Source: Candidatus Methanophagaceae archaeon (lineage in GTDB: Archaea; Halobacteriota; Syntropharchaeia; Alkanophagales; Methanospirareceae). Taken from it: a stretch of DNA of 64,000 nucleotides. The notes below the pieces were generated by a model. The model made no database searches and was not told the DNA's origin. It saw nothing but the letters and a program-made list of their open reading frames with translations. This document shows positions 1 through 64,000 of this stretch, one piece after another (position 1 is the first letter of the stretch; every line of letters begins with the position of its first letter). The stretch spans positions 169,829 to 233,828 of the forward strand of contig PQXC01000001.1 in the NCBI GenBank assembly GCA_003194435.1. Reading direction: 5' to 3'. A program made the position numbers and the translations under genes.

Positions 1-229
1 AAGCGCCACGATTGTAATACGCATCCACAAACCCGGGATTCAACTCAATTGCCCTGTGATAATACTCAATCGCCTTATCGTAGTCCCCTGCTTCCTGCGC
101 CTCCACGCCGAGATTGTAGTAATGCATGTATTGCGAACCGGTTGCCAGTGCATAAGCGGCAGCTCCAAGAGCTATAATCAGCCCTATTATGCAGACCGCA
201 GCCACAATTTTAGCTCTGCTCTCTACCAT
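1..229 (-). CDS. TPR-repeat membrane-anchored protein, 3' end outside window
   Basis: The first 76 codons of a gene that runs off the left edge. Residues 7-30 form one hydrophobic segment (KIVAAVCIIGLIIALGAAA), giving a membrane anchor or uncleaved signal. From about residue 40 a tetratricopeptide repeat begins (YYNLGVEAQEAGDYDKAIEY, then a Pro-Gly turn and a second helix pair start), so the body probably lies outside the membrane and holds partner proteins. The start ATG has an AAGGGAG-type ribosome site about a dozen bases upstream. It follows the small Met-Cys peptide gene by 28 bases on the same strand and could be co-transcribed with it. The partner is unknown. Confidence 0.75.
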   Translation of the reverse strand, partial: MVESRAKIVAAVCIIGLIIALGAAAYALATGSQYMHYYNLGVEAQEAGDYDKAIEYYHRAIELNPGFVDAYYNRGA

Positions 230-256
230 TTTCCTTGTTCTCCCTTATGGTGAGGG

Positions 257-406
257 CTATGCTCCACCCTTACCCTTTTTAACGCTCCAGAAGCTCATGA
301 CCACACCGATAGCGAAAACTATCGCTGCCAGAACCTCAGGCCATACAAGTGCCAGATAGTCTCCAATTGTTGTCGCTCCCACCGTTACGCTCACTGGTAC
401 ACACAT
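257..406 (-). CDS. Small Met-Cys membrane peptide A (49 aa), paralogue of the 1411-1581 peptide
   Basis: A 49-residue protein beginning MCVPVSVTVGATTIG, followed by one hydrophobic helix (about residues 18-40) and a basic tail (KKGKGG). An ATG 11 codons further upstream is in frame, but the internal start is preferred: the upstream bases (ATAATAA, a GGGAGG-type ribosome site, GATAT, then GAAAA just before ATG-TGT-GT) match those of the second peptide gene at 1411-1581, and the resulting N-termini align (MC-P-SVT, then TT-G). The gene lies 79 bases downstream of a radical SAM enzyme on the same strand, with a TATA-like sequence of its own at about 453-470. The function is not known. It may be a modified peptide, a substrate of the neighbouring enzyme, or simply a small membrane protein. 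Confidence 0.6.
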   Translation of the reverse strand: MCVPVSVTVGATTIGDYLALVWPEVLAAIVFAIGVVMSFWSVKKGKGGA

Positions 407-452
407 CTTTTCATATCCCTCCCATCTTTTATTATGCATTCATTCCAAAAAT

Positions 453-470
453 GTATAAACATATAAAACT
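453..470 (-). promoter_or_regulatory. TATA-like promoter of small peptide A
   Basis: On the minus strand this reads AGTTTTATATGTTTATAC, an archaeal TATA-like stretch about 47-64 bases before the chosen ATG at 406. It suggests the peptide can be expressed independently of the radical SAM gene upstream. Confidence 0.4.
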
Positions 471-485
471 ATTATAAAAAGAATG

Positions 486-1328
486 CTACCATATACATTT
501 AGTGCAGACGGGATGTGTGCGCATGTTCCTGATGAACGCGGTTCTTGCCTTCAGAATGGTTTTAAAATTGTCATTGAGTGCATTTCCAAGGGAATAATCC
601 GGGAGATAGCAGCAAGGTGTTACTTCGCCATTCCAGGCAACGAAAATGCTCCTCTTTACATAGATGCAGGGTAATATGTGCTCTCTCGGGAGATAAATCT
701 TATATCGCCTCTCTTTGCTCAGTTTCTTCACTTCACTGAACAGCGTCTCTTCCTCATCCCTCGTTATGTATCGCACGTCAGGGTCCACTTTATATACATT
801 AAAGAGTCTATGGAGGATTACTGCATCTATACCCAAATCTATGGCAGTTTCGATGAGCTCGGGAATTTCATCGTAATTATCACGATATATGGTGATATCA
901 AAATACGTCTTTGGGATACCCAAATTTCTATGCGACCGCTCGCTCAGGAGTTTCTCCAGACCCGTCTTGAATCTATCGAGGGAATCCATGCTGTAAATCC
1001 CGAAAGCGAGAGCATTCAAGCCCGAAGCGATGATGTCCCTCACGTGCTCTTCAACGAGTATGCCGTTGGTTGTAAGGTTGGTTATCACGCCACGCGATTT
1101 CGCATAGTTCAGCATATCAAACAATTCAGGGTTTAAGAGCGGCTCACCCCAGCCGTGCAGTCCGACATAGCGGAAATTGTAAGCGTCAAGTATGTGCTTG
1201 AAGTGTTCAAAAGAGAGAGAACCTTCCTTCTCTTCGAGGTGCCGCCTCATGCATATTTTACAGTTCAGGTTGCATTCCCTTGTGGGTTCTATTTGCAATG
1301 TCAGATAGCTGAATATTCGCTTGAGCAT
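486..1328 (-). CDS. Radical SAM / SPASM-domain enzyme
   Basis: A 280-residue radical SAM protein. The CX3CX2C cluster motif (ECNLNCKIC) lies at residues 19-26. A GWGEPLLNP motif follows (the GGEPLL-type S-adenosylmethionine contact), then LTTNG. The C-terminal third has the extra cysteines of a SPASM/twitch domain: a Cys near 217, then TPCCYLPDYSLGN, and the final CTKCIW just before the stop. Enzymes of this layout modify peptides or proteins and bind auxiliary Fe-S clusters. It is bracketed on the same strand by two paralogous small membrane peptides (upstream 1411-1581, downstream 257-406), an arrangement typical of peptide maturases and their precursors. Here the substrate link is inference. 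It could also act on another protein or on a cofactor. Confidence 0.85.
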   Translation of the reverse strand: MLKRIFSYLTLQIEPTRECNLNCKICMRRHLEEKEGSLSFEHFKHILDAYNFRYVGLHGWGEPLLNPELFDMLNYAKSRGVITNLTTNGILVEEHVRDIIASGLNALAFGIYSMDSLDRFKTGLEKLLSERSHRNLGIPKTYFDITIYRDNYDEIPELIETAIDLGIDAVILHRLFNVYKVDPDVRYITRDEEETLFSEVKKLSKERRYKIYLPREHILPCIYVKRSIFVAWNGEVTPCCYLPDYSLGNALNDNFKTILKARTAFIRNMRTHPVCTKCIW

Positions 1329-1380
1329 CTTCAGGTGCGGGAATAAAGAATAAAAAAGAAAAAGTAGGGGGAAGGGAAAG

Positions 1381-1396
1381 GGGGAAAGTATTCCCC
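1381..1396 (-). terminator. Hairpin between peptide B and the radical SAM gene
   Basis: GGGGAA-AGTA-TTCCCC forms a 6-bp stem with a 4-base loop 15 bases after the stop of the 56-aa peptide gene. It may end or attenuate that short transcript so that peptide and enzyme are made in different amounts. The stem is short, so this is tentative. Confidence 0.3.
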
Positions 1397-1410
1397 GCTT
1401 ACTTACTTTC

Positions 1411-1581
1411 CTACTCCTCTATCTTCTCAGTATTTCTATTTCGCCTTCTTAGCGGGTGGAAGAAGTTCAATGCGAAGATGCTACCGAGAACAGCAGCGCC
1501 TATAATCTGGCTCATCGCTATCGCCTGAGCTACTACTGCCCCACCCACCGTCGTTGCAGTTACACTTATTGGTGCACACAT
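1411..1581 (-). CDS. Small Met-Cys membrane peptide B (56 aa)
   Basis: A 56-residue protein starting MCAPISVTATTVGG, with a hydrophobic segment at about residues 12-41 and a charged tail (RRRNRNTEKIEE). The first 14 residues align with the 49-aa peptide at 257-406 (MC, Pro, SVT, TT, Gly conserved) and the upstream ribosome-site region is also conserved, so the two are paralogues with a fixed N-terminus and a free-running remainder. A TATA-like box lies about 40 bases before the start. The gene precedes the radical SAM enzyme by 82 bases. No known family is recognised. The conserved N-terminal Cys-X-Pro makes that end the likely functional or modified part. Confidence 0.6.
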   Translation of the reverse strand: MCAPISVTATTVGGAVVAQAIAMSQIIGAAVLGSIFALNFFHPLRRRNRNTEKIEE

Positions 1582-1617
1582 ATTTTCTATATCACCCCAC
1601 TTATTATCTACATTTTT

Positions 1618-1629
1618 GATATATTTAAG
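1618..1629 (-). promoter_or_regulatory. TATA box of small peptide B
   Basis: Minus-strand CTTAAATATATC, 37-48 bases before the ATG at 1581. This is the usual archaeal spacing for a short leader. Confidence 0.45.
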
Positions 1630-1760
1630 ACTTTCGGTTTTTATCCCCTTTTTAGTTGTGTATTATTCTGATTTTAGATTGATTAGTATGATTAAAGGGA
1701 CTATTTATTGTGAATAAGACATAAGAAAAAAGAGAGGGGGCAGGATTTTTAACTTATAAC

Positions 1761-3122
1761 TTATATCTTCTTCCTTCTCCTCGCGGCATACACGACAACA
1801 CCTGCTATGGCTATGGCTGCTATGACACAGAGTCCAGGAATTGACGGCGTTACCTCTGCTGGTGTCGATACCGGTGTCGCTGTGGCTCCGGGCGCTGGCA
1901 TGATGCCAAGTTCAACCAGCGGGTTTGCGCCTACTGCCATCCATCTGGCATTCATTGCTTTAACCGAGCCCTGATTTCCCAAATCTTTTACCATAAGCAC
2001 GGAGATGTATTCCTCAGGCTTATGCTCCATGAGCACTACATCCGCTCTGAGTCGGGTCCACCACCATTTGTAGCTGCTAAAATCTTTGAAGTCCTTCCTG
2101 GTGAATCCACAGTCAGAGCAGGCTTTATTCCAGTCCCAACCCAGGACTATTGCTTTTGCCTCTCCTGTCTTGCCTATTTTTACGTATATCCCCGCTATGT
2201 TCCTGTACTCAGGAGGGAGCTTCTCGCTGGTACTGTCCGGGATATACATTACAGCCATACATCTCTTCCCCACGGTAGCGTCAAATATCTGCTGTAAGGC
2301 ATCGTCCTTGCACCACGGTGGAACAGCCCAAACAATCCACTTTTCGCCTTTCTCCAGCGGATAGTGCTCGCGCAGGTATTCTGCTATAAAGTAACCACTC
2401 GTTAGTCCGGGACAGATATGATTGTGGAGTTCTGCACTCTTCAGGAATTCATTGTTTATCCCCTTGCTCCAGACAGCGCTTATGGTGAGAATGCTGAACT
2501 CATTTCCACCGAACGTCTTCTCATCAAAATTGTGATGCCATGCCTTTGCCCCTTCCTCGGTGATGAGTTTGTCCGGGTCTATATTCTCTCTGGAAATCTT
2601 CGAGAACAAAGCATCTGCACCGACCCCCATGAACTCTGAAAGATTAACTGTCCCTGCAGCTTCCTTATCTAACCACGGCTTAAGGTAGCTCTTGTTTACC
2701 TCAAGATAGACGCAATCGCCTGTCTCTTTGTCAAAGAAAGCAAACCAAAGTGGTTTATTATACGCGCGATGCACATTCACCAAATTCCCCTTACCTCGTG
2801 AGACACCAGCGGTCATCATCACACCGTTAAGGGCTCTTTCTGAGCTATACTTGCCAATATTAGCTATATATCCAGCGTCAGTAAGTGCCAGAATGTTTGG
2901 GTCGCCTTTGCTGAATCCTAACTCCTCCATCGCCTTTTCCGCAGCTTTACACCCTACTAAATCCATCACTGATAGTTCCTCTTCTCCAACGAAGTCAACT
3001 AACGGCTTTAATTCCGGATAATCACTGATGATACTATCCTGTGCCGAACCCGGTACAACCAACACACCGGTTATGAATATCGCTAAAACTAAAACCGCCA
3101 CAGCCAATTTCCAATTCATCAT
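1761..3122 (-). CDS. Secreted FmdE-family protein with C-terminal membrane tail
   Basis: 453 residues with a cleavable-looking signal peptide (hydrophobic 5-24, then GSAQ). The body contains an FmdE-type domain (ELHNHICPGLTSGYFIAEY, about residues 232-250) and a Cys pair CSDCGF near 340. FmdE is named for its linkage to molybdenum formylmethanofuran dehydrogenase operons, but its biochemical role is unsettled and many archaea carry exported copies of this kind. The C-terminus has a Thr/Pro/Ala linker, then SIPGL, a hydrophobic helix and RRRKK. This is the layout of a PGF-CTERM-like archaeosortase tail, with Leu instead of Phe. A clear AGGAGGTGA ribosome site precedes ATG-ATG. A metal- or cofactor-handling surface role is inference. 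Confidence 0.8.
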   Translation of the reverse strand: MMNWKLAVAVLVLAIFITGVLVVPGSAQDSIISDYPELKPLVDFVGEEELSVMDLVGCKAAEKAMEELGFSKGDPNILALTDAGYIANIGKYSSERALNGVMMTAGVSRGKGNLVNVHRAYNKPLWFAFFDKETGDCVYLEVNKSYLKPWLDKEAAGTVNLSEFMGVGADALFSKISRENIDPDKLITEEGAKAWHHNFDEKTFGGNEFSILTISAVWSKGINNEFLKSAELHNHICPGLTSGYFIAEYLREHYPLEKGEKWIVWAVPPWCKDDALQQIFDATVGKRCMAVMYIPDSTSEKLPPEYRNIAGIYVKIGKTGEAKAIVLGWDWNKACSDCGFTRKDFKDFSSYKWWWTRLRADVVLMEHKPEEYISVLMVKDLGNQGSVKAMNARWMAVGANPLVELGIMPAPGATATPVSTPAEVTPSIPGLCVIAAIAIAGVVVYAARRRKKI

Positions 3123-3190
3123 TTGTTTCTTTTTTCACCTCCTAATTCTTAACACTATACTTTATAATATAATCATTTACTATTTAATAT

Positions 3191-3412
3191 TTAATTAAAT
3201 AGTTTTAGTATACTATCTCCACAAATCTGATATGAATATAATATAGTTGGATACACAAAAGCATAATGGAGAATCGTGCCCCAGCTCTTTGCTGTTGGGT
3301 CACCCAAACCCATGAAGCTCAATACGTGTCTTGCTTCTATAATCAATGGAACCACGTTTGGGAGAATGTGCCTGTGCCTCCATAAGATGTAAAAATCACT
3401 GGCACCGAGCAA
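3191..3412 (-). pseudogene. Relic of a DppC/OppC-type ABC permease
   Basis: The frame reads LGASDFYILWRHRHILPNVV, then an LSFMGLGDPTAKSWGTIL segment. These are the family signature of peptide/nickel ABC permeases (GAS...RHILPN and LSFLGLG...SWG). The roughly 20 residues that normally separate the two segments are missing, no proper start exists, and the reading continues into unrelated residues after ILHYA. No other transporter component is nearby. It is a decayed fragment lying between two divergent genes. Confidence 0.6.
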
Positions 3413-3452
3413 TGGTGGGGATTGGCTCTGAACGTGAAAATAATCGGAACAT

Positions 3453-3460
3453 TTATATAG
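3453..3460 (+). promoter_or_regulatory. TATA box of the cohesin/dockerin cluster
   Basis: TTTATATA preceded by a purine-rich ATCGGAACA. It places transcription start near 3484, which rules out the upstream in-frame ATGs and supports a start at 3493 or 3529 for the next gene. Confidence 0.6.
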
Positions 3461-3528
3461 AGAATGAAGTTACCTCTTTCTTTGGTACGTCAATGTCAAT
3501 GTCAAGTGAGGGGGTCAGGAAGGCGAAC

Positions 3529-4488
3529 ATGAGGGCAATAGTTCTCATAATATGTGTTATTTTTACGATTATAGCGCTTCACGCCGCATTTACTACTACT
3601 GCTGCTGCACTATCGCTACCAACAGCAACGAACTTCGGTATTATTAATGATACAGAAAGTGCATGCTGTGATATGTCTGTGGCGATACCTGTGACCATCA
3701 CGAATTTAGAGAACGGACCAGTGGCTGCCATCATATTCAATATATTGTATAATAACAGCGTGATGAGGGTTGTGGGGGTCCATAATGGTGCTCTAACTGC
3801 GAACTGGGAGAATCCAACATACAAGAACTTCAACTGGGGCACCAGGGTAGCAATGGTCACCAAACCTCCGGAGAACGAAATGATACCAGATGGCGCAAAT
3901 GGCTCCGTGGCTTTGCTGGTCTTCAATGTTACCGGTGAACCCGGTTCATGGAGCACGCTGAGCTTCTCTGATATACAACTCGCCGAAGGTCCTCCTGACT
4001 ACCAGATCGGGAGTGCACCAGCGAAGAGCGGCATCTTCACCGTGGTGCCCTGTAGCCTGAAGGGCAGGGTGACGGATGTTGTGGGCACCGGGATAGAAGG
4101 AGCAACAGTGAATCTTACTTTGGATGGAGTCTCCATCGCCTCTACATCTACCGATATCTGGGGTAACTATTGGTTCAGTTTCGCTGAACTCCCGCCTGGG
4201 GTTTACAACCTGAGCGTCACGAAGAAGCGTTTCTGGCTCAACCGCACTACTGTTACTATCAATCCAGATGAGAGTACAAGAGCGGATATAACGCTGTTGC
4301 TGGTGGGCGATCTGAATAATAACGGTAAATCGGCAGACATACTGGATGTGTCACTGATGTGGAATGCATGGGCAAATCTAATCCCAAAAGATTTCCGATA
4401 CGACCTGAACCATGACGGTGTAGAGGCGGAGATAGAAGATGTAGCATTGATGTGGAATGCATGGATGGGGGAGATAGTACTGTTTTGA
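3529..4488 (+). CDS. Secreted cohesin-like / carboxypeptidase-regulatory-like / dockerin protein
   Basis: 319 residues from the chosen ATG, with a GGAAGG-type ribosome site and an N-terminal signal (RAIVLIICVIFTIIALHAAF). Order: a cohesin-like beta domain (about 35-180; conserved IPVTITN, NNSVMRVVGVHNG and GSVALLVFNVTGEPG motifs), a carboxypeptidase-regulatory-like beta-sandwich (about 180-255; LKGRVTDVVGTGIEGA), then a dockerin with two F-hand calcium loops, DLNNNGKSADILDVSLMWNA and DLNHDGVEAEIEDVALMWNA. Cohesin binds dockerin, so proteins carrying both can form chains on the cell surface. The next two genes carry related cohesin-like domains and the fourth gene is an archaeosortase. It probably scaffolds surface or extracellular-matrix proteins. 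Confidence 0.8.
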   Translation: MRAIVLIICVIFTIIALHAAFTTTAAALSLPTATNFGIINDTESACCDMSVAIPVTITNLENGPVAAIIFNILYNNSVMRVVGVHNGALTANWENPTYKNFNWGTRVAMVTKPPENEMIPDGANGSVALLVFNVTGEPGSWSTLSFSDIQLAEGPPDYQIGSAPAKSGIFTVVPCSLKGRVTDVVGTGIEGATVNLTLDGVSIASTSTDIWGNYWFSFAELPPGVYNLSVTKKRFWLNRTTVTINPDESTRADITLLLVGDLNNNGKSADILDVSLMWNAWANLIPKDFRYDLNHDGVEAEIEDVALMWNAWMGEIVLF

Positions 4489-4574
4489 GTGAAGATGAAA
4501 GAAGCGAAGGTGCAAAGGTAAAGTAAAGGTGCGGGGAGGCAGGGTAGGGATCAGGATCGGGTCGGGATCGTTAC

Positions 4575-4583
4575 CTTTATATA
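4575..4583 (+). promoter_or_regulatory. TATA box of the second cohesin-like gene
   Basis: CTTTATATA, 33-41 bases before the ATG at 4616, followed by the ribosome site GAGGAGGTAAG. The gene therefore has its own promoter besides any read-through. Confidence 0.55.
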
Positions 4584-4615
4584 GTGGTCATAACATATAA
4601 GAAAGAGGAGGTAAG

Positions 4616-5479
4616 ATGTACAGGATGGTATGGCGTGCTGGCTTTTTAGTTCTATTATTGCTATTATTCTCTCTCCCTACCGCTTCCCCATGCTATCTTC
4701 ATATCAGTGATGCTTGCGGGTATAAAAATACAACAGTTCTGGTACCGGTGGAGCTTGTGGACGTACATAACAGCTCGATTACGGGCATTGAGTTTGAACT
4801 CGCCTTCGATGAGCATGTGATTAACCTTACGGGGGTCCAGAATGGCGTGTTAACCGCGCAGCCTGAATGGGATAGCCCGAGAGATAGAGTTGCAGGCAGT
4901 AAGCATGTTATTGGAGTGGTAGGAACGCGCTCGAAGGCGATATCAAACATCTCCCGCGGGTCTGTTCTGTTACTCAATTTTAGTGTTACCGGCTCGCCGG
5001 GGGAAAAGACCTGGATGAATATCTCCAATATAAAACTGGTCAACGCATCCACATTCCGGTACAATTCAGTAGCAGTATCTCAACGGAACGGTTCCTTCTC
5101 GGTCTGTGCCCCAAGCACTGGTTGCCTCCACGGCACTGTAACTTATGCATGCAATGGTTCTGGAGTTGAAGGTGCAGATATCGAACTGAAACTAACCGAT
5201 AAGCATAGCAGTTATAAAAAGAGTACAATCACCGATTCCGATGGTGGTTACAGGTTCACGGAAGTGCCGTATGGTAACTATACAGTGAGCGTAATGAAGG
5301 AAGGATTCCTGAATAATTCCACCTCATTATCCTTAGCTTCCCCTGCTATCACCGTTGATACAATCTCAATCTCATCGCCGATGAAAGAGAATTTAAACAA
5401 TGAGGGTGGACCTGCCGGTAGCGGCGATATATTTGCAAAGATCAAAACTCTAATCCACAACTTATTTATATGGCAGTAG
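4616..5479 (+). CDS. Secreted cohesin-like protein with carboxypeptidase-regulatory-like domain
   Basis: 287 residues. A signal peptide (hydrophobic 8-23, then ASPC) is followed by a cohesin-like domain (about 28-165; GYKNTTVLVPVELVD, HVINLTGVQNG, GSVLLLNFSVTGSPG) and a carboxypeptidase-regulatory-like domain (about 172-250; LHGTVTYACNGSGVEGADIE, ITDSDGGYRFTEVPYGNYTV). It is rich in Asn-X-Ser/Thr sequons, as expected for an archaeal exported glycoprotein. There is no dockerin and no sorting tail, and the C-terminus (FAKIKTLIHNLFIWQ) is unusual. Its last ten bases overlap the first possible start of the next gene. It probably works with its two cohesin-like neighbours. Confidence 0.75.
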   Translation: MYRMVWRAGFLVLLLLLFSLPTASPCYLHISDACGYKNTTVLVPVELVDVHNSSITGIEFELAFDEHVINLTGVQNGVLTAQPEWDSPRDRVAGSKHVIGVVGTRSKAISNISRGSVLLLNFSVTGSPGEKTWMNISNIKLVNASTFRYNSVAVSQRNGSFSVCAPSTGCLHGTVTYACNGSGVEGADIELKLTDKHSSYKKSTITDSDGGYRFTEVPYGNYTVSVMKEGFLNNSTSLSLASPAITVDTISISSPMKENLNNEGGPAGSGDIFAKIKTLIHNLFIWQ

Positions 5480-5502
5480 CGCTTCATATATCGAATCAAG
5501 AT

Positions 5503-6546
5503 ATGCATCGCACAAAGAGTATCCCTGTAATACTTATATTGGTCTTCCTTATGTTCTCATACCCTGTGCTTGTACCTTTTGCTGGGGCAGATGAGTTATT
5601 CTTCGCTGATTCTCTTGGTGTTGATAACGCAACCGGTTACAAGAATACTTTCGTAATTGTGCCCGTGAATATCACAAACACTCACGATAATATCTCAGGT
5701 TTTGAGTTCACAATACAGTATGATACCAATGTAATAAACCTTACAGGAGTGGATAATGGTGAATTAACCTCCGATTATTGGTTGATAGTGGTAAAGCAGG
5801 TGAATACGATTGGAGGTGTTGGACCCTACATACCGGTAAACTCGAGTGGCTCGGTTGCACTGCTCAACTTCTCGGTTCTGGGTGAGCCCGGTACAATGAC
5901 ATGGTTGAACATCACAAATATTACTCTGAGCAATATTACAGGGAAACCCGGCGCAGCAAGACCGAAGAATGGCACCTTCACGGTTGCGGGCGCACAGGCG
6001 TGGTATCTTCATAACAATGGAGTGATGTACAGAGGTAATCTGTCTATACCAGTAGATACAGTAAGCATAAGCCCGGGTAACAATATCACGTGGGTTGCAA
6101 ACGAACCCGCATTGGTGGATGCGGCGTTTAGAGCAGGCAGATGGACCGGCTGGCTCATCTTAAATGGGTCATTCCCTGAAGGTGATAACTTCACAGCCGA
6201 GATTGGCTCGTATAACTGCTCTGATAATAATTTCAGTGCTGCAGGCAGCCAGAACTTCACCGGTGCTGCTGGTACAGACAAGACCATGTTTGAGGTGAAC
6301 ATACAGGCGAGCGCATTCATGGTACCCGAGGGTGATTACCTCGCTTTTCGCATATCAAATCCTACCTGCAATAGCAATGGCAGTGATATCGTTGTACAGA
6401 CCGGTAAGAGCTTCATCACCTCACCGGAATCAGACCCTGGGTATCCAGTCCCAGAACTCCACACAATTATGCTATTCTTTTTCGGACTGCTCACGCTTAT
6501 TGCATACTGCATGTTATGGAATAGGAGCAGTCGTGGGCATAAATAA
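5503..6546 (+). CDS. Secreted cohesin-like protein with PEF-CTERM-like sorting tail
   Basis: 347 residues from the ATG at 5503, which gives a normal signal peptide (RTKSIPVILILVFLMFSYP). An in-frame ATG at 5470 would overlap the previous gene. A cohesin-like domain spans about 30-165 (NTFVIVPVNITNTHDNISG, NVINLTGVDNG, GSVALLNFSVLGEPG). A second beta domain (about 170-305) follows. The C-terminus is PGYPVPELHTIMLFFFGLL followed by a basic stop-transfer (WNRSSRGHK). VPE-[FL]-x-T-I plus a membrane helix is the PEF-CTERM pattern processed by archaeosortase C. The next gene, 18 bases on, encodes an archaeosortase, so this is most likely its cognate substrate. Confidence 0.78.
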   Translation: MHRTKSIPVILILVFLMFSYPVLVPFAGADELFFADSLGVDNATGYKNTFVIVPVNITNTHDNISGFEFTIQYDTNVINLTGVDNGELTSDYWLIVVKQVNTIGGVGPYIPVNSSGSVALLNFSVLGEPGTMTWLNITNITLSNITGKPGAARPKNGTFTVAGAQAWYLHNNGVMYRGNLSIPVDTVSISPGNNITWVANEPALVDAAFRAGRWTGWLILNGSFPEGDNFTAEIGSYNCSDNNFSAAGSQNFTGAAGTDKTMFEVNIQASAFMVPEGDYLAFRISNPTCNSNGSDIVVQTGKSFITSPESDPGYPVPELHTIMLFFFGLLTLIAYCMLWNRSSRGHK

Positions 6547-6564
6547 TATAAGTAAGGTAAGTAA

Positions 6565-7413
6565 TTGTTGAATAAGATGCGCAGCCGCACAGACTACAGG
6601 AACCTGATTGTATTCCTGCTCATATTCGGACTCTTCCTCGGAGCTACGATAGAGATCAGTGAGGGTTCTATTCCCGTTGGCATATTACTCTTCACACTCG
6701 CTATCTTCTTGATTTCGAGAATAAAGGTGGGTAAGTCGTATGTGATAAGCAGGTCAAAAATCCACATGTTTGCTGGTATTCTTATCGTAATAGCAGACAT
6801 CGCCTATAACGTAGTTATGCAGAGCAAACTCGGTACGCTGGACATCATGACCTTCCTGCTCGGGGTCTCGCTCATTGCATACGACATAAATAACGAGGAG
6901 ATAAGTCGCATGGGCAAGTTCGGCACTTACATGGCAGCGACATTCATCGCGCTCTTTCTTCTATTCTTCAGCATCTTGTATGAGTACCTGCACCTGTTTG
7001 ACCATTATTTCGTACTGCTACCCTCTGTAGCAATCATAAAAGCGGTCGGGATACCTATCCATGTGGTCGCGAGAGAGACAGTCAAGTTTCATGGTGTGGA
7101 GGATATGAGCATTGTCATCGGTGGTCCCTGCTCGGGCTTATACTCCATGTTCCTCCTCATCGGGATTATGGTGGCGTACACGAGGATAGAATATGTAGAG
7201 CGGAGAAAGTTCTTCTCTTTACTCATTATCGCTATTGCAGTTGCATATATAGCGAATCTTATGCGTGTTGTAACGCTCTATATCGTTGGTTACTATTATG
7301 GTGAAGACTTGATGTACACGGTACACGTGCATTTAGGGTGGGTGATATTTGTAATAGTTGTGGCAGTGCTACTGCATTTACTGGAGAATATGAGGCTGAA
7401 GCGTGAATCGTAG
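6565..7413 (+). CDS. Archaeosortase (ArtC-like)
   Basis: 282 residues with about eight membrane helices. The exosortase/archaeosortase catalytic signature is present: Cys189 in GGPCSGLYSM, Arg234 in IANLMRVVTLY, and His254 or His256 in YTVHVHLGW. These enzymes cut the C-terminal sorting tail of exported proteins and join them to a lipid or other anchor at the outer face of the membrane. The neighbour just upstream ends in a PEF-CTERM-like tail, so archaeosortase C is the likely class. The start is TTG (6565 or 6568) after the ribosome site AAGGTAAG; an ATG at 6577 is also possible. It closes the cohesin/dockerin cluster. Confidence 0.85.
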   Translation: MLNKMRSRTDYRNLIVFLLIFGLFLGATIEISEGSIPVGILLFTLAIFLISRIKVGKSYVISRSKIHMFAGILIVIADIAYNVVMQSKLGTLDIMTFLLGVSLIAYDINNEEISRMGKFGTYMAATFIALFLLFFSILYEYLHLFDHYFVLLPSVAIIKAVGIPIHVVARETVKFHGVEDMSIVIGGPCSGLYSMFLLIGIMVAYTRIEYVERRKFFSLLIIAIAVAYIANLMRVVTLYIVGYYYGEDLMYTVHVHLGWVIFVIVVAVLLHLLENMRLKRES

Positions 7414-7429
7414 GCGAGATATTCAATAT

Positions 7430-7549
7430 CAATAGTAAAGCGATGTCATCGAAGTGAGGCAGAGTGATGTTCTTCGATTCGTTCCACGTTTTTGTCGCGT
7501 ATTGCTTAGAACCCTTCTTGATGTATCCCTCTTGATTATTTATCCACAC
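7430..7549 (-). pseudogene. Protein-like remnant between archaeosortase and Lrp genes
   Basis: The 250 bases between the two plus-strand genes hold one protein-like minus-strand stretch (starting VWINNQEGYIKKGSKQYATK) that runs on into the antisense of the archaeosortase without a stop. It looks like the end of a lost gene. No family is recognised. Confidence 0.2.
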
Positions 7550-7665
7550 CCGTAGCTCTTATTTTATTTGTTTATTTTTTTCAAGCCTAACATAGCTTTT
7601 ATTATGATATTGAACTTGAACTTTAAATTAATAAAATAAAAGTAAAGAAATTCAGATAAGGTAAG

Positions 7666-8136
7666 ATGAAGCTGAGAGATAAAGATAGATGCATCTTACG
7701 GGCACTAATAGAGAGCGGCAGGCTATCGTATTCAGAAGTTGGCAGGAGATGCGGAATAAGCAGGCAGGTAGCTTTTGAACGAGTCCAGAAGTTGAGCTCA
7801 GAGGGTATAATTAAAGGCTTCTCCGTTTGCCTGGATGCAGATAAGCTGGGATTCGAGTTTATGGCTTACGTACTGCTGATAGTGAAGCCTGAAGAGCGAC
7901 TGAGAACAGAATTAGTGGAATTCCTGCGTCGAAGTAGGAATGTAAGGCGGATCCAGCTACTATTTGGGCGGTTTGATTTCTTCCTCGAGCTCCTGTTCAG
8001 GGATAAAGAGGAGATGACAGAGTTCATAAGGCGAATGCACTCATTTGGTGCAGTTGAGAGGACAGAGACGTTCATCGTCTATCAAACAGTGAAGGATACG
8101 CCTGAAGACCCTTTTTTAGAATGCCTGGGTGATTGA
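7666..8136 (+). CDS. Lrp/AsnC-family transcriptional regulator
   Basis: 156 residues. An N-terminal winged helix-turn-helix (residues 1-55; DRCILRALIESGRLSYSEVG, then GISRQVAFERVQKL) is followed by the alpha-beta ligand-sensing domain (about 62-145; FMAYVLLIVKPEE, RIQLLFGRFDFFLELLFRD). The length and order match the feast/famine regulator family, which binds DNA as dimers or octamers and senses amino acids or other small molecules. A ribosome site AAGGTAAG sits directly before the ATG, and the AT-rich 60 bases upstream contain a TATA-like CTTTAAATTAAT. It stands alone; the neighbouring minus-strand genes face it, so the target is unknown. Confidence 0.88.
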   Translation: MKLRDKDRCILRALIESGRLSYSEVGRRCGISRQVAFERVQKLSSEGIIKGFSVCLDADKLGFEFMAYVLLIVKPEERLRTELVEFLRRSRNVRRIQLLFGRFDFFLELLFRDKEEMTEFIRRMHSFGAVERTETFIVYQTVKDTPEDPFLECLGD

Positions 8137-8140
8137 ATGC

Positions 8141-8794
8141 TCACGTCTTTCTTCTTGACTTATAAATCGAAACCCTTTTCTGATAAACTCTCGAAACGAT
8201 ACCGAGCGTAGCAGCGAGTACTGCTACTGCGAATGCCCGCGTGAGTTTCATAAAGACCGGGATGGTAAGATGCATGCCCACGCCCTCAGCCCCACCGGAG
8301 ATGGTCCCTTCACCGGAAAGATAGTAGGGGAGATCACTTTGTAGCTGGAAGAAGCTATCGCCAATAAAAGAACTGAAAATTCCCGGTAACTGATTCACAA
8401 GCGTGATGACGATCAACAACAGAACAACAAACGCTACGACAAGCCATAGGAGTTTTCTTGCACTGAAACGCACAAATTGCTCCGCAATCGCTGCACGGCG
8501 ATCCGAAATAGACAATATCGAGCCCACCAGGAGAAGCACGCCGAGATACACAACGCCGAGCTTAAGACCGAGACAGAGCCACCAGAAGAGTGGCGTGCTT
8601 ATAGCCTCCTCGCCGAAGAAGCTCATATCCACTCCAAATGGCGAGATCTCCATGATTACCGCATCCATGCCGAGTGTAAGCCGCCACCATGTTCCCATAA
8701 ATGGCAATGCAATTGTAAGCACACCTGCAATGGCACCAGGCCAGTTTATTCTACGCCACACCTCCGGCTTCTGCTTTGTAATCTCTTCAGGCAT
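8141..8794 (-). CDS. Uncharacterised multi-spanning membrane protein
   Basis: 217 residues with about four membrane helices (near 20-35, 68-92, 112-138 and 184-202) and a basic C-terminus (KRVSIYKSRRKT). No family is recognised. The start codon shares one base with the stop of the upstream gene (TAATG), so the two are translationally coupled. The pair probably makes a small membrane assembly in which this is the integral component and the upstream product the externally exposed one. Confidence 0.65.
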   Translation of the reverse strand: MPEEITKQKPEVWRRINWPGAIAGVLTIALPFMGTWWRLTLGMDAVIMEISPFGVDMSFFGEEAISTPLFWWLCLGLKLGVVYLGVLLLVGSILSISDRRAAIAEQFVRFSARKLLWLVVAFVVLLLIVITLVNQLPGIFSSFIGDSFFQLQSDLPYYLSGEGTISGGAEGVGMHLTIPVFMKLTRAFAVAVLAATLGIVSRVYQKRVSIYKSRRKT

Positions 8795-9303
8795 TAGATG
8801 ATACCTCCCAGTCCTGACTCTCCTATTTCCAGTTCTATTCCTCTAATGTCTAATATCATCTTCATGTTGCGAATATTTTGCGTTGAGATTTCCGTGGGCA
8901 CTTCCGCTTCGGCAAGCGATCTTTCCATCTTTAACCTCTCTGACCCCTTCGCAGGGATATCTACCTCACTCGGTAAGCTTATGTTAACGACGTTACCATC
9001 CAGAAGGACTTCAGCCGACATCTCTTTTATTGTTAATGGCACATTCAACGGCCAGTTAAGCACCGCTTCGAAAATAAGCTTGCTCCTGTCTTCAGAAAAC
9101 TTTAAGTTCACATCTTCTAAAAGCTCTGTTTCAGCCACGGATTCAAAAGGCAATAGTTCCCCGGCTTTTTTAAGCGGGTCTTCCTCCCCGAAGATTGTTC
9201 TTTCTACGTTCCAGTCCTGTACCGCAAAAGCAGCTACGATGCATGTGATGAGTAAAAACGTCGGAATCACGCGTAAAATAGCCCTTACGATTTTTTCACT
9301 CAT
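8794..9303 (-). CDS. Membrane-anchored LEA-2-like beta-domain protein
   Basis: 169 residues. One N-terminal helix (ILRVIPTFLLITCIVAAFAV) anchors an external domain with the pattern of LEA14/WHy-type beta folds (LIFEAVLNWPLNVPLTIKEM, AEVLLDGNVVNISLPSEVDI, then an acidic Ile-rich end). Such domains often bind to partners or lipids at the cell surface. It is coupled by a 1-base overlap to the following membrane protein. The family assignment is by pattern only. Confidence 0.6.
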   Translation of the reverse strand: MSEKIVRAILRVIPTFLLITCIVAAFAVQDWNVERTIFGEEDPLKKAGELLPFESVAETELLEDVNLKFSEDRSKLIFEAVLNWPLNVPLTIKEMSAEVLLDGNVVNISLPSEVDIPAKGSERLKMERSLAEAEVPTEISTQNIRNMKMILDIRGIELEIGESGLGGII

Positions 9304-9528
9304 GTTTCAGACATGGTTTTGTTACTATTTAAAACTTTTAGTTTCTTTCTTTTTTTCTCAACAAACGCACCGCGTCGAATGCTGCTTCGACTGCTGGTAC
9401 ATGCAGCAATCGCGATGGCGTGTGGTCCTCAAGAAAGATTGACAAGTTAGCGCACGAGAACGGATTTAATTGACGAAGGCGTAAGCCGAAGCCGGGTACT
9501 GCCCGCTTGTTGTACGACGTGCCTATTT
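9304..9528. other. Intergenic stretch with a doubtful small minus-strand frame
   Basis: About 225 bases between two minus-strand genes. A 67-codon open frame (9338-9541, ending AFDAVRLLRKKERN) overlaps the methylase stop by 13 bases. It has no ribosome site and no recognisable family. A remnant is possible. Confidence 0.2.
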
Positions 9529-10539
9529 TTATAGCAAACATAATTGCGTATCCGTTTTATATTTCGAGTTTAGTTGAGATAGGTCTATTCTTTTTAGTAT
9601 TTCCTTCGTATATGGACGTTTTGAATCAATAAAGGATATGGCTTTTAGAAACTTTTTTATCTCGCTCGAATTAAGCAATTTCCAGACTTCCTCGGCTTCC
9701 TTATATGAATTAAAAGATATGTAGTAGGTCGTATCATCAAGGAACACTGGTTTCCCGTTTATAGGAGATACCAAGGTAAACAATGGTTCTTTGTAAAACC
9801 CGGCGATAGCAACTTTATATGGTTTAAAAGCGTAATCACCTACTCCAAAAATTGAAAACCTTCTCTTAAACATCTTTGATTTTCGTTTGTCAAAAAGATC
9901 AGCGTGTGATGTTAGATAGTTCCAGAGCTTTGGATATTTAACTAAGTAAGATGTATCATCGCTTGGATACTTTTGGGTCACAATAATAAAATAATCTGTG
10001 TCATTAACTTGGGGTTTTCTTATTCGGGATCCTTTAAGAAATGGATATAAAAATTCTGTCTCAACTTCCACTTTCTCGCCATAACTATTAACTAACCCTC
10101 TGCCAGTCCTCTTTAAAATTAGCACTTTAGAAGCATCATGTTTAATGCCTTGTCGCCACTCGAAAGGGAAATTTCCCTCAAGGAATTTGTATTTTTCATA
10201 CAGTTCAAAATTAGCCACAAATTTTGAATCTATCCATCCAAACAAGTTTATTTTTTTATCGGTATATAAATCCCGAACTTCACAAGCAGGAATTTCCTTT
10301 TTACCTAAATCTGCGAGAAATAGCCCACTTTTGACATTTATATCAAACTCCTGCTTTGAATCTATAGTGAGAAATTGAATATTTGAGATGTTGAGGTTCA
10401 ATACATTTATGTATTTCAGCAAATTAACTGCTGTTGAGAGCTTACATAACATACCAATTTTGCCTCTGAAAGAGTCAAACCGTTTAAGTAGGTGTATGAT
10501 TATATATTCCGTAATGTCGAAATTGCTTTTTCCCATCAA
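9529..10539 (-). pseudogene. C-terminal half of a type II adenine DNA methyltransferase (specificity part)
   Basis: About 336 residues matching the second half of Eco57I/TaqI-like N6-adenine methyltransferases: a GKSNFDITEYIIIHLLKRFD segment, KIGMLCKLSTAVNLLKYI, FPFEWRQGIKHDASKVLIL, and then a target-recognition-like region ending near residue 320. The catalytic N-terminal half, including the NPP[YFW] motif and SAM-binding loop, is absent. The homologous frame can be followed upstream only to about 10590 (NIPAWKKLKGIDALMGKSNF), inside the 3' end of the restriction gene, where it meets a stop. The locus therefore looks like a deletion that fused the end of the restriction gene to the middle of the methylase gene. 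An intact two-subunit methylase with its partner elsewhere is less likely. Confidence 0.6.
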
Positions 10540-11173
10540 TGCATCTATGCCCTTTAACTTCTTCCACGCGGGAATATTGAAGTCTCCATTGAAGAGCTTG
10601 TGAGATTGTCAAATATCCAATATCGGGTGGATCTTTTAAAACCCCATTTGCAATATTTTCAAGCTCCAGATCATCAATATAAGGTACTCTTTCTAAAATA
10701 AACGCCTTTATATCATCGAGATTCCCTCCTTCTTCAAGAATCCTCTTTAAACCTTTTGTAGTGATAAAGTCACCTGTTTTACTATTGTAAATAAATCTTG
10801 CGTGGAGAAATGTTACATTGTATGTCTTATTATCGTCTTTGTCATAGACAAACAAGAGAATGTTATATCCAAGTCCATAAATCTTTTGACGAAAGCTTCT
10901 GAATGGTGCGGAAGATTGTGGTTGCCGTATGGATGTAACCTTAATATCGGTATTAACTTCAGGATCAGGAAAATCTATTCCACTTGCGGAGCTTCCTATT
11001 GCGGCTGTGTATTTTTGTAATATGTGTTCCTTGAATAATTTCTCAAAATAATCTCCAACAGATTTTCCATCCGTAACGCCACGTATTTGCTCATGTGGTT
11101 GGTTAGACATTTGTTTACAAAAAAGTTTTGCTTCTTTTATCAGGGATTCAATTGACAAAATCTGTTTCATCAT
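10484..11173 (-). CDS. Type II restriction endonuclease-like protein (PD-(D/E)XK pattern)
   Basis: 229 residues. The segment around 60-80 contains Pro-Asp and then Asp-Ile-Lys (DFPDPEVNTDIKVTS), a compact PD...DXK metal-site pattern. It is followed by a beta-rich core (IYGLGYNILLFVYDKDDN) and a C-terminal helix (IGYLTISQALQWRLQ). It lies immediately upstream of a methylase C-terminal half, the usual partner of such enzymes. The last roughly 40 codons are probably not native: beyond QALQWRLQ the frame reads through methylase DNA in a different phase. A ribosome site lies just before ATG-ATG. Without its methylase, an active enzyme would be harmful, so it is likely inactive. Confidence 0.55.
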   Translation of the reverse strand: MMKQILSIESLIKEAKLFCKQMSNQPHEQIRGVTDGKSVGDYFEKLFKEHILQKYTAAIGSSASGIDFPDPEVNTDIKVTSIRQPQSSAPFRSFRQKIYGLGYNILLFVYDKDDNKTYNVTFLHARFIYNSKTGDFITTKGLKRILEEGGNLDDIKAFILERVPYIDDLELENIANGVLKDPPDIGYLTISQALQWRLQYSRVEEVKGHRCIDGKKQFRHYGIYNHTPT

Positions 11174-11219
11174 ATCTCCTCCTTATTCTCCTTTTTATAA
11201 AGCATGTCATACAGCTTCG

Positions 11220-11397
11220 TCAAACTTCGTCATACCCGAACTCGAGTTCGTATTCCTGACCTTTAGTTAGATTAGATAGACGGGGTATATAAATAACCTT
11301 CGATTTGCAATGGCGTATAGCTCCTTCCAAATAAAAGAAAAGCAGCCCGGCGAATTTGCGAGACGGGATTGCGAAACACTTTTGATTAAACTCAGCC
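11220..11397 (-). other. Protein-like remnant downstream of the MqnD-like gene
   Basis: The frame ending at 11220 reads KCFAIPSRKFAGLLFFYLEG and ends ELEFGYDEV, which looks like coding sequence, but it has no start of its own and enters the MqnD-like gene in another phase. It is probably the tail of a lost gene at the edge of the restriction locus. Confidence 0.25.
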
Positions 11398-12225
11398 TCA
11401 TGTAGATGAAAAAAGGATGTCCAGAGGCGGTTTGGTGATAAGCCCTGCTTGCTCTGCTTGTCCATAAAGCGTATCGAGCGCTTTTATCACTCTGCCTGAC
11501 ATCTCGTACGTGTCCCGGTTCACGTACATCAATACAAATCGTCGCAACTGCTCTTCATTTGCTCCTCTTGAATATCTCATTGCATACCTCAAAGCCTCAT
11601 CTACATTCTTCAGCGCATATTCCACGCTCTCACGCATAGCATTGAGGAATTCCAGTTGCTGACCCTCTGGTATAGTTCGCTTTATGCAATTAATGCCCAG
11701 AGGAAGAGGGAGACCTGTCTTTTCATGCCACCATTCACCCAGGTCGAGGATTTTTACCAGTTCCTGATCCTTGTAGGTCAATTGAGCCTCGTGTATTACC
11801 AGTCCGGCATCAACTTCCCCACGCTTCAATGCCTCAACGACCTCGTCAAACCTCATCTCAACTGTATTTATATTCGTATCAGCAGCAGCAACCGCCAACT
11901 TCAGTACCATGTTCGCTGTTGTGTACTTACCTGGCACTGCCACCCTCTTACCTTCTAACTCCATATCCTTCCTCCCCACCACCACCGGTCCGTATCCATT
12001 GCCAACACTCGCACCGGCAGAGAGAATGCGATACTGAGAATGAAGAAATGCATAAGCATGCACAGAAAGAGCAGTGACATCTATCTCGCCACCAAATGCC
12101 CTCCTGTTCAGTGCCTCGATGTCATCCACCACATGCTCTACCCGCAACCTAGTCGCTATTTTACCATTCAGCATACCATAGAATGCGAATGCATCATCAG
12201 CATCGGGAGTATGAGCTATGATCAT
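11398..12225 (-). CDS. MqnD-like 1,4-dihydroxy-6-naphthoate synthase family protein
   Basis: 275 residues with the type 2 periplasmic-binding-protein fold used by MqnA/MqnD. Family marks: IIAHTPDADDAFAFYGMLNG at the N-terminus, DVTALSVHAYAFL (about 50), GPVVVGRK, KRVAVPGKYTTANMVLKLA (about 92), AGLVIHEAQLTY with the conserved His (about 138), and LGEWWHEKTGLPLPLG (about 158). MqnD acts late in the futalosine route to menaquinone, releasing dihydroxynaphthoate. No other mqn gene lies in the window, so the pathway role is inference; related archaeal paralogues of unknown function exist. It is transcribed alone on the minus strand. Confidence 0.7.
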   Translation of the reverse strand: MIIAHTPDADDAFAFYGMLNGKIATRLRVEHVVDDIEALNRRAFGGEIDVTALSVHAYAFLHSQYRILSAGASVGNGYGPVVVGRKDMELEGKRVAVPGKYTTANMVLKLAVAAADTNINTVEMRFDEVVEALKRGEVDAGLVIHEAQLTYKDQELVKILDLGEWWHEKTGLPLPLGINCIKRTIPEGQQLEFLNAMRESVEYALKNVDEALRYAMRYSRGANEEQLRRFVLMYVNRDTYEMSGRVIKALDTLYGQAEQAGLITKPPLDILFSST

Positions 12226-12336
12226 GGTTATTTTATCTTATCTTATTGGTATTCTTTTTATATAATAATAGCGATTTTTAACATGAAATAGGGGATAATG
12301 TATTGAGACAATGGATAGGAAATGAGGTGAAGTAGA

Positions 12337-12801
12337 ATGGAGATACCAACTTTATCGGAAGAAGAGAAATGGGAGATGATGCGGGAAATGTTTGTGATGA
12401 ACAACCAGGCAGCTCTGGGCTTCATTATGCAAATGGGACCAGAGAAAATGAGAGAATATTCGGAGATGACTGCACAGCAATATGCAGATATGTTGCGGGC
12501 ACAGGGCAAAGATAATGCTATCGGGTTTGCAATGAGTGAGGCGATAGTTCGTAAGAATCTAATGGGGAGCGATGTTGAAGTTGATGGAAATCCCAACGAA
12601 GCAACTTTGAATCTGAAGAGGGACGGATTCTTGATGACGGCAATGAAGTTAAGAGAGAAAGGACTGCTGCCTATGAGTAAAGAGGAATTCCAAAGAGGGT
12701 GCATCGAGGGCTATTTCAGACCAAGAGCAGAGAAACTGGGCATGAAATTGGACGTTGAATATACAGATGAAGGGTACATGATAAAGATAACCAGAAAATA
12801 A
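12337..12801 (+). CDS. Conserved-looking small cytoplasmic protein, unknown function
   Basis: 154 residues, soluble and Met-rich, with an alpha-helical first half (EEKWEMMREMFVMNNQAALG, QQYADMLRAQGKDNAIGFAM) and an alpha-beta second half ending VEYTDEGYMIKITRK. A GGTGAAGTAGA stretch precedes the ATG. The product is not recognised. It sits between minus-strand genes and is monocistronic. Confidence 0.55.
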   Translation: MEIPTLSEEEKWEMMREMFVMNNQAALGFIMQMGPEKMREYSEMTAQQYADMLRAQGKDNAIGFAMSEAIVRKNLMGSDVEVDGNPNEATLNLKRDGFLMTAMKLREKGLLPMSKEEFQRGCIEGYFRPRAEKLGMKLDVEYTDEGYMIKITRK

Positions 12802-12821
12802 AATAGAGTAAATCCTTCGTC

Positions 12822-13739
12822 TTACAACCGCTCTGCGAGAGTGCGTTTTGTAAGATACGCTAACTCTTTCAAAAAGATCTTATAGTTGCCCAATTTACCG
12901 CCATAGTTACCTGCTGAGATTCTTACCACGCCTTCGACATCCTGCACACTCTCTATCGCCGCGCTCATCGCTTCTTTTACCGTGTCGAGCGACACACCAT
13001 TGATAACAATTTCCGGGATGCTATGCACGCCGCGCGGAACCTTCGACCCGCTTAGTTTCTGTACCAGTGTAGGGCAATACAGGTGGTTGGTTGTAGGACC
13101 GATCTCCGGATAGTTCGTTTCCGGTTTAGAACCCGCGGCGCAGATACCAAAAGGAGTAATTGCACCTTCTACACTCTTTATTGCCTCAAGTGCCTTTTCT
13201 CCCGCTTCTAATGCCGCTTCTATACTCTTACAGAAGAACCAGACGTTTCCACCCATCACACCCTTCTTATAGCTTAAATAGTGTTCCACGAGGAACTCGC
13301 CCATCATTATCGGCACTGCAATGACTTCACGTCCAAACCGCTGCTCAATTGTCTCATAGCCATCACCGCAATGCCCTATCCTGCCCATAACATCTATCTT
13401 ACCAGCAGATGACTCAAGCGCATTGAAGACCGAAGTCGTGGGCACGACCAGTATCCCCTGCCGTACCCGTTTCGATACTTCGTATTCCAGCTTCTTGGGC
13501 GCGTCCTCACTGTAATTCACCCAGAATTGGATAACCGCTCCTTTTCTGCCGTCTGGCGTCTCGTGCTCACTTAACCACCTCTCTATCCCGCCTTCGGATT
13601 CGCCAAAGACCGTGCAGGGCAGTGCCGTAGCGTTATAAGCTGCCTGTTTCAATCTCTTCTCGTCCCGCGCGGTTACGCATATCCTCGTGAATAAACCGTC
13701 AAAAGCCTCACAGTAGGTATCCTCAATCTCGATTTCCAT
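12822..13739 (-). CDS. ftr: Formylmethanofuran:tetrahydromethanopterin N-formyltransferase
   Basis: 305 residues, the normal length of Ftr, a soluble homotetramer that moves the formyl group between methanofuran and tetrahydromethanopterin. This is a core C1 step in methanogenesis or, run backwards, methane oxidation. Family marks along the protein: YCEAFDGLFTRICVTARD at the N-terminus, GRIGHCGDGYETIEQRFGRE (about 118-137), MMGEFLVEHYLSYKKGVMGG, TNHLYCPTL and a C-terminal VRISAGNYGGKLGNYKI. It is the last gene of a tight operon with 6-phosphofructokinase and a class II aldolase, 13 bases after the aldolase. That is an unexpected partner set for a C1 enzyme. Confidence 0.95.
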   Translation of the reverse strand: MEIEIEDTYCEAFDGLFTRICVTARDEKRLKQAAYNATALPCTVFGESEGGIERWLSEHETPDGRKGAVIQFWVNYSEDAPKKLEYEVSKRVRQGILVVPTTSVFNALESSAGKIDVMGRIGHCGDGYETIEQRFGREVIAVPIMMGEFLVEHYLSYKKGVMGGNVWFFCKSIEAALEAGEKALEAIKSVEGAITPFGICAAGSKPETNYPEIGPTTNHLYCPTLVQKLSGSKVPRGVHSIPEIVINGVSLDTVKEAMSAAIESVQDVEGVVRISAGNYGGKLGNYKIFLKELAYLTKRTLAERL

Positions 13740-13752
13740 AATTTCACTATTC

Positions 13753-15033
13753 CTATTCCTGTTTTACGTACCGATTAATTAAAGTCAATGTATTTGCTAA
13801 ATTCAACTGCGAAAAGAGAAATGCGAACTTAGCCTCTACCTCAGCCGCAATTGCTGCTCGTATTCCCGGCTTAAGCCCCATAATTTCGGCTTTAAACTTG
13901 CCTAAGGCTCTTTTGCGTGTCTTGTATATAAACTGCGCTTCTGTCTCCCCCTTCTTCCATTCATTGCGGTGATTCTCTTTTAGCCACGCATACATTCGCT
14001 TCCTCAACTCATCAGGGAAATACTGGCTTTCATAGACCATATTCTGGAACTGAGTAGCCAGATGTATCTCTGCCGTTTCTACTTCCGGGAATTTATGGAA
14101 CATATTTTCCGGTAATGTAGAAGCTCCGTGCTGCACTGCACCCGCCAGTGTGTATTTCTCACGGGCTAACCGCGAAAGCGTCCTCAAGGTCTCAAAGTCT
14201 ATATTTACTCGCGCAATACTGCCATCCGGCAAGACCACCCCACCGTGTGAAGTCCCGGTCTGCACGCTTATTTTACTTATCCCCTCTAAGGACAAGGACG
14301 AGGACGAGCCCAATTCTTCCTGATAGCCTTCCATAAACGCCTCTAATTCCTCGGGCGTTGTGTTCTTCCTGCCTATCTCGCCTATCTCGCCACCGACAGA
14401 AACCTCTATCCCCTCCGGCTGATGCGAACGTATGAACCTGGTAAATGCGGCACAGACGCTAAAATTTAACCGCTGCTGCTCTTTAACTCCCCGCTTGCTC
14501 AAATCCACTAAGGTTGAGCTGTCAATATCAATATTATAAAACCTCGCTGCTAATGCCTCACGGATGAGACTGTTTAAAAGCTCTATCTCATCATTCGGGT
14601 TCTGAAGATATTTCTTCGCATCAACCTGGAAGTGGTCCCCCTGAATAAATACCGGTCCCTTCCACCCTTCCTTTATAGCAGCAGCCAGACAAACGCCAGC
14701 ATACTCGACAGGGCGCTGCGCAGTATAGCCGATTTCACTACGTGCAATCTCGAATATAAATGCACCTGCGCGGCTCCTTCTGGCTACACGGAAGACTGCT
14801 CGTGCTAAATCGTACGTAAGCGTCCTCAAATTTATTGCAGGCACCGTGAACCCGCCGAATTCGCCTCTGCCACGTGCACGATAAAAATGATGAATAGAAG
14901 CGGGGAAAATCCCTCTCTCTTCTGCCTGCTGTAAAATCTCATCAAAAATCTCCGTTTTCTCCTTTATATCATTGCTCAATACCAATTCCGGGACCAAACC
15001 GTCAATATCTGCTCCCCCTTCGTTTTCGCTCAT
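13753..15033 (-). CDS. Class II (metal-dependent) fructose/tagatose-bisphosphate aldolase-like protein
   Basis: 426 residues, longer than the usual 280-350. Core marks: FTVPAINLRTLTYDLARAVF (about 58-80), GPVFIQGDHFQVDAKKY with the metal-binding GDH (about 127), YNIDIDSSTLVDLSK (about 164), EVSVGGEIGEIGRKNTTPEE (about 208), SVQTGTSHGGVVLPDGSI with the second His (about 250), and VQHGASTLPENMFHKFP (about 300), corresponding to the third metal His. The enzyme class splits or joins hexose bisphosphates using a divalent metal. The preceding gene, 7 bases upstream, is 6-phosphofructokinase, so fructose-1,6-bisphosphate is the natural substrate. Most archaea use a class I enzyme or a bifunctional FBPA/P, so a class II aldolase here is notable. 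Confidence 0.85.
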   Translation of the reverse strand: MSENEGGADIDGLVPELVLSNDIKEKTEIFDEILQQAEERGIFPASIHHFYRARGRGEFGGFTVPAINLRTLTYDLARAVFRVARRSRAGAFIFEIARSEIGYTAQRPVEYAGVCLAAAIKEGWKGPVFIQGDHFQVDAKKYLQNPNDEIELLNSLIREALAARFYNIDIDSSTLVDLSKRGVKEQQRLNFSVCAAFTRFIRSHQPEGIEVSVGGEIGEIGRKNTTPEELEAFMEGYQEELGSSSSLSLEGISKISVQTGTSHGGVVLPDGSIARVNIDFETLRTLSRLAREKYTLAGAVQHGASTLPENMFHKFPEVETAEIHLATQFQNMVYESQYFPDELRKRMYAWLKENHRNEWKKGETEAQFIYKTRKRALGKFKAEIMGLKPGIRAAIAAEVEAKFAFLFSQLNLANTLTLINRYVKQE

Positions 15034-15040
15034 TCCTACT

Positions 15041-16003
15041 TTAACTTAAGATTCTTATCAGTTGATAAAAAGGCTCTACTGCCGGCTTCTTTTGCTTGAC
15101 CGCAACATGTAAATCCACCACATTTATCTCTCCGTCTTGTACTCCCACCGCCTTCCCGAATTCGCCATTTAAAATTAAATCCACAGCAGCTGCACCCAGC
15201 CGTGATGCCAGTATACGATCCTGAGCGGTTGGATTCCCACCTCTCTGTATATGACCCAGAACAACCACTCTTGTCTCTAACCCTGTTATCTCCGTAATCT
15301 TCTCCGCGACCCTATCCGCCTTCGCTGCACCTTCGGCAACGATAACAATCCAGCTGTTCTTGCCTTTTCTACTCCCTTCGATAATATCGTAGCACATCGC
15401 TTCTAAATTATAGCTCAATTCCGGAACCAATACCTCCTCAGCACCTCCAGCTAAAGCGACTTGAATGGCGATGAATCCGCTATCTCTACCCATTACCTCG
15501 ACCACAAAAACTCGCTCCATACTCGTTGCGGTATCACGAATCTTATCGGTTGCCTCTAAGGCGGTATTTATCGCAGTATCTGCACCAATAGTAATGTCAG
15601 TTCCATTAAGGTCGTTATCTATCGTTGCCGGCACACCCACACAGGGGATATGCCACTTATTCCAGAGCTGAATCGCACCGCGATAAGTACCCTCTCCTCC
15701 AATGACCACCAGAGCGTCAATTTCATTCTGTCTTAATGTCTCTACCGCCTTACGCTGCCCCTCTTCCGCTAAAAACTCATCGCAGCGGGCGGTCTCCAAG
15801 ATCGTACCTCCTCTGTTTATGATTCCTGAAACCGAACGGTGGTCTAAATGTATCAAATCCCCGTTAATCAAACCCGCATAGCCCCGGAGTATCCCGACCA
15901 CCTCTAAATTATGATACACTCCATATCGCACCACACTGCGAATCGCCGCATTCATACCCGGCGCATCACCACCACTGGTCAGCACACCGATACGCCTTAT
16001 CAT
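15041..16003 (-). CDS. pfkA: ATP-dependent 6-phosphofructokinase (bacterial PfkA type)
   Basis: 320 residues, the standard PfkA length. Motifs: LTSGGDAPGMNAAIRSVVRY (residues 8-27, nucleotide loop), VVIGGEGTYRGA (about 98-109), GVPATIDNDLNGTDITIGAD (about 122-141, catalytic Asp pair), EVMGRDSGFIA (about 169) and GHIQRGGNPTAQDR (about 252). Gly in GGEG and Ala in PATIDND argue for ATP rather than pyrophosphate, which normally goes with GGDD and PKTIDND; the Thermotoga ATP enzyme has the same pair. It phosphorylates fructose-6-phosphate. First gene of the pfkA-aldolase-ftr operon. Bacterial-type PfkA is rare in archaea, so transfer from bacteria is likely. Confidence 0.92.
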   Translation of the reverse strand: MIRRIGVLTSGGDAPGMNAAIRSVVRYGVYHNLEVVGILRGYAGLINGDLIHLDHRSVSGIINRGGTILETARCDEFLAEEGQRKAVETLRQNEIDALVVIGGEGTYRGAIQLWNKWHIPCVGVPATIDNDLNGTDITIGADTAINTALEATDKIRDTATSMERVFVVEVMGRDSGFIAIQVALAGGAEEVLVPELSYNLEAMCYDIIEGSRKGKNSWIVIVAEGAAKADRVAEKITEITGLETRVVVLGHIQRGGNPTAQDRILASRLGAAAVDLILNGEFGKAVGVQDGEINVVDLHVAVKQKKPAVEPFYQLIRILS

Positions 16004-16026
16004 CTATTACCACCCTTATCGTTTTG

Positions 16027-16036
16027 TTTTATATAC
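16027..16036 (-). promoter_or_regulatory. TATA box of the pfkA operon
   Basis: Minus-strand TGTATATAAA lies 24-33 bases before the ATG at 16003, with AAGGGTGGTAATAG between. The transcript leader should be very short. Confidence 0.5.
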
Positions 16037-16332
16037 ATACACAGCACAGTATTCCTAACTCTTAACTTTCAGAGTATAAATAATTATAGACTCTCTATCA
16101 AAAACTTTTCCACTATTCCCAGTAAATGTAGGTATTTAAGTAACTATTCGATATGTAATCAATAACAAATATTATCGTCACGAAAACGAAAGTACCTTTT
16201 GTAAACGCTATCAGCTCAAATAACCTTATAAATTTATGGATAAAATAGGTAGGAATAAATCGAAAAGCTTTTTATCATTGCCTAAAAGAGGAGTTCGCCA
16301 TATCCAATTGCCTGCTCATCTTTGACCGGAGC

Positions 16333-16701
16333 ATGAGCGGTGACAGGGATGAAAAGTTAAAGCGGGCAGAGGCAGAATTAAGTTTAAGTGCGTACCGTGC
16401 TAAATTGGCAAAAGGGAATTACAGGGAGATGGCGAAGGTTGTTTCAAAGGTCAAGGCGATATTGAAGGGCGTGAGCACCTATTTTAAATGCACATACACC
16501 TTAGAAGGAGGCAGGATAACAATCGATTTTAAAAGACGTGCGAAAGAGATAATTTCAGCGTACTACGATAAGGATGGAATAGAAAAGGCGTTTTGCTGTA
16601 TTAAACAGCCGATTGGGCTCAGACCGATACGCCATTGGTTGGGTAGAAGGGTTAAAGCCCACATATTTATATGCTACCCCTCATATCTATTAAATGTGTA
16701 G
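16333..16701 (+). pseudogene. Degraded IS1634-type transposase
   Basis: 122 codons. The first part (DEKLKRAEAELSLSAYRAKL...) matches the helical linker and the last part (IEKAFCCIKQPIGLRPIRHW, then KAHIFICYPSYLL) the C-terminal block of IS1634-group DDE transposases, including the conserved Glu of the IE(K/R)xF motif. The stretch that should lie between them (the third beta strand region) and the whole N-terminal catalytic half are missing. Upstream in-frame codons (NCLLIFDRS) may belong to it. No terminal repeats are visible. The 330 bases between 16003 and 16333 hold only the pfkA promoter and this remnant's edge. Confidence 0.65.
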
Positions 16702-16787
16702 TTACTAATCCAAAGGGGGACATCTCAACGGCGAAGTTGCCCATCCCTTCACGGGTACAAAGGCAAATTATGGATGTGTTGCGGATC

Positions 16788-16798
16788 AAGTATATAAA
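16788..16798 (+). promoter_or_regulatory. TATA box upstream of the 16817 gene
   Basis: AAGTATATAAA, 19-29 bases before the ATG at 16817, implying a nearly leaderless transcript. Confidence 0.45.
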
Positions 16799-16816
16799 GT
16801 CTGAAACTTAGGTAAC

Positions 16817-17305
16817 ATGATAAAATCGTCAGCGGAGATAGTGGAGATATTGAAGAGGAAATGGGATAAGAGCAAGGACGAAGACAGGAATGAATGGCGA
16901 GTGCTCAGTGGCAGGAATCCCAGGGGCAGGTATGACCTTTTTATCTCCACACCAGAGCGTGTGTGGCAGTTGAAGATAGAACAGACGGGAAATAACGAAG
17001 CAATTGGATTCGGCTTGGATGTGGGGAAGCCAGATGAGGATATAAGAAAGCTATTCAGGCATGGTGCACCGGTTCCTTTTGGTCTCGTATCGCCACAGGT
17101 AAAGAACAATTTAGCGATTATTATGGCTGGTATTCAGCTATATTCCTCCGATTCCGCCTATAAGCTCTGCAATGAGTATATCTCTGATAAGCAGGCGGAA
17201 TTGGATGAGCGCCTGGACCGTGAGATAGAGCGAATGAAGAGCAACCCGTTACTGAGGCATCGGTATAGAGAGCAGAAGGAACGAGAAAGATTGCTGTACC
17301 TCTAA
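16817..17305 (+). CDS. Uncharacterised soluble protein upstream of cobY
   Basis: 162 residues, highly charged. A beta-rich first half (NPRGRYDLFISTPERVWQLK) is followed by GFGLDVGKPDEDIRKLF and a helical C-terminus that is probably a coiled coil (EYISDKQAELDERLDREIER). No family is recognised. It lies 16 bases before cobY on the same strand with its own TATA box, so the two are probably co-transcribed. A link to cobamide metabolism is possible only by neighbourhood. Confidence 0.55.
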   Translation: MIKSSAEIVEILKRKWDKSKDEDRNEWRVLSGRNPRGRYDLFISTPERVWQLKIEQTGNNEAIGFGLDVGKPDEDIRKLFRHGAPVPFGLVSPQVKNNLAIIMAGIQLYSSDSAYKLCNEYISDKQAELDERLDREIERMKSNPLLRHRYREQKERERLLYL

Positions 17306-17321
17306 ATCCTGAGATGAAGAG

Positions 17322-17906
17322 ATGATGGTGATAATCCTCGCAGGTGGCAAAGCCACCAGGATGGGTAAGGAGAAAGCGATTATAAAGTTAGGAGCCGAGA
17401 AACGACTGATAGATCTGGTTATAGGGGCAGTGAATGGCGCATCAAAAGCAGATAGTTTTATCGTGGCGGTAACGAAGTTTACGCCACAGACCGCTTTATA
17501 CTGCCGAAGTATGAATTACAGACTGATCGAAACACCCGGATACGGCTATCATGCAGATTTACGCTATCTACTCCATCGCTATCATGAATTTATATCTGTG
17601 GCATGTGACATCCCATTTTTACAGAGTGAACATATTGATGCATTGATAGACTTCTATTCCGAACATCATAATAGTATTAGTGTTACCGGAGCTGTTCCCT
17701 TCAACATGGTACCTGAGGGCATAAATCCCCTACCCCTGCCTTTCTCTTATCATGGACAGAAACTGGTCGCCTGTGGTCTCAATGCCGTTACGAACTCGAG
17801 GCACTCATTGCCTCTCGTCTTCCATGACCCTCTGCTCGCAATAAATGTGAATACCCACTCCGATTTACAGGTTGCTACGCAATATCTGTACAAATACTAC
17901 AAATAA
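17322..17906 (+). CDS. cobY: GTP:adenosylcobinamide-phosphate guanylyltransferase (CobY-type)
   Basis: 194 residues, the CobY length. N-terminal nucleotidyltransferase loop IILAGGKATRMGKEKAIIKL (residues 4-23), VACDIPFLQSEHIDALI (about 88-104, the Asp that binds metal) and VPEGINPL / ACGLNAV near the C-terminus. In archaea this enzyme replaces the bacterial CobU step, activating adenosylcobinamide phosphate with GTP while building the lower ligand of B12. The window encodes several B12 users (class II ribonucleotide reductase, two corrinoid proteins), which fits. Assignment over other small nucleotidyltransferases (such as MobA) rests on length and motif spacing. Confidence 0.75.
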   Translation: MMVIILAGGKATRMGKEKAIIKLGAEKRLIDLVIGAVNGASKADSFIVAVTKFTPQTALYCRSMNYRLIETPGYGYHADLRYLLHRYHEFISVACDIPFLQSEHIDALIDFYSEHHNSISVTGAVPFNMVPEGINPLPLPFSYHGQKLVACGLNAVTNSRHSLPLVFHDPLLAINVNTHSDLQVATQYLYKYYK

Positions 17907-18020
17907 GGTAATAACTGTTATTCTTGATTTGAAAACCGAAACTCACTTTATTTGATGCACACCAGTTTATGGTGTAGGAGATACAGGAGTACAGGTACAA
18001 ATCAGGGGGAAAGAGGAAAA

Positions 18021-18746
18021 ATGCTCTTCATAATCTCAACAATGGGTGGGAAGAGTTTTATTGCATGGCTCAGTTCCGATTTCCTCGCATGGGTCACCTC
18101 CTTACTCCGGCTACCGGTGCTAATCCTCTTATATGGACTGACACTGTGGGCGATTGTTGAGATTGGTATGTTCACATGCGAATGGATTATAAGAATAAGA
18201 CACAAGCGCAGCAGTCAGTCGCGGTCGGCATCGGTAGACCTAGAACTGTGCCTGCGTGAAGCTGCTGCAGCATTACAGGCACAGGGTGATGACAGTGGTG
18301 CAGAATCCCGGCCCCGACTCAAAGAAATAAGTGCAATACTGAAGAAATGCACATCCCATAAGTTCGTACTGCAGTTCCTGAACTGCCTCGCTGATATTGA
18401 AGATGAAAATGAAGATGCCAGGCAGTTCGCAGTAAGATTAGAGAAGTTACTTCAGGGCTGCAATGCCGCAATAACAAAGTCTGTGGAACGCACGAGGACA
18501 ATGGTGCGAATAGGTCCGATGCTCGGGCTTATGGGTACGCTGATACCTATGGGACCCGCACTGCTTGCACTTACGCAGGGCGATATAAACACACTCGCAT
18601 CCAGTCTCATATATGCGTTCGGTACCACCGTCCTCGGTCTGTTGATTGGCGGTATCGCATACGTAATCACCACAGTTCGCCAGCACTGGTATGATAAAGA
18701 CATGAATGATATAAGATATATATGCGAGATACTATTCGGTGAGTAG
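18021..18746 (+). CDS. MotA/TolQ/ExbB-type proton channel protein
   Basis: 241 residues from the ATG at 18021 (ribosome site GGGGGAAAGAGG; a longer in-frame start at 17952 has none). One N-terminal helix (about 28-52), a cytoplasmic helical stretch, and then the MotA/TolQ/ExbB signature: RIGPMLGLMGTLIPMGPALL (about 160-180) and SSLIYAFGTTVLGLLIGGIA (about 192-212). These proteins form proton-driven stator pentamers that energise a rod partner of ExbD/TolR/MotB type. No partner gene follows; the next gene is on the other strand. Partner and task are unknown. Confidence 0.8.
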   Translation: MLFIISTMGGKSFIAWLSSDFLAWVTSLLRLPVLILLYGLTLWAIVEIGMFTCEWIIRIRHKRSSQSRSASVDLELCLREAAAALQAQGDDSGAESRPRLKEISAILKKCTSHKFVLQFLNCLADIEDENEDARQFAVRLEKLLQGCNAAITKSVERTRTMVRIGPMLGLMGTLIPMGPALLALTQGDINTLASSLIYAFGTTVLGLLIGGIAYVITTVRQHWYDKDMNDIRYICEILFGE

Positions 18747-18754
18747 TTCATAGC

Positions 18755-21700
18755 TCATACCGAGCATATCCTGCATTCACCTGTATATTCAGTGTCAGCT
18801 TTCACATATTCCTCAAGCATTAACTTCGGTATTCCAGGCGATAGAACACCTTCTTTGCATCCATACCGATAAACAGTAACACCCTTGCATTTGAGTTCAT
18901 AAGCTAAGGAGAACACACGCTTCACTGCCTGCCATGGCGCATCAGCAGGTAGATTCACCGTCTTGGAGACCGCATTATCGGTATATCGCTGGAACGCTGC
19001 CTGCATTCGCACATGCCACTCAGGCGAGATGTCGAGAGCAGTAACAAACACCCTCCTCACATCCGCTGGAACACCTTCTATATCCTGCACTGACCCGCGC
19101 TTTGCAATCTCGGTTATCAATTCTTTACTGTAAAACCCCCTCTCCTTCGCTATCGCTTCAAACAACTCGTTTATCTCCAGCATACCACCCATCACGTTCC
19201 TAACAAATGCAACTGCGAATATAGGCTCTATCCCGCTGGAGCAGTTATGGACAAGGACGTTATTAGCAACGAAATTATGACAGTCTGGAACTTCCATGTT
19301 ATATGTATCGGTATAGCCGTAAAATGAAACATCTACGACCCTGTGATTCTTCTGTTCTCTCTTCGCTTTACTTATTTTCTCGCCGTATCTCTTTACTCGC
19401 GGGTCTGTGTCTTTGGTTAATCCTTTATTCCAGGGTGCTTTCCCGGTGAAGCGTTGCTTGTTACTTCTTATAATATTCTCTAACCATGGACCTTCGCGTC
19501 TTTTTTCGACTGCGATTTTGATATTCTTCTTAACATCCTCTCTTGCCATACCTTTCTTAGTTTGCACGGAAATCTTTTTTCGCTCCTCTTCTGATAATTT
19601 GCGTCCATACATCGGGTTTTTATTACCACGCATAAGCTCAGATTTCCTCTGTCTTATTTTTTTTGCTTTTTCTTCGCCGAATAATTCCTCATATGTCTTA
19701 CCTTTCGCCTCCTTGCTCCACCGAACGAGTTCAGCCGAATGAAGTCTTGCATGTTGGGTCTTTGTTAGCACTTCTAAATTCTCTGGACTATTATTCAATC
19801 TATTTCTATCAATATGATGAACTACTTCGTTCTGTTTTAGTTCTCTTCCAAGTTTACATTCTGCTATTGCAACATGCTCACTTTTTCTTGGCAAATTAGT
19901 CATCCGCAGAACAAAAGTTGGTTCTTGACCTTCTGCTTCAGGGAACCATAGACTCCTCTCAAAACTCCTAACCGAAGCTCCAATCTTCAAATTCCTCACT
20001 TCTTCATAGCTCCCATCGCTTAGCATCACCAGATGATCCGGGGTAGCTATTAGCTCGTCTCCAGTATCAAACTTGACCCTCCAAACCTCTGCTTTTTCTC
20101 TTGTTTTTCTTACCCCATAAGCTTTTCTGACTCTTATGGAATTATTATCGCAACAGTAAACATAAGGTTCTTTTCCTACCAAATCCTTTATTCTTTGTTT
20201 GCCTTCTATTGTAGAAATTAAAGTATCGCCATGAAGACAAGCGGCTATTATACCTATTGTTCCTGTCGGTGCAACCGTGGTCACCGTAGCATTACGCATC
20301 GCATCGTATTTTGCGTTCCAGACGCTGAGCTCGAAGTTAGGGAAAGAGCCACGTTCACGACCGAGTTCAACAGAGCACTGTCTCGCCTCTTCTGTAATGA
20401 ACCGCATGAGCTTCTCAGCCAGCAAAAGCGCATCCTTTGAGTCATACGCTATCCCGAGCTTGATCAATAAGTCCGCAAAACCCATCACTCCGAGCCCTAT
20501 CTTACGATTCGCCTTCGTTATCCGCTCTATCTCCGGCAATGGGTACCTGTTCACATCAATGACATCATCAAGAAACCTCACACAGAGCCTGATTGCTTCC
20601 CTGAGTCTATCCCACTCTATCTCTTCATCACCGCTCTTAGCGAATTTCGCGAGATTGATAGAGCCCAGATTGCATGATTCGTACGCTAACAAAGGCTGCT
20701 CGCCACATGGATTCGTCGCTTCTATCTCGCCCGCTGCTGGTGTGGGATTGTGCCTGTTGATCTCATCTATAAATATGATACCGGGGTCACCGGTCTTCCA
20801 TGCATAAGTTACGAGCTCATTAAAGACTTCCCTCGCATTTATTCGCTTCACTTCCTCGTTCGTTCGCGGATTCACGAGTCCATAATCCTTATCCCGCTCT
20901 ACCGCGTGCATGAACGCATCGGTGACGGCGACCGAGATGTTGAAATTTGGGAATCCACCGCCCTCCTTCGCCCTTATAAATTCCTTTATATCTGGATGGT
21001 CAACCCTGAGAACGCCCATATTCGCTCCTCGCCGTTTACCGCCCTGTTTTATCACTTCCGTAGCGACATCAAAGACGCGCATGAAAGATACAGGACCCGA
21101 TGCTATTCCGCCGGTTGACCTCACCACATCGCCTCGCGGTCTCAGCCGTGAGAATGAGAACCCGGTACCACCACCTGACTGGTGAATCAGTGCCGCATTC
21201 TTGACCGCATCAAAGATACTCGCCATCGAGTCCGCAATGGGCAATACGAAACAGGCGGAAAGCTGCCCAAGTTCTGTGCCCGCATTCATCAATGTGGGAC
21301 TATTTGGCAGGAATTCGAGATTTCGCATCAATCTTAGAAAACCGCGTTCTATCTCATTCACTTCATCCATGCTCTTACCATAGCCACGCTCTGCACGAGC
21401 AATTGCACTCGCAACACGCTTCAACATCTGCTTCGGGCTCTCTACAACCTCACCACGGGAGTTCCTCAATAGGTATCGTCTCTTAAGCACCTCAACGGCA
21501 TTCACCGAGAGTTTCAAATCGTCTCGCACGCCTATGAAGTGCTTCAGGTATCGAAGTTCCGCATGACGTTGCCGGTAGAGGATGTACGCCTTCGCAACTT
21601 TGTCCAGACCTTCTCTTATCAGTACCTGCTCCACCACATCCTGTACATCCTCAACTGTTGGTATACGTATACGCCCATCAAATAGCTTATCTATCTCTTT

Positions 21701-21856
21701 CACCACCTTCTTCGAGAGCCTATCGGCGAGTTCGCTGGCTGCTTCTGCTTCTATGCCCACGCTTGTCATCGCTCTGTAAAGCGCGGAGCTAATCTTCATA
21801 CGCTCGAATCTTACTACTCTCCCATCACGTTTTCTAATCCTTTCGGGCATTAGCAT
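18755..21856 (-). CDS. nrdJ: Adenosylcobalamin-dependent (class II) ribonucleotide reductase with intein
   Basis: 1033 residues before splicing, about 701 after removal of the intein at residues 540-871. It begins with an ATP-cone-like regulatory domain (RKRDGRVVRFERMKISSALY; 5-95). The barrel follows: PNSPTLMNAG (about 184), QLSACFVLPI, HQSGGGTGFSFSRLRPRGD (about 225), NPCGEQPLLAYESCNLGSIN with the thiyl-radical Cys384, and VAPTGTIGIIAA (about 528) next to the intein. The C-terminus ends CRICSV, the redox-shuttle cysteine pair. The enzyme reduces ribonucleotides for DNA synthesis using B12 as radical source, so it works without oxygen. The neighbouring cobY fits the B12 need. Confidence 0.93.
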   Translation of the reverse strand: MLMPERIRKRDGRVVRFERMKISSALYRAMTSVGIEAEAASELADRLSKKVVKEIDKLFDGRIRIPTVEDVQDVVEQVLIREGLDKVAKAYILYRQRHAELRYLKHFIGVRDDLKLSVNAVEVLKRRYLLRNSRGEVVESPKQMLKRVASAIARAERGYGKSMDEVNEIERGFLRLMRNLEFLPNSPTLMNAGTELGQLSACFVLPIADSMASIFDAVKNAALIHQSGGGTGFSFSRLRPRGDVVRSTGGIASGPVSFMRVFDVATEVIKQGGKRRGANMGVLRVDHPDIKEFIRAKEGGGFPNFNISVAVTDAFMHAVERDKDYGLVNPRTNEEVKRINAREVFNELVTYAWKTGDPGIIFIDEINRHNPTPAAGEIEATNPCGEQPLLAYESCNLGSINLAKFAKSGDEEIEWDRLREAIRLCVRFLDDVIDVNRYPLPEIERITKANRKIGLGVMGFADLLIKLGIAYDSKDALLLAEKLMRFITEEARQCSVELGRERGSFPNFELSVWNAKYDAMRNATVTTVAPTGTIGIIAACLHGDTLISTIEGKQRIKDLVGKEPYVYCCDNNSIRVRKAYGVRKTREKAEVWRVKFDTGDELIATPDHLVMLSDGSYEEVRNLKIGASVRSFERSLWFPEAEGQEPTFVLRMTNLPRKSEHVAIAECKLGRELKQNEVVHHIDRNRLNNSPENLEVLTKTQHARLHSAELVRWSKEAKGKTYEELFGEEKAKKIRQRKSELMRGNKNPMYGRKLSEEERKKISVQTKKGMAREDVKKNIKIAVEKRREGPWLENIIRSNKQRFTGKAPWNKGLTKDTDPRVKRYGEKISKAKREQKNHRVVDVSFYGYTDTYNMEVPDCHNFVANNVLVHNCSSGIEPIFAVAFVRNVMGGMLEINELFEAIAKERGFYSKELITEIAKRGSVQDIEGVPADVRRVFVTALDISPEWHVRMQAAFQRYTDNAVSKTVNLPADAPWQAVKRVFSLAYELKCKGVTVYRYGCKEGVLSPGIPKLMLEEYVKADTEYTGECRICSV
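19244..20239 (-). mobile_element. Intein with HNH homing endonuclease inside nrdJ
   Basis: 332 codons (residues 540-871 of the precursor). It begins with Cys in CLHGDTLISTIEGKQRIKDL (splicing block A), has TPDHLVMLSDG (block B, with the conserved His) and ends NFVANNVLVHN followed by Cys872 (blocks F/G: His-Asn, then the +1 Cys), so every splicing residue is present. The middle carries an HNH nuclease (VVHHIDRNRLNNSPENLEVL) and NUMOD3-like repeats (NPMYGRKLSEEERKKIS; APWNKGLTKDTDPRVKRYGE). The insertion point is the TGTIGIIAA/CSSG motif in the reductase active-site region, a typical invariant-site target. It appears active by sequence. Confidence 0.9.
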
Positions 21857-21901
21857 TATTACCTACCTATAATGATAGAAACAGGTTAAAATAGAAAGGA
21901 T

Positions 21902-22156
21902 ATGAGAATGAGAGAAGAGGAAGAGGAGCGGATAAAGAAGGATATAGCGCTCTTTGAGGAGAGCATCACGGAGCTTGGAGAAGGGGATTGGGAAGTGCTG
22001 GAGCTTGCGAGGGCGTATTGTGAAGATGCACGCTATTACCTTGCGAAGGGCGATTATTTCACCGCTTTCGGCTGTATAAACTATGCGCATGGACTGATAG
22101 ACGGCATAAAGGGGGTCATTGAGTTCGTAAGGAGACAGCAATCACAACCCAGATGA
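21902..22156 (+). CDS. DUF357-family protein
   Basis: 84 residues, all helical and acidic, with the DUF357 pattern (VLELARAYCEDARYYLAKGD, TAFGCINYAHGLIDGI). DUF357 proteins are short archaeal helical-bundle proteins of unknown function that resemble HEPN/TPR-like folds. AAAGGAT just precedes the ATG. Its last 41 bases overlap the end of the convergent membrane-protein gene, so the two transcripts are mutually antisense at their 3' ends. Confidence 0.8.
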   Translation: MRMREEEEERIKKDIALFEESITELGEGDWEVLELARAYCEDARYYLAKGDYFTAFGCINYAHGLIDGIKGVIEFVRRQQSQPR

Positions 22157-22622
22157 TAAAGGGTACTGCCATCCATGCAACCCCAATTGAGGCATAAACC
22201 ATCCTCGCAAATTCCGAATGGTTTATATACATGGGGAATCGTACCACTATGTCCAGAACATGCAGGAGAAACAAGACCGGGATTCCTATTACGAGTATCT
22301 CTATTCTCTTCTTCAACGTTAGCTTCGGTGTCACCACTGCTAACGCGATCAGAGGTACCAGATTGAAATTCACGAGATAAGCATCGGATAAATTCAATGC
22401 TCCGATTTCCAATTTTGTATATCCCATAGCGAGTAGAACAAGCCTCGCGAAGTTAAAGACCAGATTCTGGTACCATCTCCCTATGTAATACCAACCTGCT
22501 AAGAAGATAGCAGAAACAACCAGGAACTCAATCAGGAAGAGCAAGAGCTGATTCCTGCTCAAATTCAATATCTCACATCTCTCTACCGCCTCTCTTCTAT
22601 CCCTATCCCTCTCCACTCTCAT
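22116..22622 (-). CDS. Archaeosortase-associated membrane protein
   Basis: 168 residues with four to five membrane helices (about 26-44, 84-100, 108-126, 142-165). Its start lies 20 bases inside the 3' end of the archaeosortase gene, so the two are translationally coupled. The overall pattern (a short charged N-terminus, then helices with INHSEFARMVYASIGVAWMA) resembles the small membrane partners found next to exosortase H-type enzymes. A role as co-factor of the sortase is inference from the overlap and that resemblance. Confidence 0.6.
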   Translation of the reverse strand: MRVERDRDRREAVERCEILNLSRNQLLLFLIEFLVVSAIFLAGWYYIGRWYQNLVFNFARLVLLAMGYTKLEIGALNLSDAYLVNFNLVPLIALAVVTPKLTLKKRIEILVIGIPVLFLLHVLDIVVRFPMYINHSEFARMVYASIGVAWMAVPFIIWVVIAVSLRTQ

Positions 22623-23163
22623 TCGCTATCTTCAGCCATATCAAGAATAGTACCACCACGAATATTATAAATGAACCCTGCCATAGATACACGTGCACAA
22701 ACTCCATCATATTGGGATTGTAGAGCCCCACAAAGGTAAGTATAGCGATACGGAAGAGGTTAATCGCATAAAGGGCGGGTACACCAATGAGGATACCAAG
22801 ACTCTTCTTCTTCAGCCTCGCTGGATATGCAAGGATACAGGAGCAATAAATGATCGCGGGAAAAACCGCGGTACATTCATCTATTATGTCCAGACTAAAC
22901 CCGTTAACGGATAATATCGTACCTTTCACCGCCACATCCATGCCCGCTAATGAGAATATAGAAGCTAAGATCAACGCGGTGGCAGTTCTTACATGGAGCA
23001 TTAACCCTGACCCGGTTGTGAGATAATAAAAGAGATAAAAGACGAGACAAAGCATCAGAAAGGAGAAGACATACTTTTTTGTATTGCTCTTCTCTTTCTC
23101 TTTTTCTTTCTCTCTTTCTTCCCCTTTCTCTTCCCTCGCTCTATCTCTGGTATCGCGCTTCAT
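22603..23163 (-). CDS. Archaeosortase / exosortase-family transpeptidase (ArtB-like)
   Basis: 186 residues with a very charged N-terminus (about 30 residues, Lys/Glu repeats), then five or so helices. The catalytic signature is Cys97 in IIDECTAVFPAIIY, Arg138 in YAINLFRIAILTFVG, and His157 in MMEFVHVYLWQGSF. It is a short form of the family, similar in layout to exosortase H/archaeosortase B. The upstream gene, 46 bases away, ends in a VPXXXP-type sorting tail, the recognised target class of ArtB as I recall it, so enzyme and substrate are paired. It is the second, unrelated archaeosortase in the window (the first is at 6565-7413). Confidence 0.8.
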   Translation of the reverse strand: MKRDTRDRAREEKGEEREKEKEKEKSNTKKYVFSFLMLCLVFYLFYYLTTGSGLMLHVRTATALILASIFSLAGMDVAVKGTILSVNGFSLDIIDECTAVFPAIIYCSCILAYPARLKKKSLGILIGVPALYAINLFRIAILTFVGLYNPNMMEFVHVYLWQGSFIIFVVVLFLIWLKIANESGEG

Positions 23164-23209
23164 TTTTACCGCCTGTTTGCCGATGGATGGTAAAAAGAAA
23201 AGAAGATGT

Positions 23210-24892
23210 TCATCTACTTCTACTTCTTCCTTTCAGATATCCGATTGCAATCAGCAGTCCGATTAAAACAGCAAGACCTGCAGGCATGAGTACCGGCACT
23301 TCCGGTGGGATTCTCACAATCGTTATAGCTGAGCGGTTGATAGGCGGTGTCTCGTTTGACCACAACATCGCGGTATTATTTATCACTGTGCCTTGAGGTA
23401 CGAAAGGGTCTATTCTGACTTTAAACGTGGCTTCTTCTATTGCTCCGGGTTCCAGTGTACCTACATCCCAAATCAGCGTGTTGTTCGATATGAAGAACGT
23501 TCCACGATCGCTATCCCCTGCATCGGTCAGCGGTACTCCATTTAAGCTCATGCTCTCCCCTATATACGTCGTGTTCTCTGGTATTCCATCCTTTATCTTG
23601 ACACCGGTAAGTGTGACTGTACCAGCATTGCGGAAGTGTATGGAGTATACAAGAGTATCATTTGGTGCAGCGAACTTCTTATCCACAGTCTTATAGGCAA
23701 CTAAATTGTAAATCGGCTTCACAATGACCGTTGTATCTGCGAAATCACTGATTGGAGAGGTCTCATTGCTATCTATTGTGGCTACGTTTCGTATCAATGT
23801 TCCATTCACGAGATTACCATGAACTATCACCCGGAATGACTGCGTTCCAGATGCACCAATCCCAAGGTTGCCTATGTTCCATGTAATGTTACTATCATTG
23901 ATACTACCACCACCGGATATACTCCCGTTCACCACTGTGGTATCTGCAGGGACTGCATCAGTCAAAATAACTTTTGTAAGGTTCAGGTTCCCGGTGTTGC
24001 TGTAATTTATCGTGTAGGTCAGTATGTCGCCAGGGTGGCATTCTGCCCTGTCAACCCTCTTGGTGATGGTGAGCTTGGGTATCTCCCTCATAATCTTCTC
24101 CCTTATCTTCTCCGGGAAGACCGTCCAATTAGCTGCTTCCATATAAAAGCCCGGTGATACCGCTCCTGGCTGTGGGTACAGGAGCAGATACAGGAAATCC
24201 CGGTTATATGGATATGGGCGAGGTCCTTCATTCATGATATCAACGCCCAGAACGTTCACTCTGTCAAAATATCCCTTCATCACTGCATCATCCCTCGCCT
24301 GGAATGTGGCATCCACCGCAGCCTCGGGTACTTCTCTGAAACCTCCACGTATCCAATTTGGACGTCCATCTGAGGATATGTCTATTATATGAAGGGCATT
24401 AGGTTGCGCAATACCAGCCTGAATAGCAGCTGTCAGAGTCTTATTCGCCAATATGAACGCTTCTGCCATGGGCGTGTGGTCTCCTGGCTGTGGCGTATTA
24501 TTTATTGTATCAGCGATAGAATTTGCTACCGTCTGGTTAGTTATCACAGTGGGGGGGACTATCACCCTTGCGTAGGGTATGTAGCCAGGTGGAGCAGGTT
24601 TGTGGTAATAAAAGAAGTGTTCATGTGTGGGCGGGTATCCGAACATGATTACACATAGCAGGACAGAACCATCCTGGGGGATTACTTCCGGATCCTTTAT
24701 CGCACAGGCATACCCGCGTAACTGCGTTGAATAATTCGCAGCACTTATACTGCCTGAACCATCCATCAAAAGAAACAAATCCACCTGCTCGGCAGTGCAA
24801 ACAGCGATCAGAGTGGTCACCGCGCAAAGCAAAATCGCTGCAGTGAAGAATATCCACCTGATTCCCTTTCCTCCCTTCTTTTGGACATACAT
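23210..24892 (-). CDS. Secreted vWA / DUF11 surface protein with VPXXXP-CTERM tail
   Basis: 560 residues. A signal peptide (about 11-34) is followed by a von Willebrand A domain (about 36-265; MIDAS start VDLFLLMDGSGSISAANYS, later NALHIIDISSDGRPN). Two DUF11 repeats (about 275-395 and 400-520) have the typical KRVDRAECHPGDILTYTINY / TYTINYSNTGN and TVDKKFAAPNDTLVYSIHFR blocks. The C-terminus is EVPVLMPAGLAVLIGLLIAI followed by GRSRSR. VP-VLM-P fits the VPXXXP-CTERM consensus exactly, and the next gene is an archaeosortase. It is probably anchored to the cell surface by that enzyme and used for adhesion or matrix contacts. Confidence 0.85.
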   Translation of the reverse strand: MYVQKKGGKGIRWIFFTAAILLCAVTTLIAVCTAEQVDLFLLMDGSGSISAANYSTQLRGYACAIKDPEVIPQDGSVLLCVIMFGYPPTHEHFFYYHKPAPPGYIPYARVIVPPTVITNQTVANSIADTINNTPQPGDHTPMAEAFILANKTLTAAIQAGIAQPNALHIIDISSDGRPNWIRGGFREVPEAAVDATFQARDDAVMKGYFDRVNVLGVDIMNEGPRPYPYNRDFLYLLLYPQPGAVSPGFYMEAANWTVFPEKIREKIMREIPKLTITKRVDRAECHPGDILTYTINYSNTGNLNLTKVILTDAVPADTTVVNGSISGGGSINDSNITWNIGNLGIGASGTQSFRVIVHGNLVNGTLIRNVATIDSNETSPISDFADTTVIVKPIYNLVAYKTVDKKFAAPNDTLVYSIHFRNAGTVTLTGVKIKDGIPENTTYIGESMSLNGVPLTDAGDSDRGTFFISNNTLIWDVGTLEPGAIEEATFKVRIDPFVPQGTVINNTAMLWSNETPPINRSAITIVRIPPEVPVLMPAGLAVLIGLLIAIGYLKGRSRSR

Positions 24893-25032
24893 TTTTATGC
24901 TTTCTCCATATAGAATCTACAGATGGTAGAGGCTACTAATATAATTTTCGGGTATATTTCAGGTGGAGATGACAGAGGCTCAAGTTGTATGCTAATGCTA
25001 CATGTATTTATCTCGCCTTTCGTCACCTAAAT

Positions 25033-26157
25033 TTAAATTACAAGTCTCTTCTCGAATCTGGTCAGGTTCTCACAGCCGTTCTTATGCACGAGCACCATAT
25101 CCTCCAATCGCACACCACCTACCCCCGGCTCGTACAATCCGGGTTCTATCGTTATCACATTCCCTTCCCGGAGAACGTAATCATTATCCCCAACACTTGG
25201 ACTCTCATGCACATCCAGCCCCACACCATGCCCTGTGGAGTGAATAAACCCTCTATTAGCGTGAGCATGGTTTCTTATCGTTTCATAACCCATATCCTCG
25301 AATATATCACATACCAGGTTATGGACATCGCTGCACCTCACACCCTCCCTCACAGACCCTTCAGCAGACTCCTGTGCAAATTTAACTGCTTCATACATCT
25401 CTTTTATTCTACTTGAAGGGTCACCACGCGATACCGTCCTCGTCATATCAGCGAAATATCGCCCGGATTTCAATCTCGGGAAGATATCAATGATGACAGG
25501 TTCGTGTGCGAAGATGGTCCCGTGCCCAGAGAAATGGGGGTCAGAAGCCCTCTTTCCGCATGCCACTATCGGTTCGCCACCATCACAACTGCATCCAGAA
25601 TCGACCAGAGCATGCTCTATGGACGCTCTCACTCGCTCTGAGGTCAGTATCTCGCCATTTGCCACCAGACGCTGCTCACCATCAATTCTGGAGTTCCTTA
25701 TCGCCTCTATCGCTACCCTCATTGCATGTTCACAAGCACGTTGAGCCTTCTTTATGTATTCTATCTCCCATTCAGCTTTTATTTCACGCTCTTTTGTCAC
25801 TTCAAGCTCTTCCACTGGAGTTACTGTTATCCCTTCCTTCCGCAGCGAATCTGCGATATAGACCGGGAAGTACTTCGGCACTTCAACCTCATCTATGCCC
25901 TCCTCCCGCAGCGCTTTTAATATTATCAGCTCATCACGGCTCTTATCCATGCTGGCACCGCCATAATCCGCTGTGGAACGAATTTCGCTCAAAATTGACT
26001 CTTTCTTCGCTCTCTCGTACTCCATTGGCGATACGATGAGGATAGCTTTGCCACGGGTGTTACGGATGAAGATGAAGGGGTCTAAAGAGAGGAATCGTGT
26101 GGCGTAATACATATCCGCGTTATGCGCGCTCCCACTGACCATGAGAAGAGCCTTCAT
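25033..26157 (-). CDS. Xaa-Pro aminopeptidase-like M24 metallopeptidase
   Basis: 374 residues. A creatinase-like N-terminal domain (1-125) precedes the M24 pita-bread fold. Metal ligands are visible in order: VIIDIFPRLKSGRYFADMTR (two Asp, about 228 and 239), HSTGHGVGLDVHE (His, about 315), ITIEPGLYEPGVGGVRLEDM (two Glu, about 340 and 354). Such enzymes remove the N-terminal residue from peptides with Pro in second place. A Cys-rich insertion (DSGCSCDGGEPIVACG) is a local feature. It is monocistronic. Confidence 0.88.
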   Translation of the reverse strand: MKALLMVSGSAHNADMYYATRFLSLDPFIFIRNTRGKAILIVSPMEYERAKKESILSEIRSTADYGGASMDKSRDELIILKALREEGIDEVEVPKYFPVYIADSLRKEGITVTPVEELEVTKEREIKAEWEIEYIKKAQRACEHAMRVAIEAIRNSRIDGEQRLVANGEILTSERVRASIEHALVDSGCSCDGGEPIVACGKRASDPHFSGHGTIFAHEPVIIDIFPRLKSGRYFADMTRTVSRGDPSSRIKEMYEAVKFAQESAEGSVREGVRCSDVHNLVCDIFEDMGYETIRNHAHANRGFIHSTGHGVGLDVHESPSVGDNDYVLREGNVITIEPGLYEPGVGGVRLEDMVLVHKNGCENLTRFEKRLVI

Positions 26158-26280
26158 CCTTCATCATCGCCTCCCATTATTATCATCCCATTGTTATTTT
26201 ACTCATCACATCAAACCATAACAAACCATAACTTACTTTATCTCTTCAGATATAGGATAAAGGATAAGGATGGGTAAACG

Positions 26281-27222
26281 ATGAAGATGATAGGAGAGCG
26301 TCAGTTTGAGAAGGTGGATATAACGAGGTACGAAGTGAAGAAACTGGTTCTTATACCCTTAATCCTGCTACTCGCCTCTTTTATCATTCTTGGATATACA
26401 CAGGTGAGTGTGGGTTCACCGGTGCGTCTGGGAATGGACTTCATCGGTGGTACGATGGTGAAGATATCAACGGACAAGAGCGCGGATGACCTGAGAGCGG
26501 AATTTGCAGATTTGCCACTGGTTCTGGTGGCTAAAACGGGGATAGGCAATGAGAAAAGGCTGGAATTTGATATATCCAGTGAATCACAGGAGTATCATAA
26601 ACTGCTCGACAGGTTAGAGATGCAATACAGCGACAGATATGAGATAAAGACCATAAGCGCGGTGTTCGGTAAACAATACCAGCGTCAGGCATTGGTTGCA
26701 CTGATAACTGCCTTTTTGTTGATGGCTATCGTGGTATTCGTGGTGTTTCGAATCTTTGTTCCCTCTTTTGCTGTCGTCCTCTCTGCCTTCTCTGATATTA
26801 CTATCGCCATCGCCTGCATGGACATAATAGGCATGAAGCTATCGCTTGGGACAGTAGCGGCGTTGCTCATGCTTATAGGCTATTCTGTGGACTCCGATAT
26901 CTTACTCACTACCAATCTGCTCCGTAAGAAGGGCGAACTGTTTGATAATATCAGGAGTGCGATGAAGACAGGTCTAATGATGACCTCCACCACCATCGTT
27001 GCAATCTTTGCGATGTTTATTGTATCCTTTTTGATTGATATTACCATATTGAAGGATATATCAATCGTGCTCCTGTTCGGGCTTGTTATGGACCTGATGA
27101 ACACCTGGCTGCTAAATGCAGGTATATTGCGGTGGTATATAGAGAGGAAGGAGTCGAAGAGGAAGAGGTACATAAAGCAGAAGCAGGGCAAGGGTGGGAA
27201 GAAGCGAGCGAAGTCATCATAG
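26281..27222 (+). CDS. secF: Protein-export membrane protein SecF
   Basis: 313 residues with the SecF layout: helix 1 (about 23-42), a large external loop with GMDFIGGTMVKIS (GIDFxGG-type motif, about 54-66), helices 2-6 (132-285) with FSDITIAIACMDIIGMKLSL and IGYSVDSDILLTTNLLR, and a Lys/Arg-rich cytoplasmic end (KRKRYIKQKQGKGGKKRAK). SecF pairs with SecD to assist translocation of exported proteins with proton energy. Archaeal secF is usually followed directly by secD; here a P-loop protein follows instead, so secD must be elsewhere. Confidence 0.9.
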   Translation: MKMIGERQFEKVDITRYEVKKLVLIPLILLLASFIILGYTQVSVGSPVRLGMDFIGGTMVKISTDKSADDLRAEFADLPLVLVAKTGIGNEKRLEFDISSESQEYHKLLDRLEMQYSDRYEIKTISAVFGKQYQRQALVALITAFLLMAIVVFVVFRIFVPSFAVVLSAFSDITIAIACMDIIGMKLSLGTVAALLMLIGYSVDSDILLTTNLLRKKGELFDNIRSAMKTGLMMTSTTIVAIFAMFIVSFLIDITILKDISIVLLFGLVMDLMNTWLLNAGILRWYIERKESKRKRYIKQKQGKGGKKRAKSS

Positions 27223-27233
27223 CATAGTCATAG

Positions 27234-28085
27234 ATGGTCTACAAGATATTGATTGTGGGTTTGAAGGAGCTGGATGCGGGTAAGACGAGCCTTGCATGTG
27301 CGATGTTAGATTATTTTAGAGCGCGAGGGTACTCCGTATGCGGGTTCAAGCCGCGAGCCGGGAACAGCATCTGGTATGATTATGATGTGGTGCAGGAAGC
27401 GCTATCCCGGGGTAGACTATATGGCAAGGATGCGAAGATGTTGAAGCTCGCTTCTACTCCATGCTCTGTGAGTGGTGCATTAGAGGAGGAATTTGTCAAT
27501 CCCTTCCACAGGCTATGGACAGAGCCACCACACATCGATCCAGTGACCCGGATCCCTTATTTCATCATTGACCGCGTAACGCTCTGGCGTAAATCAGAAG
27601 CCACGAATTTAGTGGTTGTGAATGATGCATTACCGACGGAGTATAGATATGACGAGGCTCTCTTCAATGACTTATGTTCCGGGGCATCGCGTATCTTCCA
27701 TGTTCATGACCTGAATACGCTGAATAAGCTAACAAGTGAGTATTATAACCGCGCAGCCGAGCAGGCATTCATGTTGATGTGCAGGGAATATGAGCTCATA
27801 GTCATTGAGAGCTATTCAGATGTGGCATTGCCATTGCCATATAGTACATTAAAGGACGTGGATGCTGTCATAGGTATAAAACCGGGCAAGATATTTGTAT
27901 TTGAACCAGAGAAGTACCTCACAGCGGTACAACTTGAAGCTTCGATACGAATACAGGCAGAAGAGCCCCCAACATCGGAGATAGTAGAGTTATTAAAGCC
28001 AGTTAGAGAGATAAGGGTGCCACCTCTCAGATCTGATGAGGTAGTGCCGCAGTTGAAGAAGAGGGTTCCTTTGATACTCAAATAA
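27234..28085 (+). CDS. P-loop ATPase/GTPase with deviant Walker A (CobQ/dethiobiotin-synthetase-like)
   Basis: 283 residues. The Walker A region LKELDAGKTSLACAMLDYFR lies at 8-30. The nearby DAGKTS form is typical of SIMIBI-class amidoligase-like proteins rather than kinases. Later marks are a hydrophobic strand plus Asp (NLVVVNDALP, about 124) and LIVIESYSDVALPLPY (about 187), ending in VREIRVPPLRSDEVVPQLKK. It begins 11 bases after secF and is probably co-transcribed. The substrate is not recognisable; similar archaeal proteins are annotated only as predicted P-loop ATPases. Confidence 0.6.
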   Translation: MVYKILIVGLKELDAGKTSLACAMLDYFRARGYSVCGFKPRAGNSIWYDYDVVQEALSRGRLYGKDAKMLKLASTPCSVSGALEEEFVNPFHRLWTEPPHIDPVTRIPYFIIDRVTLWRKSEATNLVVVNDALPTEYRYDEALFNDLCSGASRIFHVHDLNTLNKLTSEYYNRAAEQAFMLMCREYELIVIESYSDVALPLPYSTLKDVDAVIGIKPGKIFVFEPEKYLTAVQLEASIRIQAEEPPTSEIVELLKPVREIRVPPLRSDEVVPQLKKRVPLILK

Positions 28086-28108
28086 AAATAATAATACCAT
28101 GGGGCTTC

Positions 28109-28507
28109 TCATGAGATTCGGCAACCTATGGCAGGTGATGTTGTAACATCCTTCTTAGGATATAACTGCTTCCTCTTATCGCCGTGAATGGCTTCCTCCA
28201 ATCTCAAATCTGCTCTGCCCATGAAATCAGTATCCCAATCCTCGGAGGCGATATGCAAGAAGCTGTCTCCGCTTGTCTTCTCAAGAATAAGTGTTATTTT
28301 TATCTCTTTTCCTTTCTCTTTTCCTTTCCCTTTTTCTCCCGTTTCTTTCTCCTCACCCTCTTTTATTTTTATCTCCCCTATGACTTTATCACCATCTGAA
28401 AGTCCGAACAGGAAGACAGAGGGGACGGAAACAAAAAATCCACTTGAACCCGCGGGAAGAGCACCATCTCTTTTCCGGATGAGCGCATCTTTTACAACAA
28501 GTGCCAT
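28109..28507 (-). CDS. Uncharacterised small protein with Lys/Glu-rich insert
   Basis: 132 residues. A start like a beta-barrel domain (ALVVKDALIRKRDGALPAGS, then SDGDKVIGEIKI) is interrupted by a low-complexity KEGEEKETGEKGKGKEKGKE stretch (about 47-68) before ITLILEKTSGDSFLHIASED. The final 30 residues mention no known motif. It may be a single small beta-sandwich with an expanded loop. Function unknown. Confidence 0.5.
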   Translation of the reverse strand: MALVVKDALIRKRDGALPAGSSGFFVSVPSVFLFGLSDGDKVIGEIKIKEGEEKETGEKGKGKEKGKEIKITLILEKTSGDSFLHIASEDWDTDFMGRADLRLEEAIHGDKRKQLYPKKDVTTSPAIGCRIS

Positions 28508-28642
28508 TTTTCCCTCTTTCTCTTTTTCCCTCTTCCAATTAAATCCCCGGTTATCTCAACTTAAATTTTAACCTGGATAGGAGATGAAGATTATAGTTTT
28601 TAATAAAGAAAAATTTGTGGTGAAAGGTGAAAGGGAGACAAC

Positions 28643-29206
28643 ATGGAGGGAATTAGTGAATGGAAGGAAAAGCTTGAGCGCGAGCGAAAAGAGAAGGATG
28701 AATTCTTTGCTGTGCACTGGCAATCGCCGATACCGCCGGAAGAGCGAGCGAAATTCAGGGGTCTTGTGTATTATCCCCCCGACCCGGATTACCGCTTCGA
28801 ACTTGAACTTCATGAGCACCGCGATAAGAAGATGCTGAAAATTGAAGACACAGGTGGCAATATGCGTGACTTCCTGCGCTGGGGCGAATTTCGATTCAAG
28901 GTGGGCAATGAGGAATGCATACTTCAGGCATATAAAAGCGACCCGCGCGAGGAACGGCTGTTTATCCCGTTCAAAGACGCAACCAGTGGTAAGGAGACCT
29001 ATGGAGCGGGGCGGTATATTGACCTTGAATATGAGAGAGACCGCACACCTGAAGGGAAATGGATTCTGGACTTTAATAAAGCGTATAATCCATGGTGCGC
29101 ATACAGTAAGAACTACGTATGTCCGTTTGTGCCGCCGGAGAACTGGCTTAAAGTGCCTATACGTGCTGGTGAGAAGAAATATGTAAAAGAGAGAGGTGAA
29201 GGATGA
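28643..29206 (+). CDS. DUF1684-family protein
   Basis: 187 residues with the DUF1684 pattern: N-terminal WKEKLERERKEKDEFFAVHW, then RGLVYYPPDPDYRFELEL (about 39), FRFKVGNEECILQAYKS (about 83), LFIPFKDATSGKETYGAGRY (about 105-124), and the conserved end DFNKAYNPWCAYSKNYVCPF (about 142-161). The family is a single beta-rich domain of unknown function found in bacteria and archaea. It has a plausible AGGTGAAAGGGAGA ribosome site. Neighbours on both sides are on the other strand. Confidence 0.85.
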   Translation: MEGISEWKEKLERERKEKDEFFAVHWQSPIPPEERAKFRGLVYYPPDPDYRFELELHEHRDKKMLKIEDTGGNMRDFLRWGEFRFKVGNEECILQAYKSDPREERLFIPFKDATSGKETYGAGRYIDLEYERDRTPEGKWILDFNKAYNPWCAYSKNYVCPFVPPENWLKVPIRAGEKKYVKERGEG

Positions 29207-29238
29207 GAAGTGGATTCGTGGATTCTAACTGAGCGTGT

Positions 29239-29832
29239 TCATTCTATCAACAGCAAGCCAAAGAGGGTTATCTTCTGATACGGCGATATGAATACCTCCG
29301 CTTCATAACCAACCTTCCGCACCGTTGCGAATACGTCTATCCCACAAGCCTCCATTGAGGGTCTTACCCTATCCTGATGCCGGCAGAATCGCTTCGGCGC
29401 CAGGTCAAGGTCTTTATTCTCCTCCGGTATGCATGGGTCGCAGTAGGAGCAAGGTAGTGCATCCATTGCAAATGCCTTATAATAGCCGGACAGGAAAGTA
29501 TGACGCTCCATTTCGTACATCGTATCGCTTACCATCTTGATTGCATCCCAGAGGAAATGGTGAAGATGCCGTGGTGGCACATCCAGGTTCGGCTTCACAT
29601 CCTCAAATCGCACTATCAAGGCTTTATCATAGCCTCTGATCAGCTTTCGTGTATCCTCCGGCGCTGGTGTATATGGCGGACAGCTCAGATGCTTTGCATA
29701 ACCCCGACACCCATAGCGGCATTTCCACCTCACCCAGTCTGCTACCACAATCTCTTTCGCGGGTATAAGCCTGAAATCATCATGTATCACGCGCAATTCC
29801 TCTATTAAGATATTCAAATCCTTCTTCTTCAT
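29239..29832 (-). CDS. DUF2284-family predicted metal-binding protein
   Basis: 197 residues. Cysteines are clustered: KCRYGCRGYAKHLSCPPYTP (about 33-52) and LPCSYCDPCIPEE (about 125-137), with a further Cys in RFCRHQDRVRPSMEACGIDV. This is the signature of DUF2284, thought to bind a metal or an Fe-S cluster and common in methanogens and anaerobes. Its function is unknown. It starts 15 bases after the next upstream gene and is the last gene of a three-gene minus-strand run beginning with the PurH cyclohydrolase domain. Confidence 0.85.
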   Translation of the reverse strand: MKKKDLNILIEELRVIHDDFRLIPAKEIVVADWVRWKCRYGCRGYAKHLSCPPYTPAPEDTRKLIRGYDKALIVRFEDVKPNLDVPPRHLHHFLWDAIKMVSDTMYEMERHTFLSGYYKAFAMDALPCSYCDPCIPEENKDLDLAPKRFCRHQDRVRPSMEACGIDVFATVRKVGYEAEVFISPYQKITLFGLLLIE

Positions 29833-29847
29833 TTTCTTTCATATCTC

Positions 29848-30348
29848 TCACACCATGTACAGTTCCACCTCTTTCAGTTCTTCCTCGAATTCCGCTTCAT
29901 TCGTAATGATAAAATCACTCAGGTTAGTGAGGTTATATGCATCCCGCAGCATCATCGCCATTGACTGTAACTGCCTCTTCGCACGCTCTTCTTCCACTAA
30001 CTGCGTAATGATAAAGAGTATAGCACCCTCTAAAGGCACCATCTTGCTATCTGACCCTGTACGTATCAAACATACATTTGACAGCTCCACAACTGAGACA
30101 TCGCCAAGTATACTCTTCGGTGTAGCGTCCTCCTCTATCTCTACCACTATCTCCACCTTCCCGCCCTTCATCCCCACGAGGTCAACTGTACCAAGTGCGA
30201 ACTTCTCCCTGTTCCTATTCCTGTTCATGCTGTATTCACGAAAAATCCGCACACCATCCGTGCTCGTGGTATTCACGGTATATCCATGATTTATCAGAAT
30301 CTCTTTACATCTGTCCTTCATCGCCTCGTGCCATTCACGCATACCCAT
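29848..30348 (-). CDS. Uncharacterised protein, possible PD-(D/E)XK nuclease-like fold
   Basis: 166 residues. The order of elements (helix MREWHEAMKDRCKEILINHG, strand, then FALGTVDLVGMKGGKVEIVV ending VEIEED) resembles the core of restriction-like nucleases, with Asp in VDLV and Glu in VEIEED as candidate metal ligands; the C-terminal half is helical (VEEERAKRQLQSMAMMLRDA). The lysine of a full PD-(D/E)XK site is not evident, so an inactive or different protein is possible. It overlaps the purH start region by 14 bases. Confidence 0.45.
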   Translation of the reverse strand: MGMREWHEAMKDRCKEILINHGYTVNTTSTDGVRIFREYSMNRNRNREKFALGTVDLVGMKGGKVEIVVEIEEDATPKSILGDVSVVELSNVCLIRTGSDSKMVPLEGAILFIITQLVEEERAKRQLQSMAMMLRDAYNLTNLSDFIITNEAEFEEELKEVELYMV

Positions 30349-30862
30349 ATCCGTTCTTCACCTCCTTAACCCTTAATTCTCTTAACATCTTATCTACTTT
30401 TGAATCATACTCGGCTATATAGCTTGAGGCTTCACATGCGAGCTCCAATCTCGTATTGTATGAGAGGTGTCCATTATGGAGCAATTCATCAATAATCTGG
30501 TGGTATCGCGCAGGATTGACAACCACCGCGGTCTTTTCAAAGTTCTTTAGCGCCGACCGAATCAGAGCCACACCACCGATATCCATGCTTGTGAGCACCC
30601 TGAGGGGTATGAGATTGACAGCAACAAGCCCGATGTCCCCGGTTGCGATTCCAGCATGAATAGCAGGATGTAGAGTCTTTATCCTGCCACCAAGCATCTC
30701 TGGTACACCCGTGAATTCCGAGACACGCTTCACAGGTATACCATGCTTCAATATCGCATTTGCAGTGCCATCCGTTGCGATTAACTCTATCCCAAGCTCT
30801 TTCAGCCTTTCCGCTAACTCCACTATCCCATCCTTATTGAAGACACTTAATAAAGCTCTCAT
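30335..30862 (-). CDS. purH: IMP cyclohydrolase domain (PurH N-terminal half only)
   Basis: 175 residues from the ATG at 30862, chosen because GGAGGTGGGAGG lies directly before it and the family start (RALLSVFNKDGIVELAERLK) follows. It is the MGS-like domain of PurH: ELIATDGTANAILKHGIPVK (about 28-47), GRIKTLHPAIHAGIATG (about 59-75) and LIRSALKNFEKTAVVVNPAR (about 102-121). It closes the purine ring to give IMP. The AICAR transformylase half of bacterial PurH is absent, as in archaea where PurP or another enzyme supplies that step. The divergent MFS gene starts 91 bases away. Confidence 0.88.
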   Translation of the reverse strand: MRALLSVFNKDGIVELAERLKELGIELIATDGTANAILKHGIPVKRVSEFTGVPEMLGGRIKTLHPAIHAGIATGDIGLVAVNLIPLRVLTSMDIGGVALIRSALKNFEKTAVVVNPARYHQIIDELLHNGHLSYNTRLELACEASSYIAEYDSKVDKMLRELRVKEVKNGYGYA

Positions 30863-30953
30863 CCTCCCACCTCCCGCCACCTTAACTAACCTTACTTTAT
30901 AATAATGAACTTCTCTCTTTAAATCCTTTCTTAGAAGCGATAAAATAAGCAAT

Positions 30954-32108
30954 ATGACAGGAATAAAAGATAGGACTTTGCTCTCTCTGACATTTTTGCA
31001 TGCTTTGATGCACATTATGGCTACCACATTACCTGCACTATCGCCACTGGTGAAGGAGGAGTTCCAGCTTAATAACACCTATGTCGGGGTGCTATCTTTT
31101 GCTTTTGCCATGGCAACAGGAGCAGGCAGTATCATCTCGGGCTTCTTAGCTGATAGATATAATTCTAATTCATTACGATTGGTAAGCTATGGTTTCTTCG
31201 GTACTGCCCTCTTTGTTGCGCTACTGTTCCTGGCACGCAATTTCTTAGCCATTAGTGCAGTCTTCATCAGTATGGGGTTCATGCTCAGCCTGTATCACCC
31301 CTCTGCTCTCTCTTATATCTCAAATACAATCCAGTTGAGACGCGGGCGTGCATTTGGACTGCATGAAATAGGAGGTAGCATAGGGCTTGCCATAGCACCC
31401 TTAGCGGCAGGTATTATAAGCCTTTATCACAACTGGCGGTTCGCGTATCTCTTCTGGGTCTTTCCAATGCTATTCTTCACGCTCTTGCTGCGGACGATAA
31501 ACGATGACCATAGCCCTCACCCTCACCACCAGCACCCGATAAAACTCTTCACTATGCGGACTTTGAGGCAAGATGCGGTAGTGCTAATGCGGATATACCT
31601 GATAGAGGGTTTATTTGGTTTTATAATCGGTGGTGCATTGACATTCATCCCGATATTTTTAAATGAGTACAAAGGTGTAGGAGCTCAGTTCGCAGTGATT
31701 CTGGCATGTGTATTCACAGGTGGAGGCGCGATAGGCAAATTTCTCGGCGGGCATTTCTCCGATATCATAGGTGAACGGCGAGTGATGGCAGCAGGGTTCT
31801 TCATCATTGCACCAATGTTCTTCATGGCGCCTCTGCTACCCTTATTCTGGTGCATCCTGACACTTGCACTTGCCGGTATGATCTTCCCAGCCGTGCTTCC
31901 AGCTATACTAACAACGATAAGCAAGGTGGTAGAACCTTCACAGAGAGGAATGGCGTTTGGGCTGTTGATGTTCGCAGGGTTTGGCTTCGGCTCTACTTCA
32001 AGGATAATTCTCGGTGTGGTGAGCGATACCTTCGGCATCTCCACAGTCTTCTATCCTATTGTAATCGCTGCTCTGGCTGGTGGATTTCTAAATATTTGGA
32101 AAGTATAG
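30954..32108 (+). CDS. Major facilitator superfamily transporter
   Basis: 384 residues with about 12 helices. The MFS loop 2-3 signature is SGFLADRYNSNSLR (about 62-75), and its repeat in the second half is GGHFSDIIGERRVMAAG (about 265-281). A His-rich central loop (DDHSPHPHHQHP, about 184-195) lies between helices 6 and 7. The fold resembles the fosmidomycin-resistance/nitrate branch of drug and small-molecule exporters, but the substrate cannot be told from sequence. It is divergent from purH. Confidence 0.82.
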   Translation: MTGIKDRTLLSLTFLHALMHIMATTLPALSPLVKEEFQLNNTYVGVLSFAFAMATGAGSIISGFLADRYNSNSLRLVSYGFFGTALFVALLFLARNFLAISAVFISMGFMLSLYHPSALSYISNTIQLRRGRAFGLHEIGGSIGLAIAPLAAGIISLYHNWRFAYLFWVFPMLFFTLLLRTINDDHSPHPHHQHPIKLFTMRTLRQDAVVLMRIYLIEGLFGFIIGGALTFIPIFLNEYKGVGAQFAVILACVFTGGGAIGKFLGGHFSDIIGERRVMAAGFFIIAPMFFMAPLLPLFWCILTLALAGMIFPAVLPAILTTISKVVEPSQRGMAFGLLMFAGFGFGSTSRIILGVVSDTFGISTVFYPIVIAALAGGFLNIWKV

Positions 32109-32166
32109 TATAGTGCAGTGGTGGTATGGTAGCAGGTGGGCAAGCAGAAAACAAAAAACAGTAAAC

Positions 32167-32176
32167 TTTATATATT
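32167..32176 (+). promoter_or_regulatory. TATA box of gar1-tfb
   Basis: TTTATATATT, 28-37 bases before the ATG of gar1 at 32204. Strong fit to the archaeal consensus. Confidence 0.6.
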
Positions 32177-32203
32177 ACATAACTCGTAGTTCATTATAAG
32201 AGT

Positions 32204-32497
32204 ATGAAAAAAGGGAAGCGAGGCAAAGATAAGTTAAAACTAAAGGGCTCTAAACCACTGGGTACTGTGCTGCATGTACTCAACAGTATTATGATTGTGA
32301 GAGTGGGAGTGGGGGGTAAGAAATTGCGAGCTGTTGGTGAGCTTCTCAACTCTGTGGTCATGAATGGTCGTAACAGGGAGATAGGCAGGGTATATGATAT
32401 TTTTGGACCGGTAGACCATCCATATATTACTGTTAAGCTCTTCACAGGCGCGAATCTGTCTGATTTACAGAATAAGAAAGTTTTTGTGCTCGTCTGA
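32204..32497 (+). CDS. gar1: H/ACA ribonucleoprotein subunit Gar1
   Basis: 97 residues. A basic start (KKGKRGKDKLKLKGSKPLGT) leads into the six-stranded Gar1 barrel: VLHVLNSIMIVRV, NSVVMNGRNREIGRVYDIFG and PVDHPYITVKLF. Gar1 helps the Cbf5 H/ACA particle to convert uridine to pseudouridine in rRNA. The order gar1-tfb is common in archaea. The next gene begins 30 bases on, after a run of GTGAGGTGT-type repeats. Confidence 0.88.
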   Translation: MKKGKRGKDKLKLKGSKPLGTVLHVLNSIMIVRVGVGGKKLRAVGELLNSVVMNGRNREIGRVYDIFGPVDHPYITVKLFTGANLSDLQNKKVFVLV

Positions 32498-32527
32498 GTG
32501 TGAGGTGTTAGGTGTGAGGTGTGAAGG

Positions 32528-33193
32528 ATGGAGAATGGAGGAGATGGGACACCTGATAAGGAACATTTACAGAGATTGAGTGAATTACAGCGCAGGAGGC
32601 GGTTAAGCGCCTCATTGAGAAGGCAAAGGCTGGTGGCGCAGGCGGAGATAGAACGGCTGTCCTCCTCTCTTGCAATACCTGAGTATGTGAGAGAAGATAG
32701 TATCAGGATATATCGAGATGCATGGGAGAAGGACCTGATTCATGGGCGTTCGATTGAGAAGATACTGGCGGCATCCATGTATATGGCATGCCGGAAGCAC
32801 AATGTACCACGAACGCTCGATGAGATAGAGAATGTAACGAGGGTGGGGAGGAAGGATATAATAAAGACATGTAAGTTACTGGCGAATCGGCTGGGAATGA
32901 AGCTTGCTCCCGCTTCACCACTGGAATATGTGAGCAGGTTCTGCACGAAATTGAATTTGAAGAAGCACGTGGAAGAGCGTGCTCGCGAGATAATAAAAGA
33001 GGCTCTGGAGCGCGATATAACAAGTGGCAAGGGTCCAACCGGCATTGCAGCATCTGCGATTTACATCGCTGCGATCCTGTGTGGTGAGCGTAAGACACAG
33101 AAGGACGTTGCTGAAGCTACTGGTGTGACAGAAGTGACACTGAGAGCGAGATATAAGGAAATAGCCAGGAAATTGGGTATAAAAATAGAATAG
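32528..33193 (+). CDS. tfb: Transcription initiation factor TFB core lacking the zinc ribbon
   Basis: 221 residues. Two cyclin-like repeats (about 25-110 and 122-215) carry TFB marks: RSIEKILAASMYMACRKHNV PRTLDEI (repeat 1) and KGPTGIAASAIYIAAILCGE (repeat 2), with the final helix-turn-helix EVTLRARYKEIARKLGI that reads the BRE. A normal TFB is about 300 residues with an N-terminal CX2C...CX2C zinc ribbon that contacts RNA polymerase. Here the N-terminus is only a charged helix (EHLQRLSELQRRRRLSASLR) with no cysteine pairs, and no ribbon can be read upstream of the start. It may be a specialised paralogue, or a full TFB may lie elsewhere. Confidence 0.85.
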   Translation: MENGGDGTPDKEHLQRLSELQRRRRLSASLRRQRLVAQAEIERLSSSLAIPEYVREDSIRIYRDAWEKDLIHGRSIEKILAASMYMACRKHNVPRTLDEIENVTRVGRKDIIKTCKLLANRLGMKLAPASPLEYVSRFCTKLNLKKHVEERAREIIKEALERDITSGKGPTGIAASAIYIAAILCGERKTQKDVAEATGVTEVTLRARYKEIARKLGIKIE

Positions 33194-33195
33194 GA

Positions 33196-34962
33196 TTATA
33201 GATAATAATATTTACCCTTCTGTTTCTGTTCACGGTCCTTCGCCGAGCCTATCTTGTTTATCCGGGGTCTAAGTGAGAGCTCATCGCGCCTGAAGGTCAC
33301 ACCCAGCTCCTTCAGGAAGATATTCATACCCTCTCGCATCTCGAAGCAGCCTTTTACCTCGCCCCGCACTCCCGGCTCACCTTCAAATACCATCAATCTA
33401 TCACTCAATAAATCTATCAGGTAGATGTCATGGTCCACAATCAGCATTGAGACATCCCTCTGCTCGGCATACCGTCTTATGGTCTTTATCAAATGCACCT
33501 TCTGCTCCACGTCCAGATGCGCTGAGGGCTCATCAAGCATATACAGCGATGCATGATGACAGAGGCAGGCAGCTACTGCTACTATTTGCAGTTCACCACC
33601 ACTGAGGTCTTTCACGCACTTATTCTCCAGCTCCGGCACTCCCAATGGCTTTAATACCTCTATAACTTCTGATTCACTTATATCCAGATGCTGGAATAAC
33701 TCGCGCACACTCATGTCACCCTTCTCCTTCAGCCCTATGTATTGCGGCTTATATGATATCTTTATATCAAGTTCAATCCTGCCTTTCGTAGGCTCTATCT
33801 CTCCTGCCAATACTTTAACAAACGTGCTCTTACCTATTGCATTACGTCCGACCACACCGAGAACCTCTCCCGATTCTATACTTCCCGCTTTCGCTTTCAG
33901 CACGAAGCCGTCATAACTCTTCTCAAATTCGCTATACGCGATGGATACGCGCCTCTCTTCTTCCTGTTTCTCCCTCGGTGGATGTGCCGTGAATTCTATT
34001 GGCTTATCCCTTATTCGCACGTTCTCCGCATGAAGGAATCCACTCAGATACTCATTTATACCCCTGCCTGTGCTCTTTGGCATTGTCACAACGCCGTATT
34101 CCGCGGGCTTACCATAGATGAGATGGATATAATCTGCGAGCATGTCCAGAATAGCGAGGTCATGTTCCACCACAACCACCGCACGGTCGTTCAAGACTTC
34201 TTTTATAACTCTCGCCACCCGCACACGCTGATAGATATCGAGATAGGGTGTGACCTCATCGAAGAAGTAGAAATCCGCATCCCTTATCATACACGCGATA
34301 ACCGCAACCCTCTGCAGTTCGCCGCCACTGAGCTCTTTTATATCTTTCTCCAGCGCCGCATTGAGTTCAAGAGCATCTACAAGCTCGGCTGCCATCCCCC
34401 TCTCATCTGTGCCCTCCAGCAACTCCCGGACATTGCCACTGAAATAATCGGGAATGGCATTCACGTATTGCGGTTTATAGGATACTTTAAGCCCACCTCT
34501 GGCGAGCCGTGCGAAATAATTCTGCAATTCCGAGCCCGCATATCGCTTTATTATCGCATCCCAACTGGCGGTTTTGGCACCGAGATTGGGAACTATCAGC
34601 CCCGATAGTATCTTTATTGCGGTGCTCTTGCCCGTTCCGTTCTCGCCCAGTAGCCCGGTTACTTTACCCGGCTTCGGTATCGGGAGTCCGTAGAGCACAA
34701 ACCCGTTTTCGCCATATCTATGCGTCTCTTCTCCTGTAAGCTTATCAGGCAAGCCAATTATAGAAATAGCCTCAAATGGGCACTTCTTTACGCAGATGCC
34801 GCAACCTTCACACAACTCCTCCGATATTATCGGCTTGCCATCCTCGCCTATAACTATCGTCTCTGCACCTGTACGAACCATCGGGCAGTATTTTATGCAT
34901 TCATACTGGCATTTCCGCGGCTGGCACCTATCTCGCTTCAGTATCGCTATTCGCATCTTCAC
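33196..34962 (-). CDS. Ribosome-recycling ATPase ABCE1 / Rli1
   Basis: 588 residues, the full ABCE1 length. Two [4Fe-4S] clusters are at the N-terminus ([20 protein letters not shown] and [16 protein letters not shown], residues 9-65). Nucleotide domain 1 has [20 protein letters not shown] (Walker A, about 103) and KELSGGELQRVAV; domain 2 has VGRNAIGKSTFVKVLAGE (about 366) and KDLSGGELQIVAV, each with Walker B (YFFDEVT, YMLDEPS). It splits ribosomes after termination. The stop is 3 bases from the convergent TFB gene. Its first four bases overlap the stop of the upstream corrinoid gene. The 5' end is part of the duplicated block described separately. Confidence 0.95.
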   Translation of the reverse strand: MKMRIAILKRDRCQPRKCQYECIKYCPMVRTGAETIVIGEDGKPIISEELCEGCGICVKKCPFEAISIIGLPDKLTGEETHRYGENGFVLYGLPIPKPGKVTGLLGENGTGKSTAIKILSGLIVPNLGAKTASWDAIIKRYAGSELQNYFARLARGGLKVSYKPQYVNAIPDYFSGNVRELLEGTDERGMAAELVDALELNAALEKDIKELSGGELQRVAVIACMIRDADFYFFDEVTPYLDIYQRVRVARVIKEVLNDRAVVVVEHDLAILDMLADYIHLIYGKPAEYGVVTMPKSTGRGINEYLSGFLHAENVRIRDKPIEFTAHPPREKQEEERRVSIAYSEFEKSYDGFVLKAKAGSIESGEVLGVVGRNAIGKSTFVKVLAGEIEPTKGRIELDIKISYKPQYIGLKEKGDMSVRELFQHLDISESEVIEVLKPLGVPELENKCVKDLSGGELQIVAVAACLCHHASLYMLDEPSAHLDVEQKVHLIKTIRRYAEQRDVSMLIVDHDIYLIDLLSDRLMVFEGEPGVRGEVKGCFEMREGMNIFLKELGVTFRRDELSLRPRINKIGSAKDREQKQKGKYYYL

Positions 34963-35600
34963 GCACCCACAAGCATCTTCGCCTTCTTTATCGCATCAAT
35001 CGCATCCATGCCGTATGCATCGGCGCCTATCTTATTTGCAAACTCTTCCGTCACTGCACCGCCACCTACCATTATCTTCACATTGACATGCTCTTCTTTG
35101 AGATACTCTATCACCTCACGCATATATTCCCTCGTTGTGGTCAGCAATGCGGACATCCCGAGAATATCTGCTCCCGTCTCCCTGACTGCTTCTGCAAATT
35201 GCTCTTTACTCACGTTCGTGCCAAGGTCTATAATCTCAAAGCCCTCGGAAGTGAGCATTATACTGACTATCTCCTTGCCTATATCGTGCACATCTCCTTT
35301 CACCGTGCCCATGACCACCTTACCTATTCTCGCACGCTTCGGTTCCTCCTTATGCCCCGCCTGTTCAGCTTCAGCCTGTAACAGTGGCTTCAGTATCGTC
35401 AGCGCCTTCTTCGCATTCCAGCCCGCTACCATCAGTTCGGCATCAAAATATATCTCCTTATACCCGCGCCCTATCTCCCTGAGACCGCTCGTCAGTTCCT
35501 CAATTACCATATATGGACTTGTTCCATTCGCCAATCGCTCGTTACAGAATACTTCTATCTTCTTCTTTCGCACGTCGAGCAATGCATCCACTATATTCAT
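34959..35600 (-). CDS. Methyltransferase corrinoid protein (MtbC/MtmC-like), copy 1
   Basis: 213 residues. A helical cap domain (1-85; [20 protein letters not shown]) is followed by a B12-binding Rossmann domain (about 90-213): [20 protein letters not shown] contains the DXHXXG motif whose His is the lower cobalt ligand, followed by [22 protein letters not shown] and [20 protein letters not shown]. Such proteins carry a methyl group between two methyltransferases in methylotrophic pathways. No methyltransferase gene is adjacent. Instead it lies in an operon between PspAA and ABCE1, overlapping the latter by 4 bases (ATGA). Its substrate is unknown. Confidence 0.88.
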   Translation of the reverse strand: MNIVDALLDVRKKKIEVFCNERLANGTSPYMVIEELTSGLREIGRGYKEIYFDAELMVAGWNAKKALTILKPLLQAEAEQAGHKEEPKRARIGKVVMGTVKGDVHDIGKEIVSIMLTSEGFEIIDLGTNVSKEQFAEAVRETGADILGMSALLTTTREYMREVIEYLKEEHVNVKIMVGGGAVTEEFANKIGADAYGMDAIDAIKKAKMLVGA

Positions 35601-35612
35601 ACATTATCAGTC

Positions 35613-35894
35613 TCAGTCAGGAATGATGCCCTCACCTTTGAATATCTTCTTCGCCTCTTCCAGACTCAGATCAGCGGGCGGGATTATGATGTCCGAAGGC
35701 ACAATCGTGGAAGGATGTAAAGGACTCGCTTCACGCTTCACCAGCTCAATCATCTCATGCAGCAAATCACGAAAACGCTGCTCATTAGCCCGCGCCACCT
35801 CCTCCACTATCTGGTTATCCAGCTCGTTCAGGCGCTCCAGAACTGCTTCATCCACTTCAAATTGCCCTTCCCCCATTACACGAACGATGGTCAT
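35613..35894 (-). CDS. PspA-associated protein PspAA, copy 1
   Basis: 93 residues. The N-terminus TIVRVMGEGQFEVDEAVLER matches the PspAA domain (MIVRI.GEGQY.V), followed by an acidic helical stretch and a Pro-rich tail (PSDIIIPPADLSLEEAKK). PspAA proteins occur next to PspA in actinobacteria and archaea and are thought to assist its membrane-stress role. It overlaps pspA by 4 bases (ATGA), confirming the pair, and lies 12 bases before the corrinoid gene. Confidence 0.8.
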   Translation of the reverse strand: MTIVRVMGEGQFEVDEAVLERLNELDNQIVEEVARANEQRFRDLLHEMIELVKREASPLHPSTIVPSDIIIPPADLSLEEAKKIFKGEGIIPD

Positions 35895-36592
35895 CTCTTC
35901 CCCACCTCCTGCTTCAGCTTCTCCAGTTCCAGCTCCACATCGCCGCTCTGTTTCAGCTCCGATAGCTCACGCTCTATATCATCCTTGCTCCCTGTCAGGT
36001 CGCTCAGTGTGCCCGTATCAACCAGTTCATCAAGAGCCGCGGCACGTGCTTTCATATTCTCGGTCTTGGATTCCGCACGCTGGATTGCCAGTCCCACATC
36101 ACTCATCTCCTCTGATATACCGCCAACCGCTTCATTAATCTTAACCTGAGCCTCAGCAGCCGAATATTGCGCCTTTATCAACTCCTTCTTCGTCCTGAAT
36201 GCCTCCACCTTCGCTGATAATCGCTTCTCCGCAGCCGATAGTTTATCCTGCTCAGCCTGTAATTCGCTTATTTGCTGATTCAGCCCCTCTATTTCCTCTG
36301 CCAGCTGGTTCTTTCGCTGCAATGCGAGCCTTGCCAGGTCCTCACGGTTCAGTTCCAGTGCTTCCCGCGCCTGGCTCTCCAGCTTATTCATACTCTGCTC
36401 TAATTTCACTTTCTGCAATTCCAGTCTCTTCTTTGAGGTCGCTACTTCGGCGATACCTCTCTTTACCTTCTGCAATGCTTCCAGTTGCTTCTGATATGAA
36501 TATTCAAGTGTCTCTCGCGGGTCTTCGAATTTGTCCAGCACCTTGTTCACCTTCGCTTTTACTATCACTCCCATGCGGTCCAATAGTCCCAT
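35891..36592 (-). CDS. PspA/IM30-family membrane-stress protein, copy 1
   Basis: 233 residues from the ATG at 36592 (ribosome site GAGGGGGAG; an in-frame ATG nine codons upstream lacks one). N-terminal helix GLLDRMGVIVKAKVNKVLDK, then long coiled coils (about 35-185, e.g. KQLEALQKVKRGIAEVATSK) and an acidic C-terminus. PspA/IM30 proteins coat and stabilise the cell membrane under stress; they are distantly related to ESCRT-III. Its 4-base overlap with PspAA marks an operon with the DUF4389 gene upstream and the corrinoid gene downstream. Confidence 0.9.
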   Translation of the reverse strand: MGLLDRMGVIVKAKVNKVLDKFEDPRETLEYSYQKQLEALQKVKRGIAEVATSKKRLELQKVKLEQSMNKLESQAREALELNREDLARLALQRKNQLAEEIEGLNQQISELQAEQDKLSAAEKRLSAKVEAFRTKKELIKAQYSAAEAQVKINEAVGGISEEMSDVGLAIQRAESKTENMKARAAALDELVDTGTLSDLTGSKDDIERELSELKQSGDVELELEKLKQEVGKR

Positions 36593-36724
36593 ATCACTCT
36601 CACTCCCCCTCTCACACACTCACACTAACACTCACACTCACACACACTTTCACTCTAAAGATAAAAGAAGTAGTGGAAGATAAAAATAAAAAGAGAGAAG
36701 GAATATTTTTTTAAATTCCCTGCT

Positions 36725-37048
36725 CTACTCCTCCTCCTTCTCGTATATCTCAACCTTTTTGGGCAATATCCCCGGTCGTTTGTCGGTCATAAGGAAATAA
36801 TAGCTGAGTACATGTACGTAATATTCCAGATACCCTTTTATGAAGTTGCTTAACCCCTCACTCCTTCGCCCCAGTATCAATATTACAAACCACTGGATAA
36901 GTATGCATATCTCTGCTATGAGCCCATATATGGTTAATACTACTGCTATGCATATCCATGCATAAACGATTCGAACAAAGAGTTCCACTCGGCTTGCATC
37001 ATGTTCATAAACAAACAACTGTTTCAATGCCGCTTTTTCTTCTGCCAT
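36725..37048 (-). CDS. DUF4389-family membrane protein (intact copy)
   Basis: 107 residues from the ATG at 37048 (ribosome site GGAGGTGATGATA). Two helices (about 24-46 and 50-62; YAWICIAVVLTIYGLIAEIC and ILIQWFVILILG) and a third hydrophobic stretch (YLEYYVHVLSYYFLMTD) match DUF4389, small membrane proteins of unknown role often near Psp-type genes. It is divergent from the S-layer-like gene with an 89-base intergenic region. The second copy at 43025-43290 is broken by a 55-bp deletion. Confidence 0.75.
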   Translation of the reverse strand: MAEEKAALKQLFVYEHDASRVELFVRIVYAWICIAVVLTIYGLIAEICILIQWFVILILGRRSEGLSNFIKGYLEYYVHVLSYYFLMTDKRPGILPKKVEIYEKEEE

Positions 37049-37082
37049 TATCATCACCTCCGCTTTTAAAATACAAGCTATG

Positions 37083-37091
37083 GTTATATAT
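37083..37091 (+). promoter_or_regulatory. TATA box of S-layer-like gene 1
   Basis: GTTATATAT, 47-55 bases before the ATG at 37138; a ribosome site AGGAGGTGA lies 8 bases before the ATG. Both elements are repeated for gene 2 at about 43325 and 43361. Confidence 0.5.
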
Positions 37092-37137
37092 ACTAAAAAT
37101 ACTAAATACTAAAAACTCAGGAGGTGAATACGCAAAA

Positions 37138-39792
37138 ATGGATACTAAGGATAGAGTAAAAGTGATGATAACAGGGTTTGCTATGGCTACTATTATCATT
37201 GGTGCCGCGTTCGCAGTTATGCCACCGGTAATAGTAATGGCAGTAAGCACAGGTGATAATTTCAATCACATCGGCGCGGGTCTCTATGAGACAGTACTGG
37301 TGGGGCAGAATGTAAAGTTTAATGGGACTGGTGAACCAAATGCATGGAGTGCCCCATCCAAAGTTAAGGTGGAGAAGTTTGATAAGGGACACTGGTATCA
37401 TTATGCAGGACCATGGGCTGACGGTAAAGCGTACAACATTAATTGGGGCACACGGTTTACTTTAAGAGCGACTGATGGAACTATTAATACAACACTTGCA
37501 GTCAAAAATCCCTGTATACCATTGAAATTGAAAGTAAAAGATAAAGAGGTATCGTCTATTGCAGCGGGTACTCCGAATTTCTGGGTGGATGTCGGTGGTA
37601 TAAATCTCTTGCCTGAGGATAGAGTAGACCTTGTTATAATCGGTCCTGACGGGCAAATAAAGTATGATTCGGTAAATAACCAGAAATTTACAAACATAAC
37701 TGTGAGCTATTTGAAACAGACATACGGTAACAAATTAGTAGGAATCGACACTGATGGATGGGTGATAGGTGACTATACATTCCATGTGAAGACCAAACCC
37801 GAATATGCATGTGGATTGTATGCGCCCAGTGTTCAGAAGAGTCTGAAGATAAAGAAAGGCGAGGTATCCATAGGAGCCGATAAGACCAGTTGCATAGAGA
37901 ACGAGACGGTGAGACTGACTGTAAAAGGTGTGCCAGGGGACCGTATAACCGTCAGTGGTCCAAGCAGTGATGTGAGATTCATGGATGGTGTCGATGACAC
38001 ACCTGCCAGTGATTCGGGTAAATGGATTGAAAAGTATTACGAGTTCAGTGACACAATAGATGAGGATGGAACAAGAACATATGCGGTAAAATTCACCGAT
38101 ACCGGCTCGTATACAATAAGAGTGGAGGTTACCAGTGGTGCCCGTAAAGGCGATTATGATACCGTAGATATATCGGTGAGTGAGAAAGCAGTTACTTTTG
38201 ATGTGCCCGCTACGGTCGTTATCGGGCAGAAGTTCACGATAAAGGGGCATGTCAATGCGGGACATTTCGTCACCATAGCTGTGGAGAATAAGGTATATAA
38301 CAAGCTGGATCATCTGGTGATAGATGCGAACGGTGAGTTCAGTCAGGATATAGACACTGCAGCGGATGATATACCGGAATTTAAAGTACCGGGTTCTGTA
38401 ACCCTGAAGGCGTATATTGATAGACCGAAAGCATACCCCTATCCTGATTCCATCCGGTCAGGTGAGAGAGACGACGGTTCAACTGCAATCTTACTGACGA
38501 GAGGAGAGTTAACTGCTGAGGTATCAGCGAAGAATATATCACGGGGAGACGATTTCACAATCACTGGCGAGGCTAAAGGCACAAAGCAAGTGGATATACT
38601 TATAATAGCGCCGAAGGGCAGTGGCGGGTCTGTAATCACCGGTTCAAGTGCTGATAGGCTGGTGATAACCCAACCAGATGGAACACCAATAGTAGAAACA
38701 AATATATATCACGCCTCTGTTTCAGTCTCAGAAACGGATTACACATTCACAAAGAAGATAAATGTGGATGCTGAAGCAAATAACGGCAGCTACCTCGTGA
38801 TTGTGCTCAGTCCTGGGTCGGATAATGGGTATGGCAAAGCAGGGTACAATAGCATTGAAAGAGCATTGGGTGATTATACACTCATTGCAAAGACGCAGGA
38901 TGAAATTCTCGCGATTGTTCAGGATGCTACAGTTAATGCAGTGGGCAGTGGTGACTTGATGTGGTTGACGTACGTGCGCGTGGGAACGCCAACGGTAACA
39001 TTGAACCCGATAGCGACTGTAACAGTTGGAGAGCCACTGGTTGTAACTGGTACATCAAACCATGGTGAGGGGCATACGATAATCATCACAGTAAAAGGTC
39101 CAGGCACGGTGGAGCTCACACCACAGCTCGTTAGAGTAGAAAACGGCACGTTCGAGGCTACATTTGATACTACAAATGCAGTGGCAGGTATTTACACAGT
39201 GATAGCAGACGATGGTGATGGCAATACAGATGAAGCAACAGTGAAAATACTACCCGCAATTACGCCCACATCTATACGCCTCTATAAGAAATGGAACTTC
39301 ATTTCAGTACCGAAAAAGCTCGCAGAGGGGCACAACACCTTCGAGCAAGTTTTTGGCTCGGTTGACACTGCCGGGCACTCTATTTTCTGTTATAACACTA
39401 ACACGACAGAAGGCTGGAGAGCAGTAAGTGCGAGCGAAGAGGTCAAGCCCCTCAGGGGTTATTGGATTTATTCAGCCGAGGATACCATAGTGAATTTAAC
39501 TTACGATACATATCCTCTCAGGACGCCACCGACGAGACAGCTATATAAAGGCTGGAATGCAATTGGGTTCTCGGACACGACACCAGCGGCAGCGAATTCC
39601 GCTTTAACTTCTATTGAGAGAAGCTGGGCTTATTTAATTGGTTTTGACGCGGCTAAGCAGGGATATGAGTCTGTAATAATAAACAACGACGAAACAGGCG
39701 GAAGTCACGATGAAGACAATTTGATGTATCCAATGAAGGGTTACTGGATTTACGTAACCGAGGATAGTGAATTAGTGGGAATTAGCGTTTAG
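37138..39792 (+). CDS. Large S-layer-like surface protein 1
   Basis: 884 residues from the ATG with ribosome site AGGAGGTGAATACGC. N-terminal signal (VMITGFAMATIIIGAAFAVM). The body is a chain of immunoglobulin-like beta domains of the kind seen in archaeal S-layer-like proteins (e.g. VPATVVIGQKFTIKGHVNAG about 395; GDDFTITGEAKGTKQVDILI; TVTVGEPLVVTGTSN about 625). The last roughly 185 residues (from TSIRLYKKWNFISVPKKLAE) form two related domains, each ending GYWIY. There is no sorting tail or C-terminal helix. The mature centre is unlike that of its duplicate at 43380-46115, whereas the first few codons and the C-terminal 190 residues are nearly identical. Probably a main or alternative component of the cell envelope. 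Confidence 0.8.
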   Translation: MDTKDRVKVMITGFAMATIIIGAAFAVMPPVIVMAVSTGDNFNHIGAGLYETVLVGQNVKFNGTGEPNAWSAPSKVKVEKFDKGHWYHYAGPWADGKAYNINWGTRFTLRATDGTINTTLAVKNPCIPLKLKVKDKEVSSIAAGTPNFWVDVGGINLLPEDRVDLVIIGPDGQIKYDSVNNQKFTNITVSYLKQTYGNKLVGIDTDGWVIGDYTFHVKTKPEYACGLYAPSVQKSLKIKKGEVSIGADKTSCIENETVRLTVKGVPGDRITVSGPSSDVRFMDGVDDTPASDSGKWIEKYYEFSDTIDEDGTRTYAVKFTDTGSYTIRVEVTSGARKGDYDTVDISVSEKAVTFDVPATVVIGQKFTIKGHVNAGHFVTIAVENKVYNKLDHLVIDANGEFSQDIDTAADDIPEFKVPGSVTLKAYIDRPKAYPYPDSIRSGERDDGSTAILLTRGELTAEVSAKNISRGDDFTITGEAKGTKQVDILIIAPKGSGGSVITGSSADRLVITQPDGTPIVETNIYHASVSVSETDYTFTKKINVDAEANNGSYLVIVLSPGSDNGYGKAGYNSIERALGDYTLIAKTQDEILAIVQDATVNAVGSGDLMWLTYVRVGTPTVTLNPIATVTVGEPLVVTGTSNHGEGHTIIITVKGPGTVELTPQLVRVENGTFEATFDTTNAVAGIYTVIADDGDGNTDEATVKILPAITPTSIRLYKKWNFISVPKKLAEGHNTFEQVFGSVDTAGHSIFCYNTNTTEGWRAVSASEEVKPLRGYWIYSAEDTIVNLTYDTYPLRTPPTRQLYKGWNAIGFSDTTPAAANSALTSIERSWAYLIGFDAAKQGYESVIINNDETGGSHDEDNLMYPMKGYWIYVTEDSELVGISV

Positions 39793-39845
39793 TCTAAAAA
39801 TGGAGATAGAAATGGAAATAGAAATAGGAGAAGAGGAGGTGAGAA

Positions 39846-40652
39846 ATGAACGGAAATAAACGATTGGTTTCAATCTTAGCGATACTTATGCTATTTTTGG
39901 CTCTTCTTTACACAACCAGTGCATTCGATCTGCCCACTTTACCCGCGGAGTTCTGTGGTTTCGTGAGATTAAACGGAAAGCCAGCGCCAGCGGGAACAGA
40001 AATTGTAGCAAAGATTAACGACGAAGTAAGAGGTAAGATAACAATCGAAGAAGGCGGGAGATATGGCAGTTTGGGTAAATTCGATGAAAAACTCGTGGTT
40101 CGCGGCGATGACAAAGATATAGGCAGAGATATATCTTTTTGGGTTAATGGGTTGAAAGCGGAACAAACATCGAAATACGAACCAGGTGCTTTTAATTTCC
40201 TTAATTTGACACTAAACGCAGTTGAAAGCTTCGACACAGGAAAATCAGAAGGTCCATATCCAAGCATATCAGGCACGCATTACGGCACTATCATCCCCAA
40301 CCAGAACATCACCGTGAACAGAATATACACATATCCCTGCGCTGGAACCGCCGGACACAGTGAATTCGTCAAGATCTGGAATGAAACCACAAATGAAAGC
40401 GCAGTCGCAGTGTGGAACGGCAGCTATGACGGTGACTACCACAATCTCTCGCTTAGCCCAGAACTGACACTGCGAGAAGGCGTTATCTATTCTTACATCA
40501 TAGAAACGGGCTCTTATCCTCAGATAATACACGCACCCTACCGGGAGGTAATCGGCGGGAACATTACCTGTTCCAAATTCGTAGATGTCAATGGGAAGGT
40601 CCATCACGATTGGATTCCCGCGATAATGTTGTGGAGGAAAGAACAGGAATAG
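39846..40652 (+). CDS. Secreted protein with YPSI-GTH / YTYPC module
   Basis: 268 residues with a signal peptide (RLVSILAILMLFLALLYTTS) and ribosome site GAGGAGGTGAG. An N-terminal beta domain follows (about 27-125; FCGFVRLNGKPAPAGTEIVA). The C-terminal 125-residue module (PYPSISGTHYGTIIPNQNIT, RIYTYPCAGTAGHSEFVKIW, ETGSYPQIIHAPYREV, HHDWIPAIMLW) is shared with the NosD-like protein at 57591-59591. It follows the S-layer-like gene by 53 bases and may be co-expressed with it. The function is unknown; a matrix or binding role is likely. A copy truncated after 61 codons lies at 46163. Confidence 0.7.
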   Translation: MNGNKRLVSILAILMLFLALLYTTSAFDLPTLPAEFCGFVRLNGKPAPAGTEIVAKINDEVRGKITIEEGGRYGSLGKFDEKLVVRGDDKDIGRDISFWVNGLKAEQTSKYEPGAFNFLNLTLNAVESFDTGKSEGPYPSISGTHYGTIIPNQNITVNRIYTYPCAGTAGHSEFVKIWNETTNESAVAVWNGSYDGDYHNLSLSPELTLREGVIYSYIIETGSYPQIIHAPYREVIGGNITCSKFVDVNGKVHHDWIPAIMLWRKEQE

Positions 40653-40888
40653 GAATAAGAATGAGAATGAGATGAGAAGCAAGGAAGAGAATATAACATA
40701 ACAGAAGTTTTCTTTTCCTTATCTTTTATCTTTTATCTAATTTGCCTTTTCTCTATCCCGGAAAATACCTTTATAAAAATGAGTCGTGGATCTTTATATA
40801 TAAAGAGGGTTATTGTATATCCCAGATGGAGGTAGTGAAGCGCGCCGAGGAGAGGGTAGAGAAGGCATAAAAGGGGCGATTTTGGGGG
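40653..40888 (+). other. Gap with orphan promoter before the CRISPR-like repeat
   Basis: About 235 bases with no gene. It is AT-rich to 40800, with CTTTATATATAAAG (40792-40805, a palindromic TATA box) and then only a 14-codon frame (40825 on, EVVKRAEERVEKA). The promoter points at the half-repeat that starts at 40889, as a CRISPR leader would. It could equally be the 5' end of a gene lost when the block was inserted. Confidence 0.35.
40792..40805 (+). promoter_or_regulatory. Orphan TATA box
   Basis: CTTTATATATAAAG, a perfect palindrome containing the archaeal TATA consensus, with no substantial gene downstream before the inserted block. Confidence 0.4.
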
Positions 40889-40906
40889 GTGTTAAACCCG
40901 GACTAA
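40889..40906 (+). repeat. 18-bp direct repeat at the left edge of block copy 2
   Basis: GTGTTAAACCCGGACTAA, identical to 46345-46362 at the right edge of the duplicated block. The bases 40891-40906 equal the first 16 of the 30-nt CRISPR-like repeat at 46347-46376. Reads as a target-site duplication. Confidence 0.8.
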
Positions 40907-41272
40907 CAGCCCTGATAGTATCTTTATCGCGGTACTCTTGCCTGTTCCGTTCTCGCCCAGTAGCCCGGTTACTTTACCCGGCTTCGGTATCGGGAGTCCG
41001 TAGAGCACAAACCCGTTTTCGCCATATCTATGCGTCTCTTCTCCTGTAAGCTTATCAGGCAATCCAATTATAGAAATAGCCTCAAATGGGCACTTCTTTA
41101 CGCAGATGCCGCAACCTTCACACAACGCCTCCGATATTATCGGCTTGCCATCCTCGCCTATAACTATCGTCTCTGCACCTGTACGAACCATCGGGCAGTA
41201 TTTTATGCATTCATACTGGCATTTCCGCGGCTGACACCTATCTCGCTTCAGTATCGCTATTCGCATCTTCAC
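40907..41272 (-). pseudogene. 5' fragment of ABCE1 (block copy 2)
   Basis: The first 122 codons of ABCE1 (both Fe-S clusters and Walker [17 protein letters not shown]) followed by a switch into unrelated bases at the block edge. A stop comes five codons later (at 40892). One substitution versus the intact gene is visible (CEGCG preceded by Ala instead of Glu). It still overlaps the corrinoid gene by 4 bases. A truncated Fe-S domain could be made but is probably waste. Confidence 0.85.
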
Positions 41273-41910
41273 GCACCCACAAGCATCTTCGCCTTCTTTA
41301 TCGCATCAATCGCATCCATGCCGTATGCATCAGCGCCTATCTTATTTGCAAACTCTTCCGTCACTGCACCGCCACCAACCATTATCTTCACCTTGATACG
41401 CTCTTCTTTGAGATACTCTATCACCTCACGCATATATTCCCTCGTTGTGGTCAGCAATGCGGACATCCCGAGAATATCTGCTCCCGTCTCCCTGACTGCT
41501 TCTGCAAATTGCTCTTTACTCACGTTCGTGCCAAGGTCTATAATCTCAAAGCCCTCGGAAGTGAGCATTATACTGACTATCTCCTTGCCTATATCGTGCA
41601 CATCTCCTTTCACCGTGCCCATGACCACCTTACCTATTCTCGCACGCTTCGGTTCCTCCTTATGCCCCGCCTGTTCAGCTTCAGCCTGTAACAGTGGCTT
41701 CAGTATCGTCAGCGCCTTCTTCGCATTCCAGCCCGCTACCATCAGTTCGGCATCAAAATATATCTCCTTATACCCGCGCCCTATCTCCCTGAGACCGCTC
41801 GTCAGTTCCTCAATTACCATATATGGACTTGTTCCATTCGCCAATCGCTCGTTACAGAATACTTCTATCTTCTTCTTTCGCACGTCGAGCAATGCATCCA
41901 CTATATTCAT
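41269..41910 (-). CDS. Methyltransferase corrinoid protein, copy 2
   Basis: 213 residues, the same as the 34959-35600 protein except for a few residues around 166-169 (EERIKVKIM in place of EEHVNVKIM). The DVHDIG cobalt-binding motif and all domain marks are intact, so it should be functional. The context is as in copy 1 except that ABCE1 downstream is a fragment. Whether both copies are expressed is not known. Confidence 0.88.
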
Positions 41911-41922
41911 ACATTATCAGTC

Positions 41923-42204
41923 TCAGTCAGGAATGATGCCCTCACCTTTGAATATCTTCTTCGCCTCTTCCAGACTCAGATCAGCGGGCGGGATTATGAT
42001 GTCCGAAGGCACAATCGTGGAAGGATGTAAAGGACTCGCTTCACGCTTCACCAGCTCAATCATCTCATGCAGCAAATCACGAAAACGCTGCTCATTAGCC
42101 CGCGCCACCTCCTCCACTATCTGGTTATCCAGCTCGTTCAGGCGCTCCAGAACTGCTTCATCCACTTCAAATTGCCCTTCCCCCATTACACGAACGATGG
42201 TCAT
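41923..42204 (-). CDS. PspAA, copy 2
   Basis: 93 residues, identical in sequence to the 35613-35894 product. It keeps the 4-base overlap with pspA and the 12-base gap to the corrinoid gene. Identical protein and near-identical DNA imply a recent duplication or ongoing gene conversion. Confidence 0.8.
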   Translation of the reverse strand: MTIVRVMGEGQFEVDEAVLERLNELDNQIVEEVARANEQRFRDLLHEMIELVKREASPLHPSTIVPSDIIIPPADLSLEEAKKIFKGEGIIPD

Positions 42205-42902
42205 CTCTTCCCCACCTCCTGCTTCAGCTTCTCCAGTTCCAGCTCCACATCGCCGCTCTGTTTCAGCTCCGATAGCTCACGCTCTATATCATCCTTGCTC
42301 CCTGTCAGGTCGCTCAGTGTGCCCGTATCAACCAGTTCATCAAGAGCCGCGGCACGTGCTTTCATATTCTCGGTCTTGGATTCCGCACGCTGGATTGCCA
42401 GTCCCACATCACTCATCTCCTCTGATATACCGCCAACCGCTTCATTAATCTTAACCTGAGCCTCAGCAGCCGAATATTGCGCCTTTATCAACTCCTTCTT
42501 CGTCCTGAATGCCTCCACCTTCGCTGATAATCGCTTCTCCGCAGCCGATAGTTTATCCTGCTCAGCCTGTAATTCGCTTATTTGCTGATTCAGCCCCTCT
42601 ATTTCCTCTGCCAGCTGGTTCTTTCGCTGCAATGCGAGCCTTGCCAGGTCCTCACGGTTCAGTTCCAGTGCTTCCCGCGCCTGGCTCTCCAGTTTATTCA
42701 TACTCTGCTCTAATTTCACTTTCTGCAATTCCAGTCTCTTCTTTGAGGTCGCTACTTCGGCGATACCTCTCTTTACCTTCTGCAATGCTTCCAGTTGCTT
42801 CTGATATGAATATTCAAGCGTCTCTCGCGGGTCTTCGAATTTGTCCAGCACCTTGTTCACCTTCGCTTTTACTATCACTCCCATGCGGTCCAATAGTCCC
42901 AT
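42201..42902 (-). CDS. PspA/IM30-family protein, copy 2
   Basis: 233 residues from the ATG at 42902, with a protein sequence identical to copy 1 (35891-36592); only silent base changes are seen (for example a T for C near 42834). Intact ribosome site. The upstream DNA lost a few CACACT repeats compared with copy 1, and the DUF4389 gene before it is broken. Confidence 0.9.
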   Translation of the reverse strand: MGLLDRMGVIVKAKVNKVLDKFEDPRETLEYSYQKQLEALQKVKRGIAEVATSKKRLELQKVKLEQSMNKLESQAREALELNREDLARLALQRKNQLAEEIEGLNQQISELQAEQDKLSAAEKRLSAKVEAFRTKKELIKAQYSAAEAQVKINEAVGGISEEMSDVGLAIQRAESKTENMKARAAALDELVDTGTLSDLTGSKDDIERELSELKQSGDVELELEKLKQEVGKR

Positions 42903-43024
42903 ATCACTCTCACTCCCCCTCTCACACACTCACACTAACACACACTTTGACTCTAAAGATAAAAGAAGTAGTGGAAGATAAAAATAAAAAGAGAGAAGGA
43001 ATATTTTTTAAAAAATTCCCTGCT

Positions 43025-43290
43025 CTACTCCTCCTTCTCGTATATCTCAACCTTTTTGGGCAATATCCCCGGTCGTTTGTCGGTCATAAGGAAATAATAG
43101 CTGAGTACATGTACATAATACTCCAGATACCCTTTTACGAAGTTGCTTAACCCCTCACTCCTTCGCCCCAGTATCAATATTACAAACCACTGGATAAGTA
43201 TGCATAAACGATTCGAACAAAGAGTTCCACTCGGCTTGCATCATGTTCATAAACAAACAACTGTCTCAATGCCGCTTTTTCTTCTGCCAT
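43025..43290 (-). pseudogene. DUF4389 gene broken by a 55-bp deletion
   Basis: The copy of 36725-37048. Start, ribosome site and ends are conserved, but 55 bases between two ATGCAT hexamers (36903 and 36958 in copy 1) are missing at about 43201, which shifts the frame in the first membrane helix. One Glu codon near the C-terminus is also missing. The pattern is slippage or recombination between short direct repeats. Confidence 0.8.
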
Positions 43291-43379
43291 TATCATCACC
43301 TCCGCTTTTAAAATACAAGCTATGGTTATATATACTAAAAATACTAAATATTAAAAATTCAGGAGGTGAATACGCAAAA

Positions 43380-46115
43380 ATGGATACTAAGGATAGAGCA
43401 AAAGTGATAACAGGGTTTGCAATAACGGCGATTACAGTGACGTTAGTATTTGCAATAATAATCCCGGTGGCGGTGGGAAGACAAGCAGCTAACGAGATAG
43501 ATGCCTATGATACTGTATTCATCGGTGAACAGGGTCTGAAGTTCGATACAAATGGTAATGGTATATATGGTGATGCCGGAGACACTGATTTCAAGCTTGA
43601 AGGTGTCCCAGATACAGCTACCGAAGGTGTGTCTCCAATAACAGTAAATGCTAAAGGATGGACTGTTCCGTCAGTTACAGAAGGTAAATATAAGTGCGTT
43701 GGTGGCGGTGCCAAATATAATGGCAAATTCATATACATCGCTGAACCAGATATAACGGGTGATGTAATATTAAATAGTGGAAAGCAGGACTCGGTGGTGG
43801 GAAAAAGTGTTCCAGTCAGTTCTGCGATAGTATTCAAAATAGAGCCGAACTTTGGCGGGAAGATTCCGGGCGCGAAAGTTGATATCAAACTTTATGACCC
43901 GGACGATACAGAAGTTCTATCCATAGACGGTGTAAGTCTCAGTGATATTCCTGCAATTTCCACAACATTCTTTGTTACTGACTTAACTCCTAACTGGACT
44001 ACCACAGCTCCACCATATTCTGATGCAATAGACTTAGAGGATATGTACATCGGCGAGTACAGGGTTATAATAAAGACAGATAAAGAAAGTTGTAATCTGC
44101 TGGATGTCTCATCACCGGAGTATGAATTCAGGCTATGCAGTTTGGAACTTTCGATAGAGGCAGTGGAAGAAGTAGTTAAAGGCGAGGATATCGTTCTAAA
44201 GGTCAGTGGTAACCCAACAGCCTGGTATTACCTGACAGTTACGGGCGTGGATACAGACGAACCACCGGAGATAAAAATGGCGGGCGATGTTAAGAAACTG
44301 TCAGGAGAGAAAGTGATTTCAAAAGACGCGCCGAATCTGGCAGCATGGATAAAGACAGGTAGTGATGGTATCGCGGACGTCAAGATCAGTACAGAACATG
44401 CAGATGAAAGGACATATACGATACATGTGTATGATACACCTGAGACGAAAGACAAGGAACTTACCGAAGAAATAGATTTTGTAAAAGACAGTGAGATAGT
44501 GGATAGTAAGGACGATGATGACGTGGACGTGGAGGTAACAGAGGCAAAGGTAACTTTTGATATACCATCAACAGCGGTAATCGGCGAAGAAGTAGAGATA
44601 AAAGGAGCTATAAGCGCGGGTGATAAGGTTTACATAGTTATAGAAGATGCGAATATAGTATTTAAGAAGGCAGTAGACGAGAACAACGAATTCGAGGTGA
44701 AATGGAAGACAGAAGGGTTGACCACAGGCTCATACACAATTGATGTTTTCATTGATCCACCATTTGTGACGAAGGATAACTGGGATAAAGTAAAGACCTA
44801 TGAGGGTAAAGATGAAGACGGTAAGACGAGTATAAGGTTAGTCGGTGGTGCACTCAAGGCGACACAGCCGAGGAAAGTAATTGCTGAAGGTGACGACTAT
44901 ACGATAGAGGGTACAGCAACCGGTGTGGACAATGTGGATATAATCATTATAGGACCCAAAGGATATGCCAGAGGTGCGGATGAACCAAGTATTGAAAACG
45001 GACTTGAGATAATAACATCGTCAGTGGACAAAAACGATGAATTCGACGAGGATATAACAATGACCGAGGGTCTGGATACCGGTATGTGGTTAGCGCTGGT
45101 TCTTACGCCTGGACGTGATGGTGAGTACAGCGATTTAAGAAAAACTTCGGGGGAAAGTGTTGGAGCGGGGGAAATCGAAGCCGAAATGTTTGGCGATATT
45201 AGGGGTAAAGATCAAGCACAGATATTATCAATAATCCAGGACCGTACTATTGGCAGGGCAGGAAGTGACGATCTACTCGTACTATTGTCCTTTAAACTAG
45301 AGCCTGCATATGTTCGGTTTAATCAGGTAGAGACAGTGACAGTTGGTGAACCATTGTACGTAAGTGGAACAACGAACCGCGAATCTGATACGCTAATAAC
45401 GATTTCCACTTTCGCGGGACCTATGGACTTACCTGTAGGAATAGCGGAAGTAGAATGGCCCACTCCAGAAGAAGGAGTGTTCGAAGCTACGATTGACACT
45501 ACGGGTGTGAAACCTGGAATATATATGCTTGAAGCAGACGATGGTGATGGCAATACAGATGAAGCAACAGTGAAAATACTACCCGCAATTACGCCCACAT
45601 CTATACGCCTTTATAAGAAATGGAACTTCATTTCAGTACCGAAAAAGCTCGCAGAAGGGCACAACACTTTCGAGCAAGTTTTTGGCTCGGTTGACACTGC
45701 CGGGCATTCCATTTTCTGTTATAACACGACAGAAGGCTGGAGAGCAGTAAGTGCAAGCGAAGAGGTCAAGCCTCTCAGGGGTTACTGGATTTATTCAGCC
45801 GAGGACACCATAGTGAATTTAACTTACGATACTTATCCTCTCAGGACGCCACCGACGAGGCAGCTATATAAAGGCTGGAATGCAATTGGGTTCTCGGACA
45901 CGACACCAGCGGCAGCGAATTCCGCTTTAACTTCTATAGAGAGAAGCTGGGCATATTTAATTGGTTTTGACGCGGCCAAGCAGGGATATGAGTCTGTAAT
46001 AATAAACGACGACGAAACAGGCGGGAGTCACGATGAAGACAATTTGATGTATCCAATGAAGGGTTACTGGATTTACGTAACCGAGGATAGTGAATTAGTG
46101 GGAATTAGCGTTTAG
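43380..46115 (+). CDS. Large S-layer-like surface protein 2
   Basis: 911 residues, ATG with the same promoter and ribosome site as gene 1. The first eight residues (MDTKDRAK) and the C-terminal 195 (from about DDGDGNTDEATVKILPA through the two GYWIY domains) are nearly identical to gene 1. Between them about 700 residues are a different chain of beta domains (GEQGLKFDTNGNGIYGDAGD near the start; VTFDIPSTAVIGEEVEIKGA about 400; EGDDYTIEGTATGVDNVDII; ETVTVGEPLYVSGTTN), much more acidic than gene 1. The domain architecture is parallel but the residues diverge. It is likely an alternative envelope subunit produced by cassette divergence or exchange. Confidence 0.8.
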   Translation: MDTKDRAKVITGFAITAITVTLVFAIIIPVAVGRQAANEIDAYDTVFIGEQGLKFDTNGNGIYGDAGDTDFKLEGVPDTATEGVSPITVNAKGWTVPSVTEGKYKCVGGGAKYNGKFIYIAEPDITGDVILNSGKQDSVVGKSVPVSSAIVFKIEPNFGGKIPGAKVDIKLYDPDDTEVLSIDGVSLSDIPAISTTFFVTDLTPNWTTTAPPYSDAIDLEDMYIGEYRVIIKTDKESCNLLDVSSPEYEFRLCSLELSIEAVEEVVKGEDIVLKVSGNPTAWYYLTVTGVDTDEPPEIKMAGDVKKLSGEKVISKDAPNLAAWIKTGSDGIADVKISTEHADERTYTIHVYDTPETKDKELTEEIDFVKDSEIVDSKDDDDVDVEVTEAKVTFDIPSTAVIGEEVEIKGAISAGDKVYIVIEDANIVFKKAVDENNEFEVKWKTEGLTTGSYTIDVFIDPPFVTKDNWDKVKTYEGKDEDGKTSIRLVGGALKATQPRKVIAEGDDYTIEGTATGVDNVDIIIIGPKGYARGADEPSIENGLEIITSSVDKNDEFDEDITMTEGLDTGMWLALVLTPGRDGEYSDLRKTSGESVGAGEIEAEMFGDIRGKDQAQILSIIQDRTIGRAGSDDLLVLLSFKLEPAYVRFNQVETVTVGEPLYVSGTTNRESDTLITISTFAGPMDLPVGIAEVEWPTPEEGVFEATIDTTGVKPGIYMLEADDGDGNTDEATVKILPAITPTSIRLYKKWNFISVPKKLAEGHNTFEQVFGSVDTAGHSIFCYNTTEGWRAVSASEEVKPLRGYWIYSAEDTIVNLTYDTYPLRTPPTRQLYKGWNAIGFSDTTPAAANSALTSIERSWAYLIGFDAAKQGYESVIINDDETGGSHDEDNLMYPMKGYWIYVTEDSELVGISV

Positions 46116-46162
46116 TCTAAAGATGGAGATGGAAATAGAAATAGGAGAAGAGGAGGTGAGAA

Positions 46163-46351
46163 ATGAACAGAAATAAACGATTGGTTTCAATCTTAGCGAT
46201 ACTTATGCTATTTTTTGCACTTCTTTACACAACCAGTGCATTCGATCTGCCCACTTTACCCGCGGAGTTCTGTGGTTTCGTGAGATTAAACGGAAAGCCA
46301 GCGCCAGCGGGGACAGAAATTGTAGCAAAGATTAACGACGAAGTGTGTTAA
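46163..46351 (+). pseudogene. 5' fragment of the secreted-protein gene (block copy 2)
   Basis: 61 codons identical in frame to the start of 39846-40652 (signal peptide, FCGFVRLNGKPAPAGTEIVA, KINDEV), then Cys and a stop formed by the 18-bp repeat (GTG TGT TAA). The insertion boundary thus ends the frame within 8 bases. The product would be a short secreted peptide without function. Confidence 0.85.
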
Positions 46352-46362
46352 ACCCGGACTAA
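46345..46362 (+). repeat. 18-bp direct repeat at the right edge of block copy 2
   Basis: Identical to 40889-40906. It overlaps the complete CRISPR-like repeat at 46347-46376. Confidence 0.8.
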
Positions 46363-46376
46363 GGTAGGATTGAAAC
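46347..46376 (+). CRISPR. Solitary 30-nt CRISPR-like repeat
   Basis: A 30-nt unit starting GTTAAACCCGGACTAA and ending GGTAGGATTGAAAC. Its complement starts GTTTCAATCCTACC and ends GTTTAAC, the form of archaeal 30-nt repeats (GTTTCAATCC...TTAGTC...), and ATTGAAAC is the usual 8-base crRNA handle. Only this full copy and the 16-nt left part at 40891-40906 exist in the window, with no spacers and no cas genes, so it is at best a relic. Confidence 0.4.
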
Positions 46377-46381
46377 AATCA

Positions 46382-46401
46382 GAAACCCCCTTCGGGGTTT
46401 C
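46382..46401 (+). terminator. GAAACCCC / GGGGTTTC hairpin
   Basis: An 8-bp perfect stem with loop CTTC, just after the CRISPR-like repeat. A second hairpin (TTTTTTGC-GAA-GCAAAAAA, about 46456-46474) follows. Together they could end transcripts arriving from the S-layer-like gene. Confidence 0.45.
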
Positions 46402-46773
46402 CGATACCTTCCCCGCTTAGCAAGACAGGAAATAAAAAAACAAAGCTTGCCTCTCTTTTTTGCGAAGCAAAAAATACCCTTGGTTCTTTGATTAAATCTT
46501 TCCTTTGGTATGTAAATGCATCGATCCAATGCTTCTGCGATTACATATCCAACATTGCCTCCTCTCTTTTTGGCCTGTACATTTACCTCTTTGAGACGAG
46601 TGAAGCAACATTATACAGTGTAAGTTTGGTATCCGTGCCCATAAAAAGGGCAACATTCATGGGTTCTAAGAGTTGCCTGGGTCAGTTCCTTTTGCGGGGT
46701 TCCATTACTTACAATGAACCACCAGAAAAAATATTTAAACCAGAATAGATACAAATAGTTTACTTAAGTTGAA
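46402..46773. other. Gene-free stretch before the AglH-like gene
   Basis: About 370 bases. It contains the second hairpin near 46456-46474 and, on the minus strand, several short protein-like pieces in shifting frames, probably a decayed gene not recognised here. A TATA-like AAATATTTAAA lies at about 46728-46738, serving the next gene. Confidence 0.35.
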
Positions 46774-47781
46774 GTGAAGATGATAGCGTTTGGGATCTTG
46801 ATGCGGAGCTTAATCGTGATATCAGTAGCATTCGGGATTACCATGGTGGCATTGCCACCTTTGATACGGAGATTAGAGAAGAGTGGAACAGTAACCGTAG
46901 ACCGGTACAAGAGTGATAACCGGCTGGTGGCAACACGGGGAGGGCTTGCGATTCTTGCTGTGACCTTTCTGCTCGCTGGAATAGCAATACTCTGTGAACA
47001 CTTTGGTATACCAATCCATGTAACCGGGACGGATTGGGCAATAATAATAGTAGCGGGTTTATTTGGCGCTTTTGGGCTGGTTGACGACTTTGTGGATGTG
47101 GGCAGACCATTGAAGGTATTCATGCTCTTCTTCTTCTCTTACCGGTTGATATTCGAGATAAACACAACCATGGTCACGTTCCCACTCATCGGAATAAAGG
47201 ACCTGGGTCCTGTTTATCTATTCCTCATCGTTCCGATATATGTGCTGGTAACAGCGAATCTGGTGAATATGCATTCCGGATTCAACGGGCTTGCATCAGG
47301 ATTGTCCGCGATTATAATGGCATTTCTGCTGCTGAAATTCATTATTGAGGGTTACAATAGTGCGATATTCACTCTCAGTTGTCTGTGTGGGGCAACGCTG
47401 GGCTTCCTCTGGTATAACAGATACCCTTCAAGGATATTCCTTGGTAACACAGGTTCTTTAGCTATAGGGGCGGCTATTGGCGCTGCTATTGTAGTATCAG
47501 GCTTTGTTATCTCGGGGTTTGTAATGTTAATACCACATACTGTGAATTTCTTGCTGTACGTCTACTGGCGGGTGATGCATCGGCTTCATCCCGGAGACTG
47601 GAGGTGGAGACTGGAGAAGTTCGGTAAGGTTCGCGCTGACGGTACGCTGGAAGTACCCAACCCGCTGACCCTGAAATGGGTACTGCCGTACTATCTCCCT
47701 ATGAGGGAGAAGCAGGCGGTTCTGGCGATGTATGCCCTGACTATCCCTTTCTGTATTGCTGCACTCTTCATTCATGGATAA
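46774..47781 (+). CDS. Glycosyltransferase family 4 / MraY-type GlcNAc-1-phosphate transferase (AglH-like)
   Basis: 335 residues, about ten helices. Family marks: YKSDNRLVATRGGLAILAVT (about 45), the catalytic FGLVDDFVDVGRPLKVFML (Asp-Asp about 103-104), NLVNMHSGFNGLASGLSAII (about 161-180), LWYNRYPSRIFLGNTGSLAI (about 211-230) and a cytoplasmic HRLHPGDWRWRLEKFG. The enzyme links a sugar-1-phosphate to dolichyl phosphate, the first step in building glycans for archaeal S-layer N-glycosylation. It lies downstream of two surface-protein genes rich in Asn-X-Ser/Thr. Starts with GTG at 46774 or ATG at 46780. Confidence 0.85.
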   Translation: MKMIAFGILMRSLIVISVAFGITMVALPPLIRRLEKSGTVTVDRYKSDNRLVATRGGLAILAVTFLLAGIAILCEHFGIPIHVTGTDWAIIIVAGLFGAFGLVDDFVDVGRPLKVFMLFFFSYRLIFEINTTMVTFPLIGIKDLGPVYLFLIVPIYVLVTANLVNMHSGFNGLASGLSAIIMAFLLLKFIIEGYNSAIFTLSCLCGATLGFLWYNRYPSRIFLGNTGSLAIGAAIGAAIVVSGFVISGFVMLIPHTVNFLLYVYWRVMHRLHPGDWRWRLEKFGKVRADGTLEVPNPLTLKWVLPYYLPMREKQAVLAMYALTIPFCIAALFIHG

Positions 47782-47860
47782 AGGATAAATTCTTTCTTTT
47801 AATAACTTTAAATATGATGAAGAGAATAAGAAAGAACGAACGAGGGGGTGAGGCTCGCAA

Positions 47861-47980
47861 ATGGTGAAGAGTAGAAGTAAGAGAAAGAGAGATGATGATA
47901 GATGGAAAAGAGTTCTGATAGGAACGATACTGGCATTGATAATGGTGGGCTCGGTAGTGGCGCTTATGACACAAATATGA
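47861..47980 (+). CDS. Small single-helix membrane peptide (39 aa)
   Basis: A 39-codon gene with a strong ribosome site (GAGGGGGTGAGG, 7-18 bases before ATG). The first 18 residues are basic (VKSRSKRKRDDDRWKRV) and the rest is one helix (LIGTILALIMVGSVVALMTQ). TATA-like TTTAAATATG lies at about 47807. It is between an AglH-like gene and a convergent membrane gene. No family is recognised; it is too short to exclude chance, but signal and layout are good. Confidence 0.5.
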   Translation: MVKSRSKRKRDDDRWKRVLIGTILALIMVGSVVALMTQI

Positions 47981-47997
47981 AATAGTAATATCCTTAC

Positions 47998-48936
47998 CTA
48001 CATCAATGCCATCACGAGCAGAATCATAATCAGCTTTGAGGTGATACTGCATGCGAGATTGACGATGGTTATTTTCACACCAAGTCTTCCAAACAGCGAT
48101 ACATACATGGATATACTATATTTGAGGTATATCATGAATATTATCAAGATACTACCGGTGATTAGAGTAATGATAGCCTGTTTCGCTGTTATCACTCCAT
48201 TACTCAACAACGCGGCAACAGTAGCGTAGCCTGCGGAGAAATGAGCTAAATCTGCTAATAGCACGGCTATACACTCTCCTGGCAAACCCAGTACCCTCAA
48301 GACCGGGTCGAAGAAGTGGCTGATATAATCCATAACCCCGAACTTGAGGAGCACATCAATAGCAAGGAATGACACCACCATAATCGGTATTATCTTCTTC
48401 AATGCGATGAATGACTTTCTTAATGCGTTTAGCACTATCTCACGCCTCGATGTGTTACCATTAGCATTCGGGATGTTTATACCGCCAGCCATCGAATGTT
48501 GCTTATAGCGAAATTTAGAATATAATAGAGCAGCAAGGCTCTGAATGAAGGCGGATAGGAGATTGAGCGCGATATAAATGCCCCCGATGAATGGACCCAG
48601 GAGCACAAACGCAATTGGTGCCTGAACCTTGAGCAGTGATTCTCCTGCCACTATTGGGAATGTGGACATCACTACTGTGACTACTGCCTCATCATCACTG
48701 ACTTTACCTGCATGATAGAATCCAGCGAGCGTGGATTTACCGGCAGTGGGGTTGAAGAACGAAGTGAAGAGAGCAAGTATACTCTCTCTGGACAGGTTAG
48801 ATGCGCGGCAAAAGGGCTCAATCAGTGGTAGTAATCGCTTCATCTGGTTGCTCTCCAGCACAATATTCGCGAATATCACGCCGATGGTAATGAGAATCAC
48901 CGATTTAGCGAGATAAATACCGATACCGATGTCCAT
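47998..48936 (-). CDS. Nucleoside-recognition (Gate-domain) membrane protein
   Basis: 312 residues, eight or more helices. Two gate-like halves: the first has FTSFFNPTAGKSTLAGFYHA (about 58-77) and VMSTFPIVAGESLLKVQAPI (about 89-108); the second has FDPVLRVLGLPGECIAVLLA and HFSAGYATVAALL. This is the layout of the archaeal nucleoside-recognition family related to spore-maturation SpmA/B and the gates of nucleoside/ferrous-iron carriers. A transport or sensing role is likely, but its substrate is unknown. A TATA-like ATATTATATATG lies about 36-47 bases before the start. Confidence 0.75.
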   Translation of the reverse strand: MDIGIGIYLAKSVILITIGVIFANIVLESNQMKRLLPLIEPFCRASNLSRESILALFTSFFNPTAGKSTLAGFYHAGKVSDDEAVVTVVMSTFPIVAGESLLKVQAPIAFVLLGPFIGGIYIALNLLSAFIQSLAALLYSKFRYKQHSMAGGINIPNANGNTSRREIVLNALRKSFIALKKIIPIMVVSFLAIDVLLKFGVMDYISHFFDPVLRVLGLPGECIAVLLADLAHFSAGYATVAALLSNGVITAKQAIITLITGSILIIFMIYLKYSISMYVSLFGRLGVKITIVNLACSITSKLIMILLVMALM

Positions 48937-49055
48937 TATTCATTATCATTATTACTCAACTGTTCAAAATCATATATAATATAGCTTTCATAGAGTAGGA
49001 GTAGCTATAGCTCTAACTCCGCATCAGCGGGTTCTTCTGGGTTTCATTCACACAT

Positions 49056-49415
49056 TCACACCATCCTCTCAATAGCAGCCTTTACCTTCTCACGTTGGTG
49101 CTTAATTGACCCCGGATCAATACCTTTATCTACTGCAACAATAAAGATGAACTCACCGCACCTCTCTGTTAATAGCATACCGTCATTAGCCTTTGTTATT
49201 AGCTCTTCCATCTCGCCTTTTCTAAGTATCTTCGTGCATTTCTCCGCGGTTATCGTCATCATTGCTACCAATGAGGACAATGGTGACAGCGCTTCCGGAG
49301 CATGCTTATTTAAGAAGTTTACCATTATTCCATCCCGTGTGACCACTGCGGCGGCGTTCACACCCTCAGTCTCTACCAGATCCCTTAGCGCAAGTTCAAG
49401 TTCTGTGGCGTTCAC
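49056..49415 (-). CDS. Roadblock/LC7-domain protein
   Basis: 119 residues covering one roadblock domain: LELALRDLVETEGVNAAAVV, TRDGIMVNFLN, LVAMMTITAEKCTKILRKGE and the last strand FIFIVAVDKGIDPGSIKHQR. In prokaryotes such proteins pair with small GTPases or sensory systems as dimeric platforms. It overlaps by 4 bases (ATGA) the upstream gene for a three-helix membrane protein, so these two are probably one unit. Confidence 0.85.
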   Translation of the reverse strand: MNATELELALRDLVETEGVNAAAVVTRDGIMVNFLNKHAPEALSPLSSLVAMMTITAEKCTKILRKGEMEELITKANDGMLLTERCGEFIFIVAVDKGIDPGSIKHQREKVKAAIERMV

Positions 49416-49744
49416 TTTCTCTTCCCCCTTTCCCTCTCTCGTTCCTCACCCCATAATTTTACTCCTGCTACTGCCAGCACGTATATCCCTATTACCAATG
49501 TGACTCTACCAACCACCAGAAACGCCCTGCCCCAGGGAATAAGCCCCAATAAATCAGCATAAGTGTAGTATGCACGAAATAAAGAGCCAGCAACGCTTAT
49601 TGTACCAGAAGCTGCTATTATATCCCATCCCAGCTTGAATATGGGGAACCGGAATTTCCTTTGCGCATAGATCGCCACAGCTAATATAAGAAATCCTGCG
49701 ACCAGATCAACCAGTTCCACTGCGGTTGCGCTGTCTATCGTCAT
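49412..49744 (-). CDS. Small three-helix membrane protein
   Basis: 110 residues, helices at about 10-26, 38-58 and 72-97, with a charged tail (WGEERERERGKRK). It has an acidic start (TIDSATAVELVDL). No family is recognised. It is translationally coupled to the roadblock protein downstream; perhaps it fixes that protein to the membrane. Confidence 0.6.
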   Translation of the reverse strand: MTIDSATAVELVDLVAGFLILAVAIYAQRKFRFPIFKLGWDIIAASGTISVAGSLFRAYYTYADLLGLIPWGRAFLVVGRVTLVIGIYVLAVAGVKLWGEERERERGKRK

Positions 49745-49846
49745 TGTATCCCTTGTCTCAAATTTATTTCCTTCTTTTCTTCTTTCTCTTTTATCCTTCT
49801 TTTAATACCTTAAAAAATAGAAAGTTTTTTAATAAATTAAGAAGAG

Positions 49847-49880
49847 ATTGAAATCCATAAATCCATATAGGTATTTCAAT
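49847..49880 (+). promoter_or_regulatory. ATTGAAAT / ATTTCAAT inverted repeat upstream of the ATPase subunit I gene
   Basis: Arms at 49847-49854 and 49873-49880 with an 18-base loop, ending 25 bases before the start. It may be an operator or an RNA hairpin in the leader. The 160-base gap also holds AT-rich promoter-like DNA. Confidence 0.35.
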
Positions 49881-49905
49881 TTCAGGGATAAGAATGAGAT
49901 AAGCC

Positions 49906-52113
49906 ATGCTGAGACCGGTGGAGATGCGGGAGTTGCGTATAATCACACTGGATGAGCATTTAGATAGAGTAATCAAGAGAATTGACGCCCTTGGCTCTGT
50001 TCACCTTACGGATATAGGGGAGTTTATGGATGACTGGGTCGGGCTTATAGAGCCAGCAAAAGCAGATTCGGTATTAACTAAGATATCCGAACTCCTGATG
50101 CGTATGGATAACTTACTCTCGCTCTTACAACCGCCGCAGGGGGGTGCAAAGGCAAAGGCAAAGAAAAAGAAGAGCCTGAAGGATAGGCTGTTTAAAGCGC
50201 GAGAAGAGGGAGAGGGAGAAGGAGAGGGAGGGCAAGCGATAACGATAACACCAATAGAGGATAGAAGCCTGACAGAGATAGAAAAGGAGTTCAGTGAACT
50301 GGAGAAGATTGTAATCAGATTGACAGATGAAACTGCGAGATTGCGAGTGGAGCTGAAGGATACAGAGGATTTGCTGGTGGTACTAAAGGAGTTAAAGGAT
50401 TTGGGGGTTGAACCGGGCTTTATAGGCGACCAATATTTCATATCCGTCTTCGCTGGCAGAGTGCCAACCGAGAACATAGATGAGCTGGATAAAGCTCTTG
50501 ATGACGCTGTTGGGAAGCTCCATTTTGTCATCACGCATAAGCTTGAGCATGATAATGATAATGATACCGGAGATAAGTCTAAGTCCAAGTCTTTTGCTAT
50601 CGTTGTAGCTATGAAGCGCGATAGGGATGCAGTGGAGAAGGTGCTTACACGCATGGACTTCGATTTGTGGAGTCCGCCGGGGGATATTTCCAGTCATGAC
50701 GCTGCTGAGGCAATAGAAGAGTCAAGTGCGAAGATAAAAAGATTGAGGCAGGAGATAGAGGCTAAAGAGCGTGAGATAGAGGAAATAAGAGCGACAAAAC
50801 TCTCTGAGCTGACTGCAATGCGTGAGACCTTACAGATGGAGGAGAACAAAGCGAAGGTAAAGGCGCTCTTCGGACAGAGTGAGCGTGTGCGGGTGATTAT
50901 GGGATGGACACCGGAGGACAAAGTGGAGGAAGTAACAGCAGGCATAAGGGAGGAGACAGGGGGGCTCTCCATAGTAGAGGCGAGGAAGCCCGAGCGCGAA
51001 GATGCGCGGGTGCCCTCCTTATTGCGGAATCCGAAGCTCTTAAAACCTTTTGAATCGGTTATCAAGATGTATGGGCATCCGTTATATCGTGATATAGACC
51101 CTACATTGATCACTGCTATCATTTTCCCCATACTATTTGGGCTTATGTTCCCTGATATTGGTCATGGGTTTATACTGATGCTACTGGGTCTTGCTTTAAC
51201 ACGTTTTACAGGATTGGGAAAAGAGATGCAGGATATGGGCATCATCATACTATTATGCGGGCTTTGTTCAATGGTGGCAGGTGCGCTATTCGGTGAATTC
51301 TTTGGCTTCAGTTTGTATGCTCGCGAACTTGTCAGTGAATCAGTACAGATGCACATCCCCGATTGGCTTATTCCTATCAAGAATCCAGTGATGGAGCCCA
51401 TTGTACAGGTAAAGCTCTTCTTTGTCATTACTCTCCTGATAGGTGCGGTGCATATGGGGCTTGGTCTGGTATTGAATGTGATAAATCAGGTTCGAGCTAA
51501 GAGACTACATGGGATGATAAATGAGCTGGTGAAGATATGGTGTTTAGCGGGTGCTCTCTACTTCTTACTGGTACTCTTCGGTTTCTATTTCACGGAGCTC
51601 CAGGAGCACAACACACCGGTATTGCTGAGAAATGTAACCATCTTCGTGCTCTTACCGATCGCTTTACTCTTCATACTCAAAGTGGTGGAGGAATTAAGGC
51701 ATGAGGGCAGTGAAGGGGAAGGTGGCGATGGCAGTGCCGGGAAGAAGAGCATCATGGATTATCTTATCATCCTCATTGATGGTGTAATAGATGCACTGCT
51801 GGAGAATTTCTTCCGATTCTTGGCGAATACCGTCTCTTATGGCAGGATTCTGGCGCTCGCACTCTGTCATGCTGCTCTGATTGAGGTCTTCATCATCTTC
51901 ACTTTTATGTGCTTGAAGATGCCGGTACCGGTGTTAGGACAGGTAATGGCGGCGCTGGTATTCCTGCTTGGAACTGCACTTGTGATAGTTCTTGAAGCGA
52001 TAATGGCTGGTATCCACACTATCAGGTTGCATTTCTATGAGTGGTTCACGAAATTTTACGAGGGAGGCGGGCACGAATTCTCACCTTTTAAGCTTCGTGT
52101 TCGTGGTTCTTGA
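49906..52113 (+). CDS. atpI: A/V-type ATP synthase subunit I
   Basis: 735 residues. The cytoplasmic stator half (1-375) is coiled-coil rich (ESSAKIKRLRQEIEAKEREI) with a low-complexity Lys/Glu/Gly insert (about 85-108). The membrane half (380-735) has seven to eight helices, including DIGHGFILMLLGLALTRF, CGLCSMVAGALFGEFFGFSL (about 449-468), NTVSYGRILALALCHAALIE with the essential proton-path Arg (about 646), and the end IRLHFYEWFTKFYEGGGHEF. It forms the proton or sodium half-channel of the ATP synthase. It stands alone: the other atp genes usually found next to it are not in the window. It overlaps the convergent DUF1638 gene by 58 bases. Confidence 0.92.
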   Translation: MLRPVEMRELRIITLDEHLDRVIKRIDALGSVHLTDIGEFMDDWVGLIEPAKADSVLTKISELLMRMDNLLSLLQPPQGGAKAKAKKKKSLKDRLFKAREEGEGEGEGGQAITITPIEDRSLTEIEKEFSELEKIVIRLTDETARLRVELKDTEDLLVVLKELKDLGVEPGFIGDQYFISVFAGRVPTENIDELDKALDDAVGKLHFVITHKLEHDNDNDTGDKSKSKSFAIVVAMKRDRDAVEKVLTRMDFDLWSPPGDISSHDAAEAIEESSAKIKRLRQEIEAKEREIEEIRATKLSELTAMRETLQMEENKAKVKALFGQSERVRVIMGWTPEDKVEEVTAGIREETGGLSIVEARKPEREDARVPSLLRNPKLLKPFESVIKMYGHPLYRDIDPTLITAIIFPILFGLMFPDIGHGFILMLLGLALTRFTGLGKEMQDMGIIILLCGLCSMVAGALFGEFFGFSLYARELVSESVQMHIPDWLIPIKNPVMEPIVQVKLFFVITLLIGAVHMGLGLVLNVINQVRAKRLHGMINELVKIWCLAGALYFLLVLFGFYFTELQEHNTPVLLRNVTIFVLLPIALLFILKVVEELRHEGSEGEGGDGSAGKKSIMDYLIILIDGVIDALLENFFRFLANTVSYGRILALALCHAALIEVFIIFTFMCLKMPVPVLGQVMAALVFLLGTALVIVLEAIMAGIHTIRLHFYEWFTKFYEGGGHEFSPFKLRVRGS

Positions 52114-52979
52114 TGACTTGATGATAGGAAGGAGGAGAGGGCATCGGTCATAGCGCGGGAAGAGCCCCTAACCGATTCTATCATCAGCCCGAATTTAGCT
52201 GCGAAATTCCTCACCACCCTCTCAAATTCCTCATCTCTCTCATCTGTCTCCGAGTAGCATACCTTAATAACGCGTTTATAATGATTCTTCAGCAGTTTTA
52301 TTATATTTGAGGTATCTATCGCTGCTGCTTTTGCTGTTGCATTCCCGCATCGGTAGTTGCAGCCCCAGCCGCCAGCCATTATATTTATGCTCGATTCCAG
52401 AATCACCTGAGGCTCTTTTATTATTGAAGCACCGGCAGGCGTCATGAAGAAAGTACCAGCCTCCTCGCTCAGCAGCTCTCGCACCCTTTCTCTGCCGAGT
52501 GCAATCTCTATGCAATTGTTCAATATCTCACCTCTTGCTCCTCTCGGTATCACCACGGGCACAGGGGCTTTGCGTATCAGCTCTTCCAGCTCGTCTGATG
52601 TGCAGCCACACAACCCGTATCCCAGCAGCACGAGATCAACCACTGGACTCAGTTCCTTCAGCCCATCCTCTATCACAGCCCGTAACTTCCAGGGCTGGTC
52701 ATGCAATCTTAACTCATTCACCATAATAATCACCGAATCCATAAGCTTATTAGCCCTGATCTCACGCCTGACATCATCAAGACGCTTCTCCTTTATCTCT
52801 ATCTCTTCCTCTTTAGCGAGCTCGGTAAGAAATCGCATATTCATCTCTCTGCTCGCCATAAGGATTGCGGGATTCGTTGTATCAGGTAATACGATGAATA
52901 CACGCTTGATGCCTGTCCATTTAATAACATCATGTATCTCACGCCTCAAAATCTCACAGGTGATTATTCCAAGGTGCAT
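52056..52979 (-). CDS. DUF1638-family protein
   Basis: 307 residues. An alpha-beta fold with the DUF1638 layout: HLGIITCEILRREIHDVI at the N-terminus, VDLVLLGYGLCGCTSDELEE (about 113), PVVIPRGARGEIL (about 140), GGWGCNYRCGNATAKA (about 204) and VIKVCYSETDERDEEFERVV. The family is typical of methanogens and anaerobes, often near corrinoid methyltransferase genes, with unknown function. Ends in a Pro/Ser-rich tail overlapping the 3' end of the ATPase gene by 58 bases; a mutated stop that lengthened it is possible. Confidence 0.8.
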   Translation of the reverse strand: MHLGIITCEILRREIHDVIKWTGIKRVFIVLPDTTNPAILMASREMNMRFLTELAKEEEIEIKEKRLDDVRREIRANKLMDSVIIMVNELRLHDQPWKLRAVIEDGLKELSPVVDLVLLGYGLCGCTSDELEELIRKAPVPVVIPRGARGEILNNCIEIALGRERVRELLSEEAGTFFMTPAGASIIKEPQVILESSINIMAGGWGCNYRCGNATAKAAAIDTSNIIKLLKNHYKRVIKVCYSETDERDEEFERVVRNFAAKFGLMIESVRGSSRAMTDALSSFLSSSHQEPRTRSLKGENSCPPPS

Positions 52980-52997
52980 GGTGCATTTGGTTAGGCT

Positions 52998-53522
52998 TTA
53001 TTCTGCCACCACTTCCACACCATACTCCTTCTCGAGAAATGCTATGCACTCATCCCTGGTTATTCTATGCCTGGCAGGTACCTTTTTCCGCTGTATCCGG
53101 CGCTCCTTTATTCGATAACCCGGTCTTTTCAGAGATACTGAGACGTCCATACCGAAGATACCAACATTTGGATCATAGCGAATACCGAAATCGGTATGTT
53201 CTGCAATTCCGAACGAGAAATTGCCGGAGGTATCAAATTGGCTCATATAGAGTTTATTCTGTATTTTAAATACACGTGTCAGGAAATCATGTGCACGGGC
53301 GCCCCGAAGCGTGACTTTACATGCGATTGCCTCACCACGTTTTATACCAAAAGGCTGGATCGTCCGCTTTGCTGCGATTTTTATCGGTTTCTGACCGGCA
53401 ATTGCGGGCTCAGCGAGCAGTTTCTCAGCTTTTGCCAGCTTCTCGCCACTCTCGCCTACACCCATGTTTATCACCACTTTATCCACTTCTATCCTCCTCA
53501 TTGGATTCTGATTCGATCCCAT
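52998..53522 (-). CDS. rpl5: Large-subunit ribosomal protein uL5
   Basis: 174 residues. Archaeal L5 marks: MRRIEVDKVVINMGVGESGE (about 8-27), AKRTIQPFGIKRGEAIACKV (about 51-70), SFGIAEHTDFGIRYDPNVGI (about 102-121) and a basic helical end. It binds 5S rRNA in the central protuberance. Preceded by S4e with 6 bases between, as in the standard archaeal S10-spc order, but followed by a DUF1638 gene rather than S14 and S8. Confidence 0.95.
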   Translation of the reverse strand: MGSNQNPMRRIEVDKVVINMGVGESGEKLAKAEKLLAEPAIAGQKPIKIAAKRTIQPFGIKRGEAIACKVTLRGARAHDFLTRVFKIQNKLYMSQFDTSGNFSFGIAEHTDFGIRYDPNVGIFGMDVSVSLKRPGYRIKERRIQRKKVPARHRITRDECIAFLEKEYGVEVVAE

Positions 53523-53528
53523 CTTTAT

Positions 53529-54254
53529 TTACTCCCTCCCGTTCACCGGTATCGCTATCTTATCCTCTCCGACTACAAATATATAATCCGCTATCGTCTC
53601 GAAACTCGCTCCATCCTCAAGTGACTTCAATATTACTACATTTGGCTCCGGGCTTCTTACCACCTTTATCTCCTCTATCTCCCCTATCTGCGCTGAATGC
53701 CTCCCCCCGATCACCATCGCTTTACTGCCAACCTTATAAGCGAAATGCTGCGATATCGCATTCGAGTCCAGAGCGAGCATAATAGAATCATGTGTTCTTA
53801 TCTCTCCATCCTCATCTCCCAGCAGGAGGTTCCGCCCGTCATGCAGATTCAATTGTATCACCCCGCCCCTTAACATCCGCTTGTTCTCCACGCGGCAGAG
53901 TTTATTTCTGGCTTCTTCTGAGCTTATCGGATGCAGTGACAGTTTACCACGCTTGTCCATCAATACCATGTAATTCGCTTCTATCTCCGGAATGGAGAGG
54001 ATGTCGAAGATACCAACCGGGAATTTGTGGTCTTTCCTTATACGTCCGTCAATCAGAATCTTACCCTCGTTCAGTATCCGCTTCGCCTCTTTACTGTTAT
54101 CCGCCAATTTAAGCATATCCCGCACAATCAATAGCAGAGGTATGCTCCTATCCTTTGGATGGGGTCCCGGTCTGGACTTTACAGTCCACCAGGCAGTCTT
54201 CCTGCTTATTTGCCAGCTTCCTGGCGCCGCTATTCGCTTCTGATGCTTGCTCAT
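53529..54254 (-). CDS. rps4e: Small-subunit ribosomal protein eS4
   Basis: 241 residues. HQKRIAAPGSWQISRKTAWW opens the protein, followed by an S4-type RNA-binding domain (about 40-100; ILIDGRIRKDHKFPVGIFDI), the central S4e domain and a KOW-like end (VGSKAMVIGGRHSAQIGEIE). Part of the small-subunit body. In most archaea it sits between L24 and L5; here L24 and L14 are missing upstream, so only an S4e-L5 fragment of the ribosomal operon is found. Confidence 0.95.
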   Translation of the reverse strand: MSKHQKRIAAPGSWQISRKTAWWTVKSRPGPHPKDRSIPLLLIVRDMLKLADNSKEAKRILNEGKILIDGRIRKDHKFPVGIFDILSIPEIEANYMVLMDKRGKLSLHPISSEEARNKLCRVENKRMLRGGVIQLNLHDGRNLLLGDEDGEIRTHDSIMLALDSNAISQHFAYKVGSKAMVIGGRHSAQIGEIEEIKVVRSPEPNVVILKSLEDGASFETIADYIFVVGEDKIAIPVNGRE

Positions 54255-54334
54255 TTTACCGTCAATATATTATTCATTCTCCACTATTTATTTATCACTG
54301 CGAGCATATTATATAAGGTTGTGTAATTTAATTC

Positions 54335-55096
54335 TCACCTGCACTCGTAGGCGATATCAATTGTAGCGCTGACTTTCACTTCTTTAGGCTCGATTGGTGG
54401 TGGTATCGCCTTTGGAGCCGTGGTTGGAATTGGCATGGCGTATTCACTGCCAAATACTTCTGCTCGATATGGCGCCACATAGGTACCACTCTCCTTTGCT
54501 GTGGCTATTCTGGTGATCCTAAGACCTAAACCACTGGCTATCGCATCAGCTTTCGTTCTTGCATCCTTACAGGCTTCTTTTAGCGCTTCGTTCTTCAACT
54601 CTCTCCTCTTATCTTCTGTCAATCCGAATTCTATCCTTCTCACTTTGTTCGCGCCTGCGTTCATGGCTTCTTCAATAATTGCCCCTATTTTATCCAGATC
54701 CTGGAGTTCAACGGTTATTTCGTTAGTTACCCTGTATCCAGCGATCTCTTCACCGCTCTTTTCGTAATTATAATTTCTAACCGGATAGACATTAAAATAA
54801 GTCGTTTCTATACTATCTTTTGGTATTCCGAGCTTTTTGATCGCCTTGATTATGGATTGCATCTTTAAAGAGTTCTCCTCTAAAGCTTCCGTTACATTCC
54901 CCGATTGCGTCTCCACACCCAGGTACACCTTAGCCTGATTCGGCTCTGTTTTTATAATCCCGGTTCCAGAAACGGAGATGGTGGAATTACCCTCACCTTT
55001 TATCGCGTTCACACCGGGGTTGATGTATGCGACCCCTGCAATAGCCAGGCAGATTGCCAGTGTGGCTATTATCCCGACTGCTATATTATTTTTCAT
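54335..55096 (-). CDS. Exported SIMPL-domain (DUF541) protein
   Basis: 253 residues with a signal or anchor helix (AVGIIATLAICLAIAGVAYI). The SIMPL domain: STISVSGTGIIKTEPNQAKV (about 39-58), KSGEEIAGYRVTNEITVEL (about 116), AGANKVRRIEFGLTEDKRRE (about 147) and EACKDARTKADAIASGLGLR (about 173-192). Family members occur in envelopes of bacteria and archaea and have been linked to stress defence, without a fixed reaction. Monocistronic. Confidence 0.88.
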   Translation of the reverse strand: MKNNIAVGIIATLAICLAIAGVAYINPGVNAIKGEGNSTISVSGTGIIKTEPNQAKVYLGVETQSGNVTEALEENSLKMQSIIKAIKKLGIPKDSIETTYFNVYPVRNYNYEKSGEEIAGYRVTNEITVELQDLDKIGAIIEEAMNAGANKVRRIEFGLTEDKRRELKNEALKEACKDARTKADAIASGLGLRITRIATAKESGTYVAPYRAEVFGSEYAMPIPTTAPKAIPPPIEPKEVKVSATIDIAYECR

Positions 55097-55232
55097 TTAT
55101 CCCAATTGCTACATTATTTTTCATTGTATATAATATAAGTAGTAAGTGTAAGCACAGGTAAGTAAGACTTCCTTCCATTTTATTCTTTCATTTCCATTGT
55201 AAGTAATTGTATTGTAAGTTAAAAATAGAAAA

Positions 55233-56168
55233 ATGGCTAACCGTAACTCTGACCGTGACCGTAGCAATAACAACCGGCTCGAGGAAGAGTTAAAGCTATG
55301 GAAGTGGCTTGGCGATAAACTTCTCGGTGAAGCCTTTAATGCGACAGAGATTGCCGATTTTGAAGATTTAAAGAGAACAGTGAAAAAAGCTTTGTTTGAC
55401 GATGCTGAGAACCTCGTAGCTAAAACAGGGCAAAATACACCCCCTATCAATCCAGAAATAGTCGCGCAGGAGCGAAAAGTCATTGAAATAGAGAGAGCTG
55501 CCTTAGATACCGATGCATTGATCGTTCCCTGTAAAGGTGGCTTTTTAATGAAGATCAACAATAAGCTACCGGTGGTCAGGCAGCGATTCGCATGTGCACA
55601 TGAAATAGCACATACATACTTCTTTGACCTCGAAAAAGACCCGCCTTCCAAGCCGTACAGGAGGTCAACTTCCAGGTATTGGGTGGAGGAGGGAATGTGT
55701 TACGAGTTAGGGAGAAGGATTTTGATGCCCACGGAGATGATAAGAACCTGGATGGATAATGCCACTCCACCTTATATAAAAGATTTTAGAGCCATGATGC
55801 GTTCTTTTTTTGTTTCCGGAGAACTGCTGGCATATCGTATTCATGATTTAGCTACATGGAACGTGTTGATGCTCATTTTCGAGGTTAGCGATAACAATAA
55901 CAATGCAGGAAATGGAGCGATATCGTTGTATAAAGTGTTGAAATCAGGAGATGTGAAGCATGTTCACGTAGCGAGAAGAGGTTTAAAGGTGAAGGACCCG
56001 GTGCTTTATGAGTTACTTTCGAGAGCATTTAAGGGTAAGAAAGAGGTGGTTGAGGAAAAAGATTTGTACATATCTATTGGTAATTTAAAAAGAGAAATTG
56101 CTTCGTTTGGCGCTTCGTATATTGGTTCTTATCCACCAAAAGTTATTGCTATTTTATGCTTGAGGTAA
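55233..56168 (+). CDS. ImmA/IrrE-family metallopeptidase
   Basis: 311 residues. The zinc-peptidase helix is RFACAHEIAHTYFFDLE (HEXXH at about 128-132), with the third ligand probably Glu in EEGMCYELGRRILMP (about 152-166). This is the layout of ImmA/IrrE proteins, which cleave repressor proteins in phage-like elements or stress circuits. The N-terminal 85 residues are helical; there is no helix-turn-helix. A small gene follows at 56186 and appears frameshifted. The protein lies in a region rich in transposon remains, in line with a mobile origin. Confidence 0.8.
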   Translation: MANRNSDRDRSNNNRLEEELKLWKWLGDKLLGEAFNATEIADFEDLKRTVKKALFDDAENLVAKTGQNTPPINPEIVAQERKVIEIERAALDTDALIVPCKGGFLMKINNKLPVVRQRFACAHEIAHTYFFDLEKDPPSKPYRRSTSRYWVEEGMCYELGRRILMPTEMIRTWMDNATPPYIKDFRAMMRSFFVSGELLAYRIHDLATWNVLMLIFEVSDNNNNAGNGAISLYKVLKSGDVKHVHVARRGLKVKDPVLYELLSRAFKGKKEVVEEKDLYISIGNLKREIASFGASYIGSYPPKVIAILCLR

Positions 56169-56185
56169 GAATAAAGAACAAACAG

Positions 56186-56409
56186 ATGAATCAGAGAGGC
56201 AGACGAGCACCCAACTCGCTAAGAGTCCTATTAGAAAAAGCATTTGGGAGATTAAGTTCAATAGATTTTGAAAAGACTTGTGAGGCGCCAAACTGCGCCA
56301 TTTCACCGTCCTTTTAGACCAGTGGCTTGTTGCACTTATGGATAAACTCAATGTACCAAGGGAAGAAATAGCGGTCTTTTATGGTAAGGAAAAGGACCCT
56401 ATGCACTGA
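56186..56409 (+). pseudogene. Frameshifted small partner of the ImmA/IrrE peptidase
   Basis: The frame from ATG 56186 codes NQRGRRAPNSLRVLLEKAFG, SSIDFEKTCEA and soon stops (56315). A change of phase near 56292 gives KLRHFTVLLDQWLVALMDKL, NVPREEIAVFYGKEKDPMH and a stop at 56409. Joined, the two would form a good 73-residue charged protein. Either a 1-2 base indel broke the gene or the assembly has an error. It starts 17 bases after the peptidase, so it was presumably its operon partner. Confidence 0.5.
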
Positions 56410-56622
56410 TAAAAAAATACGCTCATCACCCTAAACCATCGTGAACAGAATGATGGATGCGAAACCAAGTTTCCTTTGAGTTGAGCAATCATTGAAATAT
56501 TTGCCGCGAAGGCAACCCCTCTATTGGGGTGAAACGCCCCTTTGACCTCTTGACTCCGTCATGTTTTTTTATAATGATGTTTTTATCTTTTATTTATTTT
56601 AGTATTACGATGAAATGCGAGG
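56410..56622. other. Gene-free stretch
   Basis: About 210 bases without a gene. A short GC-rich hairpin-like patch (CCCCTCTATTGGGGTG, about 56516-56532) is the only structure; then AT-rich promoter-like DNA. Confidence 0.3.
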
Positions 56623-56970
56623 ATGGAGCAAATGAAAATAGAGGAGTTTGAAAGATTAGACCTGCGAATCGGCAGGATAAAGGATGCAGCAAGAATAGAG
56701 GGTAGTAAGAAGTTAATCAAGCTCGAGGTGGATATCGGGAATGGGGATGAACATGAGCATGGGCGTAATAGACAGCTCGTTGCGGGGATTGCAGACGAGT
56801 ATAAGCCAGAGGAACTGATTGGTAAGCTCGTGCCTGTGCTTGTGAACCTGGAACCAAAGAAGCTCATGGGTGTAGAGAGTCAGGGCATGCTCCTGGCTGT
56901 ATCGGTTGATGGCAAGCCGGTACTGTTGCATCCGGATAAGGATGTGCCACCGGGTAGTAGGGTATGCTGA
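56623..56970 (+). CDS. tRNA-binding-domain protein (EMAP/CsaA/MetG-C-like)
   Basis: 115 residues making one OB-fold: FERLDLRIGRIKDAARIEGS (about 9-28), KLIKLEVDIGNGDE, RQLVAGIADEYKPEELIGKL (about 50-69) and VNLEPKKLMGVESQGMLLAV (about 74-93). It is the C-terminal domain of methionyl-tRNA synthetase, in many archaea a separate dimeric tRNA-binding subunit or a CsaA-like protein. Two ATGs (56623, 56632) are possible. Confidence 0.88.
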   Translation: MEQMKIEEFERLDLRIGRIKDAARIEGSKKLIKLEVDIGNGDEHEHGRNRQLVAGIADEYKPEELIGKLVPVLVNLEPKKLMGVESQGMLLAVSVDGKPVLLHPDKDVPPGSRVC

Positions 56971-57095
56971 AGGGGAAAAGTTATAGTTCTATACTTGCCC
57001 ACCCCGCTTTGAAAAGCGAAGTATCCTATTATTGGCATTAAGACACAAATATTTACCGGGTTGTTTTTTAGCATTTTCACTCCCTCAATATCGGT

Positions 57096-57416
57096 GTGAT
57101 TTCGAAGTACTCGCGAAGTCTACGTGGGAAGATATCGGAAACCTCTGGGAGGAAACTGTTGGATAAGGAGGCGGTAATCATCGGTGATGCCGATAGAGAA
57201 ATGAGAAAGGCGCTTGTGAAAGGCAAAATGAGATTTCAGCTGGATTTAATCCATGTGCTCCGCGATACCAGCTTTAAGCTTTGGCAGGACAGGGAAATGA
57301 CGCTGGAAGATAGGAAAAGGATAATCAGAAGGTTGGGAACACTCCTTTTTTCGTTGAAGAATTCGGTGGAGAAACATAGAAAGGATAGGAATCTGGATGC
57401 ATTGAAAGGAAGGACC
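57096..57416 (+). pseudogene. Internal fragment of a DDE transposase
   Basis: About 105 codons resembling the middle of UPF0236/ISLre2-like transposases: KEAVIIGDADREMRKALVKG with the catalytic-type Asp, KMRFQLDLIHVLRDTSFKLW, and RKRIIRRLGTLLFSLKNSVE. The N-terminal part is in another phase (KSTWEDIGNLWEE can be read there), and the homology stops at about 57410, where the sequence becomes minus-strand beta-propeller code. No ends of an element are seen. Confidence 0.5.
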
Positions 57417-57590
57417 TCCAAACCTTTCAGTCCATTCAGTAGTTCCATTAGCATAGGTCGTTATGAGCCATGCATCCCCACCACCAGCACCGTAAGTCCA
57501 AGTACCCCCTGCCACGATATATCCGCCATCGGTGGTTTGTCGGGCTAAGTAGGAGAAATCATAATTTGACCCCCAAATACCTACTTCTTC
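57408..57590 (-). pseudogene. Beta-propeller repeat remnant in frame after the NosD-like stop
   Basis: Read on the minus strand: EEVGIWGSNYDFSYLARQTT, DGGYIVAGGTWTYGAGGGDA, WLITTYANGTTEWTERFGG. This is one blade pair of the secreted 'QTTDGGYIVAG...DAWLIKTDANG...W...FGG' repeats common in archaeal surface proteins. It follows the TGA stop of the NosD-like gene directly and in the same frame, and is cut at the other end by the transposase fragment. Confidence 0.6.
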
Positions 57591-59591
57591 TCATTCCAAC
57601 TTTATCGCAGGTATCCAATCTGTGTATGTTTTTCCATTCGCATCTGTGAACAGAGTGCATGTTATTGTTCCCCCTGTTACTTCTTTGCTGGGTTCATGGA
57701 TTATCTGAGGATATGAGCCTGTTACGATAGTATAATTATATTTATGACCTTCATACAGCATGACATAAGGAGCACCGCTTACGTTATTTATTGTTATGTT
57801 ATGGTAGTCGTCCTGGTATCCGTTCCAGGTACCATTTGCTATCGGAATGCCATTTTCCTCTAATTCAATCGACTCTGTATGTCCGCCGGTTCCAACACAG
57901 GGGTAGGTGTACAATTTGCTAACGTTGATGTTGCATGAAGGTCTGATTTCCCCTTTATGTGTTCCCATTATACTCGGGTAAGTGCCTGCGCCAGTGTCAA
58001 AGACTGAAGGTACAGGTGCAAAGTAATTCTCCCAAGGCTCCATCAGTGGATGGCTATCAGCATCGGAATATATATTGTAAGGAGCATCGCCAATTCCATC
58101 CCCATCGGCATCACTTCCTTTGTAATCGCTCCAGTAGTTGCCTGTGTAGTTCTCGTAAGTTGTTCCGTTATAAACATAAGTTATTTTTGATGTGGAGTTC
58201 CAGATGTTAGTTGAAAGGGTAGATTTAACGTTATTACCATTGTTTATAAAGTTGTTAAGATAGATTTTGTTGTTGTTCGAGCCCCATGAGTAAATGCCAT
58301 ACCAGTTATTCGAGTTTACGTTGTGGCCGGTTAGGACATTGTTGCTTGAATACCACAAGAAGATACCTTTATAGTTATTCGAGATTGCCTTATTGATAGT
58401 TAAGGTGTTGCTGTTTGAATAGCTGAGATCGATGCCTTCCCAGTTATTCAATGCACTATTGTTGGTTAAGGCGTTGTTACTTGAAGAAGATAAGTAGATG
58501 CCACATTTATTATTCGATGCGTTATTATTCATGAGCATGTTGCTGCTCGAATGCTTCAAGTAGATGCCATAATCGTTATCCCGTGCATTGATATTTTCTA
58601 TTCTTGAATCTTTTGAATAAACAAGTAATATTCCAAATCCATTTTTTGTTAACCTCAAGTCTTTCATGGTTATATTTGTTGAATTCACAACTCCCACACA
58701 GCCAGCACCATTCGGCACCGCTCTATCTTGTTCATTAACCAAATAATAAATAGGTTTTTCATTTACCTTGTTGCTTGCATCTATGTTCTGAGTGAAGTGA
58801 GAAAGGTTATCGCCCCAAACACAAAAGTTGTATTTATTCCCAGACATCGTATTGTTCATTAACGTATTATTGCTTGAATCAAAGAGGCGGATGCCATTGT
58901 TGTTGTTCGAGTTTGCATTATTGCTATTCAAAATATTGCTATCCGAATAATCCAAGTAGATGCCTACTTCCCCATTGTTCGAAGCGTTGTTTCTGGTTAA
59001 GGTGTTGTCACATGAAAAAATCAAGTGTATGCCGAACTGGCTGTTCGATGCTTTGTTTCTGGCTAAGATGTTGTTATCTGAGGAATATAAACGGATGCCC
59101 CACCAGTTGTTCGAAGCGTTGTTGTTCGTGAGCGTATTGTTGCTCGAATGTTTCAAGTAAATGCCGCGGTTGTTGTTTGATGCTTGGTTATTAGAAATGG
59201 TGCAGTGACCCGCTGAGAGATATATTCCAGCTTTTTTATCCTTAGTCGCATCCATAACCATAAATCCACTTATGTTCACATAATCCGCTGTCACATCAAA
59301 GACATGATCTGAGGAATTCGCCGCCTGAACAATCGTTTTAGCCGAGCCATTTTCCGACTTAATCGTCAATCGCTTGTTCACATTTATGTTTTCGGTGTAG
59401 GTGCCATCACGCACGATGATAGTATCGTAGGGGTCAGCCGCATTCACCGCTGCTTGAATAGATTCACCCGGATTAACATAATGTGTAGTTCCGGATGCGC
59501 ATCCAATGCTTACGAATGCCAGCGTTGCGAATAGAACAGCGAGTGCCAACATTATTCTTATTCTAAATTTTCTTTCACTTTCCTTTTTCAT
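57591..59591 (-). CDS. Secreted NosD-type right-handed beta-helix protein with YPSI-GTH module
   Basis: 666 residues. Signal peptide (ALAVLFATLAFVSIGC), then a pectate-lyase-like parallel beta-helix (about 35-470) of some 17 coils with repeats of about 23 residues (NNRGIYLKHSSNNTLTNNNA; KCGIYLSSSSNNALTNNSAL). It has the NosD/CASH-type end NYWSDYKGSDADGDGIGDAP (about 493). The last 125 residues (TYPSIMGTHKGEIRPSCNIN, KLYTYPCVGTGGHTESIEL, TGSYPQIIHEPSKEV, YTDWIPAIKL) repeat the module of the 39846 protein. A role in carbohydrate or matrix binding is probable. The upstream hairpin at 59610-59683 may regulate it. Confidence 0.82.
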   Translation of the reverse strand: MKKESERKFRIRIMLALAVLFATLAFVSIGCASGTTHYVNPGESIQAAVNAADPYDTIIVRDGTYTENINVNKRLTIKSENGSAKTIVQAANSSDHVFDVTADYVNISGFMVMDATKDKKAGIYLSAGHCTISNNQASNNNRGIYLKHSSNNTLTNNNASNNWWGIRLYSSDNNILARNKASNSQFGIHLIFSCDNTLTRNNASNNGEVGIYLDYSDSNILNSNNANSNNNNGIRLFDSSNNTLMNNTMSGNKYNFCVWGDNLSHFTQNIDASNKVNEKPIYYLVNEQDRAVPNGAGCVGVVNSTNITMKDLRLTKNGFGILLVYSKDSRIENINARDNDYGIYLKHSSSNMLMNNNASNNKCGIYLSSSSNNALTNNSALNNWEGIDLSYSNSNTLTINKAISNNYKGIFLWYSSNNVLTGHNVNSNNWYGIYSWGSNNNKIYLNNFINNGNNVKSTLSTNIWNSTSKITYVYNGTTYENYTGNYWSDYKGSDADGDGIGDAPYNIYSDADSHPLMEPWENYFAPVPSVFDTGAGTYPSIMGTHKGEIRPSCNINVSKLYTYPCVGTGGHTESIELEENGIPIANGTWNGYQDDYHNITINNVSGAPYVMLYEGHKYNYTIVTGSYPQIIHEPSKEVTGGTITCTLFTDANGKTYTDWIPAIKLE

Positions 59592-59609
59592 ATCCCATTA
59601 TTTTTATAC

Positions 59610-59683
59610 AAGTCACTATACCCGTACTTAAGTACGGAGCCTGTAAGTAAAAGCCCGCACTTACGCACGGGGACCCGTGACTT
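59610..59683. repeat. Large imperfect hairpin with two 17-bp palindromic units
   Basis: CCCGTACTTAAGTACGG (59621-59637, containing a perfect 16-bp palindrome) and CCCGCACTTACGCACGG (59654-59670) are two variants of one unit. They sit inside outer arms AAGTCAC (59610-59616) and GTGACTT (59677-59683), so the whole 74 bases can fold into one long stem with about 31 paired positions per arm. It is 19 bases before the NosD-like start on the minus strand. It could be an operator or a REP/MITE-like element. Confidence 0.6.
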
Positions 59684-59723
59684 TATACATTTACCCTATG
59701 GAATAAAAAAGTTTTTCGGTCAC

Positions 59724-60694
59724 TGGCTTTGGGGCAAAAAATTTAAATAAACCCATGGTAGATATTTAGAATAGGTGGTAGCGTAAGAAAGGAAAAGAAG
59801 GGTTTTAATTGGGCAGAATATGAGAACGGCAGGGATAACGAGATAAGGAAGTTGGCAGAGCTGTTAAAGTCGGTTATTTGGCGATTGGGTGACCCTTATA
59901 GGATAAAGAGGAGGGGAAGGGGAAGCCCTACTATCCGCCCAAGGGGATGGCTCTACTGGCGGTCATGATGTTCAGGATGGTTTTAAGCGAGCGGGAATAC
60001 GTGAATTGGTTAAAAACGAACAAGTGGCTAATAGAACTCGCAGAATTGCCAAATACCCCAGATAGGAGATCCATAAAGCGCGTTTTTGAAAGAACACCGT
60101 TAAAATACTGGGAAAGGTTAGAGGCGGAAATACAGAAAATTATACCGGATTCAAAGGTGTATGGTGTCGATTCCACGGGGCTCAAGCAAAGCAAGAGGAC
60201 CGGGGCATGGTCAGATAAAAATAACAGGAGAAAGGACTTCAAAAAATTGCACATAATCGCAGATTTGGTAAATAGGGCGATAGTAGAAGAAAAACTGACG
60301 GAAGGGAGGCGGCACGATTCCCCCGTCTTCAAAGAGATGATGGATGACGTTGAAAGTGTAGATAAGATGACGGGTGACCCCGCTTATCTCAGCAGGGATA
60401 ATTGCGAAATCGTCGCCGATAAAGGAGGCGTATTTCAAACCAAAGAAGAGCGTCACGCCAAAGCCAAAGAGTCAAGCCTGGAAGGAGATGATAATGGAGT
60501 GGCTTGAGAAGAAATTTCTTCGAGAATATCACATCCGATCCATTATAGAAGCAATGATATTGTCGTTCAAGTGCATTGCAGGTAGTGCGGTTCAGGAAAA
60601 ATAAGAACATATTAGCAGAGATTATCCTGAAAAAGTGTATATTCAATGCTGTTTGGTATGTAAGGAGGTGTCTATAAATTATGCCCCAAAGCCA
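59724..60694 (+). mobile_element. Insertion sequence of 971 bp with 13-bp terminal inverted repeats
   Basis: TGGCTTTGGGGCA at 59724-59736 and its exact complement TGCCCCAAAGCCA at 60682-60694 frame a decayed transposase gene of IS4/IS5-like type. The inner flanks continue in weaker match (AATTTA-like). No target duplication can be seen next to the ends, so the element is old or its flanks have been altered. Confidence 0.8.
59782..60604 (+). pseudogene. Frameshifted DDE transposase of the 971-bp IS
   Basis: Three pieces in different frames: RKEKKGFNWAEYENGRDNEI to about 59920; then PYYPPKGMALLAVMMFRM... with KVYGVDSTGLKQSKRTGAWS (catalytic Asp, about 60155-60215), FKKLHIIADL, RHDSPVFKEMMDDV and TGDPAYLSRDNCEIVADKGG (second Asp); and, after about 60430, AYFKPKKSVTPKPKSQAWKE to HIRSIIEAMILSFKCIAGSA, which contains the third catalytic residue (Glu in IIEAM). 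At least two indels separate the pieces, so the enzyme cannot be made. The DSTG, KLHI and HDSP motifs are of the IS5 group. Confidence 0.8.
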
Positions 60695-60751
60695 TATAGG
60701 TTACAAACTCACCATGGTCATAGCTTCTTTGATGCCTGTTGCTTAACATGC

Positions 60752-61942
60752 TCATTCGTACCTCACAGCCTCAACGGGACTCATCCTCGCCGCTTTCATT
60801 GCGGGATAAACGCCTGAGAGAACGCCAGTGATGACTGCAACTGCAAGACCGCCGAGCAATACTTCGGCATGCAAAATCGCGGGAATTTCAATACCAAATG
60901 CGGACCCCAAGCCCACACTTATCACATTTGCACCTATAACCCCGATAAGCATGCCTAAAATGCCACCAATTACGCTAATTATCCCGGATTCAAGCACGAA
61001 AATGGTGAGAATATCTCTATTTCTCGCACCTATTGCTTTCATCACGCCTATTTCATGCGTCCTTTCCATCACGGACATGAGCATCGTGTTCATAATACCG
61101 ATGGAAGCGACAATTAGCGAAATTGATGCAATTGCGAGCAGAACAGCCTGTAAAATTTTGAAAAGCTCCTCGAGCTGGCGGATGAAACTGCCCATTGTTA
61201 GTGCTTGAGTGAAGTCCTCTATCTTATGATTCTCATCTATTCGCTCCTCTATTTCATCTGCTATCCTTTCCGCATCTTCTATATTTCTGACCCTGACAAA
61301 GATCATGGAAATTTCATCGCCTATTATCTCCTTCGCATCACGCTTTGTGATATAAATCTGCGTGTCCACCTCAGAGCGGAATCCGCCCTGCTTCTCAAGA
61401 ATGCCAACGACCCTGAAAGTGCGTCCTGCGATTTTTATACGGTCATTTACGCCGATTTCATGCACAAATAAATCCTTTGCGATGCTGTGACCCACGACGC
61501 AAGTCTTGTGGTCGCTCTCTCGCAGTCCTCTACCCTCCTCTTCCTTGACTATCTTGCCGAAGACGGCATGCGTCTCCTTCGGATCGATACCAACGACTTC
61601 AAATAGTTTTCGCTCTCTTCGATGTTCCACATCTTTCACGGCACTGAACATCGCCGCCGCTTCACGAACACCGCTTATCCTTTTTACGTCATGCAAATCA
61701 CGCTCGTTGAAACCACCGAGCATAACATATCCCCGCCCCTGTGTGAATCTTCCGGGCATTACCATGATTGTGTCCGCCATTTCGGTCAATTGAGATGTCA
61801 CTGAATACTTCAAGCCAAAACCTATGCTCATCAAAGCGACAATTGCCGCAATCCCCACTGCTACACCAAGCATTGTCAGGGCAGAACGGGCTTTCCTCTC
61901 ACGCAAATCCCCCAGAGCAAGTGTGAAAATGCCCATTAGCAT
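60752..61942 (-). CDS. MacB/FtsX-type ABC transporter permease
   Basis: 396 residues. A first helix (SALTMLGVAVGIAAIVALMS, about 16-36), a large external domain (about 50-265) and three C-terminal helices (about 270-295, 320-345, 360-385) with RTHEIGVMKAIGARNRDILT (about 298-317) and the FtsX ending GVLSGVYPAMKAARMSPVEA. Such permeases work with a LolD/MacB ATPase on substrates at the outer membrane face, such as lipoproteins or peptides, without a true transport path. Starts 8 bases after the ATPase gene. Confidence 0.9.
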   Translation of the reverse strand: MLMGIFTLALGDLRERKARSALTMLGVAVGIAAIVALMSIGFGLKYSVTSQLTEMADTIMVMPGRFTQGRGYVMLGGFNERDLHDVKRISGVREAAAMFSAVKDVEHRRERKLFEVVGIDPKETHAVFGKIVKEEEGRGLRESDHKTCVVGHSIAKDLFVHEIGVNDRIKIAGRTFRVVGILEKQGGFRSEVDTQIYITKRDAKEIIGDEISMIFVRVRNIEDAERIADEIEERIDENHKIEDFTQALTMGSFIRQLEELFKILQAVLLAIASISLIVASIGIMNTMLMSVMERTHEIGVMKAIGARNRDILTIFVLESGIISVIGGILGMLIGVIGANVISVGLGSAFGIEIPAILHAEVLLGGLAVAVITGVLSGVYPAMKAARMSPVEAVRYE

Positions 61943-61950
61943 CCTCCCAT

Positions 61951-62628
61951 TTATAAGAGCGCGCCATCTGTCATTCGCAATTTCCTGTGAGCTCTCGCGG
62001 CAATGTCAAAGTCATGCGTCACTAAAATGATTGTTCGGCGCTCTTCACTATTTAATCGCTCAAAAATTCCCATTATCACGTTTCCAGCATCCGTGTCAAC
62101 ATTTCCAGTAGGCTCATCCGCCACGATAATTTCAGGATTGTTTGCCAGAGCACGAGCAATCGCCACTCTTTGCTGCTCGCCGCCACTCAACTCCATGGGC
62201 TTATGATAAACTCTGTGCGAGAGCCCGACTTTCTGCAGGAGTTCACTCGCTCTTTTCATTCTTTCAGTCCTTCGTATGCCCGCGAAAAGCATCGGTAGTG
62301 CAACATTCTCCAATGCATTGAGCGTGTGAATGAGATTGAACTGCTGAAAAACGAATCCAATTTTCTCCCTCCTGAGAGCGGCGAGCTCGTTATCGTTCAA
62401 TCTGCTCGTATCTGTGCCTTCTATGAACACCTTTCCGCTCGTGGGTTTGTCCAGACATCCCATCATGTTCAGTAGAGTGGACTTTCCAGAGCCCGAAGGA
62501 CCGAGAATTGCAATGAATTCGCCACGCTTAACACTTAAATTCACGCCTCTCAACGCTTGAACTTCCACTTTTCCCATGTGGTAAACTTTCGTGACGCCCT
62601 CCAGCCGAACTATTTCTTCCGCAGACAT
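61951..62628 (-). CDS. MacB/LolD-type ABC transporter ATP-binding protein
   Basis: 225 residues from the ATG at 62628, with GGAGGGGAAAGAGAG upstream; a longer in-frame start would overlap the previous gene. All ATPase motifs are present: IAILGPSGSGKSTLLNMMGC (Walker A, about 36-53), FVFQQFNLIHTLNALENVAL (Q-loop), MELSGGEQQRVAIARAL (signature, about 140), NPEIIVADEPTGNVDTDA (Walker B) and TIILVTHDFD (H-loop). It drives the permease encoded 8 bases downstream. Confidence 0.93.
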   Translation of the reverse strand: MSAEEIVRLEGVTKVYHMGKVEVQALRGVNLSVKRGEFIAILGPSGSGKSTLLNMMGCLDKPTSGKVFIEGTDTSRLNDNELAALRREKIGFVFQQFNLIHTLNALENVALPMLFAGIRRTERMKRASELLQKVGLSHRVYHKPMELSGGEQQRVAIARALANNPEIIVADEPTGNVDTDAGNVIMGIFERLNSEERRTIILVTHDFDIAARAHRKLRMTDGALL

Positions 62629-62650
62629 GTGCCTTCTCTCTTTCCCCTCC

Positions 62651-63943
62651 TTACCTCGCTCTCCGCCGCCACACGATGAACGCAAAGAACACCATTACCA
62701 CAGCGGACAGCGCAACGATTGCGAGAAGCGGAAATGACCATGCAGGGCTCTCCTCTTGCGGTTCAACGAAAATTTTCACCTCGCATGGCGGCGTCTCGTG
62801 CATTCTTCCCGTTGAGACATCTCTGAAGCGGAGTTTGAAGCGGAATGTGTTCTCTCCTTGCGGAAGCGTGCTTGTGTCCACCGTGAATGATGCGGAGAAG
62901 ACATCTCCAGCGTCCATGTCGCCGATGAAACTCTCAGAGGGAAGAATCCTCATTTGCTCGCAGGGCTCACAGGGAAAGACACTCACGGTACTCACAGGTT
63001 TCTCCATGCCGTTCGCAACATCAAACTCAATCCTCACATTCTCACCCCGCTTGACTTTCGCAGGTGCATCCACAAGAATCAAGTGCATGTCCAATATGTT
63101 CCTCAGCAGGATGCCTGTCTCAAGCACGCTCTTATGCTCGTTCTCACCGTTCTTGTATGTCGCTTCAAACACGATGCTTTTGAACTCCGCCTTTGCCCCC
63201 ACTTCCTCCCCGAGGGCGGAGAGCGTGAAATTCACCGTTTTATGCTCAAAGGGTTCGAGTTTTCCAACGAAAATGCATTCGGGCGTGAGCTCCAAGCCCT
63301 CATCCGCATCCGCATGAACAGAGACGCGGGCGCCGGAAACTGCACTCGGTCGACTGTTCGCAACTGTCACCCGGACTTCTTTCGAATCGCCGGGTGATAT
63401 TTCGGGTGGAATATCCACAAGAATATCTAATGCACTGCTGTCCACTCGCACAGGAATTGGAAAACGCACATCCTTACCGTTCTCAACGGACACGAGCACC
63501 TCAGGGAAGTAAGTGCCATCCTCACAGAATTTATTCACACGCACAGGGAAAGATATGCGAATGCTCTCTCCGGGTCCGAGCGCGCCGATGCGGAAGAACT
63601 CGCTGCTGCGTGTGCGAGAGGAAAGCCACTCAACGCATTTCTTGCTCACGAGCCTAACGCTCTCGATCTCCGCACTCGTCGTTGAGACCGTCGTAGTTCG
63701 TGTGTAAGAGCCTTCATGCTCTTGCTTAAAGCTCTCTTCTGTAACTGTGGACTGCGTCACTGTGTTTTTGAGTGTGAGCGAGATTGTTCCTTCGTCTCCG
63801 GGAAAGAAGACCGCAGGCTCCACATCGTGATTGACGACTGACACTGCAGACCCTTCAGCGTCAGCAGCACACACGGCTTGCAGCAGAACCGCCAGCACCA
63901 CAATACCTGTAATAAACGCAAGAGCGGACTGAACGCCTTTCAT
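62651..63943 (-). CDS. COG1361-type secreted beta-domain protein with membrane anchor
   Basis: 430 residues. Signal peptide (SALAFITGIVVLAVLLQAVC), then three or four NEW3/COG1361-type immunoglobulin-like domains (PAVFFPGDEGTISLTLKNTV about 43; IPPEISPGDSKEVRVTVANS about 180; APAKVKRGENVRIEFDVANG about 295). A C-terminal helix (FPLLAIVALSAVVMVFFAFI) and RRRAR anchor it. It heads the operon with the MacB-like ATPase and permease and is probably their external partner or cargo-binding component. Confidence 0.85.
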   Translation of the reverse strand: MKGVQSALAFITGIVVLAVLLQAVCAADAEGSAVSVVNHDVEPAVFFPGDEGTISLTLKNTVTQSTVTEESFKQEHEGSYTRTTTVSTTSAEIESVRLVSKKCVEWLSSRTRSSEFFRIGALGPGESIRISFPVRVNKFCEDGTYFPEVLVSVENGKDVRFPIPVRVDSSALDILVDIPPEISPGDSKEVRVTVANSRPSAVSGARVSVHADADEGLELTPECIFVGKLEPFEHKTVNFTLSALGEEVGAKAEFKSIVFEATYKNGENEHKSVLETGILLRNILDMHLILVDAPAKVKRGENVRIEFDVANGMEKPVSTVSVFPCEPCEQMRILPSESFIGDMDAGDVFSASFTVDTSTLPQGENTFRFKLRFRDVSTGRMHETPPCEVKIFVEPQEESPAWSFPLLAIVALSAVVMVFFAFIVWRRRAR

Positions 63944-63949
63944 CTCATC

Positions 63950-64000
63950 TCACACACGCTTGAGTAGATCCTCCTTTGCATAATTCCCTGGACCCCTCGA
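63950..64000 (-). CDS. 3' end of an upstream gene (partial)
   Basis: The last 16 codons of a possible gene (SRGPGNYAKEDLLKRV, stop TGA) that ends 6 bases before the COG1361 start, as expected for an upstream member of the same operon. Other frames also end close by, so the reading is uncertain. Confidence 0.3.
   Translation of the reverse strand, partial: SRGPGNYAKEDLLKRV

Follow-up and report, generated by a model that had tools for sequence, protein, structure and literature searches.

Gene content of the locus

The window, the whole 64,000-nucleotide stretch of archaeal DNA analyzed here, carries a run of minus-strand genes transcribed in the order FmdE protein (3122-1761), peptide A, radical SAM/SPASM enzyme, peptide B and TPR protein. 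Peptide A (56 aa, MCAPISVTATTVGGAVVAQAIAMSQIIGAAVLGSIFALNFFHPLRRRNRNTEKIEE; 1411..1581, minus strand) has an MCxP N-terminus (MCAPISVT), then a single membrane helix and lastly a basic tail. Peptide B (49 aa, MCVPVSVTVGATTIGDYLALVWPEVLAAIVFAIGVVMSFWSVKKGKGGA; 257..406, minus strand) starts with MCVPVSVT; both are under purifying selection and match the family profile (E values of 1.4e-23 for A and 1.9e-15 for B). Between them lies the 280-aa enzyme (486..1328, minus strand), identified by Pfam, alignments and an AF2 model. The original prediction had placed two short genes of 49 and 56 aa on either side of a SPASM-type radical SAM gene, and these coordinates were confirmed, on the minus strand. 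The cassette is wider than that trio, with an FmdE gene upstream and a TPR gene downstream. The upstream gene encodes a 453-aa surface protein with an FmdE domain (1761..3122, minus strand; Pfam FmdE, 7e-18), a signal sequence and a C-terminal anchor, and FmdE proteins are recurrent cassette neighbors that adjoin the peptide in archaea and bacteria. Only the 5' part of the membrane-anchored TPR protein is present (1..229, minus strand; full-length homologue at L173:2733-4055), the gene running past the window start into a stretch of N.

Ribosome-site-like sequences lie 5' of peptide B (GGGAGGG, 417..423, minus strand) and of peptide A (GGGGTGA, 1592..1598, minus strand). The start of peptide B is placed at 406, not at the upstream ATG at 439, because of conservation and the GGGAGGG at 417-423. 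Conserved leader DNA had also been proposed for the two peptide genes; a GGAGG-like ribosome site and a GATAT-GAAAA stretch do precede the ATG of both, and the likeness is weaker than claimed. The closest named relative is a Methanophagales (ANME-1) bin (82% enzyme identity), and the nearest genome, G006 (95% enzyme identity), has at locus L173 peptide A, then the enzyme, peptide B, the TPR protein and, last, the transporter-like membrane protein. Sequence left of the window consists of N (L154:11683-14829) where a G006-type order would place the membrane protein gene, so its absence from the window genome is uninformative.

On the plus strand, three adjoining genes with cohesin-like domains occupy 3346-6546 (Pfam Cohesin, 1e-6, 1e-5 and 6e-8), the first with dockerin-like repeats seen by eye at its end (DLNNNGK, DLNHDG). 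Directly after them, at 6565-7413 (plus strand), is a membrane protein of the exosortase/archaeosortase family (Pfam Exosortase_EpsH, 7e-16), which may anchor the neighboring cohesin-type surface proteins.

The peptide family and its pairing with the enzyme

Neither peptide matches a Pfam or NCBIfam family, and a PDB profile search with them gave nothing credible. Small MCxP ORFs with a membrane helix number 2 in the window versus 0.05 per 64 kb expected in first-order Markov sequence, and the DNA pattern ATGTGYNNNCCNRTNWSNGTNAC matches 4 of 79 genomes (reversed control, 0). Over 12 homologous pairs the peptide genes show purifying selection (pS 0.276, pN 0.052, falling to pN 0.022 in the first 12 codons), which shows them to be coding. 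In total, 82 distinct MCxP peptides were collected, with a median length of 52 aa and with up to 7 profile matches in one genome. M1, C2 and P4 are invariant in the aligned peptides and always directly at the start, an invariance that is not independent for C2 and P4, as the collection step demanded them and the profiles were trained on them; independent support for the motif comes from the enzyme loci, nearly every one of which has an MCxP peptide where flanking sequence suffices. Residue 3 is usually A, V or T, residue 5 is V or I, and 74 of 82 peptides have V as residue 7. As originally described, it is the N-terminal part that is conserved, and a membrane helix makes up the rest.

No charge occurs in the first 16 residues of 61/82 peptides, and the last 18 residues are more positive than the first 18 in 79/82 (mean net charge +3.3 and +0.1, respectively). 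By the positive-inside rule, the basic tail and uncharged N-terminus place the N-terminus outside, and the topology predicted from sequence is thus one membrane helix, N-out. In bacterial peptides (L009-L011, L110-L116), the MCxP segment is followed by a GCxGxC-like motif with additional Cys residues that most archaeal peptides lack, so the chemistry may differ between groups.

The short peptides had been proposed to be a membrane-bound family modified by the SPASM enzyme, and across the 345 genomes of the host phylum the pairing of the two is strong: 33 have enzyme and peptide and 308 lack both, with 2 carrying the enzyme alone and 2 the peptide alone (Fisher 3e-41; a peptide was counted when its match starts at the N-terminus and reaches about 1e-4). 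Within the host family, the enzyme is found in 21 of 51 genomes, all 21 of which have the peptide, and two further genomes have the peptide only, one of them at a contig end. Most often a peptide gene lies immediately upstream of the enzyme gene, no more than about 135 bp away; as in RiPP systems, a short peptide gene adjoins a radical SAM/SPASM maturase and is co-inherited with it. A search in archaea and bacteria for peptides widespread without the enzyme, or for the enzyme without peptides, found neither pattern, which supports the proposed peptide family. Enzymes of genus g10 at first seemed to be such a case, a candidate that was rejected: a peptide-gene remnant remains at the enzyme, with intact peptides beside neighboring TPR genes. 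The remnant, of 15 codons (MCTPMAVAAEPCLRK in L074), overlaps the enzyme start (L074:7231-8110, L073:13558-14440).

In the two enzyme-only genomes of the phylum, the enzymes come from a remote clade. The two copies in one of these genomes, G1087, are accompanied nearby by two large proteins of 539 and 576 aa (L142:3542-5161 and L143:2536-4266) that start with MCGP[IV]VYPPVITS and adjoin an uncharacterised gene; the one tested has no Pfam match. These proteins hint that the N-terminal MCxP-type motif may be portable.

Enzyme-peptide pairs also occur in Thermoproteota, Chloroflexota, Desulfobacterota-like and Latescibacterota bins. Matches outside the host phylum are sparse: 3/343 genomes of the class of the Dehalococcoidia bin, 6/345 of the phylum of G083 and 5/81 of the class of the Thermoproteales bin. 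In the enzyme tree (midpoint-rooted, for drawing only), all bacterial members form one group (support 100/98) beside ANME-1 enzymes, joined with four ANME-1 rows at 97/93. This position and the patchy distribution suggest transfer between domains. Bins can be contaminated; Micrarchaeota and Baldrarchaeota records (L012, L013) were rejected as two independent lineages, having identical peptides and a 1131-bp exact block in common, and one of the two bins is probably contaminated. In the enzyme tree they lie closest to L133.

The enzyme and the wider cassette

The enzyme matches Pfam Radical_SAM (5e-15) and SPASM (8e-10). It has seven conserved Cys, three in the radical SAM cluster motif (CxxxCxxC) and four in the SPASM region (C221, C239, C275, C278), the latter enough for one auxiliary cluster, and it ends in CxxCxW, as do most members in the alignment. 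The AF2 model (pLDDT 91) has BlsE, SkfB and SuiB as its best PDB matches, and profile matches to 5wgg and SkfB run along most of the enzyme length. With the peptide maturases SkfB and SuiB among the best matches, the assignment to a peptide-modifying type held up; the model also matches PqqE, EpeE and MoaA, and the predicted fold is common to non-peptide enzymes (BlsE, MoaA).

One alternative is an enzyme that matures a metalloenzyme or cofactor, the peptides being unmodified small membrane subunits. TIGR04317 (W_rSAM_matur, the tungsten cofactor oxidoreductase radical SAM maturase) is the best NCBIfam match of every member tested, at 82-125 bits (best 4e-36), with all of them below the curated cut-off of 380 bits; this model and TIGR04311, the nearest named ones, both concern metalloenzyme maturation, and both matches lie far below cut-off. 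None of the cassettes has a recognised tungsten oxidoreductase as a neighbor, and the most constant partner is the peptide (46 of 51 loci), which makes this alternative quite unlikely.

Around the 51 enzyme loci, many of which end at contig ends, the peptide is found in 46, a membrane protein of about 185 aa in 34, and FmdE and TPR proteins in 21 each. Dehalococcoidia-type loci (L011, L110) contain, in this order, FmdE, peptide, TPR, peptide, enzyme and membrane protein; peptide and membrane protein occur together with no enzyme adjoining in L073, L075, L078, L079 and L081; and genus g10 has TPR-peptide units in tandem repeats (L073, L074, L076). From these arrangements, a pattern judged by eye, we suggest the membrane protein as the partner of A-type peptides and the TPR protein as that of B-type peptides. 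Such tandem units, and the surface features of the FmdE and TPR proteins, would also suit peptides that are assembly or docking subunits of an anchored TPR/FmdE surface complex with no role in transport, for which the enzyme would make a Cys2 anchor or cross-link. FmdE and TPR are each absent from more than half of the loci, the membrane protein is present in 34 of 51, and transport genes are enriched nearby, all of which argue against a surface complex and leave it improbable. Archaea of more than one family have, near the cassette, a recurring methyltransferase whose N-terminus is WNExWK-like (L073, L078, L144, L183), and the identity of a nearby P-loop ATPase as CooC was not confirmed.

The membrane protein is present in 17 of 23 peptide-positive versus 1 of 28 peptide-negative genomes of the host family; in the 6 of 23 where it was not found, some loci lie at contig ends or N. 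It matches no Pfam (including CbiM) or NCBIfam model. Its AF2 model (pLDDT 83.5, pTM 0.82) has an ECF S-component as best PDB fold match (5edl, probability 1.00, TM 0.65, E 4e-3), with further S-components among the matches (4rfs_S, probability 0.90; 4huq_S, probability 0.82). A PDB profile search gave no sequence match to solved S-components, so the likeness is by fold only; we conclude that the modeled protein has the S-component fold, at a moderate E-value.

Among adjacent genes examined, the EcfT/EcfA-type genes CbiQ and CbiO adjoin the cassette only in L085 and L086, within a DUF4198-CbiM-CbiQ-CbiO set, and in L179. NikA-like substrate-binding proteins lie near the cassette in L073, L075, L078, L079 and L081, FecCD in L087 and L089, TonB receptors in L111 and L113-L115, and FeoB with DUF4198 in L115. 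A published Ni2+-binding family, DUF4198 has a Kd of 18 nM for the ion, and its genes occur close to TonB/NikR genes (PMC12537917). Metal-transport-type genes are near 11 of 29 cassette loci versus 3 of 40 regions taken from related genomes as controls (p 0.0025), or 6 of 20 enzyme loci taken alone (p 0.03); with gene families picked after being seen and several loci related, the metal association is suggestive only.

A possible role in uptake

The cassette is undescribed in Pfam and NCBIfam, and no paper on it was found in searches on archaeal RiPPs and on FmdE/ECF with radical SAM, which covered few subscription journals; the MCxP peptide and radical SAM enzyme look like an undescribed system. 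We infer that the enzyme modifies the peptide, and the MCxP peptide is very probably its substrate. The wider cassette with its ECF-S-like protein points to uptake, not to a natural product, and uptake is the probable role. Ni or Co as cargo has a little less than an even chance. The reading that we prefer, a cassette spread across domains for uptake in which the enzyme modifies the MCxP end of the peptide and the peptide works with the ECF-S-like protein, has about an even chance of being right in full.

By this mechanism, the enzyme would most likely work on the N-terminal Met-Cys-X-Pro segment while the peptide is still in the cytoplasm, and the modified peptide would then insert with its N-terminal end outside and its basic tail inside, serving as a small subunit of an uptake complex. 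Peptide A would sit beside the ECF-S-like protein with its modified Cys end as part of the substrate site, much as NikM/CbiM employ the first two residues of their additional N-terminal helix, and peptide B would associate with the TPR protein. The substrate would most likely be a metal, either as an ion (Ni or Co) or in chelated form, or possibly a cofactor. A thioether involving Cys2 is one candidate for the bond formed. Methionine aminopeptidase could remove Met1 ahead of Cys2, and the free amine and thiol of the Cys would then be a natural chelating end.

Known systems resemble the cassette in part. CbiN and NikN are likewise small membrane partners of a metal ECF transporter, for which we know of no radical SAM enzyme. 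They have two helices, unlike the one-helix MCxP peptides (PMC2667541). The closest analogues, the Ni/Co ECF S-components NikM and CbiM, share with the cassette an S-component-like core, Ni/Co-type gene neighbors in several loci, and an additional N-terminal helix with invariant first two residues, which in NikM/CbiM bind metal (PMC6828968). In the cassette, the helix is a separate peptide that starts with Met-Cys instead of Met-His and has its own radical SAM enzyme; this start, and the lack of a Pfam CbiM match, set it outside the NikM/CbiM family. By analogy, the cassette may be a split NikM/CbiM-like importer found in archaea and bacteria, in which the peptide is the detached substrate-binding helix and modification at Met-Cys builds the metal site; in this specific form the proposal is tentative and somewhat unlikely.

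With the RiPP maturases SkfB, SuiB and the 5wgg enzyme, the cassette enzyme shares a radical SAM core, a Cys-rich C-terminal domain and an adjoining peptide gene, and the conserved peptide segment contains a Cys, as in those systems. The enzyme might then mature the peptides into a bacteriocin or signal that is secreted, as SPASM enzymes of the same fold do mature RiPPs and the peptides are multi-copy in some genomes. The enzyme differs in its length of 280 aa, without an RRE-type N-terminal extension and with only four Cys in the auxiliary region, and the peptides are not built as leader and core: their conservation begins right at the initiator Met, and what follows is a retained membrane helix with a basic tail. 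Selection is purifying, not diversifying, and comparison of the neighbors at the 51 loci with a limited reference set showed no recurring peptidase, exporter or immunity gene, making a classical RiPP very unlikely. The notion that the peptides are just chance ORFs next to an ordinary radical SAM gene, easy as short ORFs are to find by eye, is refuted by the co-occurrence, the purifying selection and the cross-domain conservation.

Radical SAM/SPASM enzymes are familiar as makers of peptide natural products and cofactors. If the uptake reading is true, their chemistry would extend to the building of transporters, with permanently membrane-inserted micropeptides as substrates, and the 82 peptides, compact 280-aa enzyme and defined N-terminal motif form a ready test set. 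Finding one cassette in ANME-1 methane oxidisers, in other archaea and in anaerobic bacteria suggests that all face a similar need which it meets, plausibly that of supplying metal to C1 metabolism dependent on Ni or Co.
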